From contig JASHNQ010000014.1 of the NCBI GenBank assembly GCA_030041545.1, positions 1-52,305 on the forward strand: a DNA stretch of 52,305 bases, given 5' to 3'. Positions 1 through 52,305 of the stretch are shown piece after piece (positions within the stretch are counted from its first letter, which is position 1; every line of letters starts with the position of its first letter). Made by a program: the position numbers and the translations under genes. This DNA is from a candidate division FCPU426 bacterium. Lineage in GTDB: Bacteria > Oederibacteriota > Muellerivitia > Muellerivitales > Muellerivitaceae. Under the pieces are notes generated by a model, which saw only the letters and a program-made list of their open reading frames with translations, ran no database searches and was not told the DNA's origin.

Positions 1-296
1 CAATAATTTTTAACGCATATATCCATCACTTCCGTTGATGAAAGCGGAGTTAATTGAAATACCAATTTATTTCTCTCGATAAAACTTGGAGCCGCTTTGT
101 ACTGAAATAGCTGGGCATATAGCTGGTCATGCAATCCATCCTCTAAGCGTGTTTGAAACTCCATGCCCGGCACGTTTGCAATAATTAAAATTGTTGAATA
201 TTTTTTCGGGGGGATGTCTGGGTTTACACGGTCAAAAATATGGGTTGTCGCACAACCGCCAAGGGCAAAGAAAATTAAGAATATGGCTTTTTTCAT
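1..296 (-). CDS. Lipoprotein, C-terminus cut by window edge
   Basis: Reading leftwards from an ATG at 296, an open frame of 98 codons runs off the window start, so the C-terminus is missing. The N-terminus (MKKAIFLIFFALGGC) is a textbook lipoprotein signal: two lysines, a hydrophobic core, then lipobox LGGC with the lipidated Cys at residue 15. The mature part starts ATTHIFDRVNPDIP and continues with an alternating hydrophobic strand (STILIIANVPG) and a helix-like stretch. No family is recognised. The ribosome binding site is weak (GAAAGACGG lies 6-14 bases upstream). The sequence is clearly richer in A+T than purA and everything to the right. Location is predicted as membrane-anchored by lipid. 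The coding call is firm, the function unknown. Confidence 0.75.
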   Translation of the reverse strand, partial: MKKAIFLIFFALGGCATTHIFDRVNPDIPPKKYSTILIIANVPGMEFQTRLEDGLHDQLYAQLFQYKAAPSFIERNKLVFQLTPLSSTEVMDICVKNY

Positions 297-345
297 TTCT
301 GGCCGTCTTTCAAAAGGTAGTTTGAAATATGGGGAAAGCCCCTCT

Positions 346-561
346 TCATTGAGCAAGATTTGGTTGACCATCTTTAAAAGAAATGGCAACTGTTTGACCT
401 ACTTTGGGAGAGTTGTACATCGAAGTAAACACTTTATAGGTTTCTCCGTTTGTAGTCTTGACAGTCAAGTAATAACCGAAAACTTGGCGGCCAGCATGGG
501 GATCAACCTGCTGGAATTCCCTTGTGGGAGCGATAAAAACCAGACCAAAGTTAGAGAAAAG
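346..561 (-). pseudogene. 5'-truncated coding fragment without a start codon
   Basis: The minus strand has an open frame bounded upstream by TAA (562-564) and ending in TGA at 346-348. Its translation ends in a plausible protein tail with alternating strand pattern (FGYYLTVKTTNGETYKVF, then SPKVGQTVAISFKDG) that reads like a genuine beta-rich domain. No ATG, GTG or TTG lies in a sensible position; the first internal candidates would remove the domain's beginning. The likeliest reading is the 3' remnant of a gene whose 5' end was lost. It lies between tRNA-Lys and the lipoprotein gene, 49 bases before the latter, in the same A+T-rich stretch. A real gene with a frameshift or unusual start cannot be excluded. 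Confidence 0.5.
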
Positions 562-626
562 TTAGATCGGGGGAAAAGCCAGCCGGAAAATTCGATAATT
601 CCCTTTAAAAACCCCCAGGCCCTCGG

Positions 627-699
627 TGAGTCGTCCGGGAATCGAACCCGGGACACCCACATTAAAAGTGTGGTGCTCTACCAACTGAGCTAACGACTC
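627..699 (-). tRNA. tRNA-Lys (UUU)
   Basis: A complete cloverleaf is read on the minus strand: acceptor GAGTCGT/ACGACTC, D-arm GCTC/GAGC with loop AGTTGGTA, anticodon stem CCACA/TGTGG with loop CTTTTAA (anticodon UUU), and T-arm CCGGG/CCCGG with TTCGATT. The discriminator is A and CCA is not encoded. A gene fragment without a start codon and A+T-rich sequence follow its 3' end, as at integration sites. Confidence 0.95.
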
Positions 700-796
700 A
701 CCCAGGGCCTTTGGAAAGGTCCAAAATTATACTTTTTACCGCTGAATTGCAAAGCAAAAGCGGCCCGGCTCCTGGCTCTCGAAAATCTTCCACAAA

Positions 797-2194
<1,398 letters not shown>

Positions 2195-2229
2195 CTAAGG
2201 GAACTTCCCCTCGATGACAAGGAAGGAAA

Positions 2230-3645
2230 TCACTGGGAATTTTCCCCTTCCGGCACCAACCCCTCATGGTGGGTCGTTTCCAATTTTTGGATGAGGTTCT
2301 TGATGTCGTAATTGTTGGGATCGAATTCCTCTGCCTTGTGGGCTTCGTAAAGAGCCTCGGCGATTTGATCCTTCTGAAAATCCCTAACACCTTGGTCATA
2401 GTACTTTTGGGCGTCCTCCAGCATGGGCCGGGCCGTCACGGTCCATTCGTTGCAGGAGTATTTTTCCTGCCCACCGACCACGGAGCGGATGATGATATGG
2501 TAGGGAACCCCGTTTTTAGCGCCCTTTAAAAGGCAAAACTTCGTCTGGAGCAATTCCTGCTTCGCCCGTTGGAAGTCCTTCTCGTCGCCGCTTCGGATAT
2601 AAACCAAAAAACCCTCGGCCTGGCTCCCTTCCGGGATGTCCCATTTCAAGTAAATTTCCCCGTCGCCCACGAGGGATTGGACCATGTAGGGTTTCGGTTC
2701 CGGTTTCCCCCCTCCGGCGCTGAAATAGTAGCTGGCCGAAAGTCGGTGGTTGTTGCCCAGGTCCGGGTGGTTGGAGTAAGCGTAATCCACGGACCAATCC
2801 GTGACGCGGTAGCTGGCGCCTACGCTAAACTCGCCGGGCAGGGTGATGAAGCTGATGAACCCGGCCCGAAGGCCCAGCCTCCCGTCGAAAAACCAGTGTT
2901 CCACCCCGCCCCGCAACCGCACGTCTTCCCCGCCAAAAAGGGCGTCATTGGAGAGGGTCCAAGGTATGTCGGAGGAAATCAAGGTATAAGGATCAAACAG
3001 GTAGGCGAACCCCAGCGTCAGGACGGAGGGAATGGATTGTTCCTCGCCGGTGCTGTCATAACGGACTGTCGTGGAAAGGTCGGTCAGCGCCAAGCCGGCC
3101 TTGAATTCGGTATTGTCCTTGAAGGGTTGGCGGTACAGCAACCCCAGGTCCACACCCGCGCCCTCGATGTCCCCCACCCCGCCGCTGCCGGTATTGGAGA
3201 AAAGGTATTTGAAATTGGCGCCGAGCAGAAGGCGCTTGCCCGTCACGAAATCGACGGGAATGGCCACCGATCCGGCGTATTGGTCTTCCTCCGCCCCCGG
3301 GATATCCGTGTAAAACAAATCGTTCAAGCTGACGGCCAAATGGATGTCGTCGGGCAGGGGGTATTGGAATGAAAAATAAAGGTTCCGGTTTTTGTCGTTA
3401 AGGTAGGAACCGTACATGCCAAGGAGTTCGGCTTGGTCCAGTTGCACCAAGCCGGCGGGATTCCAGTAGGCCGCGCTGGCGTCATCCGCCACCGCCACGA
3501 AGGCCCCGCTCAAGCCCATGGCGCGGGTGCCGACCCCAAGGATGCCGCCTCGGTCGAAGAGGGCGAAGGAGGGGGAAACCGCGAGATAAAAGAGGACCGC
3601 CATCCCCACAAGCCGGGCCGGCGAAATTGATTTCATGGAATACAT
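2230..3645 (-). CDS. PorV-like outer-membrane barrel with FN3 and TPR-like tail
   Basis: The 471-residue exported protein has a signal peptide (LVGMAVLFYLAVSPSFA) followed by the start typical of PorV/PorQ-type barrels: GVGTRAMGLSGAFVAVADD then AAYWNPAGL. Residues to about 310 alternate as beta-strands and should form an outer-membrane barrel of the FadL-like/PorV class. After a linker (SAGGGKPEPKP), residues of about 320-410 look like a fibronectin type III domain. The last 60 residues (DAQKYYDQGVRDFQKD, then EALYEAHKAEEFDPNN) form a TPR-like helical pair. It follows the giant lectin gene by 34 bases on the same strand and is probably co-transcribed with it. Two other PorV-type barrels occur in the window. 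The start at 3645 lacks a good ribosome binding site; the in-frame ATG at 3636 is the alternative. Confidence 0.8.
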   Translation of the reverse strand: MYSMKSISPARLVGMAVLFYLAVSPSFALFDRGGILGVGTRAMGLSGAFVAVADDASAAYWNPAGLVQLDQAELLGMYGSYLNDKNRNLYFSFQYPLPDDIHLAVSLNDLFYTDIPGAEEDQYAGSVAIPVDFVTGKRLLLGANFKYLFSNTGSGGVGDIEGAGVDLGLLYRQPFKDNTEFKAGLALTDLSTTVRYDSTGEEQSIPSVLTLGFAYLFDPYTLISSDIPWTLSNDALFGGEDVRLRGGVEHWFFDGRLGLRAGFISFITLPGEFSVGASYRVTDWSVDYAYSNHPDLGNNHRLSASYYFSAGGGKPEPKPYMVQSLVGDGEIYLKWDIPEGSQAEGFLVYIRSGDEKDFQRAKQELLQTKFCLLKGAKNGVPYHIIIRSVVGGQEKYSCNEWTVTARPMLEDAQKYYDQGVRDFQKDQIAEALYEAHKAEEFDPNNYDIKNLIQKLETTHHEGLVPEGENSQ

Positions 3646-3679
3646 TTCATTGGGAATCCACTCCGATTCCCCATCCCTT

Positions 3680-6600
3680 TCAATGAATGACGCATACCTT
3701 CACGGTTTTATTCAGTTGTTGCCCGTTCGAGGGGTCAACCCCGTCAAGGACGGCCAAGTAAAGGCCGGACGAAATAATTTGGCCCCCAAAATTCCTCAAG
3801 TCCCAGGAAGCGGCTCCAGCGGAGAGGCTTACAACCCAAACCAATTCCCCGTCGGTGGAGTAGATCTTTATTTTACTTTGGTTGTCGGCGGGTATTCCAG
3901 CAAAAGAAGCGGCGAAGTCGACCGTGCCGCCCTGGTGGACGATGTTGGGATAAGCCACCAAAGACACCTCTTGTCCGTGGAACGTGGCAATGAAGGCATC
4001 CCTTTCCAGTTGGACGGAATCCCCGTCGGTCGTGTGCTCTGTCATGACGAAGTGGTAAAAGCCGTTGGGCACCCATCCTCCGTTATCCGTGGTTGCGTTC
4101 CACTCGACCACTGCCTGGCCGTTCAAATAGACCGTAATCGTCCCACCCGGGCCGCTGGAATTCGGGGCAAAGCTTGAAAGGGTCATAGCAAAGGTCGTAC
4201 TGCTGGAAAAGGCTAGAGACCCGTTGAGGCTGTCCACCCATTCCCCTTGATCGTTGTAAATATTAACCACCTGGAAGGCGGTGCCCGATGTAGCGGTAGC
4301 CGCCGGGGTGAAGGTGATGGTGGGAGTCAAAGTCATGGTGGGTGTGAGGGTCACCGTGGCCGTAGTGGTCATGGTCGCGGTATTCGTCAGGGTGCGGGTC
4401 GGCGTCAGTGTGGCGGTATTGGTCGCCGTGAGCGTGGCGGTCGGTGTATTGGTGAACGTAGTGGTCGGCGTGATGGTGGCGGTATTCGTGGTTGTGTTAG
4501 TCGCCGTAAAGGTATTGGTTGGTGTGGCGGTGGCTGTATTCGTAGCCGTGCTGGTGGCCGTAAACGTGTTGGTCGGGGTGCCGGTGGCCGTATTCGTGGC
4601 GGTATTCGTCGCCGTGAACGTATTGGTTGGTGTATCAGTGGCCGTGTTTGTAGCGGTGTTGGTGGCAGTAAACGTGTTGGTCGGGGTGGCGGTAGCGGTA
4701 TTCGTTGCCGTGTTGGTGGCCGTGAACGTATTAGTCGGAGTATTGGTAGCGGTGTTCGTTGCCGTGTTGGTTGCGGTAAACGTGTTAGTCGGAGTATCAG
4801 TGGCCGTATTCGTGGCCGTATAGGTAGCTGTAAATGTGTTGGTCGGAGTCGCGGTGGCGGTGTTCGTTGCCGTGTTGATCGTAGTGAACGTGTTAGTCGG
4901 TGTGTCAGTGGCCGTGTTCGTGGCGGTGTTGGTGGCCGTAAACGTATTAGTTTGAGTATTGGTAGCAGTGTTAGTCGCTGTACTGGTAGCAGTAAATGTG
5001 TTGGTCGGGGTGGCGGTGACGGTGTTCGTTGCCGTGTTGGTGGCCGTGAACGTGTTGGTCGGTGTGTCAGTGGCCGTGTTAGTAGCCGTGTTAGTAGCTG
5101 TAAACGTGTTGGTCGGTGTATTGGTGGCGGTGTTGGTAGGTGTAAAGGTGTTAATCGGAGTATTCGTAGCAGTATCGGTGTCTGTAGAGGTCGCCGTGTT
5201 CGTGGCCGTGAACGTATTAGTTGGAGTATTGGTAGCAGTGTTAGTAGCTGTATTGGTGGCGGTAAATGTGTTGGTCGGGGTATCGGTGGCGGTATTTGTA
5301 GCGGTGTTGGTCGCCGTGAACGTGTTGGTCGGGGTATTAGTGGCCGTATTCGTGGCCGTGTAGGTAGCTGTAAATGTGTTGGTTGGGGTGGCGGTAGCGG
5401 TATTTGTGGCGGTATTGGTAGCCGTGAACGTATTAGTCGGAGTATTGGTAGCGGTGTTCGTGGCAGTATTGGTCGCAGTGAACGTGTCGATCGGCGTATC
5501 GGTGGCCGTGTTCGTGGCGGTGTTGGTGGCTGTGAAAGTGTTGGTTGGAGTGTTCGTAGTAGTATTCGTGGCGGTGTTGGTCGCCGTAAATGTGTTAGTC
5601 GGTGTATTGGTGGCGGTGTTCGTAGCCGTGTTGGTGGCAGTGAACGTGTTGGTCGGCGTGTTAGTAGTAGTATTCGTGGCCGTGTTGGTGGCGGTGAATG
5701 TATTCGTCGGCGTGTTAGTCGTCGTATTTGTCGCGGTGTAAGTAGCCGTGAACGTGTTGGTTGGAGTGTTCGTAGTAGTATTCGTAGCCGTATTGGTCGC
5801 CGTAAATGTGTTAGTCGGTGTATTGGTGACGGTGTTCGTGGCCGTGTTGGTGGCAGTGAACGTGTTGGTCGGCGTGTTAGTAGTAGTATTCGTGGCGGTG
5901 TTGGTCGCCGTAAACGTGTTGGTTGGAGTGTTCGTAGTAGTATTCGTAGCCGTATTGGTCGCCGTGAACGTGTTAGTCGGTGTATTGGTGGCCGTATTCG
6001 TGGCTGTGTTGGTGGCCGTGAAGGTGTTGGTTGGCGTGTTCGTAGTAGTATTCGTGGCGGTTTTAGTCGCTGTGTTGGTGGCCGTATTGGTGGCGGTGTT
6101 CGTAGTTGTATTTGTGGCGGTATTAGTCGCAGTATTCGTAGCAGTATTGGTAGCCGTGTTTGTGGCTGTTTTCGTGGCAGTAGGGGTGGCAGTATTGGTT
6201 GGAGTGCTTGTAGGAGTGCTGGTTGCTGTGGGAGTCGGGTTGCAATACCAATAAAATTCGGCGCCCAGGATATCCGAATATTCATTGTTACCTCCCGTTA
6301 TGGTATAAGCCAGTGAGTAGGCGGTATTTGACGCGCCGGCCATCTGATAATCCCCTTCCCAACCCCGGTTGGTGCCTACAGTTGCCCATGCTTGGGTCGC
6401 ACTTGTGGTGGTTATGGTTTCTGCGGCATTATCATCCGCATAGCCAACAATCAGTGAGTCGGTACCCAACGTGGTTAGTGTTGTAGAAGGGTCGTTTGAT
6501 TTTGCCGCCGTTGAAGACACAACCGTGGCTCCTAGGGGCGAAGTTTGTGCCACACCCGTAAAAACCATGGCTGCCGCCGCGGGGACGGAATTTCTGCTTA

Positions 6601-8254
6601 ATGTCGCCTGGATGGTTTGGGCGCCCGAAAAAACGCTTGAACCCGGCAAATAGTAAATCCAGCTGCTATCCGTAGTGTGCGGACCATCAACAGACACAGC
6701 GACGTTTAAATTGACCGTAGTGGTGCCATTGGTATCCGTTACATTCCCGGTAATATTGGCGTTATTATCCGCCCCGATTTCCACAACCAGCAGGGGGTTC
6801 TCGGCCACGACTGCGGCCGAGATGTTCAACGGAAGGGTGATGGTCTCCGTATTAGCGCCGTAAAGTGTGATGGCCTCAGAAGCCGCATTGTAACCCAAGG
6901 TAGCGCAAGGCGTGGGAGTCGAGGTAGGGGTAGGAGTCGATGTATTGGTGGGGGTATTCGTCGGAGTGAACGTCCACGTGGGAACCGGCCCGATGCACGA
7001 AAGGGCATAAATGGAATAATTGTTCGTGCCCGAGGCTTCACCGCTGCCCTTATCGGTATAAGGATCTTGCATTGAGTTATAAGGTCCCCCTGTAATGGAC
7101 TCAGAATATTCCGTGCCGCCCGTGTTGTAGGGGATATCCGCGGTGGTGCCGGTAAAATAAAATTCAAGCCAGTAACTGCCGACCGGAAGGGCCGTTGCCG
7201 GAACCTCAAGCTGGTTCCATCCGGTTGCCACGGCCGTTTGCTGGCTTTCAACAAGGAGGCTGCCGGGAACCCCTCCGTTGTTGGCGTAGATTCCCAAAAC
7301 ACACGTGGCGGCGTTGGCGGTGCTAACGTAAACGTCCATTGCGGTTACGGTGGCGCCACTTGAAAAAGTGTAAAGGTCGCCGTCTTGGCGGTTCACCTCG
7401 TTGGTGGTCCCGGCGGTTCCTGCAGTCGTCAAGCCAACCGTTTGGGGGGATGAACAGGCGGGTGTGGGGGTTGACGTCAGGCACGGCGGAGGAAAGACAT
7501 ACTGGGTCGTTTCATCACCCCCGGTCCCCGCCGTGAAGCCGTAATAAACGACCGTCGCTCCCCCAAAAACGTCATCTATCAGGTCGCGGGTATAAACCAT
7601 GGATTGGGGGGTTCCGTTGGAATCCACAATGGTAAAAGTCAGGGTCTGGGGATTACCGGCCGAGGCCGCGGGGGAAAAATTGACGGTTACGGCGTGGTTG
7701 GAGGTTTCGAAAATGCTGGTGGTAAAGGAATAAGGGCAGGAATCGCCCCCGGTGACGTATTGGCAGGTATTGGTGGGCGGCCCGGTGCCCGCGCCGTTTT
7801 CGTCGGTTTCCAATAGGCCATCCCCATAATTCGTCGCGTAGGTGTTCAAGGTGAACGCGACCGACGGATCAATGGGAAGGATGCCGGAATAGCCTAAACA
7901 AGCGCCGCAAGAAGTGCCGTTCCCACTAATGGCGGAAAGTCCCCGTGGATCGTCTTGGAGGACGAACGCGATGCCATCCGCACCGCCGGTCGTTCCAACG
8001 TTATAAGTCATGGTGATGCTGAAGGACGAAGTCAGGGTAACGGGAGTGGTGTTCCAGCAGGCGCCGCTTTCCCCTCCTCCATCGCCCGTCAGGGTAACGG
8101 TGCCATCGGGACCTGCAGCGGCATCCCCCACCAACGCCCAGTTGGGACAAACCTGAGCTTGGGTCCGGGAACCATGCCCCATTAAAACAAAAAGCAAGAT
8201 CGTAAAAAGAAACAGCGATTTCTTTCCACGGAACCACGAGCGAGCTGGGGGCAT
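3680..8254 (-). CDS. Giant secreted L-type-lectin-like Thr-repeat protein with T9SS-like C-terminal domain
   Basis: From the ATG at 8254 the protein has 1524 residues, beginning with a basic signal peptide (MPPARSWFRGKKSLFLFTIL) with likely cleavage after TQAQ. An earlier in-frame ATG at 8365 would add 37 hydrophobic residues and is less likely. Domains in order: an L-type (legume-like) lectin fold of about 230 residues (FSITMTYNVG, GADGIAFVLQDDPRG, Cys-rich loops); a second beta-sandwich (GDLYTFSSGATVTAMDVYV); a short TPT linker; a third beta-domain; about 650 residues of Thr-rich repeats; and a C-terminal region of about 200 residues with FlgD-Ig / type-IX-sorting features (VVNIYNDQG, YPNIVHQGG, KIKIYSTDGELVW, SSGLYLAVLDG). 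It is predicted to be surface-exposed, perhaps glycosylated on Thr, and carbohydrate-binding. Function is inferred from fold only. Confidence 0.8.
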   Translation of the reverse strand: MPPARSWFRGKKSLFLFTILLFVLMGHGSRTQAQVCPNWALVGDAAAGPDGTVTLTGDGGGESGACWNTTPVTLTSSFSITMTYNVGTTGGADGIAFVLQDDPRGLSAISGNGTSCGACLGYSGILPIDPSVAFTLNTYATNYGDGLLETDENGAGTGPPTNTCQYVTGGDSCPYSFTTSIFETSNHAVTVNFSPAASAGNPQTLTFTIVDSNGTPQSMVYTRDLIDDVFGGATVVYYGFTAGTGGDETTQYVFPPPCLTSTPTPACSSPQTVGLTTAGTAGTTNEVNRQDGDLYTFSSGATVTAMDVYVSTANAATCVLGIYANNGGVPGSLLVESQQTAVATGWNQLEVPATALPVGSYWLEFYFTGTTADIPYNTGGTEYSESITGGPYNSMQDPYTDKGSGEASGTNNYSIYALSCIGPVPTWTFTPTNTPTNTSTPTPTSTPTPCATLGYNAASEAITLYGANTETITLPLNISAAVVAENPLLVVEIGADNNANITGNVTDTNGTTTVNLNVAVSVDGPHTTDSSWIYYLPGSSVFSGAQTIQATLSRNSVPAAAAMVFTGVAQTSPLGATVVSSTAAKSNDPSTTLTTLGTDSLIVGYADDNAAETITTTSATQAWATVGTNRGWEGDYQMAGASNTAYSLAYTITGGNNEYSDILGAEFYWYCNPTPTATSTPTSTPTNTATPTATKTATNTATNTATNTATNTATNTTTNTATNTATNTATKTATNTTTNTPTNTFTATNTATNTATNTPTNTFTATNTATNTTTNTPTNTFTATNTATNTTTNTPTNTFTATNTATNTVTNTPTNTFTATNTATNTTTNTPTNTFTATYTATNTTTNTPTNTFTATNTATNTTTNTPTNTFTATNTATNTATNTPTNTFTATNTATNTTTNTPTNTFTATNTATNTATDTPIDTFTATNTATNTATNTPTNTFTATNTATNTATATPTNTFTATYTATNTATNTPTNTFTATNTATNTATDTPTNTFTATNTATNTATNTPTNTFTATNTATSTDTDTATNTPINTFTPTNTATNTPTNTFTATNTATNTATDTPTNTFTATNTATNTVTATPTNTFTATSTATNTATNTQTNTFTATNTATNTATDTPTNTFTTINTATNTATATPTNTFTATYTATNTATDTPTNTFTATNTATNTATNTPTNTFTATNTATNTATATPTNTFTATNTATNTATDTPTNTFTATNTATNTATGTPTNTFTATSTATNTATATPTNTFTATNTTTNTATITPTTTFTNTPTATLTATNTATLTPTRTLTNTATMTTTATVTLTPTMTLTPTITFTPAATATSGTAFQVVNIYNDQGEWVDSLNGSLAFSSSTTFAMTLSSFAPNSSGPGGTITVYLNGQAVVEWNATTDNGGWVPNGFYHFVMTEHTTDGDSVQLERDAFIATFHGQEVSLVAYPNIVHQGGTVDFAASFAGIPADNQSKIKIYSTDGELVWVVSLSAGAASWDLRNFGGQIISSGLYLAVLDGVDPSNGQQLNKTVKVCVIH
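4285..6245 (-). repeat. 54-bp tandem repeat array encoding Thr-rich 18-mers
   Basis: Within the giant gene, about 29 units encode variants of PTNTFTATNTATNTTTNT (18 residues, 54 bases). Every second residue is Thr. Position 16 varies among T, A, V and position 17 among N, D, A, G. One unit is expanded to 22 residues and one shortened to 14. The array is flanked by less regular TPT/TNT sequence on both sides. Stop codons are so rare in it that long spurious open frames appear on both strands. Copy number may be misassembled. Confidence 0.9.
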
Positions 8255-8410
8255 AAATGAATGAATACAAAAATGGGTAAGCAAACATAGCGGGGCTAAA
8301 ACCGCGATAGTTGGAATAACGTTAAAACAAAAAAATGAAAAGCTTTCCAAGATCTGACCCTTCATCTGGATGAAAAATTAAGTAAAACAGTTAACCTTTG
8401 TTTTTATTTA

Positions 8411-8438
8411 ATTTTACTCGTTTTTTTGTAGAACGCAA
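8411..8438 (-). promoter_or_regulatory. Candidate promoter for giant lectin gene (proximal)
   Basis: On the minus strand, -35 TTGCGT (8433-8438) and -10 TAAAAT (8411-8416) are separated by 16 bases in A+T-rich sequence. The predicted start of transcription is near 8404. The match is fair, and a second candidate lies further upstream. Confidence 0.4.
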
Positions 8439-8455
8439 GTAGACAAATTTCCTAT

Positions 8456-8484
8456 TTTTTACCGAAAAAAGAAGGGAAAATCAA
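8456..8484 (-). promoter_or_regulatory. Candidate promoter for giant lectin gene (distal)
   Basis: On the minus strand, -35 TTGATT (8479-8484) and -10 TAAAAA (8456-8461) are spaced by 17 bases. Together with the proximal candidate, it would drive the lectin gene and the PorV-like gene behind it. The 8366-8727 gap holds these, the sigma-54-type site of the divergent gene and no recognisable coding sequence. Confidence 0.4.
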
Positions 8485-8651
8485 CTTTTTAACGCACCCT
8501 TTTGACATTAACCTCTGGGAGTTTTTCAGGCCAAGATCCATTTTCATCAGTCAAATTGTGTCTTTTTTTCCCACTTGTTTCTTTTACACTCAAACTCAAA
8601 ACGATTTCACCACTCAAAAAGCGCTTTTTCCTTGAAAAACTTGACCCATCG

Positions 8652-8670
8652 GTTGGCACCACTGTTGCGT
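8652..8670 (+). promoter_or_regulatory. Candidate sigma-54 promoter of NHL lipoprotein gene
   Basis: TTGGCAC (8653-8659), five bases, then TTGC (8665-8668) reproduces the -24/-12 consensus YTGGCAC-N5-TTGC. The GG (8655-8656) and GC (8667-8668) are exactly ten bases apart. Transcription would start near 8680, and the gene's ATG is at 8728 behind GGGTGG. No enhancer-binding regulator gene is in the window. Confidence 0.55.
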
Positions 8671-8727
8671 TAAGCATTATCAACGGCGGTTGAAATGGGC
8701 CGGCCGAACTCAAAAGGGTGGTGACTT

Positions 8728-9696
8728 ATGAAAAAGTTTTTCTCTCTCTCAGCCTTGGCAAGCTTCCTTCTGGTGGGCCCTTGGGGCTGCAGCCACATGC
8801 CCAACCCAACAGCCCCCATCGTCAAAAGCTCCGACAGCCAGAATCAGGCGTCAACGGTTCCCAACCCGTCCTATGTCGCGGCCTGGTCCCAAGCCGGGTC
8901 CATCTCCTTTGTCAACCCCCAAGATGTGGCCGTGGACGGAAACAACAACGTCTATGTCACCGATGCAGGCCTGGGCGAGATTTTCAAGTTCGATTCCAAC
9001 GGCAATCTTTTGGCTCAATGGGGCAACACGGGGGCCAACGCTTTGGACGAACCCAACGGAGTCGTAGTCGAAAACGGGAACATCTATGTGGCCGACTCAG
9101 GAAACGACCGCATCGTGGAATTTGATCCCAACGGCGATATGCTGGCCCAGTTGTGCCCCGTCACATCCGACGGTTACGACCTATTTATTTACCCAACCGG
9201 TATTTCCTTCGACCCGTCCGGCAACCTTTACGTGGCGGACAACTCCGACCAGGTTTACCAATTCAATTCCTCGCTGCAGATGACCGCCCAATGGGGGACG
9301 AGCGGGACGACCAACGGCGTCTTCAATTACCCCGTCGTCTCGGTCGAAGACGGTTCGGGCAACGTCTACGTGGTGAATAACAATTCCGATAACGTCGTCA
9401 AATTCAACCCGGCGACCAACAGCGTCGCAACGTGGGGCCAAAGCGGCGGCCAAAACGGCCAATTCGAAGGCCCCAATGACGTAAAATTGGATCCCAACGG
9501 GAACGTTTATGTGGTGGATACCGACAACAACCGCATTGAGGTTTTAAGCACCAGCGGCGCCTATCAGACCCAATGGGGCAATGTTTCCGGATCTCAAGGC
9601 TTAAACGGTCCCACCGGTATCGCCTTGGACTCGAACGGAAACGCCTATGTGGTGGATAACGGCAACAATCGGATCGTTAAATACGCCTTAAACTAA
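8728..9696 (+). CDS. NHL-repeat six-bladed propeller lipoprotein
   Basis: The 322-residue protein begins with a short signal (MKKFFSLSALASFLLVG) and a cysteine at about residue 21 in PWGC, a slightly unusual lipobox because Trp precedes Gly-Cys. The remainder consists of six NHL blades. Each has the form (P)xGVxxDxxGNxYVxDxxNxRIxxF, for example VNPQDVAVDGNNNVYVTDAG near the start and NGPTGIALDSNGNAYVVDNG at the end, so a closed six-bladed beta-propeller is expected. NHL propellers bind proteins, nucleic acids or sugars; the ligand here is unknown. The gene diverges from the giant lectin gene and has a sigma-54-type promoter match. A strong hairpin terminator follows. The role is inferred to be extracytoplasmic, in adhesion or signalling. 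Confidence 0.85.
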   Translation: MKKFFSLSALASFLLVGPWGCSHMPNPTAPIVKSSDSQNQASTVPNPSYVAAWSQAGSISFVNPQDVAVDGNNNVYVTDAGLGEIFKFDSNGNLLAQWGNTGANALDEPNGVVVENGNIYVADSGNDRIVEFDPNGDMLAQLCPVTSDGYDLFIYPTGISFDPSGNLYVADNSDQVYQFNSSLQMTAQWGTSGTTNGVFNYPVVSVEDGSGNVYVVNNNSDNVVKFNPATNSVATWGQSGGQNGQFEGPNDVKLDPNGNVYVVDTDNNRIEVLSTSGAYQTQWGNVSGSQGLNGPTGIALDSNGNAYVVDNGNNRIVKYALN

Positions 9697-9704
9697 GATG
9701 ATTG

Positions 9705-9753
9705 GAAACCATAAAAGGGACGGTGGATCTTCCACCGTCCCTTTTATGGTTTC
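9705..9753. terminator. Bidirectional 23-bp hairpin terminator
   Basis: A perfect inverted repeat with 23-bp arms (9705-9727 and 9731-9753) encloses the three-base loop TCT. It sits between two convergent genes and contains A and T runs on both sides of its G+C-rich core. Its right arm includes the last three codons and stop of rsfS. It should end transcription from both directions. Confidence 0.85.
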
Positions 9754-10088
9754 AACCTCCTCGGGGCGTCGCTCCATAAGCCTTCCAGGTCGTAAAAGGC
9801 GCGATTTTCCTCTTTGAAAATGTGCACCACGACTTCCACGAAATCCAAAATCCACCAACTGTCGTCCTTGGAAGGGTTGACGTAAGCCGGCCCCTCCCCC
9901 TTCCCAAAGGCGTCCTCAACGCTTGAAACCAGGGCGGCAACGTGAGTGTTGGAAGTGCCGGAACAGATCACCATGAAATCCGCGTAGGAGGCGATGTCCC
10001 CTACCTCCAGGACTTGGATATCGACCGCTTTTTTGTCCCCAAGGGCTTTCAGGATTTTGGGAAGGACGGGGGGAATGGGAAAGGTCAC
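9744..10088 (-). CDS. rsfS: Ribosomal silencing factor RsfS
   Basis: The 114-residue product matches the RsfS/YbeB/Iojap family, which binds uL14 on the large subunit and blocks subunit joining during starvation. Diagnostic stretches are KKAVDIQVLEVGDIASYADF near residue 19, CSGTSNTHVAALVSSVEDAF in the middle, and DDSWWILDFVEVVVHIF followed by FYDLEGLW near the end. The start is GTG at 10088 with AAGG four to five bases upstream. It ends the minus-strand unit that begins with the dnaK-like genes; nadD and rsfS neighbour each other in many bacteria, here with a ComFB-like gene between them. Its last codons form one arm of a terminator hairpin. Confidence 0.95.
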   Translation of the reverse strand: MTFPIPPVLPKILKALGDKKAVDIQVLEVGDIASYADFMVICSGTSNTHVAALVSSVEDAFGKGEGPAYVNPSKDDSWWILDFVEVVVHIFKEENRAFYDLEGLWSDAPRRLKP

Positions 10089-10097
10089 TTGCCTTGC

Positions 10098-10364
10098 CTA
10101 CCGGGGATTGGCTTTGACCTGCTGGATGGCCTTGGAAAGTTCCACCACAATGTCGGTCTTGAATTGCTGTTTCAACTCGTCGACCCGCGTGTAAAGGCGC
10201 CCCTTCTCGGTTACCACGTAGCGCGGGGGAAGATGGTTGAGGGCGAAAGCCATCACGTCCAGCTTGGCCTTTTCATCCAATTTCAACGATTGGTAGGATG
10301 ATTCCGTTAAAAGCTCCTCCAAGGCGTGCTTGACGGCCTCCTCCATAAAGTTGAGTAGTTGCAT
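10098..10364 (-). CDS. ComFB-family protein
   Basis: The 88-residue protein resembles the late-competence ComFB family: LNFMEEAVKHALEELL at the N-terminus, then the core DVMAFALNHLPPRYVVTEKG with the conserved LPPRYV. The paired cysteines (CxxC) that precede the core in Bacillus ComFB are absent. ComFB-domain proteins have been reported as cyclic-dinucleotide receptors; whether this one binds such a ligand is unknown. It sits between nadD (8 bases away) and rsfS (9 bases away) in one operon. The window also encodes a diguanylate cyclase, but far away. Start ATG at 10364 has a weak ribosome binding site; an internal ATG at 10346 is possible. Confidence 0.75.
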   Translation of the reverse strand: MQLLNFMEEAVKHALEELLTESSYQSLKLDEKAKLDVMAFALNHLPPRYVVTEKGRLYTRVDELKQQFKTDIVVELSKAIQQVKANPR

Positions 10365-10372
10365 AAGTATCC

Positions 10373-10990
10373 CTATAGGTAAAGCTGCTGGTTATGAATG
10401 AACTGCTCAACGGCCTCCGGCACCAGGTATTTGATGCTCTTCCATTCCCGAACCCGGCGCCGAATGGTGGTGGCGCTGATGTCCCACAGGATCGAGTCCT
10501 CGACCAAAATCCGGTCCAACCATTCATTGGCGGCGCCCTCCGCCGTCAAAAAATGACGGTTGAGGATTTTGGGGGCGTCGTAGCCGGGCCTTGAGACCGC
10601 GATAAACCTGCACAATTGGAGGAGCTCACCGATGCTTTTCCAGGAGGCGATCTCCACCAGCATATCGGCTCCGATAATGAAGTAAAGCTCCACCTTATCC
10701 CCAAAAAAATGGCGGAAATGCCGGACCGTATCGATGCTGTACGATTTCCCGCCCTTCTCTACCTCATAGGTGGAAACGTCGAAGCAAGGGTTGCTGACGG
10801 TGGCGAGGAACGCCATCACCGACCTTTTTTGGGCGTCCACCAGATCCGCCGGGTCCTTGTGCGGCGGAAGAGCGGTGGGGATGAAAATCACCTTGTCGAG
10901 GTTGTGCTTGGAGCGGACATCCTCGGCGATGGCCAAATGGCCGTAATGGATGGGATTGAAGGTTCCCCCGAACAACGCGACGGACTTCAT
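10373..10990 (-). CDS. nadD: Nicotinate-nucleotide adenylyltransferase
   Basis: The enzyme transfers AMP from ATP to nicotinate mononucleotide in NAD synthesis. The 205-residue product has the nucleotidyltransferase motif GGTFNPIHYGHL at residues 9-20 (with the HxGH-type histidines), PPHK near residue 43, the FIIGADML strand, and the C-terminal ISATTIRRRV in place of the common ISSTxIR. Its ATG overlaps the TGA of the dnaK-like gene by one base (TGATG), so translation is probably coupled. The nadD-rsfS order is conserved across bacteria. Confidence 0.95.
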   Translation of the reverse strand: MKSVALFGGTFNPIHYGHLAIAEDVRSKHNLDKVIFIPTALPPHKDPADLVDAQKRSVMAFLATVSNPCFDVSTYEVEKGGKSYSIDTVRHFRHFFGDKVELYFIIGADMLVEIASWKSIGELLQLCRFIAVSRPGYDAPKILNRHFLTAEGAANEWLDRILVEDSILWDISATTIRRRVREWKSIKYLVPEAVEQFIHNQQLYL

Positions 10991-12753
10991 CAGGAGTTGG
11001 GCTCGTCGGGGTCTTTGAGCAGGAAATTGATCATGTCCCCGGTCAGCACTTCCGCGTCGCCCGACCCCGGAGTGGACTCGGGCGGAAGAGGCGCTAGGGA
11101 GGAGGTTGGGGTGACGGGCAGCGCGCCAGCCTTTTTACCGGCTTCCACCGGCGCCTTGGATTCCTTTTCCGCCTTGGGCGCGGTGGAGATCACCCGGCCC
11201 TTGGCCGCCTGGACGAGCCTTTCCAGTTCATCCTTGCTCAAACCGCTGGTGGCCGACACCTTCATTTGCTGCGTTTGGCCGGTCGCGACGTTCTTGGCCG
11301 TGACATGCACGATGCCATTGGAGTCGATGGCGAAGGTAACCTCGACCTGAACCGCCCCTGCCGGCGCCGGAGGCAGGCCTACGAAGGAGAAAAAACCGAG
11401 GGTCTTGTTGTTGTTGGCGACTTTAGATTCGCCCTGGAGGACCTTCACGTTAACGGAGGTCTGCATATCCTTAACAGTCGAGTAAAGCTTGCTCATTTTC
11501 GTAGGGACGGTGGTGTTGCGGGGTATGATCACGCTGAAAGTCCCGCCCAAGGTCTCGACTCCCAGGGACAGGGGCGTCACGTCCAGCAAGAGGGCGTTGC
11601 GGACGTTCCCATTGATGATGCCCGCTTGGATGGCGGCCCCCAAAGCCACGGCCTCATCGGGGTTGACCTTGGTGTTCGGCTCCTTGTTGAAAAACCGGCG
11701 CACCGTGTCCCGTACCTTCGGCATGCGGGTCATCCCCCCCACCAGGATGACGTCGTTAAGGTCGTTGGGGGTCAAGTTGGCGTCCCGCAGGGCTTTTTTG
11801 CAGGGTTCCAGCGTCCTTTCAACCAGGACTGCCACCATGGTTTCGTAGTCCGGGCGCCCCAGGTTGTAGGACAGGTTGAGGGGCGTGCCCTCCTTTTTGG
11901 TGATGAAGGGAAGGTTGATGTCCACGGCCGGCGCGGAGGATAAGTCGCATTTCGCCTTTTCCGCCGCCTCCCGAAGCCGTTGCAGGGCTACCGGTTCCTG
12001 CCGCAGGTCCACCCCATGGTCGGCCTGGAACTTTTCCAGCACCCATTGCATGATGGCCTGGTCGAAATCATCCCCCCCTAGGTGGGTATCCCCGCATGTG
12101 GCGAGGACCCGGTAAAGGCCGTTCAAAAGCTCCAGGATGGTGACGTCCAGCGTGCCTCCCCCCAAATCGTAGACGGCGATCCTCTGGTTTTTCTTGGTAT
12201 CGAAGTCGTAGGCCAGGGCGGCGGCGGTGGGCTCGTTGATGATCCGCAACACCTCGAACCCGGCGATCTTGCCAGCGTCCTTGGTGGCTTGGCGTTGGGA
12301 ATCGTTGAAATAGGCGGGCACGGTCACGACTGCGTTCGTCACCCGCTCGCCCAGCCGGGCCTCCACGTCCTGCTTGATTTTTTGGAGGATGATGGCCGAT
12401 ATCTCCTCCGGGGACTTGAGTTGGTCGTCCAGACGGATGCGGATATCCCCGTTTTCCGACCCCTCAATGGCATAGGGGACCAGTGTTTTATCCTTTTGGA
12501 CGTCGTCGTCGGTAATCTTGCGGCCGATAAACCTTTTGATGGAGGCCACGGTTCCGTGGGGATTAGTGATGGCCTGGTGCTTGGCGTCCAACCCCACTAG
12601 CCAGGTTTTCTGGGCCGTGAAAGCCACTACCGAAGGGGTAGTGGAATACCCGTCCGAATTCGAGATGACCTGGGGTTCCCCACCGTTCAAGTAAGCCACA
12701 CAGGAATTCGTGGTTCCCAAGTCGATGCCAACGGCCGTGCTTTTATCCGCCAT
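10990..12753 (-). CDS. Hsp70 (DnaK-like) lacking the C-terminal lid
   Basis: The 587-residue chaperone has a complete Hsp70 ATPase domain: [13 protein letters not shown] at 8-20, [45 protein letters not shown] and [13 protein letters not shown]. Next come the linker [14 protein letters not shown] and a full beta-sandwich substrate domain ending at [10 protein letters not shown], about residue 512. Normal DnaK (about 640 residues) then has an alpha-helical lid. Here only some 75 residues rich in Ala, Pro, Lys and Ser follow, ending in a short acidic helix ([18 protein letters not shown]). It is therefore a specialised paralogue or a lid-less form. It lies 49 bases after a J-domain gene and overlaps nadD. 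No grpE is present nearby. Confidence 0.92.
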
Positions 12754-12802
12754 TCCAACCCCGATCTAAAAAATATCCCGTCTTAACACCTGAAGGCCGC
12801 TT

Positions 12803-13369
12803 TCAAACTTTCTTCCCGTACACGAAGCTCATGACGGTGCTAAGGGTCTTTTTCGCCTCATAGTCGCCCGGATTGTATTTAATGGCCCTCTCAAAACAAG
12901 ATACGGCGTCCTTAAAGTTGCCCTGATAAGCGTACAAAATACCCAAATTATAGTGGGCATTCTCAAAACCGGGAACCAGCTTGATACAGGCGACCCATTC
13001 GTGCTGGGCCTGGTTCCAACTGTCCTTGTCCTCAAAAAAGGCGTTTCCCCTTTTAAAGTGCTCTTCCGCCTCGGTTTCTTCCTTGGATTTCATCATTTTC
13101 AAAAGGCCCTTTTTCACGCCGTAAAGCTCCCCGACCTCCCGCCGGATGTCGTTGCGCACCTGGAAATTATAGATTTCCCTTTTTTGAGGATCGCTGAGGA
13201 TATTGTAGGCCTCGACAATTTCCATGGTTTGTTCGATGGCCCAATCCACCCGGGTCGGGTTCCGGTCGGGATGGTGTTCGAAAATCAAATGTTTATAGGT
13301 TTCTTGGAGTTGGTTCAAATCGATGGGGGGATAAAGCTTAAATATTTCATAGTAATTTTTTTTCGCCAT
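12803..13369 (-). CDS. J-domain protein with TPR tail
   Basis: The 188-residue protein starts with a J domain of about 70 residues: NYYEIFKLYPPIDLNQLQET, the invariant HPD in FEHHPDRNP near residue 33, and AYNILSDPQKREIYNF. Unlike DnaJ it has no Gly/Phe region or zinc fingers. Residues from about 100 on form TPR-like helices (AEEHFKRGNAFFEDKD, AHYNLGILYAYQGNFKDA, CFERAIKYNPGDYEAKK). The J domain should stimulate the ATPase of the Hsp70 encoded next door, while the TPR would choose clients or partners. It heads the J-hsp70-nadD-comFB-rsfS unit. AAGG lies a few bases before the ATG. Confidence 0.88.
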   Translation of the reverse strand: MAKKNYYEIFKLYPPIDLNQLQETYKHLIFEHHPDRNPTRVDWAIEQTMEIVEAYNILSDPQKREIYNFQVRNDIRREVGELYGVKKGLLKMMKSKEETEAEEHFKRGNAFFEDKDSWNQAQHEWVACIKLVPGFENAHYNLGILYAYQGNFKDAVSCFERAIKYNPGDYEAKKTLSTVMSFVYGKKV

Positions 13370-13638
13370 TAACCTTGCCTTCTTCCCCGGAACCGGTCTG
13401 CTAATGGTTGAATTTTCCCCTTCGTTGCATTTTAAACAGTTTTAGTTCTAAAGAAAACTTGTATTTATCCCGGGTTTTATGGCAAAGTGGGTGCGAGCCG
13501 GAACAAAAAAGCGGAAGCCGGAATTTCCAAATCTCAAAGACGCCTGTAAAGAAGTTTTCCGTGATTTCCCCGAAGCTCCCCCGGCCCAGCCTCCGGGATC
13601 CCGTCCCTCTTGGTCCATAATTTTTTTACCATCTCCGC

Positions 13639-14784
13639 TTAGTAGGCGTTGCCGATTTTCACCAAATTATCCCGGTGTACCGCTGCCACGGCCAAACCCG
13701 GGCCCAACTTTTGGGAAATCTCGGAGGTTCTCAAACCCTTGATGCGGTCCAGGTCATGGGAGGAATAACTGGAGATACCCTTGGCGATTTCCCGGCCGTC
13801 CAGGGCCATGATACGCACAATATCCCCCTTGGCCCAAATTCCGTGAACCGAGCGCACGCCCGTGGGCAGAAGGCTCTTATGGCGGTCGGTCAAGGCTTTG
13901 GCGGCGCCTTCGTCCACCGTGATCTCGCCCTTGGGCTTCACGCCCCAGGCCAGCCAGCGTTTACGGCTCGCCATTTTGGGGGAAGAAGGATGGAAAAAGG
14001 TCCCGACTTTTTCCGCGCCCAGGACGCGGAGCAGAACCCGCCGGTTCCCGCCGTTGGCGATGACCATGGGCACGCCCGACCACATCATGTTTTTGGCGGC
14101 TTGGATCTTGGAGAGCATGCCGCCGGTCCCCACCGAAGTGGAGGAGCGGCTCGCGCCTTTTTCCAGCCGATCCTCCCATTGGTAAACTTCCGAGATCAAC
14201 CGGGCCCGGGGGTTCAAAACCGGGTCTTCGCTGAAAAAACCGTCCTGGTCCGTCAAGAGAACCAGCAGGTCCGCCTCGCACAAGTGGCAGACCAAGGCCC
14301 CCAGCGTATCGTTGTTGCCGAAACGGATCTCCTCAACGGCCACCGTGTCGTTCTCGTTGACGACCGGAACGATTCCGTGCCGGAATAGTTCCAAGAAGGT
14401 GTTGTGCGCGTTGGAATAGCGGCCCCGGTCCGACAGGTCTTCCCGCGTCAACAGGATCTGCGCCACCCTCAACCCAAAACGCCGGAAGGCTGTTTCATAG
14501 GCGTGCATCAAGCTGCTTTGGCCCACAGCGGCCAGGGCCTGGAGCTGGGCCATTTCCTTGGGACGCTGGCGGAAACCCAGTTCAAAAAGGCCCACCGCGA
14601 TGGCGCCCGAAGTGACGATCACGGACTGGATCCCCCGTTTTTGCAGGGCCTGGACCTGTTGGGCCAGGTTTCTCAAAAACCGGGTCTGGATCCGCCGGCG
14701 CTTGGAATCGGTCAATAGGCTGCTGCCGGCCTTGACCACCACCCGCCGGACTTTGGAAAGTTGGGCCCTCCGGTCAGGTTCCAT
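13639..14784 (-). CDS. proB: Glutamate 5-kinase
   Basis: The enzyme phosphorylates glutamate in the first step of proline synthesis. The 381-residue product has an amino-acid kinase domain (VVVKAGSSLLTD near residue 14, VIVTSGAIAVG, NENDTVAVEEIRFGNND, TDQDGFFSEDP, GTGGMLSKIQAA) and a C-terminal PUA domain from about residue 285 (GEITVDEGAAKAL, LLPTGVRSVHG, KGDIVRIM). Start ATG 14784 is preceded by GGGAGG at six bases and overlaps the obg stop region by 11 bases. The partner gene proA, usually next, is absent; the following genes are the J-domain/Hsp70 pair. The 13370-13638 gap downstream has no recognisable gene. Confidence 0.95.
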   Translation of the reverse strand: MEPDRRAQLSKVRRVVVKAGSSLLTDSKRRRIQTRFLRNLAQQVQALQKRGIQSVIVTSGAIAVGLFELGFRQRPKEMAQLQALAAVGQSSLMHAYETAFRRFGLRVAQILLTREDLSDRGRYSNAHNTFLELFRHGIVPVVNENDTVAVEEIRFGNNDTLGALVCHLCEADLLVLLTDQDGFFSEDPVLNPRARLISEVYQWEDRLEKGASRSSTSVGTGGMLSKIQAAKNMMWSGVPMVIANGGNRRVLLRVLGAEKVGTFFHPSSPKMASRKRWLAWGVKPKGEITVDEGAAKALTDRHKSLLPTGVRSVHGIWAKGDIVRIMALDGREIAKGISSYSSHDLDRIKGLRTSEISQKLGPGLAVAAVHRDNLVKIGNAY

Positions 14785-16066
14785 GGCGTCCTCCCGGTCT
14801 CTCACCCCCGAAAACAAGCTGCTGGCCGCCGCAATCAATGGTGTCCCCTTCCCGGAGGCCCATTTTTTTCAATTCCTTGAGCACGCCCATTCTTTGAAGG
14901 ATTTTCTCGAATCGCTCCAAGGCATCCCGGCTGTTGAAGTTCGTCATGACAACCCATTTTTTGATTTCGTCGCCCGTCACGTAAAAAACCCCCTCCCCTT
15001 TTTCGACGTGAAACCGGGCTTTCGCTTGATAAACGGTTTCCGGGATCGGCGGGGCGAAGACCACTTCCCTCCGGGATTGGGAGAGCATTTTCCAGGCTTC
15101 TTCCAAGAGCCGGTCCAGCCCCTCGCCGGTAACCGCCGAAATCGCCAGGACTCGTTCCCCTTTTTTCCGCAATTTTTCCATCCATTTCCGGTAATCCAGG
15201 CGGGAGACGGCATCCACCTTGGTGAGCGCCAAAAGCTCGGGCACGGCAGAAAAAACCGGGCTGTGCCGTTGAAGCTCGCGGCGGATGGTCCGAACCCTGG
15301 ATTCCAGTTCCGAGTACCGGGTCAGGGTCGCCACTTCCACCAAGTGTAACAAAACCTTGGTGCGTTCTAGATGCCTTAAAAACCGGATACCCAGGCCTTT
15401 TCCCTGGCTGGCTCCCTCGATCAACCCAGGAACGTCGGCCAGCACGAAGCTGCGGCCCTCCGGCAGGCGGACGACCCCCAACTGGGGTTCCAAGGTGGTG
15501 AAAGGATAATCAGCGATTTTGGGGAGGGCGCGGGTCACCCGGGACAGGAGGGTGGATTTGCCAGCGTTAGGAAAACCCACGATGCCCACGTCCGCCAGGA
15601 GTTTCAATTCCAGCCGGAGGGTCTTCGTCTCACCCGGCTCCCCTCTTTCGGCCAGCCGCGGTGCCCGCTGCGTGGAGGTGGTGAAAGTGGTATTGCCCCG
15701 ACCTCCCCGGCCACCCCGGGCGAGGAGAAACCGCATGCCGTCCCGGTCCATGTCCACGACCAATTCCCCGTTTTCGCCCCAAACCAGCGTGCCCACCGGG
15801 ACCCGGATGGTCACCGGCTCGGCGTCCTTGCCATGCTGGTTCTTCCCCTTGCCGTGCTCCCCGTGACGGGCGCGGTAAAGGGGCCGGTAAACAAAATCCA
15901 CCAGGGTGCCGACGTCCGTGCGGGCCTCCAAGAAAATATCGCCGCCCCGGCCGCCGTTGCCGCCGTTAGGGCCGCCCCGGGGCACGTATTTCTCCCGGCG
16001 GAAACTAACGCATCCATTGCCGCCCGCCCCGGCCTCCACCGTGATGGTCGCTTCATCAATGATCAT
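14774..16066 (-). CDS. obg: GTPase Obg/CgtA
   Basis: The 430-residue GTPase acts in late 50S ribosome assembly and stress signalling. The glycine-rich Obg fold occupies the first 158 residues (AGAGGNGCVSFRREKYVPRG, GGNGGRGGD, ARGGRGGRGN). The G domain follows with G1 GFPNAGKST, switch DYPFTTLEP, G3 DVPG, G4 TKVD and G5 SAVTGEG. The C-terminal OCT domain is present (ARFHVEKGEGVFYVTGDEIK, ALERFEKILQRMGV). It stands in the classic rplU-rpmA-obg-proB order, separated from rpmA by a strong hairpin terminator, which suggests reduced expression relative to the ribosomal proteins. Confidence 0.97.
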   Translation of the reverse strand: MIIDEATITVEAGAGGNGCVSFRREKYVPRGGPNGGNGGRGGDIFLEARTDVGTLVDFVYRPLYRARHGEHGKGKNQHGKDAEPVTIRVPVGTLVWGENGELVVDMDRDGMRFLLARGGRGGRGNTTFTTSTQRAPRLAERGEPGETKTLRLELKLLADVGIVGFPNAGKSTLLSRVTRALPKIADYPFTTLEPQLGVVRLPEGRSFVLADVPGLIEGASQGKGLGIRFLRHLERTKVLLHLVEVATLTRYSELESRVRTIRRELQRHSPVFSAVPELLALTKVDAVSRLDYRKWMEKLRKKGERVLAISAVTGEGLDRLLEEAWKMLSQSRREVVFAPPIPETVYQAKARFHVEKGEGVFYVTGDEIKKWVVMTNFNSRDALERFEKILQRMGVLKELKKMGLREGDTIDCGGQQLVFGGERPGGRHGT

Positions 16067-16094
16067 CGCTGCCCGCCCTCATTCGCCCTAAAAC

Positions 16095-16124
16095 AAAAAA
16101 ACCCCGCCCAAGGGCGGGGTTTTT
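16095..16124. terminator. Hairpin terminator between rpmA and obg
   Basis: CCCCGCCC/GGGCGGGG pairs around a two-base AA centre. It is flanked by an A run (16095-16101) and a T run (16120-16124), so on the minus strand the stem is followed by seven T residues. It lies between the rpmA stop and the obg start, and probably terminates part of the rplU-rpmA transcripts. Confidence 0.85.
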
Positions 16125-16139
16125 CCCGACAGGCCGGCC

Positions 16140-16400
16140 TTAAGCCTGTTGGGGCTCGATGCTCACCTTTTTAAGGCCCTTTTTGAACTCGCGGAAGGTC
16201 ACCAACCCCGAAACCTTGGCGAAAAGGGTGTCATCCTTGCCAACGCCCACGTTTTGCCCGGGTTTGTACCGCAGGCCCCTTTGGCGGATTAAAATGCTTC
16301 CCGCCGTCACGAAATTGCCGCCGAAGGCCTTGATACCCAGCCGCTGGCTGTGGCTGTCGCGCCCGTTGCGGGTGGAGCCACCCGCTTTATGCTGACCCAT
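16140..16400 (-). CDS. rpmA: 50S ribosomal protein bL27
   Basis: The 86-residue protein has the bL27 N-terminus [20 protein letters not shown] directly after Met, reaching towards the peptidyl-transferase centre, followed by [21 protein letters not shown] and [20 protein letters not shown]. There is no N-terminal processed extension of the Firmicutes type. GGGAGG lies six bases before the ATG. It follows rplU after 121 bases that hold a perfect 14-bp hairpin. Confidence 0.98.
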
Positions 16401-16447
16401 AACAACCTCCCGACAAAATTAAGGATATGCAACGAACAATGGTTGGT

Positions 16448-16478
16448 AAGTTTTGTTTGGCAAAGCCAAACAAAACTT
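16448..16478. repeat. Perfect 14-bp hairpin between rplU and rpmA
   Basis: AAGTTTTGTTTGGC (16448-16461) and its exact complement (16465-16478) enclose the loop AAA. No T run follows on the minus strand (next bases CTTACC), so it is not a standard terminator. It could tune rpmA expression or stabilise the rplU mRNA end. Confidence 0.7.
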
Positions 16479-16521
16479 TACATGAACTCCAAAACCAACG
16501 CTCAAAACTTAAAACTGTATC

Positions 16522-16836
16522 TTATGCCGTGAGGATTTTCTCAATCGACACGGTGGTGTATTGGGGACGGGACCCCTTGGTGCGCATGGTGTTTTTACGG
16601 CGGCGGTAGCGGAACACCCGTATTTTTTTGCCCTGGATGGCCCCCATGATTTTTCCGGTGACCTTGATGCTTTTGACCTCGCTCTGCCTCACCCGTAATT
16701 GACCGTTGTTTTCCAGCATCACCACATGGTTGAACTCGATGGGATCCCCGGGGTTTCCCTTGAGGCGGTTGACCTTGATCACGTCCCCTTCGGAAACGCG
16801 GTATTGCTTCCCGCCGGTTTGAATCACTGCGTACAT
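16522..16836 (-). CDS. rplU: 50S ribosomal protein bL21
   Basis: The 104-residue product (family about 103) has YAVIQTGGKQYRVSEGDVI at the N-terminus, LRVRQSEVKSIKVTGKIMG in the middle and RYRRRKNTMRTKGSRPQYT at the RNA-binding C-terminus. Start ATG 16836 is chosen over an upstream frame start because AGGAGG lies six bases before it. It heads the rplU-rpmA-obg-proB series behind a good promoter. Confidence 0.98.
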   Translation of the reverse strand: MYAVIQTGGKQYRVSEGDVIKVNRLKGNPGDPIEFNHVVMLENNGQLRVRQSEVKSIKVTGKIMGAIQGKKIRVFRYRRRKNTMRTKGSRPQYTTVSIEKILTA

Positions 16837-16883
16837 GACTTCCTCCTGGAGAATGCGACCCCTCAAGGCCGCAAAGAGGGTAG

Positions 16884-16912
16884 AGTTTATTCATCCACGC
16901 GGGCCTTGTCAA
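16884..16912 (-). promoter_or_regulatory. Promoter of rplU operon
   Basis: On the minus strand, the -35 is TTGACA (16907-16912), the spacer 17 bases and the -10 TAAACT (16884-16889). Transcription would start near 16877, giving a leader of about 40 bases that includes the AGGAGG site. Confidence 0.7.
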
Positions 16913-16936
16913 GCATCCGCCGCCCTTGGAAGCGGC

Positions 16937-17860
16937 TCAATACCATAAAAGCAGTCCGAACAAACTGGAACTGGCGATGAAGCTGGAACTGACCTCGGCG
17001 GGATGCCAAGTGTAGCCCAACTCGTATTCCAACCTTCCAAGGTTATAGCGCAACGCGGCGCCCGCTGAAAAACCACCCTCCAGGTCGCCCGACTCGCTGA
17101 ACCGGTAGCCGGCGCGAAGGGCCAGGATACTCCGGTGCCAATACTCCGCGCCGACCGACGCCTGCGTGCCCTCGTCGTTCACGTAAAGGACCTCTCCGGC
17201 CGCCAAAAGGGTGGAATCCGGCGACACGATCAGGGGCCGGGCCGCGCCCAGCCGGAAGGTCAGGGGCAGCGGATCGGAGCCCTGGGGATCGGGTTGATAT
17301 TGGACATTCGGGCCTATGTTTTGGACCACCGCCGCCAGGTCCGTATCCAAAAGCAGCACCTTAAACCCCACGTCGAACGCATTGGTGAAGGCCTGCTTAT
17401 CCCCCAGGGTCGACACGATAGTCTTGAAAGCGCCGCCCACGGCGATTTTCCCGAACTGCTGGCCGTCGGCAAACGTCACGACCACGTCGCTGGCCGAGAC
17501 GGGCGGGTCCGTTGCCAGGGTGTTCTCAATGGGGGGCATGTGCCGGTAAACGACTTGGAAACCCAAATTGCCGTAGTTCTTGGTGGGAACGGCCGCGCTC
17601 AACGCCTCGATTTCCACGTCCGCGATGTCTTCCATGTGGTCGATCCCCAAGCTGTATTTGGAGATGCGGGCCAGGCCGGCCGGGTTGTAATCGATGACAT
17701 AGACGTCATCCCCCAAGGCCGAATAAGTCCCGCCCAAGGCGGCTGGCCGTACCCCGATAGGAACCTCCAAGATGTCGGCCCCGCTGGTTCCAGCTTGTTG
17801 GGCCCCTAAAGCACCGGCAAGGAGGAAGAAAACCGATAAGGGGAGAAAAACACGCTTCAT
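16937..17860 (-). CDS. PorV/PorQ-like outer-membrane protein
   Basis: The 307-residue protein has a signal peptide (MKRVFLPLSVFFLLAGALGA) and then the PorV-type opening: SGADILEVPIGVRPAALGGT, ALGDDVYVIDYNPAGLARI. The remaining length is a run of amphipathic beta-strands, ending with an aromatic residue (SLFGLLLWY) as outer-membrane barrels do. In the type IX system PorV carries cargo from the translocon to the attachment complex. Here the family match gives location and fold, while the export role is inferred. It is the last gene of the envelope operon, 46 bases after the TonB-receptor-like gene. Confidence 0.82.
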   Translation of the reverse strand: MKRVFLPLSVFFLLAGALGAQQAGTSGADILEVPIGVRPAALGGTYSALGDDVYVIDYNPAGLARISKYSLGIDHMEDIADVEIEALSAAVPTKNYGNLGFQVVYRHMPPIENTLATDPPVSASDVVVTFADGQQFGKIAVGGAFKTIVSTLGDKQAFTNAFDVGFKVLLLDTDLAAVVQNIGPNVQYQPDPQGSDPLPLTFRLGAARPLIVSPDSTLLAAGEVLYVNDEGTQASVGAEYWHRSILALRAGYRFSESGDLEGGFSAGAALRYNLGRLEYELGYTWHPAEVSSSFIASSSLFGLLLWY

Positions 17861-17906
17861 TGAAGCAAGCTAGCATGGTGCCCGTAAAGGGGTCAAGAAA
17901 ACCCTT

Positions 17907-19486
<1,580 letters not shown>

Positions 19487-19549
19487 CGATCAAACCGCAT
19501 TGTACTGAGGAAACCTTCAAATAACACGCGGCTCGTCTTTCGAACCCCG

Positions 19550-21334
19550 TCAATTCTGGCTGAGTTTTTGGATGGACTGAAGCTTGACCATGGCCTTGTT
19601 GATATTGCTTTGGGCGTTGATGTTGCCCGGGTCCTCCTTCAGGACTTCCCGCCATTTTTCAATGGCCTCGTGGATTTTCCCGTTGATGTAAAGGTCGACC
19701 CCGTCATAGTAAAGGGCTTTCACTTTTTCCGCGTCCACTTTTTCCTGGGATTGCTGACCGGTCATGCGCTTGACATAGTCGTTAGCCGTATCGTCGTCGG
19801 ATTTCAGCCGCAAGACTTCTTGGAACTTGGCCTGGGCCTTGTCCTTGTCTCCGTTTTCATAAAGGGAGATGCCGTCGGCATCCAAAGCCTTCACTTTCAC
19901 GCTGATATCCTTTTGTATGCGGAAAAATGCGGTTCCGATTTCGTCATTACCCGGAGCCAGATCCTTAGCCAGCGAAATGGATTTTTGGGCATCTTTCAAG
20001 TCACCTTTTTTATAGGCTTTCAACGCCTTAGCGTAAACCGCGTCCACTTGGCTGCTTTGTTTGGAAAGCAATTTCCTCAATTTCGACCTCACCAGGGAAT
20101 TAGGGGGGTCGATTTCTTTCGCCTTGTTATAGCTGGCCAGGGCGTTGGAATAGTCCTGCTCCTGGTAATATTGGTCCCCTTCCGTGAGCAACGCCTTGAC
20201 GCGGGAAAGGCGGTTGATCCTCAGGGTCTTGATGGCTTTTTGCGCCTTTTCATTGTTGGGATCCATGGTTAAGGCCAAGTTCCATTCATTGAGGGCTTGG
20301 AGCGTGTTGCCTTTTTTAAGGTAGGCCCTGCCGTTTTCGTAATGCAAGTCCACTTCCCTGCTTAACTTGGACTTGGCTTCGTCGATAAAACCCTGGGCCT
20401 GCTTATTGTCCGACTGGAGGGCAAGGACCTTTTGGGCCTCCGACATGGCATCCGAATATTGGCTGTTCAACATGAAATTACTGGCTTTCTCCAAATGGGC
20501 GTTGACGGCGTCGTCGATGGCCTGGGCCTGGCCCACGGCGGCGTTGGAATCCTTGGGATTGACCTTGAAGGCATTGCCGAAGGCTGTGGCAGCCTCGTCA
20601 TAGGAGGCGTTGTCGTGGTAAGCCACCCCTAAATCATAATAGGTCTCATCCAGGGAATCCGCGTCCTGGTCTTTGGGGGCCAGGGCGGTTTCCAGTTGGA
20701 TCGACTTCTTATAGGCGTCGATAGCCTTGTTGAAATCGCCCAGATTGTAGTAAGAAAAACCCAGGTATTTGTTGATTTGCGGGTCGTTCTGGAGCTTCAG
20801 GGCCGAATTCCAGTCGGCCGCCGCGCTTTTATAGTCCTTTCCTTGGAAGGAAATAAAACCCAAGTTCCTATAAGCGAAGAAACTTTTCGGGTCCGCCTGG
20901 AGCACCTGTTTTAAGGCCGCTTGCGCTTCCGGGTATTTTTTCTCGGTGAGGTAAACTTTGGCCTGGCAAGAGGGCAGGATGCGCTTGGCGTTGGGTTCAT
21001 CCGGAATGAGTTTCAAGGTGTTTTGGAAATGCTTCGCCGCGGAAGAATAATCTTCCTTGGAACTGGCGATCATTCCCTCGCACAGCTCGAGATAACCCCT
21101 GGCGTCGGTGTCCTTGGAATTCAATTGCGCGCATTTTTGAAATTCGGGAACCGCCTGATCGAACTTCTGGTCGTTCAGGTAGGCAAGACCGAGCTTAAAG
21201 TGGGCCGTTTCGTTGTTGGGGTCCGCCTTGATGGCCTGCAAATAAATGGCCTCGTTGCCCGAATCCTGGGCCACGGCGCAAAACGGGACTAGGAAAAAGG
21301 CGAAAAAAGGAACCAGGACCTTTATTTTTTCCAT
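19550..21334 (-). CDS. Periplasmic TPR-repeat protein
   Basis: The 594-residue protein has a signal peptide (MEKIKVLVPFFAFFLVPFCAVA) and then roughly a dozen tetratricopeptide repeats, such as NNETAHFKLGLAYLNDQKFD, YFAYRNLGFISFQGKDYKSA-like segments, YYDLGVAYHDNASYDEAATA, HYENGRAYLKKGNTLQAL and YYDGVDLYINGKIHEAIEKW. ATG 21334 is used because AGAGGA precedes it by six bases; a longer frame to 21427 would overlap the upstream gene. It should form an extended helical scaffold for protein contacts in the periplasm. It follows the TPR/PD40 lipoprotein gene by 14 bases, and tRNA-Gly lies 63 bases beyond its stop. Confidence 0.85.
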   Translation of the reverse strand: MEKIKVLVPFFAFFLVPFCAVAQDSGNEAIYLQAIKADPNNETAHFKLGLAYLNDQKFDQAVPEFQKCAQLNSKDTDARGYLELCEGMIASSKEDYSSAAKHFQNTLKLIPDEPNAKRILPSCQAKVYLTEKKYPEAQAALKQVLQADPKSFFAYRNLGFISFQGKDYKSAAADWNSALKLQNDPQINKYLGFSYYNLGDFNKAIDAYKKSIQLETALAPKDQDADSLDETYYDLGVAYHDNASYDEAATAFGNAFKVNPKDSNAAVGQAQAIDDAVNAHLEKASNFMLNSQYSDAMSEAQKVLALQSDNKQAQGFIDEAKSKLSREVDLHYENGRAYLKKGNTLQALNEWNLALTMDPNNEKAQKAIKTLRINRLSRVKALLTEGDQYYQEQDYSNALASYNKAKEIDPPNSLVRSKLRKLLSKQSSQVDAVYAKALKAYKKGDLKDAQKSISLAKDLAPGNDEIGTAFFRIQKDISVKVKALDADGISLYENGDKDKAQAKFQEVLRLKSDDDTANDYVKRMTGQQSQEKVDAEKVKALYYDGVDLYINGKIHEAIEKWREVLKEDPGNINAQSNINKAMVKLQSIQKLSQN

Positions 21335-21348
21335 GTCGTCCTCTTGGA

Positions 21349-22563
21349 TCACGGGCTGGTGGGGGCCGAAACGTCCAAAACCAGCAACTCGTCGGTTGTT
21401 TTTTGGGGGGCGTCCGCCTGGCGGCAACGGATCATCGTGCCGTCAGTCGACCATGACAGGTCGGCAGTATAGTCAAGCATTTGATGGGTTTTCAACAACT
21501 GTTTGTACCCGGCCCCATCGGTGTTCACCAGGCATACTCTCCCTGCGTAAACATACGCGATCTTGTTCCCTGCGGGATGGCAGGCCGGGTGGATTCCCAA
21601 GTCCGAACTTTTGCTGTAAAAAAGCGTTTGGGTGGCTTGGGTGCGCACGTCGGTTTTCAGGAGCTTCCGTTTTTTCCCCCGGGTCTGCCAGTAAACGAGG
21701 CACCGGCTGTCCGGCGACCAGGCCGGGAACTCCGCCCCAATGGTCTGACTCAGGATATGGAAAACCGCATCGTCGCTCTTGGGGGAAATTTGTGCCACAT
21801 AGAGGTAATACTTGCCGTTGGCCGCTCGTTTTCGTTCGGCCAAACAACTTCCGTCCGGGGACTGCAGGACCCCACCATCCTGGGCGGCAGGCAAAAAATC
21901 CCCTTCGTTGCTTTTGTTGAAGGGCACTTCGTTTTTAAGGACAATCCAATCGACGCTGGCCTGGGCAATTTCGGTCGCCCTCCGGGCGCGATCGGATAAG
22001 GAATCGAGCTTTGCTCTCGTCTCAGCCTGGATGAAGACCAAGGGAAAAGTCTTATAAACGTTATCCAAGGCTTCCTCCGTACCTTTGTAATCCTTCTGGA
22101 AGAACAGCGCCGTGGCCGAAGTATACTGGGCTTCGATCAGGGACTGGATGGAATCCCGCATCTGGCTATTTTCCATATAACGGTCATAAGCCTTTTGGTT
22201 ATAGACCATGGCCTGGGCCGGATCCTTGAGTTTGTCGTGGTATAAACTGGCCAAATCAAGGAGGGAATGAAGCTCTTCGTCCGTCCGGGGAAAATCCTGA
22301 ACCACTTTTTGATACCACTGGATGGCGGAAGCATAGTCCGACTGGGCCTCGTAATCCTTAGCGATACGGTAACAAACCCTGGGAGCCAGCACCGACCCGG
22401 GATGGTGTTGCAGGTAATCCTGGTAGGACTTGATGGCTTCGGAGGTTTTCCCGGATCCATCCAAGTCGGCGGCGGCTTCAAAGGAGCCACCCAGGTATTG
22501 ACATCCGCCTAAAAAAGCCAGGAAAAGGGCCACTGGGGGAAAAAAGGGGATGGATTTGATCAA
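21349..22563 (-). CDS. TPR/PD40 lipoprotein (PorE/BamD/TolB-like domains)
   Basis: The 404-residue protein has a lipoprotein signal (PFFPPVALFLAFLGGC, Cys at residue 21). Residues 30-190 hold BamD-like TPRs (EAIKSYQDYLQHHPGSVLAP, DYASAIQWYQKVVQDFPRTD). From about residue 215 the C-terminal half contains PD40/TolB-type propeller motifs: GGVLQSPDGSCLAE, EFPAWSPDSRCLVYWQ, IHPACHPAGNKIAYV, ADLSWSTDGTMIRC. TPR plus PD40 is also the core of the type IX component PorE, whose OmpA domain is absent here but present in the upstream gene. The start is TTG at 22563 with a poor ribosome binding site, 30 bases after the preceding stop. Confidence 0.82.
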   Translation of the reverse strand: MIKSIPFFPPVALFLAFLGGCQYLGGSFEAAADLDGSGKTSEAIKSYQDYLQHHPGSVLAPRVCYRIAKDYEAQSDYASAIQWYQKVVQDFPRTDEELHSLLDLASLYHDKLKDPAQAMVYNQKAYDRYMENSQMRDSIQSLIEAQYTSATALFFQKDYKGTEEALDNVYKTFPLVFIQAETRAKLDSLSDRARRATEIAQASVDWIVLKNEVPFNKSNEGDFLPAAQDGGVLQSPDGSCLAERKRAANGKYYLYVAQISPKSDDAVFHILSQTIGAEFPAWSPDSRCLVYWQTRGKKRKLLKTDVRTQATQTLFYSKSSDLGIHPACHPAGNKIAYVYAGRVCLVNTDGAGYKQLLKTHQMLDYTADLSWSTDGTMIRCRQADAPQKTTDELLVLDVSAPTSP

Positions 22564-22593
22564 TTTGGGTCGGGCCTTTCCTTGGGTATTTGA

Positions 22594-24348
22594 TTATTTG
22601 GTAATGATGACGATATCCACACGGCGGTTTTTGCTGTGGGCCTCTTGGGTATCGGCCGTGTCCAAGGGAGCGGCCGAGCCATGGCCGCGTGAATAAAGAT
22701 TATCGGGCGAAACTTTTCCCTTTTCCACCAAATACCTCAAAACCTCGTCGGACCTGTTCTGGGAATAGGAAAGTGCCCGCCTCTCGGGGCCCTCGTCCGG
22801 ATCGGCGTGGCCCTCGATATAAACCCGGCAATTGGGATATTTGCGGATAAGTCTCGCCACTTGGTCCAGGTAACTCTCGAAGGAGGGGCTGAGGTGCGAG
22901 CTCTTTTCGGCGAAGGGAACGCTGGGCACCTTCAGGACACCTGACATTCCCAAGGGCCGGAGCGACTCGGGGATGGAAGGCGCCGTGAAAACCTGGGGCT
23001 CCATGGCCATGGACGCCAGGACGGGGGCCTCACGGGAGGAAACTTTGGCCACCTTGAAGATGGGGTCGCTGGCCACCACCTGCTGGCCGCGGACGTCCAC
23101 GGTCCGCAGGTTGTAGTTGGCGAAAATTCCCCCAGTAACGATGTTGCCGCTGCTATCTTTCCCGTCCCAGGCGATCTGGCGAGGGGGTATGCCTTTTCCA
23201 CTATAGGTCCTAAGGACGTTGCCCTGGGGGTCGGTGATTTCCAGCGTCCAATTCTTGATGTCCGTCCGGGCCTGGGGTTTGATATCAAAGGTGGCCTGCT
23301 TGAGGGTTCCTGTCTGGACGTCGGAAATTTGGGGCTTGATTTCCACCTCCTCCACTTTTTGCGCCTGGGCCAGGGAGTCGGCCTGGCTTTCTCCCGTTCC
23401 AAACCGGTAAGTCAGGGAAAAACGTTGGGTATCCCCGAGGACCCCGAAGGGAACCAGGGCGTAATCCAGTTCAAATCCGGAAAATTGTATTCCCGCTCCC
23501 ACCGAAGCACCCGTAGCGCCGCCTAAATCCTCCTCCGAGGGATTAAAGCTGTAGCCGCCTCTCGCCGATAACGCAAAGGATGGGTTTCCCCAAACCAACT
23601 CCCCGCCGGTGTCCACGATGGCATCATTATCAATGGGTTTTTCAAGGTCCACCCCCACGAGGAAATGAAAAGGATTTTGGGGCTGGAAACGGTAGGCCAA
23701 ACCCGCGCGGTAAATAAGGGGCAGGGATTCCTGGGCGGAATAATCGGAAAAGTTCGAAAGCTGCCCAAGGTTTTGAACCGATAGGCCTAAAGTCCAATCC
23801 TTGCTCTTGGTGTAAAGCAACAGGCCCGCGTCCATACCCCCGCCGAAAGCGGAATAAGTGACTAAATTGCTGGAGATGAATTTGCCCCCGATCCCCAAGG
23901 CGAAGTTGTCCCCAAAGGTCTGGCCAAAACCGACGGCTACGGCCAGGTCATTAGCGCTTCCGGGAATGGCGGAAGGATTGTTCGTGGAATTAAAGCTCGG
24001 TACAAAATCAAAGGCGCCGCTTAAGCCCAGCGTACTGCCCGGCTGCAGGGGCAAGGCCGCCCCTAGGTACTCGTAATCGATGTCGGCAAAATAAAAGAGC
24101 TGAAGCGCGCTGATCTCAGGATGATTCAACTGGGCCAAACCCGCCGTGTTCCAAAACATCGTGCTGACGTCATCAGCCACGGCCGTGAACATCCCCCCCA
24201 TCCCCGCGCCGCGGACGCCAACCGGGATTTCCAAGAATTGGACCCCCGTGGTACTGATGCCCTGGGAAAAAGCGGTAAGAGGAAACAATAGAACAATGAA
24301 AGCAACAAGAGCGTGGGCGTGCTTGGAAAATAAGGGCTTAAAATTCAT
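22594..24348 (-). CDS. PorV-like barrel fused to FlgD-Ig and OmpA domains
   Basis: The 584-residue protein has three parts. After the signal peptide (HALVAFIVLLFPLTAFSQ), residues 30-320 form a PorV-type barrel (VQFLEIPVGVRGAGMGGMFT, MFWNTAGLAQLNHPE). Residues of about 340-430 match a FlgD-type Ig fold (WTLEITDPQGNVLRTYSGKG, IAWDGKDSSGNIVTGGIF). The last 130 residues are an OmpA-type peptidoglycan-binding domain (VYIEGHADPDEGPERRALSY, QNRSDEVLRYLVEKGKV, KNRRVDIVII). The barrel is thus anchored to peptidoglycan by its own tail. It heads the envelope operon behind a strong promoter. I know of no standard T9SS component with this order of domains. Confidence 0.88.
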   Translation of the reverse strand: MNFKPLFSKHAHALVAFIVLLFPLTAFSQGISTTGVQFLEIPVGVRGAGMGGMFTAVADDVSTMFWNTAGLAQLNHPEISALQLFYFADIDYEYLGAALPLQPGSTLGLSGAFDFVPSFNSTNNPSAIPGSANDLAVAVGFGQTFGDNFALGIGGKFISSNLVTYSAFGGGMDAGLLLYTKSKDWTLGLSVQNLGQLSNFSDYSAQESLPLIYRAGLAYRFQPQNPFHFLVGVDLEKPIDNDAIVDTGGELVWGNPSFALSARGGYSFNPSEEDLGGATGASVGAGIQFSGFELDYALVPFGVLGDTQRFSLTYRFGTGESQADSLAQAQKVEEVEIKPQISDVQTGTLKQATFDIKPQARTDIKNWTLEITDPQGNVLRTYSGKGIPPRQIAWDGKDSSGNIVTGGIFANYNLRTVDVRGQQVVASDPIFKVAKVSSREAPVLASMAMEPQVFTAPSIPESLRPLGMSGVLKVPSVPFAEKSSHLSPSFESYLDQVARLIRKYPNCRVYIEGHADPDEGPERRALSYSQNRSDEVLRYLVEKGKVSPDNLYSRGHGSAAPLDTADTQEAHSKNRRVDIVIITK

Positions 24349-24375
24349 GGGGCCTTGGGGGTTGAGGGTTTAACG

Positions 24376-24406
24376 ATTATATCATGGGCTCATTCGGGCC
24401 TGTCAA
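24376..24406 (-). promoter_or_regulatory. Promoter of envelope operon
   Basis: On the minus strand, consensus -35 TTGACA (24401-24406) and consensus -10 TATAAT (24376-24381) carry an extended TG ahead of the -10 (TGATATAAT). The spacer is 19 bases, longer than ideal. The leader to ATG 24348 is about 20 bases. Confidence 0.65.
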
Positions 24407-24499
24407 CGTCACCCCTTGCCGCCCTTTCATTGGGAAGTCCTGGAAACGCCCGTCTCCTTGCCGCCAAAGGTTCATTAGAGGGCGGAAGCCAAGTTCCCA

Positions 24500-24527
24500 T
24501 TGTTCCGCTCGAAGTCCCTGATATAAT
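24500..24527 (+). promoter_or_regulatory. Promoter of PpiD-like gene
   Basis: An extended -10, TGATATAAT (TATAAT at 24522-24527), stands 16 bases after TTGTTC (24500-24505). Transcription would start near 24534, with the ATG at 24603 behind GGAGG. The 24349-24602 gap thus holds two divergent promoters and no further gene. Confidence 0.65.
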
Positions 24528-24602
24528 GCGCCGGTTTTCTCCGTCTATGAAACTTCCATAGTGTCCCCGGTTTTAAATTTCCAACGTTTTGGAGGCGCTT
24601 CC

Positions 24603-26063
24603 ATGATGAGTACCTTGCGGGACAAACGAACGATGCAGATAGTGCTTTGGACACTGGTGGTCGGATTCGTGGGGGCGCTCTTCTTTGGATTTGGAATGCG
24701 ATTCACTTCCGGCGGCAAGTACGACTCCAGTGTTGATGCGGCCAAGGTCGGCGACGAGGCGATCACCCGCGAGGAATTCAGCAAGGCCTACCAGCCGGTG
24801 CTCGACAAGATTTATGCCGCCGAGCCGCAGGGCCCCACGAGCGAGGAAACCCAGCGCCTCCAAGAAAAGGTTCTCAACAGTCTCATTGATGACGCCATCC
24901 TGGGGCAAACCGCCCAAAAATTGGGCATCAGCGTTCCCGACGAGGAACTGGCCGCCTCGATCCGGCGTGAGCCTTATTTCGCCGACCAAAACGGGAACTT
25001 TGACAAGGACCGGTACCTGCAAGTCCTCCAGGCCAACCAATTAACCCCTGAGCAATTCGAGGCCGACCAGCGGCAGGCGCTCCAGCGTCAAAAAATCCGC
25101 ACGGTCCTCTTGGACGGGGTCCTCTTCACCGGCAGCGAGGTGGACTATTATGCTTCCCTGCTCAACCGCGCCCTGAAGTCCGATTATGTTGTTTTGGACG
25201 AATCGGCCTATGAGAAGAACCTCCAGCCTAAAGGGGACGAACTTCGTGATTTTTACGAAAACACGAGGAATCAGTATGATCACCCCGAGAGGGTCAAAGT
25301 TCGGCACCTCTTCCTTACCACGCCCCAAAACGAAGGATTCCAGGACCCTGAAAAAGTAAAAAAGACCTTGGAGGAATACCGGCAGGAGGTCCTTTCCGGA
25401 AAGGCCCAATTCTCCGATTTGGCCAAAAAATACTCCGAAGACGGCCAAACCAAAAACCTGGGCGGGGAGATCGGATGGATTGAGCGGGGCTCCCTACCCA
25501 AGGACATGGAGGACAATATCTTCGGCTTGAAAAAGGGGGAAATCACCCAGCCTTTCAAACTCCAAAGCGGCTACGATATCGCCCTCATCGAGGACAGCGA
25601 AAAAGCCTACAAAAGCACCTTTGAGGAAGTCCATTCCAAGGTCCTGGACCAGTACTTGAGGCAAAAAGCTTCCGAAAAAATCGCGCTGATTTCCGAACAG
25701 CTGGCCGGAAAGATGAAGGACGATGAATCCCTGGAAAAAGCCGCGAAGGAACTGGGGCTCCCGGCCTCCGCCACGGACTGGTTTAACCGCGACAAGGGCA
25801 TTCCCCACATGGCCGACTCAAAGGGCACCGCGGACGAGTTGGCAAGCCTTTACATCGGGGATTGGAAAGGGCCGATTCCGGTCGATAAAAAAGTATATTT
25901 CTTTCAAATCACCGACGCCCAGCCGGTAAAGGGAGTTCCAACATTGACGGACCAGGAGCGCGTGGAAATCACCCAGCGCATGGTTTCGGAAAGCCAGCAA
26001 TCGTGGTTGAAGGACTTCCTTGCCGCCGAAAGGAAGAAACTGGGGGTCAAGACCTACCTGTGA
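24603..26063 (+). CDS. PpiD/SurA-like peptidyl-prolyl isomerase
   Basis: The 486-residue protein has one N-terminal membrane span (MQIVLWTLVVGFVGALFFGF) after a short basic cytoplasmic segment, as in PpiD. A SurA-N/PpiD-type chaperone region follows (VGDEAITREEFSKAYQ, LIDDAILGQTAQKLGISVPD, YLQVLQANQLTPEQFEADQR). A parvulin domain begins near residue 230 (VRHLFLTTPQN, FSDLAKKYSEDGQTKNLGGE, GWIERGSLPKDMEDNIFGLK). A further chaperone-like helical region closes the protein. It should fold or hold outer-membrane proteins in the periplasm, fitting the barrel operon it diverges from. ATG 24603 is chosen for GGAGG seven bases upstream. Confidence 0.9.
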   Translation: MMSTLRDKRTMQIVLWTLVVGFVGALFFGFGMRFTSGGKYDSSVDAAKVGDEAITREEFSKAYQPVLDKIYAAEPQGPTSEETQRLQEKVLNSLIDDAILGQTAQKLGISVPDEELAASIRREPYFADQNGNFDKDRYLQVLQANQLTPEQFEADQRQALQRQKIRTVLLDGVLFTGSEVDYYASLLNRALKSDYVVLDESAYEKNLQPKGDELRDFYENTRNQYDHPERVKVRHLFLTTPQNEGFQDPEKVKKTLEEYRQEVLSGKAQFSDLAKKYSEDGQTKNLGGEIGWIERGSLPKDMEDNIFGLKKGEITQPFKLQSGYDIALIEDSEKAYKSTFEEVHSKVLDQYLRQKASEKIALISEQLAGKMKDDESLEKAAKELGLPASATDWFNRDKGIPHMADSKGTADELASLYIGDWKGPIPVDKKVYFFQITDAQPVKGVPTLTDQERVEITQRMVSESQQSWLKDFLAAERKKLGVKTYL

Positions 26064-26109
26064 GAAAGTCAGTTGTAAGTTAAGAGTGTTGAGTTTTGAG
26101 TTAATAAAA

Positions 26110-26137
26110 TTTTTGGATTCGTCCACGCATCCAAAAA
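26110..26137. terminator. Hairpin between convergent ppiD-like and maf genes
   Basis: TTTTTGGAT (26110-26118) pairs with ATCCAAAAA (26129-26137) around a ten-base loop. Outer flanks also match imperfectly (GTTGAGTTTTGAGTT against AACTCAA). T runs exist in both directions, so it can terminate both genes. Confidence 0.55.
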
Positions 26138-26147
26138 CATCCACAAC

Positions 26148-26735
26148 TCAAAGCTTAGAACCCAAAACTTCATTTGTTTGTTCCACCACCCAGCGCAGGG
26201 GAAGTCCCATGACATTGAAATAATCCCCCTCCCATTTTTCAATCCAAGCGCGGGCCGTTCCCTGGATGGCGTAGCCGCCGGCCTTGTCATAGGGTTCGGG
26301 GGTGGCAAGGTAAGCCCTCAATTCCCCGGTTTTTAACTTCCTGAAAAAAACCTCTGTTTTTTCCACATGCTGGCGGATGTCCCGACCTCCGTTTCCCACC
26401 AGGGCCACTCCTGTCCAAACCGTATGCGATTTCCCCGACAGCCACCGGAGCATGGCTTGGGCCTGGATCCGACCCTTGGGTTTCCCAAAAATCCTCCCCT
26501 GACAGGCCACCAGCGTATCCGCGCCCAAAACTAAGGCGTAGGGAAATTTTTTCGCGGCCGCTAGGGCTTTCTCCAAGGCCAGTCGCCGGGCCATTCGGGC
26601 GGGGCTTTCCGCCGCCCGGCGGCTTTCCACCACTCCTGGTGGCGAAACGGATTTAAAAGGGATCCCCGCAAAACGCAGGATGGCCTTTCGGCGGGGTGAT
26701 TGGGAGGCTAAAACCAGGCGGATCGTAGTATTCAA
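26148..26735 (-). CDS. maf: Maf-family nucleotide pyrophosphatase
   Basis: The 195-residue product belongs to the Maf/YhdE/YceF house-cleaning NTP pyrophosphatases: LVLASQSPRRKAILRFAGIP at residues 8-27, ARMARRLALEKALAAA, VLGADTLVACQGRIFGKPKG with the catalytic Asp, LSGKSHTVWTGVAL, and EPYDKAGGYAIQGTARAWIE near the end. It hydrolyses non-canonical or modified nucleotides. The start is TTG at 26735, whose TTGA overlaps the stop of a 55-residue small gene, so translation is probably coupled. Confidence 0.93.
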   Translation of the reverse strand: MNTTIRLVLASQSPRRKAILRFAGIPFKSVSPPGVVESRRAAESPARMARRLALEKALAAAKKFPYALVLGADTLVACQGRIFGKPKGRIQAQAMLRWLSGKSHTVWTGVALVGNGGRDIRQHVEKTEVFFRKLKTGELRAYLATPEPYDKAGGYAIQGTARAWIEKWEGDYFNVMGLPLRWVVEQTNEVLGSKL

Positions 26736-26899
26736 GGTTCGCTTGGAAAAATAAGACCTACGACCATGGTGAACCGCTTGATGAAGATGTCATGGCAGAA
26801 ACCCACGGGCACCCGCAGTCCCGGCAGTTCTACCACATAACCGCCCAGGGTGCCTCCCAAGGCGGTCCTCAAGAGGGCAATACCCGCTCCCTTGGACAT
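26732..26899 (-). CDS. 55-residue small membrane-like protein (possibly DUF4321-like)
   Basis: An ATG at 26899 follows a perfect GGAGGAATTC spacing (GGAGG seven bases away). The frame continues 55 codons to a TGA that overlaps the maf start. The product is hydrophobic: GAGIALLRTALGGTLGGYVV, then PGLRVPVGFCHDIFI and FTMVVGLIFPSEP. The glycine-rich first helix and position just upstream of maf recall the DUF4321 small proteins that precede maf in Clostridia, but the assignment is tentative. The quality of the ribosome binding site and the stop/start overlap make a real gene likely. A short membrane peptide is inferred. Confidence 0.65.
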   Translation of the reverse strand: MSKGAGIALLRTALGGTLGGYVVELPGLRVPVGFCHDIFIKRFTMVVGLIFPSEP

Positions 26900-26988
26900 T
26901 GAATTCCTCCGGAAAGTGGTTCGGCGTTTTGGTTCGCCTTGGTCGTAGGCTTTCCTGCGTGCTGTCGACTCTGAGCTGTCAGCCGCCG

Positions 26989-27792
26989 TTAAATTTTATG
27001 GTCGCTGGGCGTGGAAACCTGTATCTGCAGTTTGTGGATGGCTTCCTGGGCGGCGGATTGCTCGGCTTCCTTCTTGTTTTTGCCCACTCCGGTGGCCAGG
27101 GTTTTTCCGCCCACCACGCAGGCGGCCTCGAAATTTCGGTTGTGGTCCGGCCCCCACTGCCGGATCACCTCGTAACGGGGGGCGGTTTTCTGCGTTTTTT
27201 GGAAGTGTTCCTGCAGAAGGGTCTTGTAGTCCTTCTCCATACGGCCGGAAAAGACCTTATCCACATCCTCATGAAGGAGCCCCAGGACCAATTTCCGGGC
27301 CGCGGACAGCCCCCCCACCAGGTACACGGCCCCGATGAGCGCCTCCAGGGCATCCGCCAAAAGCGCGGCGCGGGTCCGCCCGCCGGACTTTTCCTCGCCC
27401 TTGCCCAGGAGGAGGTAATCCCCCAGCCCAAGGCCCGCGGCTTTCTCGCCCAAAACTTGGGCGCTGACCACCACGCTTTTCACCTTGGAAAGGCCGCCTT
27501 CGGTCACACCCGGATAAGTTTCAAAGACATGCTGGCTGATGACCAGTCCCAGGACCGAATCCCCCAGGAATTCCAGTTTTTCGTTGTTGTAACTGGGGTT
27601 CATCTTGCGCTCGTGGGTATAAGACTTGTGGGTCAGGGCCTCGTTTAAAAGCTGGCCGTCACCCAGGGGGACGCGGAGCCTTTTGCAGAACTGCCTCAGC
27701 CGCTCCAAGCGGGACTTTTCGAGGGCGACTTCAGCGGGGGCTTCACCCTGCTTTTTTTTAGGAATTAAATTTCTGAACAATGAGAGAGACAT
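26989..27792 (-). CDS. rnc: Ribonuclease III
   Basis: The 267-residue enzyme cleaves double-stranded RNA in rRNA and mRNA processing. The catalytic signature NNEKLEFLGDSVLGLVIS is present, as are THKSYTHERK before it and ADALEALIGAVYLVGG with the second acidic site. The dsRNA-binding domain fills the last 75 residues (DYKTLLQEHFQKTQKTAPRY, GVGKNKKEAEQSAAQEAI). ATG 27792 (SLSLFRNLIPKKK) is taken as the start; upstream codons in this frame are an antisense-like Pro-rich artefact inside fabF. The start overlaps the end of fabF by 35 bases. The acpP-fabF-rnc order is widespread. Confidence 0.96.
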   Translation of the reverse strand: MSLSLFRNLIPKKKQGEAPAEVALEKSRLERLRQFCKRLRVPLGDGQLLNEALTHKSYTHERKMNPSYNNEKLEFLGDSVLGLVISQHVFETYPGVTEGGLSKVKSVVVSAQVLGEKAAGLGLGDYLLLGKGEEKSGGRTRAALLADALEALIGAVYLVGGLSAARKLVLGLLHEDVDKVFSGRMEKDYKTLLQEHFQKTQKTAPRYEVIRQWGPDHNRNFEAACVVGGKTLATGVGKNKKEAEQSAAQEAIHKLQIQVSTPSDHKI

Positions 27793-29002
27793 TGTGGCCG
27801 CCGAACCCGAGGGAATTAGAAAGGCAAACCTGGACGTTTTGGACCCTCTTATGGTTGGGGATATAGTCCAAATCGCAATCTGGATCGGGGCTATCCATGT
27901 TGATGGTGGGGGGGAGTACTCCCTGTTGGAGGGCCAGGACACAGGCCACATATTCGATGCCCCCCGCGGCTCCCAAAAGATGGCCCGTGGTGGATTTGGT
28001 GGAGGAAATGGCGACTTTTTTCGAATGCCCCCCGAAAACCGTCTTGATGGCCATGGTCTCGAACTTATCGTTGTAGGGGGTGGAGGTGCCGTGGGCATTG
28101 ATGTAATCGATCTTTTCCGGCCCCATCTTGGCGTCCTTCAAGGCCAATGCCATGGACCGGGCGGCGCCCTCCCCATTTTCCGCCGGGGTGGTCATGTGGT
28201 AAGCGTCGGAAGTGGTCCCATATCCCACCGCCTCGGCATAAATCCGGGCGCCGCGGGCTTGGGCGTGTTCCAAGGTTTCCAACACCACGATGCCAGCCCC
28301 TTCCCCCATCACGAAGCCGCAGCGGTTCTTATCAAAGGGCCGGCTTCCCTGGGTGGGCTTGTCGTTGAAGTCCATGCAAAGGGCATTCATGTTGCAGAAA
28401 CCGGCGTAGCCCAGTTCGGTGATGCAGGCTTCCGTGCCCCCCGCGATGACCACGTCGGCCTCGCCCTTCTGCAGCCACCGCATGGCTTCGCCGATAGCGT
28501 GAGCACCCGAGGAGCAGGCCGAAACCGTTGCCGTGTTGGGACCCTGGGCCTTAAGGTAAATGGAAGTCATGCCCGAGGCCATATTGATGATCATCATGGG
28601 AATGAGGAAAGGCGAAACCCGGTCCGGACCCTTTTCCATCAGGCGGGCGTGCTGCTCCACCAAAACGGGAAGACCTCCGATGCCGGAGCCGATCAGGACC
28701 CCCACGCGGGTCTTGTCTTCCTTGGACATGTCCAATTGGGCGTCCGCCACCGCCTGAAGGCTGGCCGCCACCGCGAACTGGACGAAGTAGTCCATCTTGC
28801 GGGCGTCTTTTTTGTCGATGCCGAACTGGATAGGGTCGAAACCCTTCACCTCCCCGCCGATCTTGCTAGGCACCCGGGCGGGATCGAAACGGGTGACGAC
28901 GCCGATGCCGCTTTTGCCGTCGCAGATGTTCCTGAAAAAATCAGTGGGGTTGTTTCCGTTGGGGGTGATGGCGCCCAAACCGGTGATGACGACGCGTTTC
29001 AA
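27758..29002 (-). CDS. fabF: 3-oxoacyl-ACP synthase II
   Basis: This condensing enzyme elongates acyl-ACP with malonyl-ACP. The 414-residue product has the nucleophilic Cys in VSACSSGAHAIGEAM near residue 165, and the two catalytic histidines in NAHGTSTPYND and STTGHLLGAAGG, with SLGFGGHN near the C-terminus. The start is TTG at 29002, with GGAGGG a few bases upstream. It sits 20 bases after acpP in the plsX-fabH-fabD-fabG-acpP-fabF-rnc operon. Confidence 0.97.
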   Translation of the reverse strand: MKRVVITGLGAITPNGNNPTDFFRNICDGKSGIGVVTRFDPARVPSKIGGEVKGFDPIQFGIDKKDARKMDYFVQFAVAASLQAVADAQLDMSKEDKTRVGVLIGSGIGGLPVLVEQHARLMEKGPDRVSPFLIPMMIINMASGMTSIYLKAQGPNTATVSACSSGAHAIGEAMRWLQKGEADVVIAGGTEACITELGYAGFCNMNALCMDFNDKPTQGSRPFDKNRCGFVMGEGAGIVVLETLEHAQARGARIYAEAVGYGTTSDAYHMTTPAENGEGAARSMALALKDAKMGPEKIDYINAHGTSTPYNDKFETMAIKTVFGGHSKKVAISSTKSTTGHLLGAAGGIEYVACVLALQQGVLPPTINMDSPDPDCDLDYIPNHKRVQNVQVCLSNSLGFGGHNVSLIVQKFNS

Positions 29003-29022
29003 GAATCCCTCCGGGCGGCGGA

Positions 29023-29259
29023 TTATTCCGAGGCTTTGGATTTGATGTATTTGACCGCGTCCCCGACCGTCTTGATCTTCTCGGCGTCCTCATCGGGTAT
29101 CTCGAGATCGAATTCTTCCTCAAACGCCATGACCAACTCCACCGTGTCCAGCGAATCGGCGCCCAAGTCGTCGATGAAGGAGGCTTCAGGCTTCACTTGT
29201 TCGGCCTCAACCCCCAGTTGATCCACGATGATTTCCTTCACCTTGTCTTCAATGGCCAT
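29023..29259 (-). CDS. acpP: Acyl carrier protein
   Basis: The 78-residue acidic protein carries the growing acyl chain on a phosphopantetheine attached to Ser in [20 protein letters not shown], residues 32-51. The N-terminus [16 protein letters not shown] and the C-terminal [13 protein letters not shown] are typical. ATG 29259 is chosen over an upstream frame start because GGAGGTGA stands right before it. Confidence 0.98.
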
Positions 29260-29340
29260 CGTTTTCACCTCCATGAAAATTGTGCCCATTATGGGCAAAA
29301 AACGCCCCTTTTCAACCACCTCTTGCCGAAAAGCAGACCC

Positions 29341-30081
29341 TTATATCACCATTCCACCGTCAACGCAAATAACTTGTCCCGTAATATAACGGGCTCCGTC
29401 CGAGGCTAAAAATAAAACCACCTGGGCGATGTCGGATGTTTCCCCCAAATACCCCAACGGAATTTGGGCCGCCACTTCCTGCTGGACTTTCTCGCCGAGG
29501 GATTGGGTCATGTCGGTTTGGATAAAGCCCGGCGCCACGGCGTTGCAGGTAATGTTCCGGCTGGCGAACTCCCGGGCCGTGGTCTTGGTCAAGCCGATCA
29601 TTCCCGCCTTGCTGGCCGCGTAGTTGGCCTGGCCCGCGTTGCCCTTCACCCCGCTCACCGAGGTGATGTTGATGATGCGCCCCTGCCGGGCCCTCATCAT
29701 GGGTTTGACGAAGAACTTGGTCATCAGGAAGGCGCTCTTGAGGTTGGTGGCAAGCACCTCGTCCCACTCATCCTCGCCCATGCGAAGCAACAGGTTGTCC
29801 CGGGTGATGCCCGCGTTGTTGACGAGGATGTCGATTTTCCCGAATTTCTCCAGGACAGCCTTGGAGAAAGCCTCCACCTCACCGCCCTTGGAAACATCCA
29901 CCTTCAGGGCAAGGCAGCCCACACCTGCCTTTTCGATCTCAGCGGCGGTTTCTTTCAGGGTTGCTTCATTGGTTCCGCAGAGGGCCACCGAAGCCCCCGA
30001 CCGCGAAAAAGCCAGGGCAATAGCCTTGCCGATCCCCCGGCTACCTCCCGTGACCACGGCGAATTTCTCTTTCAAGTTCAT
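29341..30081 (-). CDS. fabG: 3-oxoacyl-ACP reductase
   Basis: The 246-residue short-chain dehydrogenase performs the NADPH-dependent reduction step of chain elongation. It shows the cofactor motif VVTGGSRGIGKAIA near residue 8, NNAG near 86, the catalytic Ser in ITSVSGVKG, and YAASKAG with Tyr and Lys. VAPGFIQTDMT and GQVICVDGGMVI close it. Its ATG overlaps the fabD stop as ATGA, and GAGG lies just upstream, so translation is coupled. Confidence 0.97.
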   Translation of the reverse strand: MNLKEKFAVVTGGSRGIGKAIALAFSRSGASVALCGTNEATLKETAAEIEKAGVGCLALKVDVSKGGEVEAFSKAVLEKFGKIDILVNNAGITRDNLLLRMGEDEWDEVLATNLKSAFLMTKFFVKPMMRARQGRIINITSVSGVKGNAGQANYAASKAGMIGLTKTTAREFASRNITCNAVAPGFIQTDMTQSLGEKVQQEVAAQIPLGYLGETSDIAQVVLFLASDGARYITGQVICVDGGMVI

Positions 30082-31001
30082 GGGGCCTCGCATGCCGCTT
30101 TAATCGTCGCCACATCACCGGCGTTGGAAACCACGGCTTTCTTATGGATTTTCTGTATAAGACCGCATAAAACTTTGCCCGAACCCACTTCCACGAAATG
30201 GGTGAAGCCGTCCTCTGTCATTTTTTGGATGGTCTTGATCCACTGCACCGGCGCCATCAACTGGCGCACCAGGCTTTCCTTGATGGAAGCCGGTTCCTTC
30301 ATCACCAAGCTGTCGATGTCGGAATAATAAGGTACCGCTGGAACCGAAAAGTTCACCTTTTCCAAAGCCTCCCGCAGGCCCTCGGCGGCGGTTTTCATGA
30401 GGGAACTGTGGAAAGGGCCGCTCACAGCCAGTTCCACGGCCCGCTTCGCGCCCAAGGACTTGGCTTTATCGCAGGCGGCGGCCACGGCCGCCTTTTCGCC
30501 CGAAATCACGATTTGACCCGGACAATTGACGTTGGCGGGTTCCACCACGCCGTGGCTGGAGGCTTCCCGGCAGGCTTGGGTTACCTTGTCCTCATCCAGC
30601 ATGAGGATGACCGCCATGGTTCCCCGGCCTTTTCCGGCCTCTTCCATCAATTCACCTCTTCGCCGGACCAGCTTGACGGCGTCCTCAAAGGCCAGGCTTC
30701 CTGCGGCGGCCAGCGCGCTGTAAGCCCCCAAGCTGTGCCCCGCCACGCCTTCAAATGCGAAACCGTTCTTCCGGAGAAGGAAGAGGGCGGCCATGGAACA
30801 GGTTAAAAGCGCCGGCTGGGTGACCGTTGTTTTTTTGAGTTCCTCTTCCGGCCCTTCGAAGCAAATCTTCGAGAGTGCAAAACCCAGTGCCTGGTCGGCT
30901 TTTTCAAATATCTCGCGGCACTCCGGGTAGGACTCGTAAAGGTCCTTTCCCATTCCAACAGCCTGGGAACCTTGTCCGGGGAACACGAAAGCCGTTCGCA
31001 T
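30078..31001 (-). CDS. fabD: Malonyl-CoA-ACP transacylase
   Basis: The enzyme moves malonyl groups from CoA to ACP. The 307-residue product starts RTAFVFPGQGSQAVGMGKDL and has the nucleophile elbow GHSLGAYSA near residue 90, the Arg-containing RRRGELMEEA, and the catalytic His in VSGPFHSSLM. ATG 31001 is preferred to an upstream GTG because GAGGTGG precedes it. Only two bases separate it from the fabH stop, and fabG overlaps it downstream. Confidence 0.97.
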   Translation of the reverse strand: MRTAFVFPGQGSQAVGMGKDLYESYPECREIFEKADQALGFALSKICFEGPEEELKKTTVTQPALLTCSMAALFLLRKNGFAFEGVAGHSLGAYSALAAAGSLAFEDAVKLVRRRGELMEEAGKGRGTMAVILMLDEDKVTQACREASSHGVVEPANVNCPGQIVISGEKAAVAAACDKAKSLGAKRAVELAVSGPFHSSLMKTAAEGLREALEKVNFSVPAVPYYSDIDSLVMKEPASIKESLVRQLMAPVQWIKTIQKMTEDGFTHFVEVGSGKVLCGLIQKIHKKAVVSNAGDVATIKAACEAP

Positions 31002-31003
31002 GG

Positions 31004-31996
31004 TCACCACCTCACCGCGCCGGAAGCCAGGGTCGTTCCCGCGCCAAAGGCCACCAACGCGAGATGGTCGCCTTTTTTGATTTTTCCCCCCTTGACCGCC
31101 TCATCCAAGGCGATGATGACCGACGCCGCCGAGGTATTCCCCACCCTGTCCAAGTTGACGAACATTTTTTCCGGTGGTACTTCCAATCTTTCGCCGATGG
31201 CCTGGATGATGCGCAGATTCGCCTGATGAGGGATGATGAGGGCGATGTCCTTCAACTCCAATCCAGCGCGCCGGGCCGCCTCCAGGGTGGCCTCGCTCAT
31301 GACCTTCACGGCCGTCTTGAAGATTTCCTTGCCTTCCATCTTGAGGGTATGGAGCCTTTGGTCGACGGTCTGCGCCGTGGGTGGAAACCGGCACCCGCCT
31401 CCGGGGATTTTCAAAAGTTCCGCTTCCTTGCCGTTGGCGGCCATAAAGGAAGAAAGGATTTCATGGTGCCCCTCGGCCACCGGCCCAATCAAGGCCGCGC
31501 CCGCGCCGTCGCCGAAAAGCACGCAGGTTCCCCGGTCCTTCCAGTCCACGAAGGCCGTGAGCTTTTCCGCGCCGATGAGGAGGATGCGCCGGTACATCCC
31601 GCTTTCCACAAACGCCTTGGCCACGGTCAGTCCATAAACAAAACCGGAACAGGCGGCGGACAGGTCGAAGGCGGCGGCCTGCGAAGCCCCCAGTTTGCAT
31701 TGCACCCAGCAGGCAGTGGCGGGCGTTGGCGTATCGGGGGTGATGGTGGCCACGATAATGAGATCCAGGTCGGAAGCCTTCAAACCCGCGCTATGGAGGG
31801 CTTGCTTGGACGCCTCTACCGCCATGTCGGACGTGGTCTGGCCTTCGGCCGCTATGTGCCGTTCCTTGATGCCGGTGCGGGTAACGATCCACTCATCGGA
31901 TGTCTCCACGATTTTTTCCATGTCCTGGTTGGTTAGGATTTTATTCGGCAAGTAGGAACCGGTTCCCAGGAAGCCGGCACGGATTTTTGGGTTCAA
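31004..31996 (-). CDS. fabH: 3-oxoacyl-ACP synthase III
   Basis: The initiating condensing enzyme joins acetyl-CoA with malonyl-ACP. The 330-residue product contains the catalytic triad Cys (DLSAACSGFVYGL), His (IIPHQANLRIIQ) and Asn (VGNTSAASVII), and GTGSYLPNKILTNQD near the N-terminus. The start is TTG at 31996 with GGGGA about nine bases upstream, one base after the plsX stop. Confidence 0.97.
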   Translation of the reverse strand: MNPKIRAGFLGTGSYLPNKILTNQDMEKIVETSDEWIVTRTGIKERHIAAEGQTTSDMAVEASKQALHSAGLKASDLDLIIVATITPDTPTPATACWVQCKLGASQAAAFDLSAACSGFVYGLTVAKAFVESGMYRRILLIGAEKLTAFVDWKDRGTCVLFGDGAGAALIGPVAEGHHEILSSFMAANGKEAELLKIPGGGCRFPPTAQTVDQRLHTLKMEGKEIFKTAVKVMSEATLEAARRAGLELKDIALIIPHQANLRIIQAIGERLEVPPEKMFVNLDRVGNTSAASVIIALDEAVKGGKIKKGDHLALVAFGAGTTLASGAVRW

Positions 31997-31997
31997 T

Positions 31998-33053
31998 TTA
32001 ATTCCCCGGCTTGGTTTCGGGCTTGTCCGAGACCTGCCCGTACTTCAGGATTTGGTCCTTCAGCAGTCCGTTCATGTCCTTGTTCACGCAGCGCAAAGTG
32101 GCCCGGATGGCGTTCTTGATGGCGAAGGCGTTGGATTTTCCGTGGGAGATCAAGCTCAGGCCGTCAATCCCCAAAAGGGGCGCGCCGCCGTACTCCTTGT
32201 AGTCGATGCTACGCTTGAACCGCCGGAAAGCGGGAGAGGCCAGGAGGCCTCCCACCATCGTGAAAAGGTTCGAACTCATTTCCTTCTTGAGAAGCTTATA
32301 GACCAGTTCTCCGACGCCCTCAATGGCCTTCAGGGTCACGTTGCCGACAAAACCGTCGCAAACCGTCACGTCGCAGTTGCCGTTGACGATGTCCCGGCCT
32401 TCGACGTTGCCGATGTAGTTCACCGGGACTTTCTTCAGGAGGGTTTGGGCCTCGAAAACCAGTTCATTTCCCTTGGTTTCCTCCTCCCCGATGGAAAGCA
32501 GGCCGACGCGGGGGTTCTTGAAGTTCAGGACGGTCCGGGCAAAAACCTCGCCCATGAGCGCGAATTGGAGCAAGTGCTTGGCCTTACAATCCACGTTGGC
32601 CCCGGCGTCCACCAAAACCGAGACGCCCTGCACACTGGGAACCATGGTGACGATGGCGGGGCGGAGGACGCCCTCAATGCGGCCGCACATCATCAAGGCC
32701 GCAGCCATGGCTGCGCCTGAATTGCCAGCGGAGACCGTGGCGTTCACTTCGCCTTTTTTAACCAGTTCGGCGCAGCGGACGATGGAGGAATCCCGTTTTT
32801 GTTTGCAGGCTTGGGCCGGGCTTTCGCCCATTTCCACGACTTCCCGGGTATCCACGATCGAAATGGATTTTTTAGGGTATTTTCCGGCGGCGGAAAGTTC
32901 TTTTTCGACGTCCTCTTTACGGCCCACCAGGACAACTTCCAGGTCGTGTTGGGCCATTCCGAGGACTTCGGCGTCCTGGATGGCGAGGACCGCCCCTAAA
33001 ACGGATTCCCGTGGGGCGAAATCGCCGCCCATGGCATCAAGGGCGATTTTCAT
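31998..33053 (-). CDS. plsX: Phosphate acyltransferase PlsX
   Basis: PlsX makes acyl-phosphate from acyl-ACP, the first committed step of phospholipid synthesis in many bacteria. The 351-residue product has IALDAMGGDFAPRESVLGAV at the N-terminus, VSAGNSGAAMAAALM, LVDAGANVDCKAKHLLQFAL, GEEETKGNELV, and CDGFVGNVTLKAIEG. The C-terminal YKEYGGAPLLGIDGLSLISHG is also typical. It follows rpmF by 12 bases and joins phospholipid to fatty acid synthesis in one operon. Confidence 0.97.
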   Translation of the reverse strand: MKIALDAMGGDFAPRESVLGAVLAIQDAEVLGMAQHDLEVVLVGRKEDVEKELSAAGKYPKKSISIVDTREVVEMGESPAQACKQKRDSSIVRCAELVKKGEVNATVSAGNSGAAMAAALMMCGRIEGVLRPAIVTMVPSVQGVSVLVDAGANVDCKAKHLLQFALMGEVFARTVLNFKNPRVGLLSIGEEETKGNELVFEAQTLLKKVPVNYIGNVEGRDIVNGNCDVTVCDGFVGNVTLKAIEGVGELVYKLLKKEMSSNLFTMVGGLLASPAFRRFKRSIDYKEYGGAPLLGIDGLSLISHGKSNAFAIKNAIRATLRCVNKDMNGLLKDQILKYGQVSDKPETKPGN

Positions 33054-33065
33054 CGGCGGGTGGGG

Positions 33066-33248
33066 TTAGGCGATGTCAACGCTGACGACTTCTTTGCCTT
33101 TGTAATAACCGCAGGTGGGACACACGCGGTGGGGCAGTTTGGCGCTTTTGCATTGGGGGCAGATCGAGAGCGAATTCGTCTTGATTTTCCAATTGGTGCG
33201 GCGTTTGTCCCGGCGCTGGCGCGAATGCCGCCGTTTAGGGTTAGCCAT
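33066..33248 (-). CDS. rpmF: 50S ribosomal protein bL32
   Basis: The 60-residue basic protein has the bL32 start ANPKRRHSRQRRDKRRTNWK and a zinc site made by two CxxC pairs (CPQC and CPTC). ATG 33248 has GGAGG five bases upstream; the in-frame codons before it lack one. DUF177-rpmF-plsX is a conserved gene order that links ribosome and lipid synthesis. Confidence 0.97.
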   Translation of the reverse strand: MANPKRRHSRQRRDKRRTNWKIKTNSLSICPQCKSAKLPHRVCPTCGYYKGKEVVSVDIA

Positions 33249-33265
33249 GACAACCTCCAATAAAA

Positions 33266-33361
33266 AACAATTCTGAATTTTGAATTCTTAATTATGAATT
33301 ATTGATGCTTTCGACCGTGACGGTCGAAAGCCGTCATCCATTTAAAATTCAAAATTAAAAT
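33266..33361. repeat. A+T-rich inverted-repeat element with central palindrome
   Basis: Between the DUF177 gene and rpmF, TTCTGAATTTTGAATTCTTA on the left faces AAAATTCAAAATTAAAATTT on the right as imperfect complements. They flank a perfect 23-base palindrome, CTTTCGACCGT-G-ACGGTCGAAAG, at 33308-33330. The right arm includes the DUF177 stop codon. It may be a small non-autonomous element, an RNA hairpin or a protein-binding site. Confidence 0.55.
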
Positions 33362-33873
33362 TTTAAGTTTTTCAGTGCGTCCCACCGCGGATCAGCCGGT
33401 GGTTCCTGGCACCGGCAGGATTCCATGTTAAGGTCCCGGCCGCAGCCGCCACACAAGCCCTTGCAGTCATCCCGGCAAAGAGCCCTCATGGGTACCGATA
33501 AAAGCACGGTTTGGCGGATTTGGTCGGCGATGTCCAACATTTCGCCGTCGAAATAAACGACCTCCAGGTCCCCCTCCGCCAGGCTTTCCTCTTCCGAAGG
33601 GCTACTCCCGCATTGGGGCCGGTAATGGACCTCGAAAAAGGATTTAAAGCGGCTTTCAAACTCCTTCAGGCAGCGGTCGCACAGCAGGAGCATCTTGCCC
33701 CGAACCCAACCCTTGGCCGAAACCAAATCGCCACTTTTGGACAATTCACAGTAAATTTCCAGCGGGTCCCGGCAGAGTTCGGGCGTTAACTCGATGCCTA
33801 ACGCCTGGGCCCAGTCTTTTTCCTCTAAAACAAGGTCTTCTTGTTCCAGCGAGCGCAATTCCACCTTCAGCAT
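33355..33873 (-). CDS. yceD: DUF177 (YceD) family protein
   Basis: The 172-residue protein belongs to the YceD/DUF177 family, encoded before rpmF in most bacteria and connected with 23S rRNA accumulation. It shows the CDRCLKEFESRF zinc-type pair near residue 70, acidic EEESLAEGDLEVVYF, ADQIRQTVLLSVPMRALCRD, and a terminal Cys cluster (CKGLCGGCGRDLNMESCRC). It is the first gene behind the promoter of the lipid operon. Confidence 0.92.
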   Translation of the reverse strand: MLKVELRSLEQEDLVLEEKDWAQALGIELTPELCRDPLEIYCELSKSGDLVSAKGWVRGKMLLLCDRCLKEFESRFKSFFEVHYRPQCGSSPSEEESLAEGDLEVVYFDGEMLDIADQIRQTVLLSVPMRALCRDDCKGLCGGCGRDLNMESCRCQEPPADPRWDALKNLKF

Positions 33874-33935
33874 CGTTGCGCCGCCTCCCTTCCCTTCACA
33901 GCCATTATCGCCTTCAATTCATTCAATTTTTTTAT

Positions 33936-33964
33936 AATTTAAGGCTGAAAATGGAGGGTGACAA
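33936..33964 (-). promoter_or_regulatory. Promoter of yceD-rpmF-plsX-fab operon
   Basis: The minus strand shows -35 TTGTCA (33959-33964), 17 bases, and -10 TAAATT (33936-33941), with a second A+T-rich TATAAA overlapping downstream. No FapR-type operator was recognised. The 33874-34097 gap otherwise holds nothing evident. Confidence 0.55.
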
Positions 33965-34097
33965 CCCGGAACCGCCTTAAAAGCAGGGGCGATTATAGGA
34001 ATGCCTATCTTGGAGTGTCAAGAAAATACCCTGATTCAGGGCCTATTTGCATTAAATTCATAACAGCGATTCATCGGAAGTCGGACACATTCCCGGA

Positions 34098-34583
34098 TTA
34101 AAAAGCATCTCTCAGGGCCTTTTCAACCGCCGATGGCACAAAACCACTGACATCCCCCTTCAGCGTGGCCACTTCCTTGATCGCGCTGGAGGAGAGAAAA
34201 ATGAATTTTTCATTCGGGACTAAGAAGACCACTTCGATTCCAGGATAAAGGCTGCGGTTGATGAGCGCCATCTGGAATTCATACTCAAAATCCGCCACGG
34301 CCCTTAAACCCCTGAAGATCATGTTGGCCTTGATCTGCCGGGCGTAATCCACCAAAAGTCCGTTAAAAGAGGAAATAACGACGTTCGACAAATGGCGTGT
34401 TGTCTTGTTGAGTAATTCCACCCGCTTTTCCACGGAGAAAAGGACTTTTTTCGATGGATTTGCGACTACGGCGATATGCAATTGGTCGCACATTTTATAG
34501 GCTCTCTGGGCAATATCCAGGTGGCCATTGGTCACGGGGTCAAAAGACCCGGGGTATAATCCGATGGTTTTCTTTTTGGCCAA
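34098..34583 (-). CDS. coaD: Phosphopantetheine adenylyltransferase
   Basis: The enzyme forms dephospho-CoA from phosphopantetheine and ATP. The 161-residue product has IGLYPGSFDPVTNGHLDIAQ with the HxGH-type site at the N-terminus, FNGLLVDYARQIKANMIFRG with the FRGLRAVADFEYE segment in the middle, and the ISxxR-like LSSSAIKEVATLKGDVSGFVP at the end. The start is TTG 34583 with AGGA upstream. The recG-rsmD-coaD order is common. Confidence 0.96.
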   Translation of the reverse strand: MAKKKTIGLYPGSFDPVTNGHLDIAQRAYKMCDQLHIAVVANPSKKVLFSVEKRVELLNKTTRHLSNVVISSFNGLLVDYARQIKANMIFRGLRAVADFEYEFQMALINRSLYPGIEVVFLVPNEKFIFLSSSAIKEVATLKGDVSGFVPSAVEKALRDAF

Positions 34584-34624
34584 TTTGATTTCCTAAATTC
34601 AGATTAGAACCTGTTTCAAAACCT

Positions 34625-34723
34625 CTCTCACCACGAAGTGCACGAAGGCCACGAAGTAAACCCAATGCTTTTTCAAGACATTATCGACTTACTTTGTGTA
34701 CTTTCTGCCCTTTGTGGTAAGAG
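34625..34723. repeat. CACGAAG-family inverted-repeat element, copy 1
   Basis: The 35-base arms CTCTCACCACGAAGTGCACG... and ...CTTTGTGGTAAGAG are imperfect complements around a 29-base centre. The same kind of sequence recurs at 41787-41872 and 51997-52138. It lies between rsmD and coaD and contains no gene. Confidence 0.75.
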
Positions 34724-34742
34724 TTTGGGGTTGAAATGGCTT

Positions 34743-35330
34743 CTAGTCTTCCTCGCAAGGCGAAGCCGGGCCGTTTTTAAATAAGGTCAAAAGGGTATCC
34801 CCATATTTTTTTTGCCGCACAAGGGGATAGGGGAAATCCCCTTCTAGTTCCGTATCCTTGAGCCCATGCTCCACGGCAAAAATGCCGTTTTCCTTAAGGA
34901 TCGGATATTCCATCAAAAGGCGTTGTAACCGTTTTAAAACGCCGGTTTCATAGGGTGGATCGGCCAGTAGGATATCAAACTTTTTGCCCTCCTGATGAAG
35001 CAAATAGAAGGCCTTGGAAACCTCGGAGGGGATAACGCGGAGGTTTTCCGGGGGATTCCGTGGATGGATCCCGAAATTTTCGAGGTTTTCCGAAATCAGT
35101 TTCAGGCTGTCCGCGGCTTTTTCCACGAAAACAACTTCACTGGCGCCTCGGCTCAACGCTTCTAATCCAAGGTTTCCCGTGCCGGCGTAAAAGTCAACCA
35201 GGCTGCATCCCGCGACCGGTTCCAACATGTTGAAAAGCGCGCCCTTGACCTTATCCGAAGTGGGTCGAACTCGCATGTTTTGGGAAGCCTTGACGATGCG
35301 GCTTTTGAATTTTCCGGCGATGATGCGCAA
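34743..35330 (-). CDS. rsmD: 16S rRNA (guanine966-N2)-methyltransferase
   Basis: The 195-residue SAM-dependent methyltransferase has RIIAGKFKSRIVKA at its start, VRPTSDKVKGALFNML, the SAM site VDFYAGTGNLGLEALSRGA near residue 61, and the catalytic ADPPYE near 122. It modifies G966 of 16S rRNA during 30S assembly. The start is TTG 35330 behind GGAAGGA, 12 bases after the recG stop. Confidence 0.94.
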   Translation of the reverse strand: MRIIAGKFKSRIVKASQNMRVRPTSDKVKGALFNMLEPVAGCSLVDFYAGTGNLGLEALSRGASEVVFVEKAADSLKLISENLENFGIHPRNPPENLRVIPSEVSKAFYLLHQEGKKFDILLADPPYETGVLKRLQRLLMEYPILKENGIFAVEHGLKDTELEGDFPYPLVRQKKYGDTLLTLFKNGPASPCEED

Positions 35331-35342
35331 GAATTCCTTCCT

Positions 35343-37736
35343 CTATGAAATTTGGGCTAAGTCCAACAAGCCCTTGAACTTCATCTCCAAATTCTGCCGC
35401 AATCCTTGATTGGCGGGTTCTTGCAGTTCGGCGTCTTTGCTTATAACTTCAAGTGCCGTTTTTCGGGCCTCTTCCACAATATCCACGTCCCGTTTCAAAT
35501 CCACGATGCCGCCTTCGCGGCGGCCTGACTGGGCAACGCCAAAGATTTCACCCGGGCCCCGCATTTTAAGGTCGAATTCGGATAATTTGAATCCATCCAG
35601 TGTGGAAACCATGATTTTCATGCGCTGGATGGCGTCGCTGGAAATGAGCGGAGAAGTTAGAAGGAAGCAGTAAGATGGGTCTTCGCCCCGCCCCACCCTC
35701 CCCCGCAATTGGTGAAGCTGGGCCAACCCGAACCGCTCCGCATGCTCGATGACGATCATCGTCGCGTTGGGAATATCAATGCCGACTTCCACAACCGTGG
35801 TGGCGACCAGAAGCTGGATTTCCTTTTTCTTAAAGGCATCCATTACGGCTTCTTTCTCTTCTCTTTTCATCTTCCCATGCAACAAACCTACCTTGAAACC
35901 ATGAAAAATCTCCTTCTGGAAATGCTGGTACATTTGGATGGCGGATTTCAAAAGGGTTTTGGATTCTTCCACCACTGGTAAAACCCAAAAAACCTGTTCC
36001 CCCTTCAAAATCCGCTCCTTGGCGAATTGGTAAACCTCATCGTGTTTCGACTCGCTTTTCCAGGAAGTCTTGATGGGCTTCCGCCCTTTGGGTAATTCGT
36101 CCAGGATGGATAAGTCCGTATCTCCATATTCGGTCAAGACCAATGCCCTCGGAAAAGGCGTGGCCGTCATCATGAGGCAATCGGGCCATTGGCCTTTGTT
36201 TTCCAAGGCCGCCCTTTGCATCACTCCGAACTTGTGCCTTTCGTCGATCACCAGGAAACCCAAGTTCCTAAACTTGATGTTTTCCTTCAGGAGCGCATGG
36301 GTTCCAACCGCCACATCCACAAGCCCTTTCTCCAGTGCTTCCAAGGCTTCCTTTTTAGCTTTGGCCTTCATATCGCCAGTAAGTAAAAGGCTCCTTACCC
36401 CCAATGGACCCAGGAGCTTTTCCAAATGGAGGAAATGCTGTTGGGCCAGTATCTCGGTAGGGGCCATGAAGGCGCTTTGAAGGCCTGAATCCGCGGCGTA
36501 AAGGAAAGAGATGGCCGCCACCAATGTCTTGCCGCTGCCCACATCGCCCTGCAAAAGCCGGTTCATGGGGTAGTCCCTGGCCAAGTCCAAGCGGATTTCC
36601 TTCAGCACCCTTTTTTGGGCTTCGGTGAGTCGATAAGGAATCGTTTTGCGGAAGGTTAAGATCCTTTGTCCGTCAAATTGGTATTGCCTTCCCTTTTCCC
36701 GTTTCTCGATAGCCCGGCGTTTGACGATCAAAAAGGCCTGGAGTGCCAGGAGTTCCTCAAAGGCCAGCCTTCTGCGTGCCTGTTCAAAAGATTCCAATGT
36801 CATGGGTCGGTGGATTTCTTGAATGGCGTCAGCCAGGTTTATTTTCCCCAACGACGGATTTTCGGATGGGGTTCGGGGGATTAAACCGCCGTATTTCTGG
36901 AGGATCGTTCCAATCAAAGTCCGCCAAAAGGATTGGGTGAGGGTGGCCGTGGAAGGGTAAAAAATAATCACCTTCCCTTCCCGCAGCGCCTGTTCTTCCC
37001 CAGGCGTCAGGAACTCAAAGGTTTCTGCCTTTCCCACCACCTGCTTGCCCCATTTGGAAACTTTCGGCGCTTCGTGCAGAAGTACCCACCGGCCATGGGT
37101 AAGTTCCTTCTTCAAATAAGGCCTGTTAAACCAGACCCAGTTCAAATGGCCGCTGGAATCCTGCAGGACCACCTTGGCGGTCTCCTGGTGGCCACGCCGC
37201 ATTTGCGAAACGCCGTTGATTCGGGCCAATATGAAATAAGGATCCTCCCGATTATCACATTGGGCGATCGGGGTGAGCGAGCCGCGATGGATGGCCCATT
37301 TGGGGGAATAATGGAGGACATCATCCACGGTCTTGAGGCCGGTCAAGTGGAAGGCCCTGAGTTTTTCCGTGGGCACGAATGGAAGGGCTGAATCGAGAAG
37401 GTTTAATTTGTCCGCGGCGGGTTTGGCCGAAACCCGCTCCTGAGGCAGGTGCCCAATCCATTCTTCCAGGCGTTGGATGGTTTGGGTGATCAGGTCACGC
37501 CGCTCATCGAGGGAATAGGTCATGTATTGGGAGAAGGCGCCGCGGCTTTTCCTTAGGAAATCCGAAAATTCCTGCCCAGCGGGAAAGTCAAATCGGCCCG
37601 TCTTAAGGAGGCCCTCGCATTGCGTCATCCAATAGCGGTCCAAGCCCTTAAGGACGGATTTGTTGGAATACCCCTGTTTCTCCTCGAGCCGGAGGGGCTT
37701 CAACCAGTTTTCTAGTTGTTGGCGAAGTGAATGCAT
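35343..37736 (-). CDS. recG: ATP-dependent DNA helicase RecG
   Basis: The 797-residue helicase reverses stalled forks. After an N-terminal extension, the wedge/OB domain is seen near residues 150-250 (ARINGVSQMRRGHQETAKVV). Motor motifs follow: Walker A LLQGDVGSGKTLVAA near 394, FMAPTEILAQQHF, motif II DERHKFGV (His-Lys where DEQH-R is usual), MTATPFPRAL, LLVATTVVEVGIDIPNATMI, and QLRGRVGRGEDPSYC. It is divergent from rpmB. Length is slightly above the usual 690 because of the N-terminal extension. Confidence 0.96.
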   Translation of the reverse strand: MHSLRQQLENWLKPLRLEEKQGYSNKSVLKGLDRYWMTQCEGLLKTGRFDFPAGQEFSDFLRKSRGAFSQYMTYSLDERRDLITQTIQRLEEWIGHLPQERVSAKPAADKLNLLDSALPFVPTEKLRAFHLTGLKTVDDVLHYSPKWAIHRGSLTPIAQCDNREDPYFILARINGVSQMRRGHQETAKVVLQDSSGHLNWVWFNRPYLKKELTHGRWVLLHEAPKVSKWGKQVVGKAETFEFLTPGEEQALREGKVIIFYPSTATLTQSFWRTLIGTILQKYGGLIPRTPSENPSLGKINLADAIQEIHRPMTLESFEQARRRLAFEELLALQAFLIVKRRAIEKREKGRQYQFDGQRILTFRKTIPYRLTEAQKRVLKEIRLDLARDYPMNRLLQGDVGSGKTLVAAISFLYAADSGLQSAFMAPTEILAQQHFLHLEKLLGPLGVRSLLLTGDMKAKAKKEALEALEKGLVDVAVGTHALLKENIKFRNLGFLVIDERHKFGVMQRAALENKGQWPDCLMMTATPFPRALVLTEYGDTDLSILDELPKGRKPIKTSWKSESKHDEVYQFAKERILKGEQVFWVLPVVEESKTLLKSAIQMYQHFQKEIFHGFKVGLLHGKMKREEKEAVMDAFKKKEIQLLVATTVVEVGIDIPNATMIVIEHAERFGLAQLHQLRGRVGRGEDPSYCFLLTSPLISSDAIQRMKIMVSTLDGFKLSEFDLKMRGPGEIFGVAQSGRREGGIVDLKRDVDIVEEARKTALEVISKDAELQEPANQGLRQNLEMKFKGLLDLAQIS

Positions 37737-37796
37737 TCGAAGCCGCCAAAAGGGGATGGATCATCATAGACTAAGACTTAAGGCTGTTAAAAAGGC

Positions 37797-37826
37797 TTGT
37801 TTATTGCAAAAGCCTTTGCGTATAAT
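37797..37826 (+). promoter_or_regulatory. Promoter of rpmB
   Basis: A consensus -10 TATAAT (37821-37826) stands 18 bases after TTGTTT (37797-37802). Transcription would begin near 37833, about 125 bases before the rpmB ATG, leaving room for a structured leader. Confidence 0.65.
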
Positions 37827-37846
37827 GCCGCCCCATGCTGCGCATT

Positions 37847-37930
37847 CACAGGGGAAAATCCCCCTGTGTACCCCATCTTAAGGCCATAGGGCTTGACACC
37901 CCTATGAACCCCAGGGGCGAAAAACGCCCC
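37847..37930 (+). promoter_or_regulatory. Three-hairpin leader of rpmB mRNA
   Basis: Three consecutive hairpins can be drawn: CACAGGGG/CCCCTGTG with six-base loop (37847-37868), CATAGGG/CCCTATG (37885-37906) and GGGGCG/CGCCCC with loop AAAAA (37914-37930). No T run follows the last, and the AGAGGAG site comes 15 bases later. A ribosomal-protein autoregulation leader is inferred. Confidence 0.5.
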
Positions 37931-37957
37931 ACGCTTAATCTAAAGAGGAGTAGTTCC

Positions 37958-38206
37958 ATGGCTCAAGTTTGTGACATTTGCTCGAAGGGGCCCATTAAGG
38001 CCCGCAAGATCACCCGCCGCGGGAAGTCCAAGAAGGAAGGCGGCATCGGATTGAACATTACCGGCGTTCACCTGCGCCGCCAGATGCCGAACCTTCAAAC
38101 CATCCGCGCCATCGTGGATGGCCGTCCCCAGCGCGTCCTGGTCTGCACCCGCTGCCTGCGCTCGGGCAAGGTCCAAAAAAGGCTGGCGGTCCGCAAGGCT
38201 TCTTAA
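37958..38206 (+). CDS. rpmB: 50S ribosomal protein bL28
   Basis: The 82-residue protein begins AQVCDICSKGPIKARKITRR with a CxxC pair. It continues GLNITGVHLRRQMPNLQTIR and ends with a second pair in VCTRCLRSGKVQK, giving the zinc-binding form of bL28. ATG 37958 is chosen because AGAGGAG lies eight bases upstream and because the longer frame would translate the hairpin leader. It is followed by a strong hairpin terminator. Confidence 0.97.
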   Translation: MAQVCDICSKGPIKARKITRRGKSKKEGGIGLNITGVHLRRQMPNLQTIRAIVDGRPQRVLVCTRCLRSGKVQKRLAVRKAS

Positions 38207-38229
38207 CCCTTTCTAAAGCGTTAAAATGA

Positions 38230-38261
38230 AAAAGCCACTTGCCTACCGGCAAGTGGCTTTT
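38230..38261. terminator. Bidirectional terminator after rpmB
   Basis: AAAAGCCACTTGCC (38230-38243) pairs with GGCAAGTGGCTTTT (38248-38261) around the loop TACC. A and T runs at both ends allow termination of rpmB and of the convergent lipoprotein gene. Confidence 0.85.
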
Positions 38262-38307
38262 CATTAACTGCGGACTCCTCGCTTCAAACTTCGAACTGGG
38301 TCGGGCG

Positions 38308-38712
38308 TTAACGCAGTGCCCGGCCCTTATATTTCCATCCATTCCCTTTCCAAACCCAAATGAAGGTTTCATTGGAAAAGCTCTGCACGCTTCCAGCCTG
38401 GAAGCTCCAGGTCAGTTTTACCTTGGCCGTATGATCGTTCACCCAGGCCAGGGAGGTAATGTCGCCGTTGGTAAGGGTTGCGTCCTGGACCCAGCTTTGG
38501 GTCAGCTGGTTTTTCAATTGGTCCGAGCTGCCGAAGGTCCCGTCGGTCATGGCATAGGCCTGGGGCCAGTTAGCTTGGACGACGTCTCCGGTGAAGGATA
38601 GGACGGCCTGCTGCAGGGCCTTTTCGCGCGCCACCGTATCCTCGGGCGAAAGGGAGCACCCCCCCAAAAGGCCCATAGCCAATAAGAACACTCCCCAAAC
38701 CAGCCTCTTCAT
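38308..38712 (-). CDS. Small lipoprotein, NTF2-like
   Basis: From ATG 38712 the 134-residue protein has a lipoprotein signal (MKRLVWGVFLLAMGLLGGCS, Cys at residue 19). The mature part is an alpha-plus-beta domain: a helix (EKALQQAVLSFTGDVVQA), then strands ending with FIWVWKGNGWKYKGRA. Such endings are typical of NTF2/SnoaL-like or DUF4440-type folds, although no family motif is decisive. Ligand and role are unknown. It is 10 bases after rpiB on the same strand. Confidence 0.75.
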   Translation of the reverse strand: MKRLVWGVFLLAMGLLGGCSLSPEDTVAREKALQQAVLSFTGDVVQANWPQAYAMTDGTFGSSDQLKNQLTQSWVQDATLTNGDITSLAWVNDHTAKVKLTWSFQAGSVQSFSNETFIWVWKGNGWKYKGRALR

Positions 38713-38722
38713 AAGAAGTTCC

Positions 38723-39178
38723 CTATGGTTTGAAATGGACCTTTTCCAGGTCGGCGATTTCTCCCACCCGGCGTACATGCCGGTCCACGTTGCTAAAAGG
38801 CGTGTTCAGCCAGATGTCCGCCAGCTTCAAATTCGTATCCAGGGGAAGGTCCCGGCCCGCCAGGGAAAGCACGTTGGAATCGTTGTGGGTGCGGGTCTGC
38901 TCGGCCATCTTTTCGGTGAAAACCAGGGCCGCCCTGACGCCCGGTACCTTATTGGCGACGATAGACATGCCGATGCCGTTCCCACAGACGACAATGCCCC
39001 GGTCCGCCCGGCGGGTGGCCACGGCCTCGGCGACCTTTTCCCCATAAATGGGATAGTCGCTGGGCTCGGCATTGGGCGCGCCCATATCCTCGACTTGATG
39101 TCCCTTTTCCCGCAAGTGCTTGACCAAAGCCTGTTTTAAATCAAAACCCGCGTGATCCGCCCCAATGGCAATTTTCAT
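38723..39178 (-). CDS. rpiB: Ribose-5-phosphate isomerase B
   Basis: The 151-residue sugar-phosphate isomerase interconverts ribose 5-phosphate and ribulose 5-phosphate. It shows IAIGADHAGFDLKQALVKHL at the start, DYPIYGEKVAEAVA, the active-site Cys in GIVVCGNGIGMSIVANKVPG (Asn where Thr is usual), and ARTHNDSNVL-like TRTHNDSNVLSLAGR. The tsaC, arginine-phosphatase-like and rpiB trio parallels the Bacillus ywlC-ywlE-ywlF order. Confidence 0.95.
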   Translation of the reverse strand: MKIAIGADHAGFDLKQALVKHLREKGHQVEDMGAPNAEPSDYPIYGEKVAEAVATRRADRGIVVCGNGIGMSIVANKVPGVRAALVFTEKMAEQTRTHNDSNVLSLAGRDLPLDTNLKLADIWLNTPFSNVDRHVRRVGEIADLEKVHFKP

Positions 39179-39197
39179 TATTGGTTCCCTCGGTAAT

Positions 39198-39662
39198 TCA
39201 GGTTGCCGGCAGGTTTCTCCATCGATCCATCGCTCTTTGAAGGTAATCTTCCATTTGGCTCAAGACCTGGCGGTAAACCTCCAGCGGCTGTCCCACCGGA
39301 TCCTCCACGTCTTTCACGCCTGCCCCGGCGAATTCGGAAAACAGGGAGACTTTGGGTCCCAATTCCGGCATCTTCTTGGCGATCATTTCCTTATGCCTGA
39401 CCGTCATGGTCAAAATCAAGTCGCTTTCCAGGGCAAGGGCTTTGCTTAAAGGCTGGCTAAGGTGTCCGGAAATATCGATTCCCCTCTCCCGGCAGGCCTG
39501 GACAGCTTCGGATGTGGGTGGGACCCCGGCGAAAGCCGCCAAGCCCGCCGATTGGACTTCCAAGGGTAGTCTGTTCTCCCGGGCCATTTTTTTGAGAAAC
39601 CCCTCGGCCATGGGGCTTCGGCAAGTATTACCGGTGCACACGAAAAGGATTTTCTTGGGCAA
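39198..39662 (-). CDS. Low-molecular-weight phosphatase, YwlE-like protein-arginine phosphatase
   Basis: The 154-residue protein has the phosphatase loop ILFVCTGNTCRSPMAEGFLK at its N-terminus (Cys-X5-Arg-Ser) and the general-acid Asp in DVEDPVGQPLEVYRQ near the C-terminus. The Thr in CTGNTCRS is the residue that distinguishes YwlE-type protein-arginine phosphatases from tyrosine phosphatases, which usually have Ile there. The start is TTG 39662, with GGGGG upstream, because the longer frame overlaps tsaC and has no plausible start. No arginine kinase (McsB) is in the window. Confidence 0.88.
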   Translation of the reverse strand: MPKKILFVCTGNTCRSPMAEGFLKKMARENRLPLEVQSAGLAAFAGVPPTSEAVQACRERGIDISGHLSQPLSKALALESDLILTMTVRHKEMIAKKMPELGPKVSLFSEFAGAGVKDVEDPVGQPLEVYRQVLSQMEDYLQRAMDRWRNLPAT

Positions 39663-39679
39663 CTCTTTTCCCCCGTCGC

Positions 39680-40333
39680 TTATTCCTGTAAAAGTTGGGT
39701 TAAAAGAGCCTCCACTCGGGTAATTTCTTCCTGGGAAACACAGCCGGTCCGGATGATGTTCAGGTGTTTTTTGTCGGATTTGGCGATGGCGGTTTCCCCG
39801 GCCAAGGGGCAAACGCCCGCGTCCAGGGCGGCATCCACTTTCTCGAGGATTTCGGGGTCCACCTCGTCGAATCGGACCGGGCTTTTACCTCCGGAGAAAT
39901 TGGCGCTGGAAACGGCCAAAGTGTCGCCGGCAGTGCGCAGCAATTCCAAAGCGATTCCATGGTCCGGGCACCGCAATGCAACCGTTCCATCCGGCCCCAC
40001 GCCTCCCGGGGCCAAATGGGCCTTGGCCCGGGTGATAAGGGTCCAAGGACCCGGCCAAATTTTTTTCAAGATATCCAAATCCCTATCCTTGAAATCAGCG
40101 ATTTCCAAAGCCACTTCGGGCCTGGAAATAAGGATCGACAAGGATTGGTTCAAGGGACGGTCTTTGAGTTTGAATATCCGCTTCAGCGCCTCCGGCTTTT
40201 TGACGGAACAACCAATGTCATAAACCGTGTCCGTTGGGAAAACGGCTATCCCGCCCTCTTTTAAGACCTTGGCGACCTGCGAAAGATTGGCGGGCGTGTA
40301 AGGTAACGATTTGATGTCGGTTTTTTCGCTCAT
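39680..40333 (-). CDS. tsaC: L-threonylcarbamoyladenylate synthase
   Basis: This YrdC/Sua5-type enzyme makes the threonylcarbamoyl-AMP needed for t6A37 in tRNA. The 217-residue product has GGIAVFPTDTVYDIGCSVKK near residue 28, KDRPLNQSLSILI, WPGPWTLITRA, VALRCPDH and AVSSANFSGGKSPV. ATG 40333 is chosen (GGAAA just upstream) rather than TTG 40345. It lacks the extra C-terminal Sua5 domain. It leads the tsaC-phosphatase-rpiB-lipoprotein series. Confidence 0.94.
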   Translation of the reverse strand: MSEKTDIKSLPYTPANLSQVAKVLKEGGIAVFPTDTVYDIGCSVKKPEALKRIFKLKDRPLNQSLSILISRPEVALEIADFKDRDLDILKKIWPGPWTLITRAKAHLAPGGVGPDGTVALRCPDHGIALELLRTAGDTLAVSSANFSGGKSPVRFDEVDPEILEKVDAALDAGVCPLAGETAIAKSDKKHLNIIRTGCVSQEEITRVEALLTQLLQE

Positions 40334-40460
40334 GGTCGTTTCCAATCACGATCAAGTTGGCCGCTAAAACTTACGATCTATTATTAATTTTCTCAAAGAA
40401 ACTCAAATTTTTCAGCAGGATTTTAGCGGATTTCCGTGGTTTTTGTTAAGTCAATGCTTA

Positions 40461-40487
40461 GTAAGGGGTATCGGAGACCCGCCCCTA
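40461..40487. repeat. GTAAGGGG/CCCCTAC hairpin repeat
   Basis: In the 161-base gap between tsaC and purD, GTAAGGGGTATC faces GAGACCCGCCCCTAC as an imperfect inverted repeat. This type of short GTAGGGG/CCCCTAC palindrome is dispersed in many environmental genomes. It sits eight bases beyond the purD stop and could also end purD transcripts. Confidence 0.5.
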
Positions 40488-40494
40488 CATTGCA

Positions 40495-41772
40495 TTACTG
40501 CCTGGCAGCCAAAGCCCTCCACCCAATGTCTTTCCTAAACTGGGCGCCTTCAAAGTGGATGTCGCCAACCGCCTGGTAAGCATGGTTCAGCGCCCCTTGG
40601 ATCGTTTTTCCCCATCCCGTTACACACAAAACCCTGCCACCCGAAGTGACTGTTTTTCCCTCTCGCAAGGACGTGCCAGCGTGAAAAACGTATGAATCGG
40701 CATGGGCGGAGGCTTTTTCAAGGCCTTGAATGACCTTTCCCTTAGGATAGGAGCCAGGATAGCCTTGGGAGGCCATCACCACGCAGGCCGTGGGCCGTTC
40801 ATCCCATTCGACTTTCAAGTGGGATAGTTTGCCTTGGGCCACCGCCATGCAGATATTGACAAAATCGGTTTTCAGCCTGGGCAAAACGACCTGTGTTTCA
40901 GGGTCGCCAAAACGGCAGTTATACTCGATCACTTTGGGGCCGTCAGGTGTGATCATGAGTCCCGCGTAAAGCACCCCTCTATAAATGATTCCCATGCGTT
41001 TCAGGGCCCCAACGGTAGGTTTTAGGATTTTTTCTTGGATTTCCACATTTATGGCTTCCGTCACCACCGGCGCGGGAGAATAGGCCCCCATTCCGCCCGT
41101 ATTGGGTCCCTTATCCCCATCAAAGACCCGTTTATGATCCTGGGCGCTGATCATAGGGAGAATGGTTTCACCGTCCACAAAAGCCAGGATCGAAGCTTCT
41201 TCACCTTGGAGGAACTCCTCGATGACCACCTTGGAACCGGCTTCCCCAAAAATCTTCTTCTTCATGGCATCTTCCAGGGCAAGTTCCGCCTGGCCAATGG
41301 CTTCGCAAACCGTCACGCCCTTCCCTGCCGCCAAGCCGTCCGCCTTGACGACAATGGGAACACCCTGTGATCGGACATACGCCACGGCCTTTTCATAATC
41401 GGTGAAGGTAGCGGCCTTGGCGGTTGGAATATGGTTGTCTAAAAGAAGCTTCTTGGTGAAGTCCTTGCTGCCTTCCAACTGTGCTCCGGCTTTCGAGGGC
41501 CCAAAAACTTGAAATCCCTCTTGAACCAACTCATCGGCCAAGCCCATGCAAAGGGGCACTTCCGGGCCAATGACCACCAAGCCGGGCTTGTGGTCCTTGC
41601 ACCATTTGACCAGGCCCGGAATGTCCTCGGCCTTGATATCCACGCATTCCGCAAGTTGGGCAATACCAGCGTTACCCGGGGCGCAAAAAAGCTTGGGCTG
41701 GCGTTTGGACTTGGCCAACGCCCAGCAAATGGCGTGCTCTCTTCCTCCCGACCCAACGACCAAGATATCCAC
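40495..41772 (-). CDS. purD: Phosphoribosylamine-glycine ligase
   Basis: This ATP-grasp enzyme forms GAR, the second purine step. The 425-residue product starts ILVVGSGGREHAICWALAKS and contains VVIGPEVPLCMGLADEL, VVKADGLAAGKGVTVCE, DHKRVFDGDKGPNTGGMGAYSPAP and YNCRFGDPETQVVLPRL. The start is GTG 41772 with GGAGG five bases upstream. An inverted-repeat element separates it from purH; nothing else interrupts the purH-purD order. Confidence 0.97.
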   Translation of the reverse strand: MDILVVGSGGREHAICWALAKSKRQPKLFCAPGNAGIAQLAECVDIKAEDIPGLVKWCKDHKPGLVVIGPEVPLCMGLADELVQEGFQVFGPSKAGAQLEGSKDFTKKLLLDNHIPTAKAATFTDYEKAVAYVRSQGVPIVVKADGLAAGKGVTVCEAIGQAELALEDAMKKKIFGEAGSKVVIEEFLQGEEASILAFVDGETILPMISAQDHKRVFDGDKGPNTGGMGAYSPAPVVTEAINVEIQEKILKPTVGALKRMGIIYRGVLYAGLMITPDGPKVIEYNCRFGDPETQVVLPRLKTDFVNICMAVAQGKLSHLKVEWDERPTACVVMASQGYPGSYPKGKVIQGLEKASAHADSYVFHAGTSLREGKTVTSGGRVLCVTGWGKTIQGALNHAYQAVGDIHFEGAQFRKDIGWRALAARQ

Positions 41773-41786
41773 AAAAGCCTCCGTCT

Positions 41787-41872
41787 TTTACCGCGAAGGC
41801 ACGAAGAACGCGAAAATTATTTTGAGGCTAATTTTGTGGCCGTTCGCGAACTTCGCGTCTTCGCGGTGTAAA
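41787..41872. repeat. CACGAAG-family inverted-repeat element, copy 2
   Basis: TTTACCGCGAAGGCACGAAG on the left and CTTCGCGTCTTCGCGGTGTAA on the right are imperfect complements. The element fills the gap between purH and purD almost exactly. It resembles copies at 34625-34723 and 51997-52138, but is richer in CGCGAA. Confidence 0.7.
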
Positions 41873-41878
41873 TTTTGA

Positions 41879-43453
41879 TTAATGCTTAAAATGCCGGTAA
41901 GTCGTGAAGATCATCGGGATGCCGTGCTGGTTGGCGGCTTCGATGACTTCCTTGTCCCGCACGCTTCCGCCGGTTTGGATGATGGCCGCGATCCCCGCTT
42001 TGGCGCAGGCGTCCACGCTGTCCCTGAAGGGCAAAAGGGCGTCGGAAGCCATCACGCTTCCCTTGGCTTTGTCCCCCGCCTGCCGGATGGCGATTTCCAA
42101 GGATCCCACCCGGTTCATTTGTCCGGCCCCCACCCCGATGGAAACCCCGTCTTTCACCAGCACAATGGCGTTGGATTTCACGTGTTTGACCAACTTCCAT
42201 CCAAAATCCATATCCTTGGCGAGTTTGGGATCCGGCTGTTTTTCGGTAACCACCTTGTAGAGGGACTTGTCTTCGGGCGCTTGGTCAAACTCCTGAACCA
42301 GGAACCCGCCCTCCACCCGGCGGACATGGTAACCCGTCACCATTTCCCGGGCCTTGCCCAAGCCCTCCACCGTCATCACCCTCAAGTTTTTGCGGGCTTC
42401 AAAGGCCCTCAGGGCGCCTGCGTCATAAGAAGGAGCCAGCATAATTTCAAAAAAACCAAGTTTTTCCAAGATCACCTGGGCCATTTTTTCATCCACGAGA
42501 CGGTTGACCGCCACGATCCCGCCAAAGGCGGACAAGGGATCAGCGTCGAACGTCTTCACAAAGGCCTGCTGGACGTCCTTGCCGATGGCCGTGCCGCAAG
42601 GATTTGTATGCTTGATGATGGTAGCGGCGGGATCTTCAAATTCTTTCACGATCATCAAGGCCGCGTCCGCGTCCATGATGTTGTTGTAGGAAAGTTCCTT
42701 GCCTTGCAGTTGTTTGCCATTGGCGATGATCGGCAAGGTACTGTTGCGGTCCTTGTAAAAAGCCGCCGGTTGGTGGGGGTTCTCACCATAACGCATTTCC
42801 TGCACCTTCAAGCCCGACATAGCGAAAATGTCCGGCCAATTCTTTTCCGAAAGGCGCCGGTGAAGGTAGTCATGGATCATGCCGTCGTAACGAGCCGTGT
42901 TACCGAAAGCCTCGATTGCCAATTCCTGGCGCAACTTAAAGGTCGTGGCCCCCTCATTTTCTTTCATTTCCTTGATCACCGCCGGATATTGGAAAGCGGA
43001 TGTCACCACGGTCACGCTGCGGTAGTTTTTGGAGGCGGAACGGATCATGGAAGGGCCGCCGATATCGATATTCTCAATGACATGGTCCAATTCTACGTTG
43101 GGCTTGGAAATAGTGGCTTCGAAGGGATAGAGATTCACGCAAACAAGGTCGATGGGCTTGATGTTGTGTTGGGCGATGGTTTCCATGTGTTCCTTATTGT
43201 CCCGGAGGGACAATAACCCCCCATGCACCACCGGGTGAAGGGTCTTGACGCGCCCGTCCAACATTTCAGGGAATCCCGTAACCTCGGAGATGTCCTTCAC
43301 AGGCAACCCGGCCTCCTTAATGGCCTTGGCTGTTCCGCCGGTGGAAATAAGTTCCACTCCATGGGCTGCCAGTTCCTTTGCGAAATCAATGAGGCCCGAT
43401 TTGTCCGACACGCTGATCAATGCCCTCTTAATTTTGACCTTATCTTCCGCCAT
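41879..43453 (-). CDS. purH: Bifunctional AICAR transformylase / IMP cyclohydrolase
   Basis: It carries out the last two steps to IMP. The 524-residue product has the cyclohydrolase (MGS-like) domain first (ALISVSDKSGLIDFAKEL, STGGTAKAIKEAG, FPEMLDGRVKTLHPVVHGG, NIDIGGPSMIRSA) and the AICAR transformylase domain from about residue 195 (LRYGENPHQ-like MRYGENPHQPAAFY, IIKHTNPCGTAIG, DPLSAFGGIVAVN, GAGQMNRVGS). ATG 43453 behind GAGGGA is preferred to TTG 43471. Confidence 0.97.
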   Translation of the reverse strand: MAEDKVKIKRALISVSDKSGLIDFAKELAAHGVELISTGGTAKAIKEAGLPVKDISEVTGFPEMLDGRVKTLHPVVHGGLLSLRDNKEHMETIAQHNIKPIDLVCVNLYPFEATISKPNVELDHVIENIDIGGPSMIRSASKNYRSVTVVTSAFQYPAVIKEMKENEGATTFKLRQELAIEAFGNTARYDGMIHDYLHRRLSEKNWPDIFAMSGLKVQEMRYGENPHQPAAFYKDRNSTLPIIANGKQLQGKELSYNNIMDADAALMIVKEFEDPAATIIKHTNPCGTAIGKDVQQAFVKTFDADPLSAFGGIVAVNRLVDEKMAQVILEKLGFFEIMLAPSYDAGALRAFEARKNLRVMTVEGLGKAREMVTGYHVRRVEGGFLVQEFDQAPEDKSLYKVVTEKQPDPKLAKDMDFGWKLVKHVKSNAIVLVKDGVSIGVGAGQMNRVGSLEIAIRQAGDKAKGSVMASDALLPFRDSVDACAKAGIAAIIQTGGSVRDKEVIEAANQHGIPMIFTTYRHFKH

Positions 43454-43474
43454 TTTTCCCTCGGTTACCAAAAT

Positions 43475-43957
43475 TTAAGTCTCCACTACATCAAGGTTAA
43501 TATCAGCATTAATCGCTTTATCTCTCAATAAGGAAACAAAAACCGCGATATCAGTTTTTGAATGATGATCGGAAATTATGTTGAAGCTTTTTCCATCATC
43601 ACATTGGAGTACAAATACATTCACAGTCCAAATTCCATATTGTGATGCGGATATTCTCTTTGCCAATTTAATGTCGCTGATTCTCACCCACTGTATTCGT
43701 TTTGGTCTTATCAAAAACCGAGACAGTATTAATTCATTATCCAAACATTCAACCGTTTCAGTTCCATGAATTAGTAAACCAAGGCTCAGGCTTGTTCCAA
43801 GAACACCCGTAAACAAAAAATCAGGCAATGTCACATCTGGATGAAGTAAATAAATTTCTCCCGGAAACAGAAAGGAAAAAATACACAAAAAACAAATCAA
43901 TGAGCGGTACCCCAAAGAGAAGCGCATAGACCAAGGAATAATATTTTCTTTATTCAT
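43475..43957 (-). CDS. Two-TM membrane protein with PH-like domain, unrecognised
   Basis: The 160-residue protein has two hydrophobic segments near residues 18-33 (LICFLCIFSFLF) and 48-63 (FTGVLGTSLSLGLLIHG). A soluble tail with a PH-like/YcxB-like pattern follows (LSRFLIRPKRIQWVRISDIK, VFVLQCDDGKSFNIISDHHS). No known family is certain. ATG 43957 has AGAGGA five bases upstream. The gene is clearly richer in A+T than purN and purH on each side, with A-ending codons common, suggesting recent acquisition. It lies between purN (15 bases) and purH (21 bases) without disturbing either. Confidence 0.75.
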   Translation of the reverse strand: MNKENIIPWSMRFSLGYRSLICFLCIFSFLFPGEIYLLHPDVTLPDFLFTGVLGTSLSLGLLIHGTETVECLDNELILSRFLIRPKRIQWVRISDIKLAKRISASQYGIWTVNVFVLQCDDGKSFNIISDHHSKTDIAVFVSLLRDKAINADINLDVVET

Positions 43958-43972
43958 ATATCCTCTCAAACC

Positions 43973-44596
43973 CTATGGAATAATTCGCACTTTCCCTTCG
44001 TTGACTATTATTTTTTTCTCACAAAACAAACGAACCGCTTCCGGATAAATCAAATGTTCAACTTTTAAAACTTTTTCCGATAAGGTTTGGGGGGTATCGG
44101 TCGGAAACACCTTCACGTGACCCTGCAAAATGATGGGCCCCGCGTCCACACCCTCGATCACGAAATGAACCGTTGCCCCGGATTCCTTTTCCTTGGCCTT
44201 GATCACCGCTTCGTGAACATGATGTCCATACATCCCTTCCCCGCCGAACTTGGGCAATAGGGCTGGGTGGATGTTCATGATCCTGTACTCGTACGCCTTG
44301 ATCAAAACAGGCGTCAAAATCCGCATATAGCCCGCTAAACATATCAGGTCGATCTTCTTGGCTTGGCAAAGCCGGAGGACTTCCTTGTCGTATTCTTCCC
44401 GGCTTCCGGAATAACCCTTACTGGTAATGGCCACGGATTCAACACGATGGGTTTCCGCCCGTTCCAGGGCCTTGGCATCGGGCAGATTGGAAAAAACCAA
44501 CCCGATTTTGCCCTTGAACAGGCCCGTTTCCTGGGCGTCCAACAGGGCCTGAAGGTTGGTCCCGCCACCCGAGGCGAAGACAGCGATTTTAATCAA
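43973..44596 (-). CDS. purN: Phosphoribosylglycinamide formyltransferase
   Basis: The enzyme transfers a formyl group from 10-formyl-THF to GAR. The 207-residue product has IAVFASGGGTNLQALLDAQE at the start, LAGYMRILTPVLI near residue 88, and the catalytic set Asn-His-Asp in MNIHPALLPKFGG, GHHVHEAV and GVDAGPIILQG. The start is TTG 44596 with GAGGGG upstream. Two O-antigen-ligase-like genes separate it from purM. Confidence 0.96.
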   Translation of the reverse strand: MIKIAVFASGGGTNLQALLDAQETGLFKGKIGLVFSNLPDAKALERAETHRVESVAITSKGYSGSREEYDKEVLRLCQAKKIDLICLAGYMRILTPVLIKAYEYRIMNIHPALLPKFGGEGMYGHHVHEAVIKAKEKESGATVHFVIEGVDAGPIILQGHVKVFPTDTPQTLSEKVLKVEHLIYPEAVRLFCEKKIIVNEGKVRIIP

Positions 44597-44623
44597 TTGG
44601 GAACCCCTCAGTTCAAATGGCTG

Positions 44624-46669
44624 TCATTCCAGTTCTTTGCCCAGGATGTAGGCTTTCGATTTTCCAGCTCCAGCCGCCCGATTTTCGGCCCCCTGTACTT
44701 TAGGAAGGTCGTAAAGGGCCTTGGTGTTTTCCGGATCGAACCGAAGGGCTTGTTGGTAGAGATGAACGGCCGATTCATAATCCCCGGCCATGGCGAAGCA
44801 GTTGGCGTAGTCGATGATCATCGGAACGCAGGTAGGATAATCGAAATACAGGTTTTGATAAATCATTAATGCTCCTGAAAGATGCCCCGAGCTTGCTAGG
44901 CTTCTCGCCTTCTTAAAATCATCCAATAGATAAACCAGTATGGGGTCCAACCGCGCCGCGCGCCGCAGTTCCTCCTTGGCTTCAACAACGCGGTTCAGGC
45001 GCAGAAGGACCTCATATTTCTGGAAATGAATCAATTTGTAATCGGGCAAAATATTCCCCGCTCCGTTGAAGTCCTCCAGGGCTTTGTCCAAATCGCCCGG
45101 TTGGTTTCGGTCAAGGTAGACGGAACCTCTTTCGTAGAGATCGAACGGGTTTCCCGGATCCAACAGCAGGGCTTTGTCATATAAGCCGAGGGATTCACTC
45201 CAATTTCCCATGACGGCGGCCTCGGAAGCTTTTTTAAGGTCCAAATCCGCTCCTTGCCGTTGAAAGGCATTACCCACCTTGAGCAATGCCAGCGCCATCA
45301 AGGCAGTTAAAAACGGCAAAAAATAGATTTTCCGCCGGCTTATATCCAATTCCCTCCGTTGGATCGGGAACCCTGTCATTCGATAAAACCGTTGGGAAAG
45401 GGCCACGGGAAAAGCTGCCAGGAAAAGGAGCGGTAGGGCGATGGAAGGCAGGTAACCGTCCATGTTCAAAAGGTTGCCGGCGGCCACGGCCGCTATCGCC
45501 GCGAAAGCACCGACGGCCAGGGGCCTCGAAACGGCATTGGCCTTATAAAGCTTCCACCATTGGGCAAGCGCGTAAAACCAAAACCCCAAAATCAACAATA
45601 AACCCACAACCCCCGTTTCCGCCGCCCACTCCAAGGCCCAATTGGAAGCATGATCCACCCCATAGGCGCGCTGGGCCTGGCGCAGAATTAAAAAGGCGGG
45701 GCGATAGGATGGGAAAGCGGCCATGAAAGCCCCAAAGCCGACTCCCCCCATCGGGTGGTTTTGAACCATGTCCACCGTTCCCTTCCACACCTGTTCCTGG
45801 AATCGGACGGCCGGACTGGGGGAGCCCGTCCATTCCTTCAAGCTGGAGTCCATGGGTGGAACGACAAAGGACGCCGCTGTCAATGCCAAAGGCAACCCCA
45901 GCCACTGGAAGGCTTTAAACCATCCGTCGTTTTTGACGACAAAAATTCCAAAAACCACCGTACCGGCCGCCAGCCCCACCCAACCCGCCACACTCCCCGT
46001 TAAAAACAGGGCGGCCAGGGAAGCCGTCACCAGGAATCCCCAAAAAATTTTCGAAACCGTTCTTTCCGCCCTCATCCAAAGGGCCAACGCAAGGGGCCAG
46101 ACCATGAGCAAATAACCGGCGAGAAAATCCGGGCTTCCGAAGCCGGCCACCGGCCGTCCATTCCATTGGGTTTTGACCACCTGGGACCATCCTTCACCGC
46201 CCATACCGGCCGCCTGATCCAAGGCCCACAAGCTGGTTGCCAAACCCGACACCAAAAAGGCCACCAGCAGATTCTCCGCCTGCCAGGCCTCCAGGCAGGT
46301 AAAGGTCAAGAGCAAATACCAAAGGGGATAAACCACATCGTCCCTCAAGTGCCAAAGGCAGGCCTTGGAAAAGGGTGAAATGAAAATTGTCGCCATGGTC
46401 CAAGCCGAAAACGCCAGGAGGATCCAGAGGGCCTTGGAAGAAACCCAGGTTAGTCTCCCGGTGAAATAAGCCTTTAATGCCCAAGAACCCAATATGAGAT
46501 AAACGATGATTTGGGTGACGGCGAACTTGGGAAAGAGCGGGTTCAAACCTTTAAGTTGGGTTAAAAAAGGAAGGGTAAAAACAAGAAGGACGGAAAGGAA
46601 TTGGGGGGCTTTTTCCAGCGCCATTCCCCATCCGCTGGAAGGACCCGTTGGTTTTGCGGGGATGGGCAC
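44624..46669 (-). CDS. O-antigen-ligase-like membrane protein with TPR tail (first)
   Basis: The 681-residue protein has about 11-12 transmembrane segments in its first 450 residues and the Wzy_C-type ligase region: FGSPDFLAGYLLMVWPLALA, a large periplasmic loop with MGGVGFGAFMAAFPSYR, and DHASNWALEWAAETGVVGLL (conserved His). From about residue 470 it carries TPRs (GNWSESLGLYDKALLLDPGN, YESAVHLYQQALRFDPENTK). Members of this superfamily join glycans to lipid A, proteins or polymers; the substrate here is unknown. GTG 46669 with AAGGAA upstream is the start. It is the downstream gene of a tandem pair, nine bases after the next. Confidence 0.85.
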   Translation of the reverse strand: MPIPAKPTGPSSGWGMALEKAPQFLSVLLVFTLPFLTQLKGLNPLFPKFAVTQIIVYLILGSWALKAYFTGRLTWVSSKALWILLAFSAWTMATIFISPFSKACLWHLRDDVVYPLWYLLLTFTCLEAWQAENLLVAFLVSGLATSLWALDQAAGMGGEGWSQVVKTQWNGRPVAGFGSPDFLAGYLLMVWPLALALWMRAERTVSKIFWGFLVTASLAALFLTGSVAGWVGLAAGTVVFGIFVVKNDGWFKAFQWLGLPLALTAASFVVPPMDSSLKEWTGSPSPAVRFQEQVWKGTVDMVQNHPMGGVGFGAFMAAFPSYRPAFLILRQAQRAYGVDHASNWALEWAAETGVVGLLLILGFWFYALAQWWKLYKANAVSRPLAVGAFAAIAAVAAGNLLNMDGYLPSIALPLLFLAAFPVALSQRFYRMTGFPIQRRELDISRRKIYFLPFLTALMALALLKVGNAFQRQGADLDLKKASEAAVMGNWSESLGLYDKALLLDPGNPFDLYERGSVYLDRNQPGDLDKALEDFNGAGNILPDYKLIHFQKYEVLLRLNRVVEAKEELRRAARLDPILVYLLDDFKKARSLASSGHLSGALMIYQNLYFDYPTCVPMIIDYANCFAMAGDYESAVHLYQQALRFDPENTKALYDLPKVQGAENRAAGAGKSKAYILGKELE

Positions 46670-46678
46670 GAAAATTCC

Positions 46679-48454
46679 TTAAGGTAATATCTGCCGTTTC
46701 AGGGACAACGCCTTGGCGTTTTGGGGATCGATTTTTAAAACCTCATCTAATTCCCTCAAAGCGGACTTCAAGTCCCTTTGAAGGAAATAAACATAAGCCA
46801 AATTGAAGTGGCCATCCACTGAATTCGGGTCCAATTGGATGGACTTTTCGTAACACTTCTGGGCCAGGTCGATCCTGGACGGGTCTTTGCCCGAGGTCAA
46901 AAGGTAAATATTCCCCAGGTTCAAATAGGCCCCGGTGGACCGCGGATTCAGCACCGCTTCTTTTTCAAAGGCCTTTTGGGCTTCTTGCAAGTTCCCGGAT
47001 TTGGCAAAAAGGTTTCCCAACTCATGGTAATTTTCGGCGTTATCCGGTTGGTCGCGGACGGCCCGCAAGAGCCTTCGCAGTTCGGCGGAAAGATCCGCGG
47101 GAACGGCCTTTAAAAAATCATTTTGGGAGTTTTCGGACAAAATGGCCGCGAGGAGCCTTGTTTCCTGGACCAATCCAAAGGCGGCACAAGCCGCCAGGAA
47201 CAAACCCAGGAGGACGCCTAACGGAGCCTTCCATCGGATCCTGTCCGGGGGAAATACGCGGTTTGCCAGCAGGCCGGCCGACATCCAGAGGAAGAACGCG
47301 ATTCCGGGTAGGCGGCAGTTGTAATCAAACAGGTTGGTGATTCCAACTCCTATAAGCCCCAAGCCCGGGCCCGCCATCGGAAAAACCTGTTCCAGCCCGC
47401 CATCCTTCCATTGGATGATCGATCTCCATGCCCGTCCCACGAGCTGGAGCCAAAAAAAACCCGCCGCTACCAGGCCGACGAGCCCCAATTCCACGCCGGT
47501 TTCCAAAATTTCATTGTGCGCGTGCTCAGCAAAAGTGTTGTCCTTTTGGGTTTGTTGGGCCAATGCCTCGGTCATATAGGGTTGGAAGTGAAGGGAAAAC
47601 TGGCCTACGCCCCAGCCCCGCAAAGGCTTCTCCATGATCATCCAGACGGCGCCTTTCCAGACCTCCATACGCTCGGTGGGCCGCGACCCTGCCTGACGAG
47701 CCAAAAAAACCCCTCCCAACAAAACCAGCAGGGCAAAGGTCGCCGTGGCCCAACGCCACTCAGTGTCCCTCCAGGCCCGGGTTCCGATAAAATAGCCGGC
47801 TAAAATCATCTCCACGAAGAATCCGATATATCCGGCTCGGCTTTGGGTCAAAACCAATGCGGTGAAAAGAAGAACCGGAAATAGGATCTGAAACACCCGT
47901 ATCCACGGATTCCTTTTCCATGGGGAAACGCTTAAAAGGACCGGCATCGTCAGGACCAAGAAGGCCGCGTAAAGATTCGGGTTTCCAAAGGTGGCGAAAA
48001 TCCTCGCCGAAGATCCGTTTTCGGCGTAAAGGGTCACGAAATCCAAGCCCATTTTTTGCAGAGACCCGTAAAGGGCTGTCAGGAAAGCCAGCCCCATCCA
48101 AACCCACAGGGAAGCCGGTTCTTGTGATTCCTCGGGCCTTTGGCGGATCAGCCAAAAAACGCCAACACAAGGCAAAAAACGGCCCAAATACTCCGAGGCC
48201 GCCAAGTCCACCGGACTCCAGAAATAAGACAGACAGGTCCAGCCCACATAAAGGGCCAGGTACAACTCCAAGGGGGAAAAAGAAAATTCGGGTTTCCGGA
48301 AAATCCGGAGGGATTCCAACAGGAGCAGCAAAAAAAAACCGATGGAAACCGCGTAAGATTTGTAGTCTACGTCACGGAAGGACGGAACAAGGATGACGGT
48401 GGCGACGGCCAGGTGCCACAACCACCGCCGAAAAGTCGCGAGGGCCTTATCCAA
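46679..48454 (-). CDS. O-antigen-ligase-like membrane protein with TPR tail (second)
   Basis: The 591-residue protein repeats the architecture of its neighbour: about 10-11 membrane segments, ligase motifs TFGNPNLYAAFLVLTMPVLL and GWGVGQFSLHFQPYM, then FAEHAHNEILETGVELGLVG with the conserved His. TPRs follow from about residue 475 (AENYHELGNLFAKSGNLQEA, GAYLNLGNIYLLTSGKDP, HFNLAYVYFLQRDLKSALRE). It is therefore a diverged paralogue, and the pair is inserted between purM and purN. Start TTG 48454 with AGAGG nine bases upstream. A role in surface glycan transfer is inferred. Confidence 0.85.
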   Translation of the reverse strand: MDKALATFRRWLWHLAVATVILVPSFRDVDYKSYAVSIGFFLLLLLESLRIFRKPEFSFSPLELYLALYVGWTCLSYFWSPVDLAASEYLGRFLPCVGVFWLIRQRPEESQEPASLWVWMGLAFLTALYGSLQKMGLDFVTLYAENGSSARIFATFGNPNLYAAFLVLTMPVLLSVSPWKRNPWIRVFQILFPVLLFTALVLTQSRAGYIGFFVEMILAGYFIGTRAWRDTEWRWATATFALLVLLGGVFLARQAGSRPTERMEVWKGAVWMIMEKPLRGWGVGQFSLHFQPYMTEALAQQTQKDNTFAEHAHNEILETGVELGLVGLVAAGFFWLQLVGRAWRSIIQWKDGGLEQVFPMAGPGLGLIGVGITNLFDYNCRLPGIAFFLWMSAGLLANRVFPPDRIRWKAPLGVLLGLFLAACAAFGLVQETRLLAAILSENSQNDFLKAVPADLSAELRRLLRAVRDQPDNAENYHELGNLFAKSGNLQEAQKAFEKEAVLNPRSTGAYLNLGNIYLLTSGKDPSRIDLAQKCYEKSIQLDPNSVDGHFNLAYVYFLQRDLKSALRELDEVLKIDPQNAKALSLKRQILP

Positions 48455-48532
48455 AAAGAAAACCTCTTGGACAATTAATTTTTTTGAACCGCGGGCTCAA
48501 AAACTTCCGAAACTCAAAACTCGGAACTGATT

Positions 48533-49564
48533 TTAAATGAACTCGACGCCTTTTTTGCCCGCCACGACCTCACCGACCACTGAGGGGTTGGCACCGTTTT
48601 TACGGAGTTTCCGCAACGCCTTTTCCACCTTCTTGGGACCCACGATCAACACCATACCCAAGCCCATGTTGAAGGTTCGGTAGGCGTCTTCCTTAGGCAC
48701 GTTCCCCCGTTTGATCAGCCAATCGATGACCGGCAACACCTTCCAACTGCCTTCCTTAAAACGGATTCGGCAGCCTTCAGGCAGCACGCGCGGTGGGTTG
48801 TCGATGAGGCCGCCGCCCGTGATATGCGCCATGGCCTTGATGTTGACCTCGTCCAGGATGGGGTAAATCTCATGGAAATAGGACTTATGGGGAGTAAGGA
48901 GGATGTCTCCGATGATGCCGTTCAATTCGGGCACCCGGTCGGTGTACTTCAACCCCACCACCTCGGTGACGATCTTGCGGGCCAGGGAATAACCGTTGGT
49001 GTGGAGCGACACCGAAGGCAGGCCGATACAGACGTCCCCCGGGACGACTTCTTCCCCCCGGATGATGCCCTTCTTTTCCACTACCCCCACGATGGTGCCC
49101 GCGATGTCGTAGTCCCCTTCCCGGTAAACCGAGGGCATTTCGGCGGTTTCGCCCCCAATCAAGGCGACTCCAGCCTTTCGGCATTCCTCGGCCATGCCCG
49201 AGACGATCTCCTCCACTACCGCCGGATTCAGCTTGCCAGCCGCGATATAGTCCAAGAAAAAGAGCGGTTTGGCACCTTGCACCAGGATGTCGTTGATGGA
49301 ATGCCCCACCATGTCCTGGCCAAGGCTCTTATACCTTCCCATGGCCACGCCGATCTGGATCTTGGTGCCCACCCCGTCGGTGGAAGCCACCAGGACCGGT
49401 TTTTTGTACTCCTTGGTTTTGAGTTCATAGAGGCCCCCGAAAAGGCCGATATCGGAAAGGACATTTTCATTGAAGGTTGAGGCCACCTGCTTCTTGATGC
49501 GCTCCACGGTCTCGTTGCCCGCGTCGATGTTCACGCCCGACGATTTGTAGGTTGTGGCTTTCAT
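48533..49564 (-). CDS. purM: Phosphoribosylformylglycinamidine cyclo-ligase
   Basis: AIR synthetase closes the imidazole ring. The 343-residue product has TYKSSGVNIDAGNETVERIK at the N-terminus, VLVASTDGVGTKIQIGVAMG, GHSINDILVQGAKPLFFLDY, VALIGGETAEMPSVY, and AHITGGGLIDNPPRVLPEG. AAGGAGG lies six bases before the ATG. It heads the purine series purM-(two ligase-like genes)-purN-(orphan)-purH-purD. Confidence 0.97.
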   Translation of the reverse strand: MKATTYKSSGVNIDAGNETVERIKKQVASTFNENVLSDIGLFGGLYELKTKEYKKPVLVASTDGVGTKIQIGVAMGRYKSLGQDMVGHSINDILVQGAKPLFFLDYIAAGKLNPAVVEEIVSGMAEECRKAGVALIGGETAEMPSVYREGDYDIAGTIVGVVEKKGIIRGEEVVPGDVCIGLPSVSLHTNGYSLARKIVTEVVGLKYTDRVPELNGIIGDILLTPHKSYFHEIYPILDEVNIKAMAHITGGGLIDNPPRVLPEGCRIRFKEGSWKVLPVIDWLIKRGNVPKEDAYRTFNMGLGMVLIVGPKKVEKALRKLRKNGANPSVVGEVVAGKKGVEFI

Positions 49565-49618
49565 GGCGGCCTCCTTGGATCACCGATTTTATGCCAAAAC
49601 GGTTATCGAAAGTATTTT

Positions 49619-49758
49619 TAGGTAGTGACTCATTTTGGTGGAGCGATTCTACTTTTCCCCCCTGAAAGAGGAGGATAAAGGGGGTGTTAGCCTTTAGGTT
49701 TCGGCCATATTAAGTCCCTTTTCAAAGTGGGGAATTATTCAAAATGACTCACCACCCA
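49619..49758. repeat. 140-bp element with 19-bp terminal inverted repeats
   Basis: TAGGTAGTGACTCATTTTG (49619-49637) and the complement of CAAAATGACTCACCACCCA (49740-49758) match at 16 of 19 positions. The interior has CCCCCCTGAAAG and AAAGGGGG as a further inverted pair and no open frame. It has the size and ends of a MITE-like element and fills the gap between purM and the SseB-like gene. Confidence 0.6.
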
Positions 49759-49761
49759 GTT

Positions 49762-50574
49762 TTATGATTTCTTGTAGACCTCCACGCCGTAGTTTTGAAT
49801 GGCCCCGGACCATTCGTGCTCGGAGTCAAAGGAGACCATGTCGAGGAACTCATCCTTCTGCAGGTAGGTTCGGGCGCCCCCGCCGAGGATTTCCATCAAG
49901 GGTTTGACCGCCTCCCGGTGGGGTACGGCCTCAAACTGGATTCCCAACACCAAATGAGGCAGGCCTCCGCCGATGACCATGGCCACCAGGTATCCCCCCG
50001 TCACTTCAGCGCTTTGGGACAGCTTTTCCCGAAGGTATTCCACAAATTCAGGGTCCGGGTCCCGGGCCGGCTTGCCGATGCGGATGCGGGTTTGTCCGCG
50101 GGCTTGGACTCCATGTGTCTGGGAGCCCCCCTTGGCCGGAAAGGTCCCCTCGGCCAGCATTTCCAACTCCACCCGGGTGATTTTTCCGCCTACGGGGCCG
50201 CAAGGGTTGATCAGGAGGTGATCCAGCCGGTTTTGGACCGCCAAGGTAAAAAGCGGTCCGCCCCGCACGGCCACATAGGGGCTATCTTCCACTCCTTTCC
50301 ATAGGCGCAAAGCTTCGTGGCTGGAAAAGGCCAGCCATACGAGTTCACCCGATGGACCCGGAACCGTGACCACCTGGAATTCTTTCAAGGGGCTCCCCCC
50401 CGCAAACTCTTGGGGCCAGGAGGGGGTCGGGAGGAGAAGGGTGCTTTTCAACAGTTCACGGTAAAGAATCCGCCGTACCTTGAGGTCGGGATTCTTGGCC
50501 ATTTCCACCATCACCCGCTCAAGGTCTTCGTTTTCTCGGTTTTTAACTTTCAAAAAAGATTTTAACCAGCCCAC
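49762..50574 (-). CDS. SseB-family protein
   Basis: The 270-residue protein resembles the SseB (enhanced serine sensitivity) family. It has a helical N-terminus and the diagnostic YRELLKSTLLLPTP near residue 39, followed by a compact alpha/beta domain (ELVWLAFSSHEALRLW, PLFTLAVQNRLDHLLINPCG). A second domain near 175-255 matches the SseB C-terminal type (VEYLREKLSQSAEVTGGYLV, LVLGIQFEAVPHREAV). Biochemical function in this family is poorly defined. GTG 50574 has AAAGGAG six bases upstream. It is divergent from the diguanylate cyclase gene. Confidence 0.8.
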   Translation of the reverse strand: MGWLKSFLKVKNRENEDLERVMVEMAKNPDLKVRRILYRELLKSTLLLPTPSWPQEFAGGSPLKEFQVVTVPGPSGELVWLAFSSHEALRLWKGVEDSPYVAVRGGPLFTLAVQNRLDHLLINPCGPVGGKITRVELEMLAEGTFPAKGGSQTHGVQARGQTRIRIGKPARDPDPEFVEYLREKLSQSAEVTGGYLVAMVIGGGLPHLVLGIQFEAVPHREAVKPLMEILGGGARTYLQKDEFLDMVSFDSEHEWSGAIQNYGVEVYKKS

Positions 50575-50658
50575 GAAAACTCCTTTGATTTCATTCTACC
50601 TGAAAATGATCCGGCAAACGGAAGGGGGGATGGAAAATTTGGGAAACCCTTTACTGGA

Positions 50659-50687
50659 TTTACAAATGGAGGTTCCGCCATTAAATT
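50659..50687 (+). promoter_or_regulatory. Candidate promoter of diguanylate cyclase gene
   Basis: TTTACA (50659-50664), 17 bases, then TAAATT (50682-50687) gives a fair sigma-70-type match. Transcription would start near 50694, with the GTG at 50724. Confidence 0.45.
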
Positions 50688-50723
50688 AGCTTTGGTTCCC
50701 AAAGTCCGTTCCAAGGAAATCCA

Positions 50724-51980
50724 GTGTCTGAAAAGGTCAAGTGGGCCGGCATCTACCTATTAGGCGGGTTCATTCCTTATCTCTTCTACATTAATCCCCC
50801 CTTGAGCCGGGAAATCGTATCCGACAAGGTTTTCACCAATTTCCTCATCTTCGCGCCCTACGTGGGCCTGGTTCTCATCAGCCTGCTGGGCTGGCAAATC
50901 AACCAAACACGGATCTTTTGGTCCGCCCTCCTGCTCCTGGCCTTTTACTTTTATTTGCTCAACCCGAGGATATTCGTCATTTCGGAAACCGGGCGGGTCG
51001 CCACCCTTCAAATCGTCAGCGTGGCCTATCCATTGGGCCTTTGCCTGATCTACATGGTGAAGGAAAGCCGCCTATGGAGCGACCTCAGCTTGGCCCGCGT
51101 CCTGCTTTCCCTCATCCCGTTTATTCTGCTCGTGTGCCTTTACAGCTGGGTGCAAGGGGTTTATCAATCACTCCTGTTTTGGGGGCCTTTCGCTCCCAAC
51201 CAATCCCTTTCTTTGCCGAATTCAGCCTGGGCCGTCGTCGCTTTGTTCCTCTTGGCGGCTTATGGCCTCCAAGACCGCAAAATAAAATCCTTCCTGATTG
51301 CCTTATCCATCGCCTTTGTCCCCCTCCTGACTTGTATCCACGGCCTCCTCGGCGGCGCCGCCGCTTCCAAGCTTCCCCCGCGCATCCAGGTCATCCTAAC
51401 CTTCACCGTCCTGACCCTCATCCTCTTGCACTGCCTGCTGAGGATGTACTGGCAAAAGGTTTATCTGGATCCCTTGACCGCCGTTTCCAACCGCCAGGCC
51501 CTGGATGAGCGCCTGCACACCCTCAACGGCGACTTTTCCCTGGCCATGGTGGATATCGACCACTTCAAGAAGTTCAACGACACTTACGGGCACGCCGAGG
51601 GGGACAATGTGCTGCGGATGGTGGCCCAGCACTTGGAGGAAAACCTGGGGGACAGGGTTTACCGTTACGGCGGGGAGGAATTTTGCGTGGTTTTCGAGAA
51701 GACGCCCGTGGAAACGGCCAGGGCCCAGATGGAAAAAACCCGGGCCTCCCTGGAGAAGAGGAAATTCCACCTCCGGGGCCAGCGCAAAGGTGGTTACAAC
51801 GGGTTGAACCTGCCGTTCCAAAAAGACGAACCCAGGGGGAAAAAAGTGCACGTCACCGTCAGCGTGGGCGTGTCCCAGTCCACCGCGGCCCGCAAGACAT
51901 CCGAGGAAGTCCTCAAACGGGCCGACCATGCGCTTTACGAAGCCAAGGAAAAGGGCCGCAACCGGGTGGTTTCGGTTTAG
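50724..51980 (+). CDS. Membrane-bound diguanylate cyclase (GGEEF)
   Basis: The 418-residue protein has about eight transmembrane segments in its first 245 residues and a GGDEF domain after them: DPLTAVSNRQALDERL, FSLAMVDIDHFKKFNDTYGH with the metal-binding Asp, and the active loop RYGGEEFCVVF near residue 315. It should make c-di-GMP from GTP. The inhibitory I-site RxxD is NLGD here, so product inhibition is probably lost. About 35 basic residues (KFHLRGQRKGGYNGLNLPFQ and on) are inserted before VTVSVGVSQS. GTG 50724 has AAGGAA upstream. Confidence 0.93.
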   Translation: MSEKVKWAGIYLLGGFIPYLFYINPPLSREIVSDKVFTNFLIFAPYVGLVLISLLGWQINQTRIFWSALLLLAFYFYLLNPRIFVISETGRVATLQIVSVAYPLGLCLIYMVKESRLWSDLSLARVLLSLIPFILLVCLYSWVQGVYQSLLFWGPFAPNQSLSLPNSAWAVVALFLLAAYGLQDRKIKSFLIALSIAFVPLLTCIHGLLGGAAASKLPPRIQVILTFTVLTLILLHCLLRMYWQKVYLDPLTAVSNRQALDERLHTLNGDFSLAMVDIDHFKKFNDTYGHAEGDNVLRMVAQHLEENLGDRVYRYGGEEFCVVFEKTPVETARAQMEKTRASLEKRKFHLRGQRKGGYNGLNLPFQKDEPRGKKVHVTVSVGVSQSTAARKTSEEVLKRADHALYEAKEKGRNRVVSV

Positions 51981-51996
51981 AACCCCTAACAAAAAT

Positions 51997-52138
51997 CTCT
52001 CACCACTAAGTACACCAAGGACACGAAGCCATTCGAGAGCCTCGTGGCCCTGAGTCAAATCGAAGGGTTAAAACCTTGGATTTTTACTATGTTTTCATGC
52101 CTTACTTTGTGTACTTTGTGACCTTCGTGGTATGAGAG
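51997..52138. repeat. CACGAAG-family inverted-repeat element, copy 3
   Basis: CTCTCACCACTAAGTACACC on the left and ACTTTGTGACCTTCGTGGTA, then TGAGAG, on the right are imperfect complements with a longer centre than copy 1. It follows the diguanylate cyclase gene and may serve as its terminator. Confidence 0.75.
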
Positions 52139-52224
52139 ACGGTTTTTGCCCTTAACATCAATTTCCAGGGTTTTTTCACCTCAAAAGGGGGTAGTGGGTC
52201 AGTTCACCGTCATTCCGCGCTTGG

Positions 52225-52302
52225 ACCCCTGGGAACGGCCAGGGGTAAAGCGAAGCAGAAACAATCACCCTCACCCCAACCCTCTCCCCTCAAGGGAGAG
52301 GG
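52225..52302. repeat. Two dispersed-type hairpins at window end
   Basis: ACCCCTGG/CCAGGGGT (52225-52246, loop GAACGG) is enclosed by CGCTT/AAGCG. CCCTCTCCC/GGGAGAGGG (52280-52302, loop CTCAA) follows CCTCACCCCAA. Both are of the short palindromic type scattered through intergenic DNA of many bacteria. No gene is visible in 51981-52305. Confidence 0.6.
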
Positions 52303-52305
52303 GGT

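Follow-up and report, generated by a model that had tools for sequence, protein, structure and literature searches.

A predicted surface lectin with a threonine-rich stalk and a type IX-like C-terminal tail, encoded next to a PorV-family barrel in a candidate division FCPU426 bacterium

Type IX secretion systems (T9SS) have been placed in Bacteroidota and possibly in other FCB phyla, with stated absence elsewhere (PMC11285876), and recent papers confine them to Bacteroidota or the FCB superphylum (PMC11285876, PMC12618676). In F. johnsoniae, the gene of a type B cargo protein is commonly followed directly by that of a PorP/SprF shuttle (PMC12618676). The locus described here belongs to a window (the whole stretch of DNA analysed, 52,305 nucleotides) from a candidate division FCPU426 bacterium, and its central gene most likely codes for a T9SS cargo protein: an adhesin that a divergent type IX secretion system would deliver to the cell surface, with its lectin domain on a stalk and a PorV-family protein as carrier. 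We assign this reading a probability of about 0.7. What the sequence itself shows is the order of the domains, the family of the tail, a homologue of the channel, a conserved linkage to the carrier gene and selection on the Thr register; we infer export, anchoring, sugar binding, glycosylation of the stalk and the carrier role of the downstream PorV-family protein. To reach the surface, the lectin protein would be exported by Sec via its signal peptide, and in the periplasm it would be recognised through its tandem FlgD-Ig/CTD tail and taken across an SprA-like channel by a PorV-family carrier, for which the product of the directly downstream gene is the most likely candidate. Once at the surface, the long (Thr-X)n stalk would keep the L-type lectin domain off the outer membrane for glycan binding.

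The lectin protein and its N-terminal domains

The protein exists, and its domain layout is the one given by the original prediction, which named about 1520 residues and left the strand unstated. The minus-strand ORF at 3680-8365 has 1561 codons, with 8365 as the first possible start; position 8254 is Met38 of this ORF, and a start there yields 1524 aa with an ordinary-looking signal peptide that reads ...LLFVLMGHGSRTQA up to the cut and QVCPN after it. Judged by eye from the sequence, the protein thus carries the Sec signal peptide expected of a T9SS cargo. Its features are as follows (residues numbered along the ORF).

3680..8254, minus strand: lectin-stalk-CTD protein, 1524 aa plus stop; the originally predicted coordinates match Met38
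8156..8254, minus strand: signal peptide ending TQA, with Q after the cut; residue pattern read by eye
7466..8155, minus strand: L-type (legume-like) lectin domain, aa 71-300; PF18483 at E=1.8e-22, PDB 7elv at E=4.6e-34, fold TMt 0.68
6956..7465, minus strand: domain 2, beta-rich, aa 301-470; related domains in other genomes of the phylum, structure model
6230..6910, minus strand: domain 3, beta-rich, aa 486-712; structure model
4331..6229, minus strand: stalk of (Thr-X)n type, aa 713-1345; alternate residues 99% Thr
4466..6031, minus strand: array of 29 18-residue (54-bp) units inside the stalk; TRF and unit alignment
3980..4282, minus strand: FlgD-Ig-like domain, aa 1362-1462; PF13860, 29.4 bits vs 27
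3683..3973, minus strand: T9SS CTD-like C-terminal domain, aa 1465-1561; CHU_C, TIGR04183 and PorZ models, PorU/PorZ in PDB

Regarding the residue that follows the signal peptide, a Gln stands right after the AxA cleavage site, by eye, in the lectin protein and in nearly all CTD-bearing ORFs with a visible signal peptide (loci L052-L071). Gln after cleavage is the Bacteroidetes Q-rule (PMC5837995). Over all ORFs, a home-made signal-peptide finder, too crude to carry a conclusion, gave Gln at +1 in 17% vs 4% background.

Scans of the whole protein against Pfam and NCBIfam returned no family, probably because of the low-complexity stalk, and the domains were therefore scanned one by one. The predicted L-type lectin was recovered in this way: aa 1-296 score 80.7 bits against PF18483 (cut-off 78.3), and a PDB search with a profile of seven lectin relatives recovers 7elv, the lectin domain of Methanocaldococcus jannaschii, at the E-value listed above. 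The domain thus combines a profile match over the curated cut-off with a lectin fold. In the fold search, the lectin model aligns with 7elv at a TM-score of 0.68 on the target, with further matches to plant lectins and to the surface proteins SraP, YwfG, Pls and SasG; because overall confidence of the model is low (58), the modelled fold is taken as support for the sequence evidence, not as a substitute. Both the Asp of GGADGI and Asn108 are invariant in the lectin alignment, but where 7elv has VEVDT the window lectin has FTLNT. On these residues, sugar binding by the domain would be plausible. The two further beta-domains of the original prediction are both beta-rich in the structure model, with domain 3 better supported than domain 2, and family scans of the two gave nothing above cut-off. 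The lectin domain or domain 2 also occurs internally in runs of adjacent large ORFs elsewhere in the phylum (G024:C21, 1.7-21.7 kb; G043:C108).

The PorV-family neighbour and the secretion machinery

The PorV-type barrel predicted immediately after the lectin gene is found there, its gene beginning 34 bp after the lectin gene and its 471-aa product scoring 97.1 bits against NF033709 (cut-off 90). The core exporter was expected within the window at 16.9-24.3 kb and is located elsewhere: a 2026-aa SprA/Sov homologue, scoring 209.5 bits against a cut-off of 200, is encoded on contig C104, so that an SprA/Sov-type outer-membrane channel is recognised in the bacterium's own genome. The cluster in the window is accessory envelope machinery at most.

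2230..3645, minus strand: 471-aa barrel of the PorV/PorQ family, extended at its C-terminus; candidate for a dedicated carrier, by NF033709 and adjacency in G027
16937..24348, minus strand: PorV-family barrel, 582-aa protein, TPR protein, TPR/TolB-like protein and PorV-FlgD_ig-OmpA fusion, by family scans

The subfamily cut-off of NF033709 is exceeded by three proteins of the window, which places PorV-family carriers there, and the PorV equivalog model is reached by none of the window's PorV-family proteins. Gene order in genome G027, which represents a second species, is the same, with the lectin gene, a PorV-family gene (79% identical) and purA (88%) in succession and a gap of 5 bp between the first two; in G025, the contig breaks off inside the lectin gene. 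Among the tandem-tail ORFs examined, a PorV-family neighbour is present in 2 of 42, namely those of the window and of G027, and 400 kb of control stretches contained a single PorV-family match. The pairing is therefore unusual and specific. Since 40 of the 42 lack such a neighbour, it is no family rule, and the notion of a PorV partner for every tandem-tail protein was rejected. By analogy, the window pair looks like the cargo/shuttle logic of type B, with a PorV-type barrel instead. Elsewhere in the genome, PorV-family genes abut proteins with a different C-terminal tail (L061, 5428-11477, minus strand; L070, 2477-6140, plus strand), and the tail of the L061 protein resembles, by eye, the canonical YPNPF tail of type A.

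Across the phylum, 40 of 45 genomes, and 24 of the 25 good ones, have a recognisable member of the SprA family. A profile built from eleven of the phylum's SprA sequences matches SprA (6h3i) at 1e-15 over positions 119-803 of 819; single-sequence PDB searches with the SprA homologue and with PorV produced no T9SS match. At locus L066 on C104 (3183-7931 and 7895-13975, minus strand), the sprA homologue is adjoined by the gene of a 1582-aa protein with a PorZ-like/FlgD-like tail, and upstream lie a histidine kinase and a LytTR response regulator. Searches for GldL, GldM and the C25 sortase (PF01364) recognised none of them, and the match to the PorU model is confined to its tail part. The GldM model was likewise silent in a control set of 8 named genomes that included several relatives of Bacteroidota, and so was the C25 control; with controls that either failed or gave noise, the absence of GldL, GldM and C25 was set aside as evidence.

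The cluster at 16.9-24.3 kb comprises two PorV-family barrels (one of them fused), two TPR proteins and the 582-aa protein. The fused barrel (22594-24348, minus strand) joins a PorV-family barrel to FlgD-Ig and an OmpA peptidoglycan-binding domain, an unusual combination of carrier and anchor. The 582-aa protein (17907-19655, minus strand) reads by eye as a TonB-receptor plug followed by a barrel and has no family match; a relative 32% identical to it adjoins a PorV-family gene in G025.

The C-terminal tail, the stalk and rival readings

The C-terminus was originally likened to T9SS type A sorting or FlgD-Ig domains, and the broader part of that claim has stood. YPN, KIKIYSTDGELVW and SSGLYLAVLDG are all present; the last 200 residues pass the FlgD_ig cut-off, as the only Pfam family to do so in the tail, and they match the PorZ model, in its C-terminal part, at 31.1 bits. 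The outcome on which the prediction was to be given up, a tail matching neither FlgD-Ig nor T9SS profiles, is thus not what the scans returned. Strict type A membership did not stand: TIGR04183 reaches only 19.2 bits (cut-off 23) and CHU_C 25.9 (cut-off 27), the lectin gene is not among the matches of a PF18962 search of its own genome, and type B models do not figure among the matches listed for the tail. A profile of the tail family finds PorU 6za2 (1.9e-5), FlgD (1e-4) and PorZ 5m11 (2.8e-4) in the PDB. The tail model (pLDDT 83) has PorZ and PorU among its best fold matches, beside RbmA and other Ig-like proteins, at modest TM-scores.

The prediction was likewise to be given up if no other protein of the genome shared the tail, and a BLAST search with the tail as query finds it in at least 20 further ORFs; in nearly all of these, the aligned region runs to the last residues of the protein. 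A CTD-like Ig fold at the extreme C-terminus is therefore common to many proteins of this genome. In an alignment of ten tandem tails, the PN, GE and SG-Y positions are invariant, and the tail profile matches all 45 phylum genomes, with 5-53 matches each.

In an alternative on function that is compatible with the same export route, the lectin protein would have a structural role, in a matrix or in the manner of an S-layer: its Thr stalk would form an extended fibre, and its lectin would bind polysaccharide of the bacterium itself and not the surface of a host or prey. Many paralogues do combine Thr-X linkers with the same tail, and the biofilm scaffold RbmA is among the fold matches of the tail; the N-terminal regions of these paralogues differ, a variety more in keeping with diverse binding roles than with a single structural unit used repeatedly, and we regard a matrix function as possible and on balance unlikely.

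The second alternative concerns export itself. The tail could be a mere Ig-like spacer, or a domain contacting wall or outer membrane, in a protein exported by another route, with the SprA homologue serving other cargo. FlgD-Ig is a generic extracellular module, found also in flagellar and other proteins, and the profile results can be read accordingly, given that FlgD_ig is the sole Pfam family over its cut-off, that the strict T9SS tail models remain below theirs and that the fold search also brings up unrelated Ig-like proteins such as RbmA. Against this, the tail forms the extreme C-terminus of many large proteins that are otherwise unlike one another, and it co-occurs with SprA across the phylum. 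It is also the best conserved part of the lectin protein (66% between G000 and G027, vs 53% for the lectin), with the PN, GELV and ASGLY motifs kept. A spacer role is thus considered improbable, and T9SS export of a surface adhesin is retained as the preferred reading.

For the stalk, the predicted number of about 29 Thr-rich 18-mers proved accurate: from aa 779 onwards, 29 units follow one another directly, each of 18 residues and of the form TNTFTATNTATNTATNTP, with a mean nucleotide identity of 76% and TRF scores of 1298-1447, far above chance. The underlying rule is a dipeptide, Thr occupying 99% of alternate positions over 633 residues. Diversity in the Thr codons is 0.59 at the third position and 0.00/0.02 at the first/second, and the codons of the X positions have first/second diversity of 0.18/0.12. 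The G027 ortholog has a longer stalk without the 18-mer, in which Thr is still found at 98% of alternate positions. These codon and ortholog comparisons show selection on the Thr register while length is free, and this fits an extended, perhaps O-glycosylated spacer. That low-complexity DNA has merely expanded neutrally into the 18-mer array, leaving the array functionless as such, as the ready expansion of tandem repeats and the variation of array length and 18-mer register between species might suggest, is very unlikely in view of a Thr register maintained despite third-position diversity and, in G027, even without the 18-mer. The plus-strand ORF at 4247-6316 (689 aa), antisense to the Thr repeats, is probably a repeat by-product and a likely false gene call, and does not count as evidence of a gene.

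Significance and comparison with described systems

In a single-gene purA tree with weak support, the phylum is not grouped with Bacteroidota, Chlorobiota, Ignavibacteriota or Balneolota. We tentatively suggest, as a proposal that may well prove wrong, that a small uncultured phylum possibly outside FCB has a divergent T9SS, composed of an SprA-like channel and PorV-family carriers with no recognisable Gld motor or PorU sortase, together with 5-53 tandem FlgD-Ig/CTD tail matches per genome and a lectin paired with its own PorV-family carrier. With the channel in nearly every genome of the phylum and the cargo tail in every one, the group would offer a test of the minimal machine and of the need for the Gld motor, and the lectin gene with its PorV-family neighbour constitutes a candidate one-to-one pair of cargo and carrier.

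The closest solved relative, the archaeal lectin domain 7elv of M. jannaschii, belongs to the same lectin family, and the comparison is limited to the lectin domain, which is all that the PDB entry contains. Type A T9SS cargo (TIGR04183/PF18962; the uncleaved CTDs of PorU and PorZ) likewise has an Ig-like beta-sandwich at the extreme C-terminus, and as in type A systems the tail is common to many secreted proteins in a genome with SprA and PorV relatives. Unlike type A cargo, the window tail has a second FlgD-Ig-like domain before the CTD and lies below the TIGR04183 and CHU_C cut-offs, and no PorU/C25 sortase is recognised here, in a search whose control was silent as well. The type B cargo of F. 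johnsoniae shares the arrangement of a surface adhesin gene (here predicted) with the gene of a barrel carrier directly downstream, whereas its carrier is the PorP/SprF shuttle and the candidate carrier of the window is of the PorV family. Like SraP, the serine-rich repeat glycoprotein adhesin of S. aureus, the window protein combines an L-type lectin with a very long Ser/Thr-rich stalk and, here by prediction, surface display. SraP differs in being Gram-positive, exported by accessory Sec and anchored to the cell wall, and the two lectins are related by fold only. Among Gram-negative bacteria, the lectin-stalk-tail protein would accordingly parallel the glycan-binding adhesins of the SraP type.
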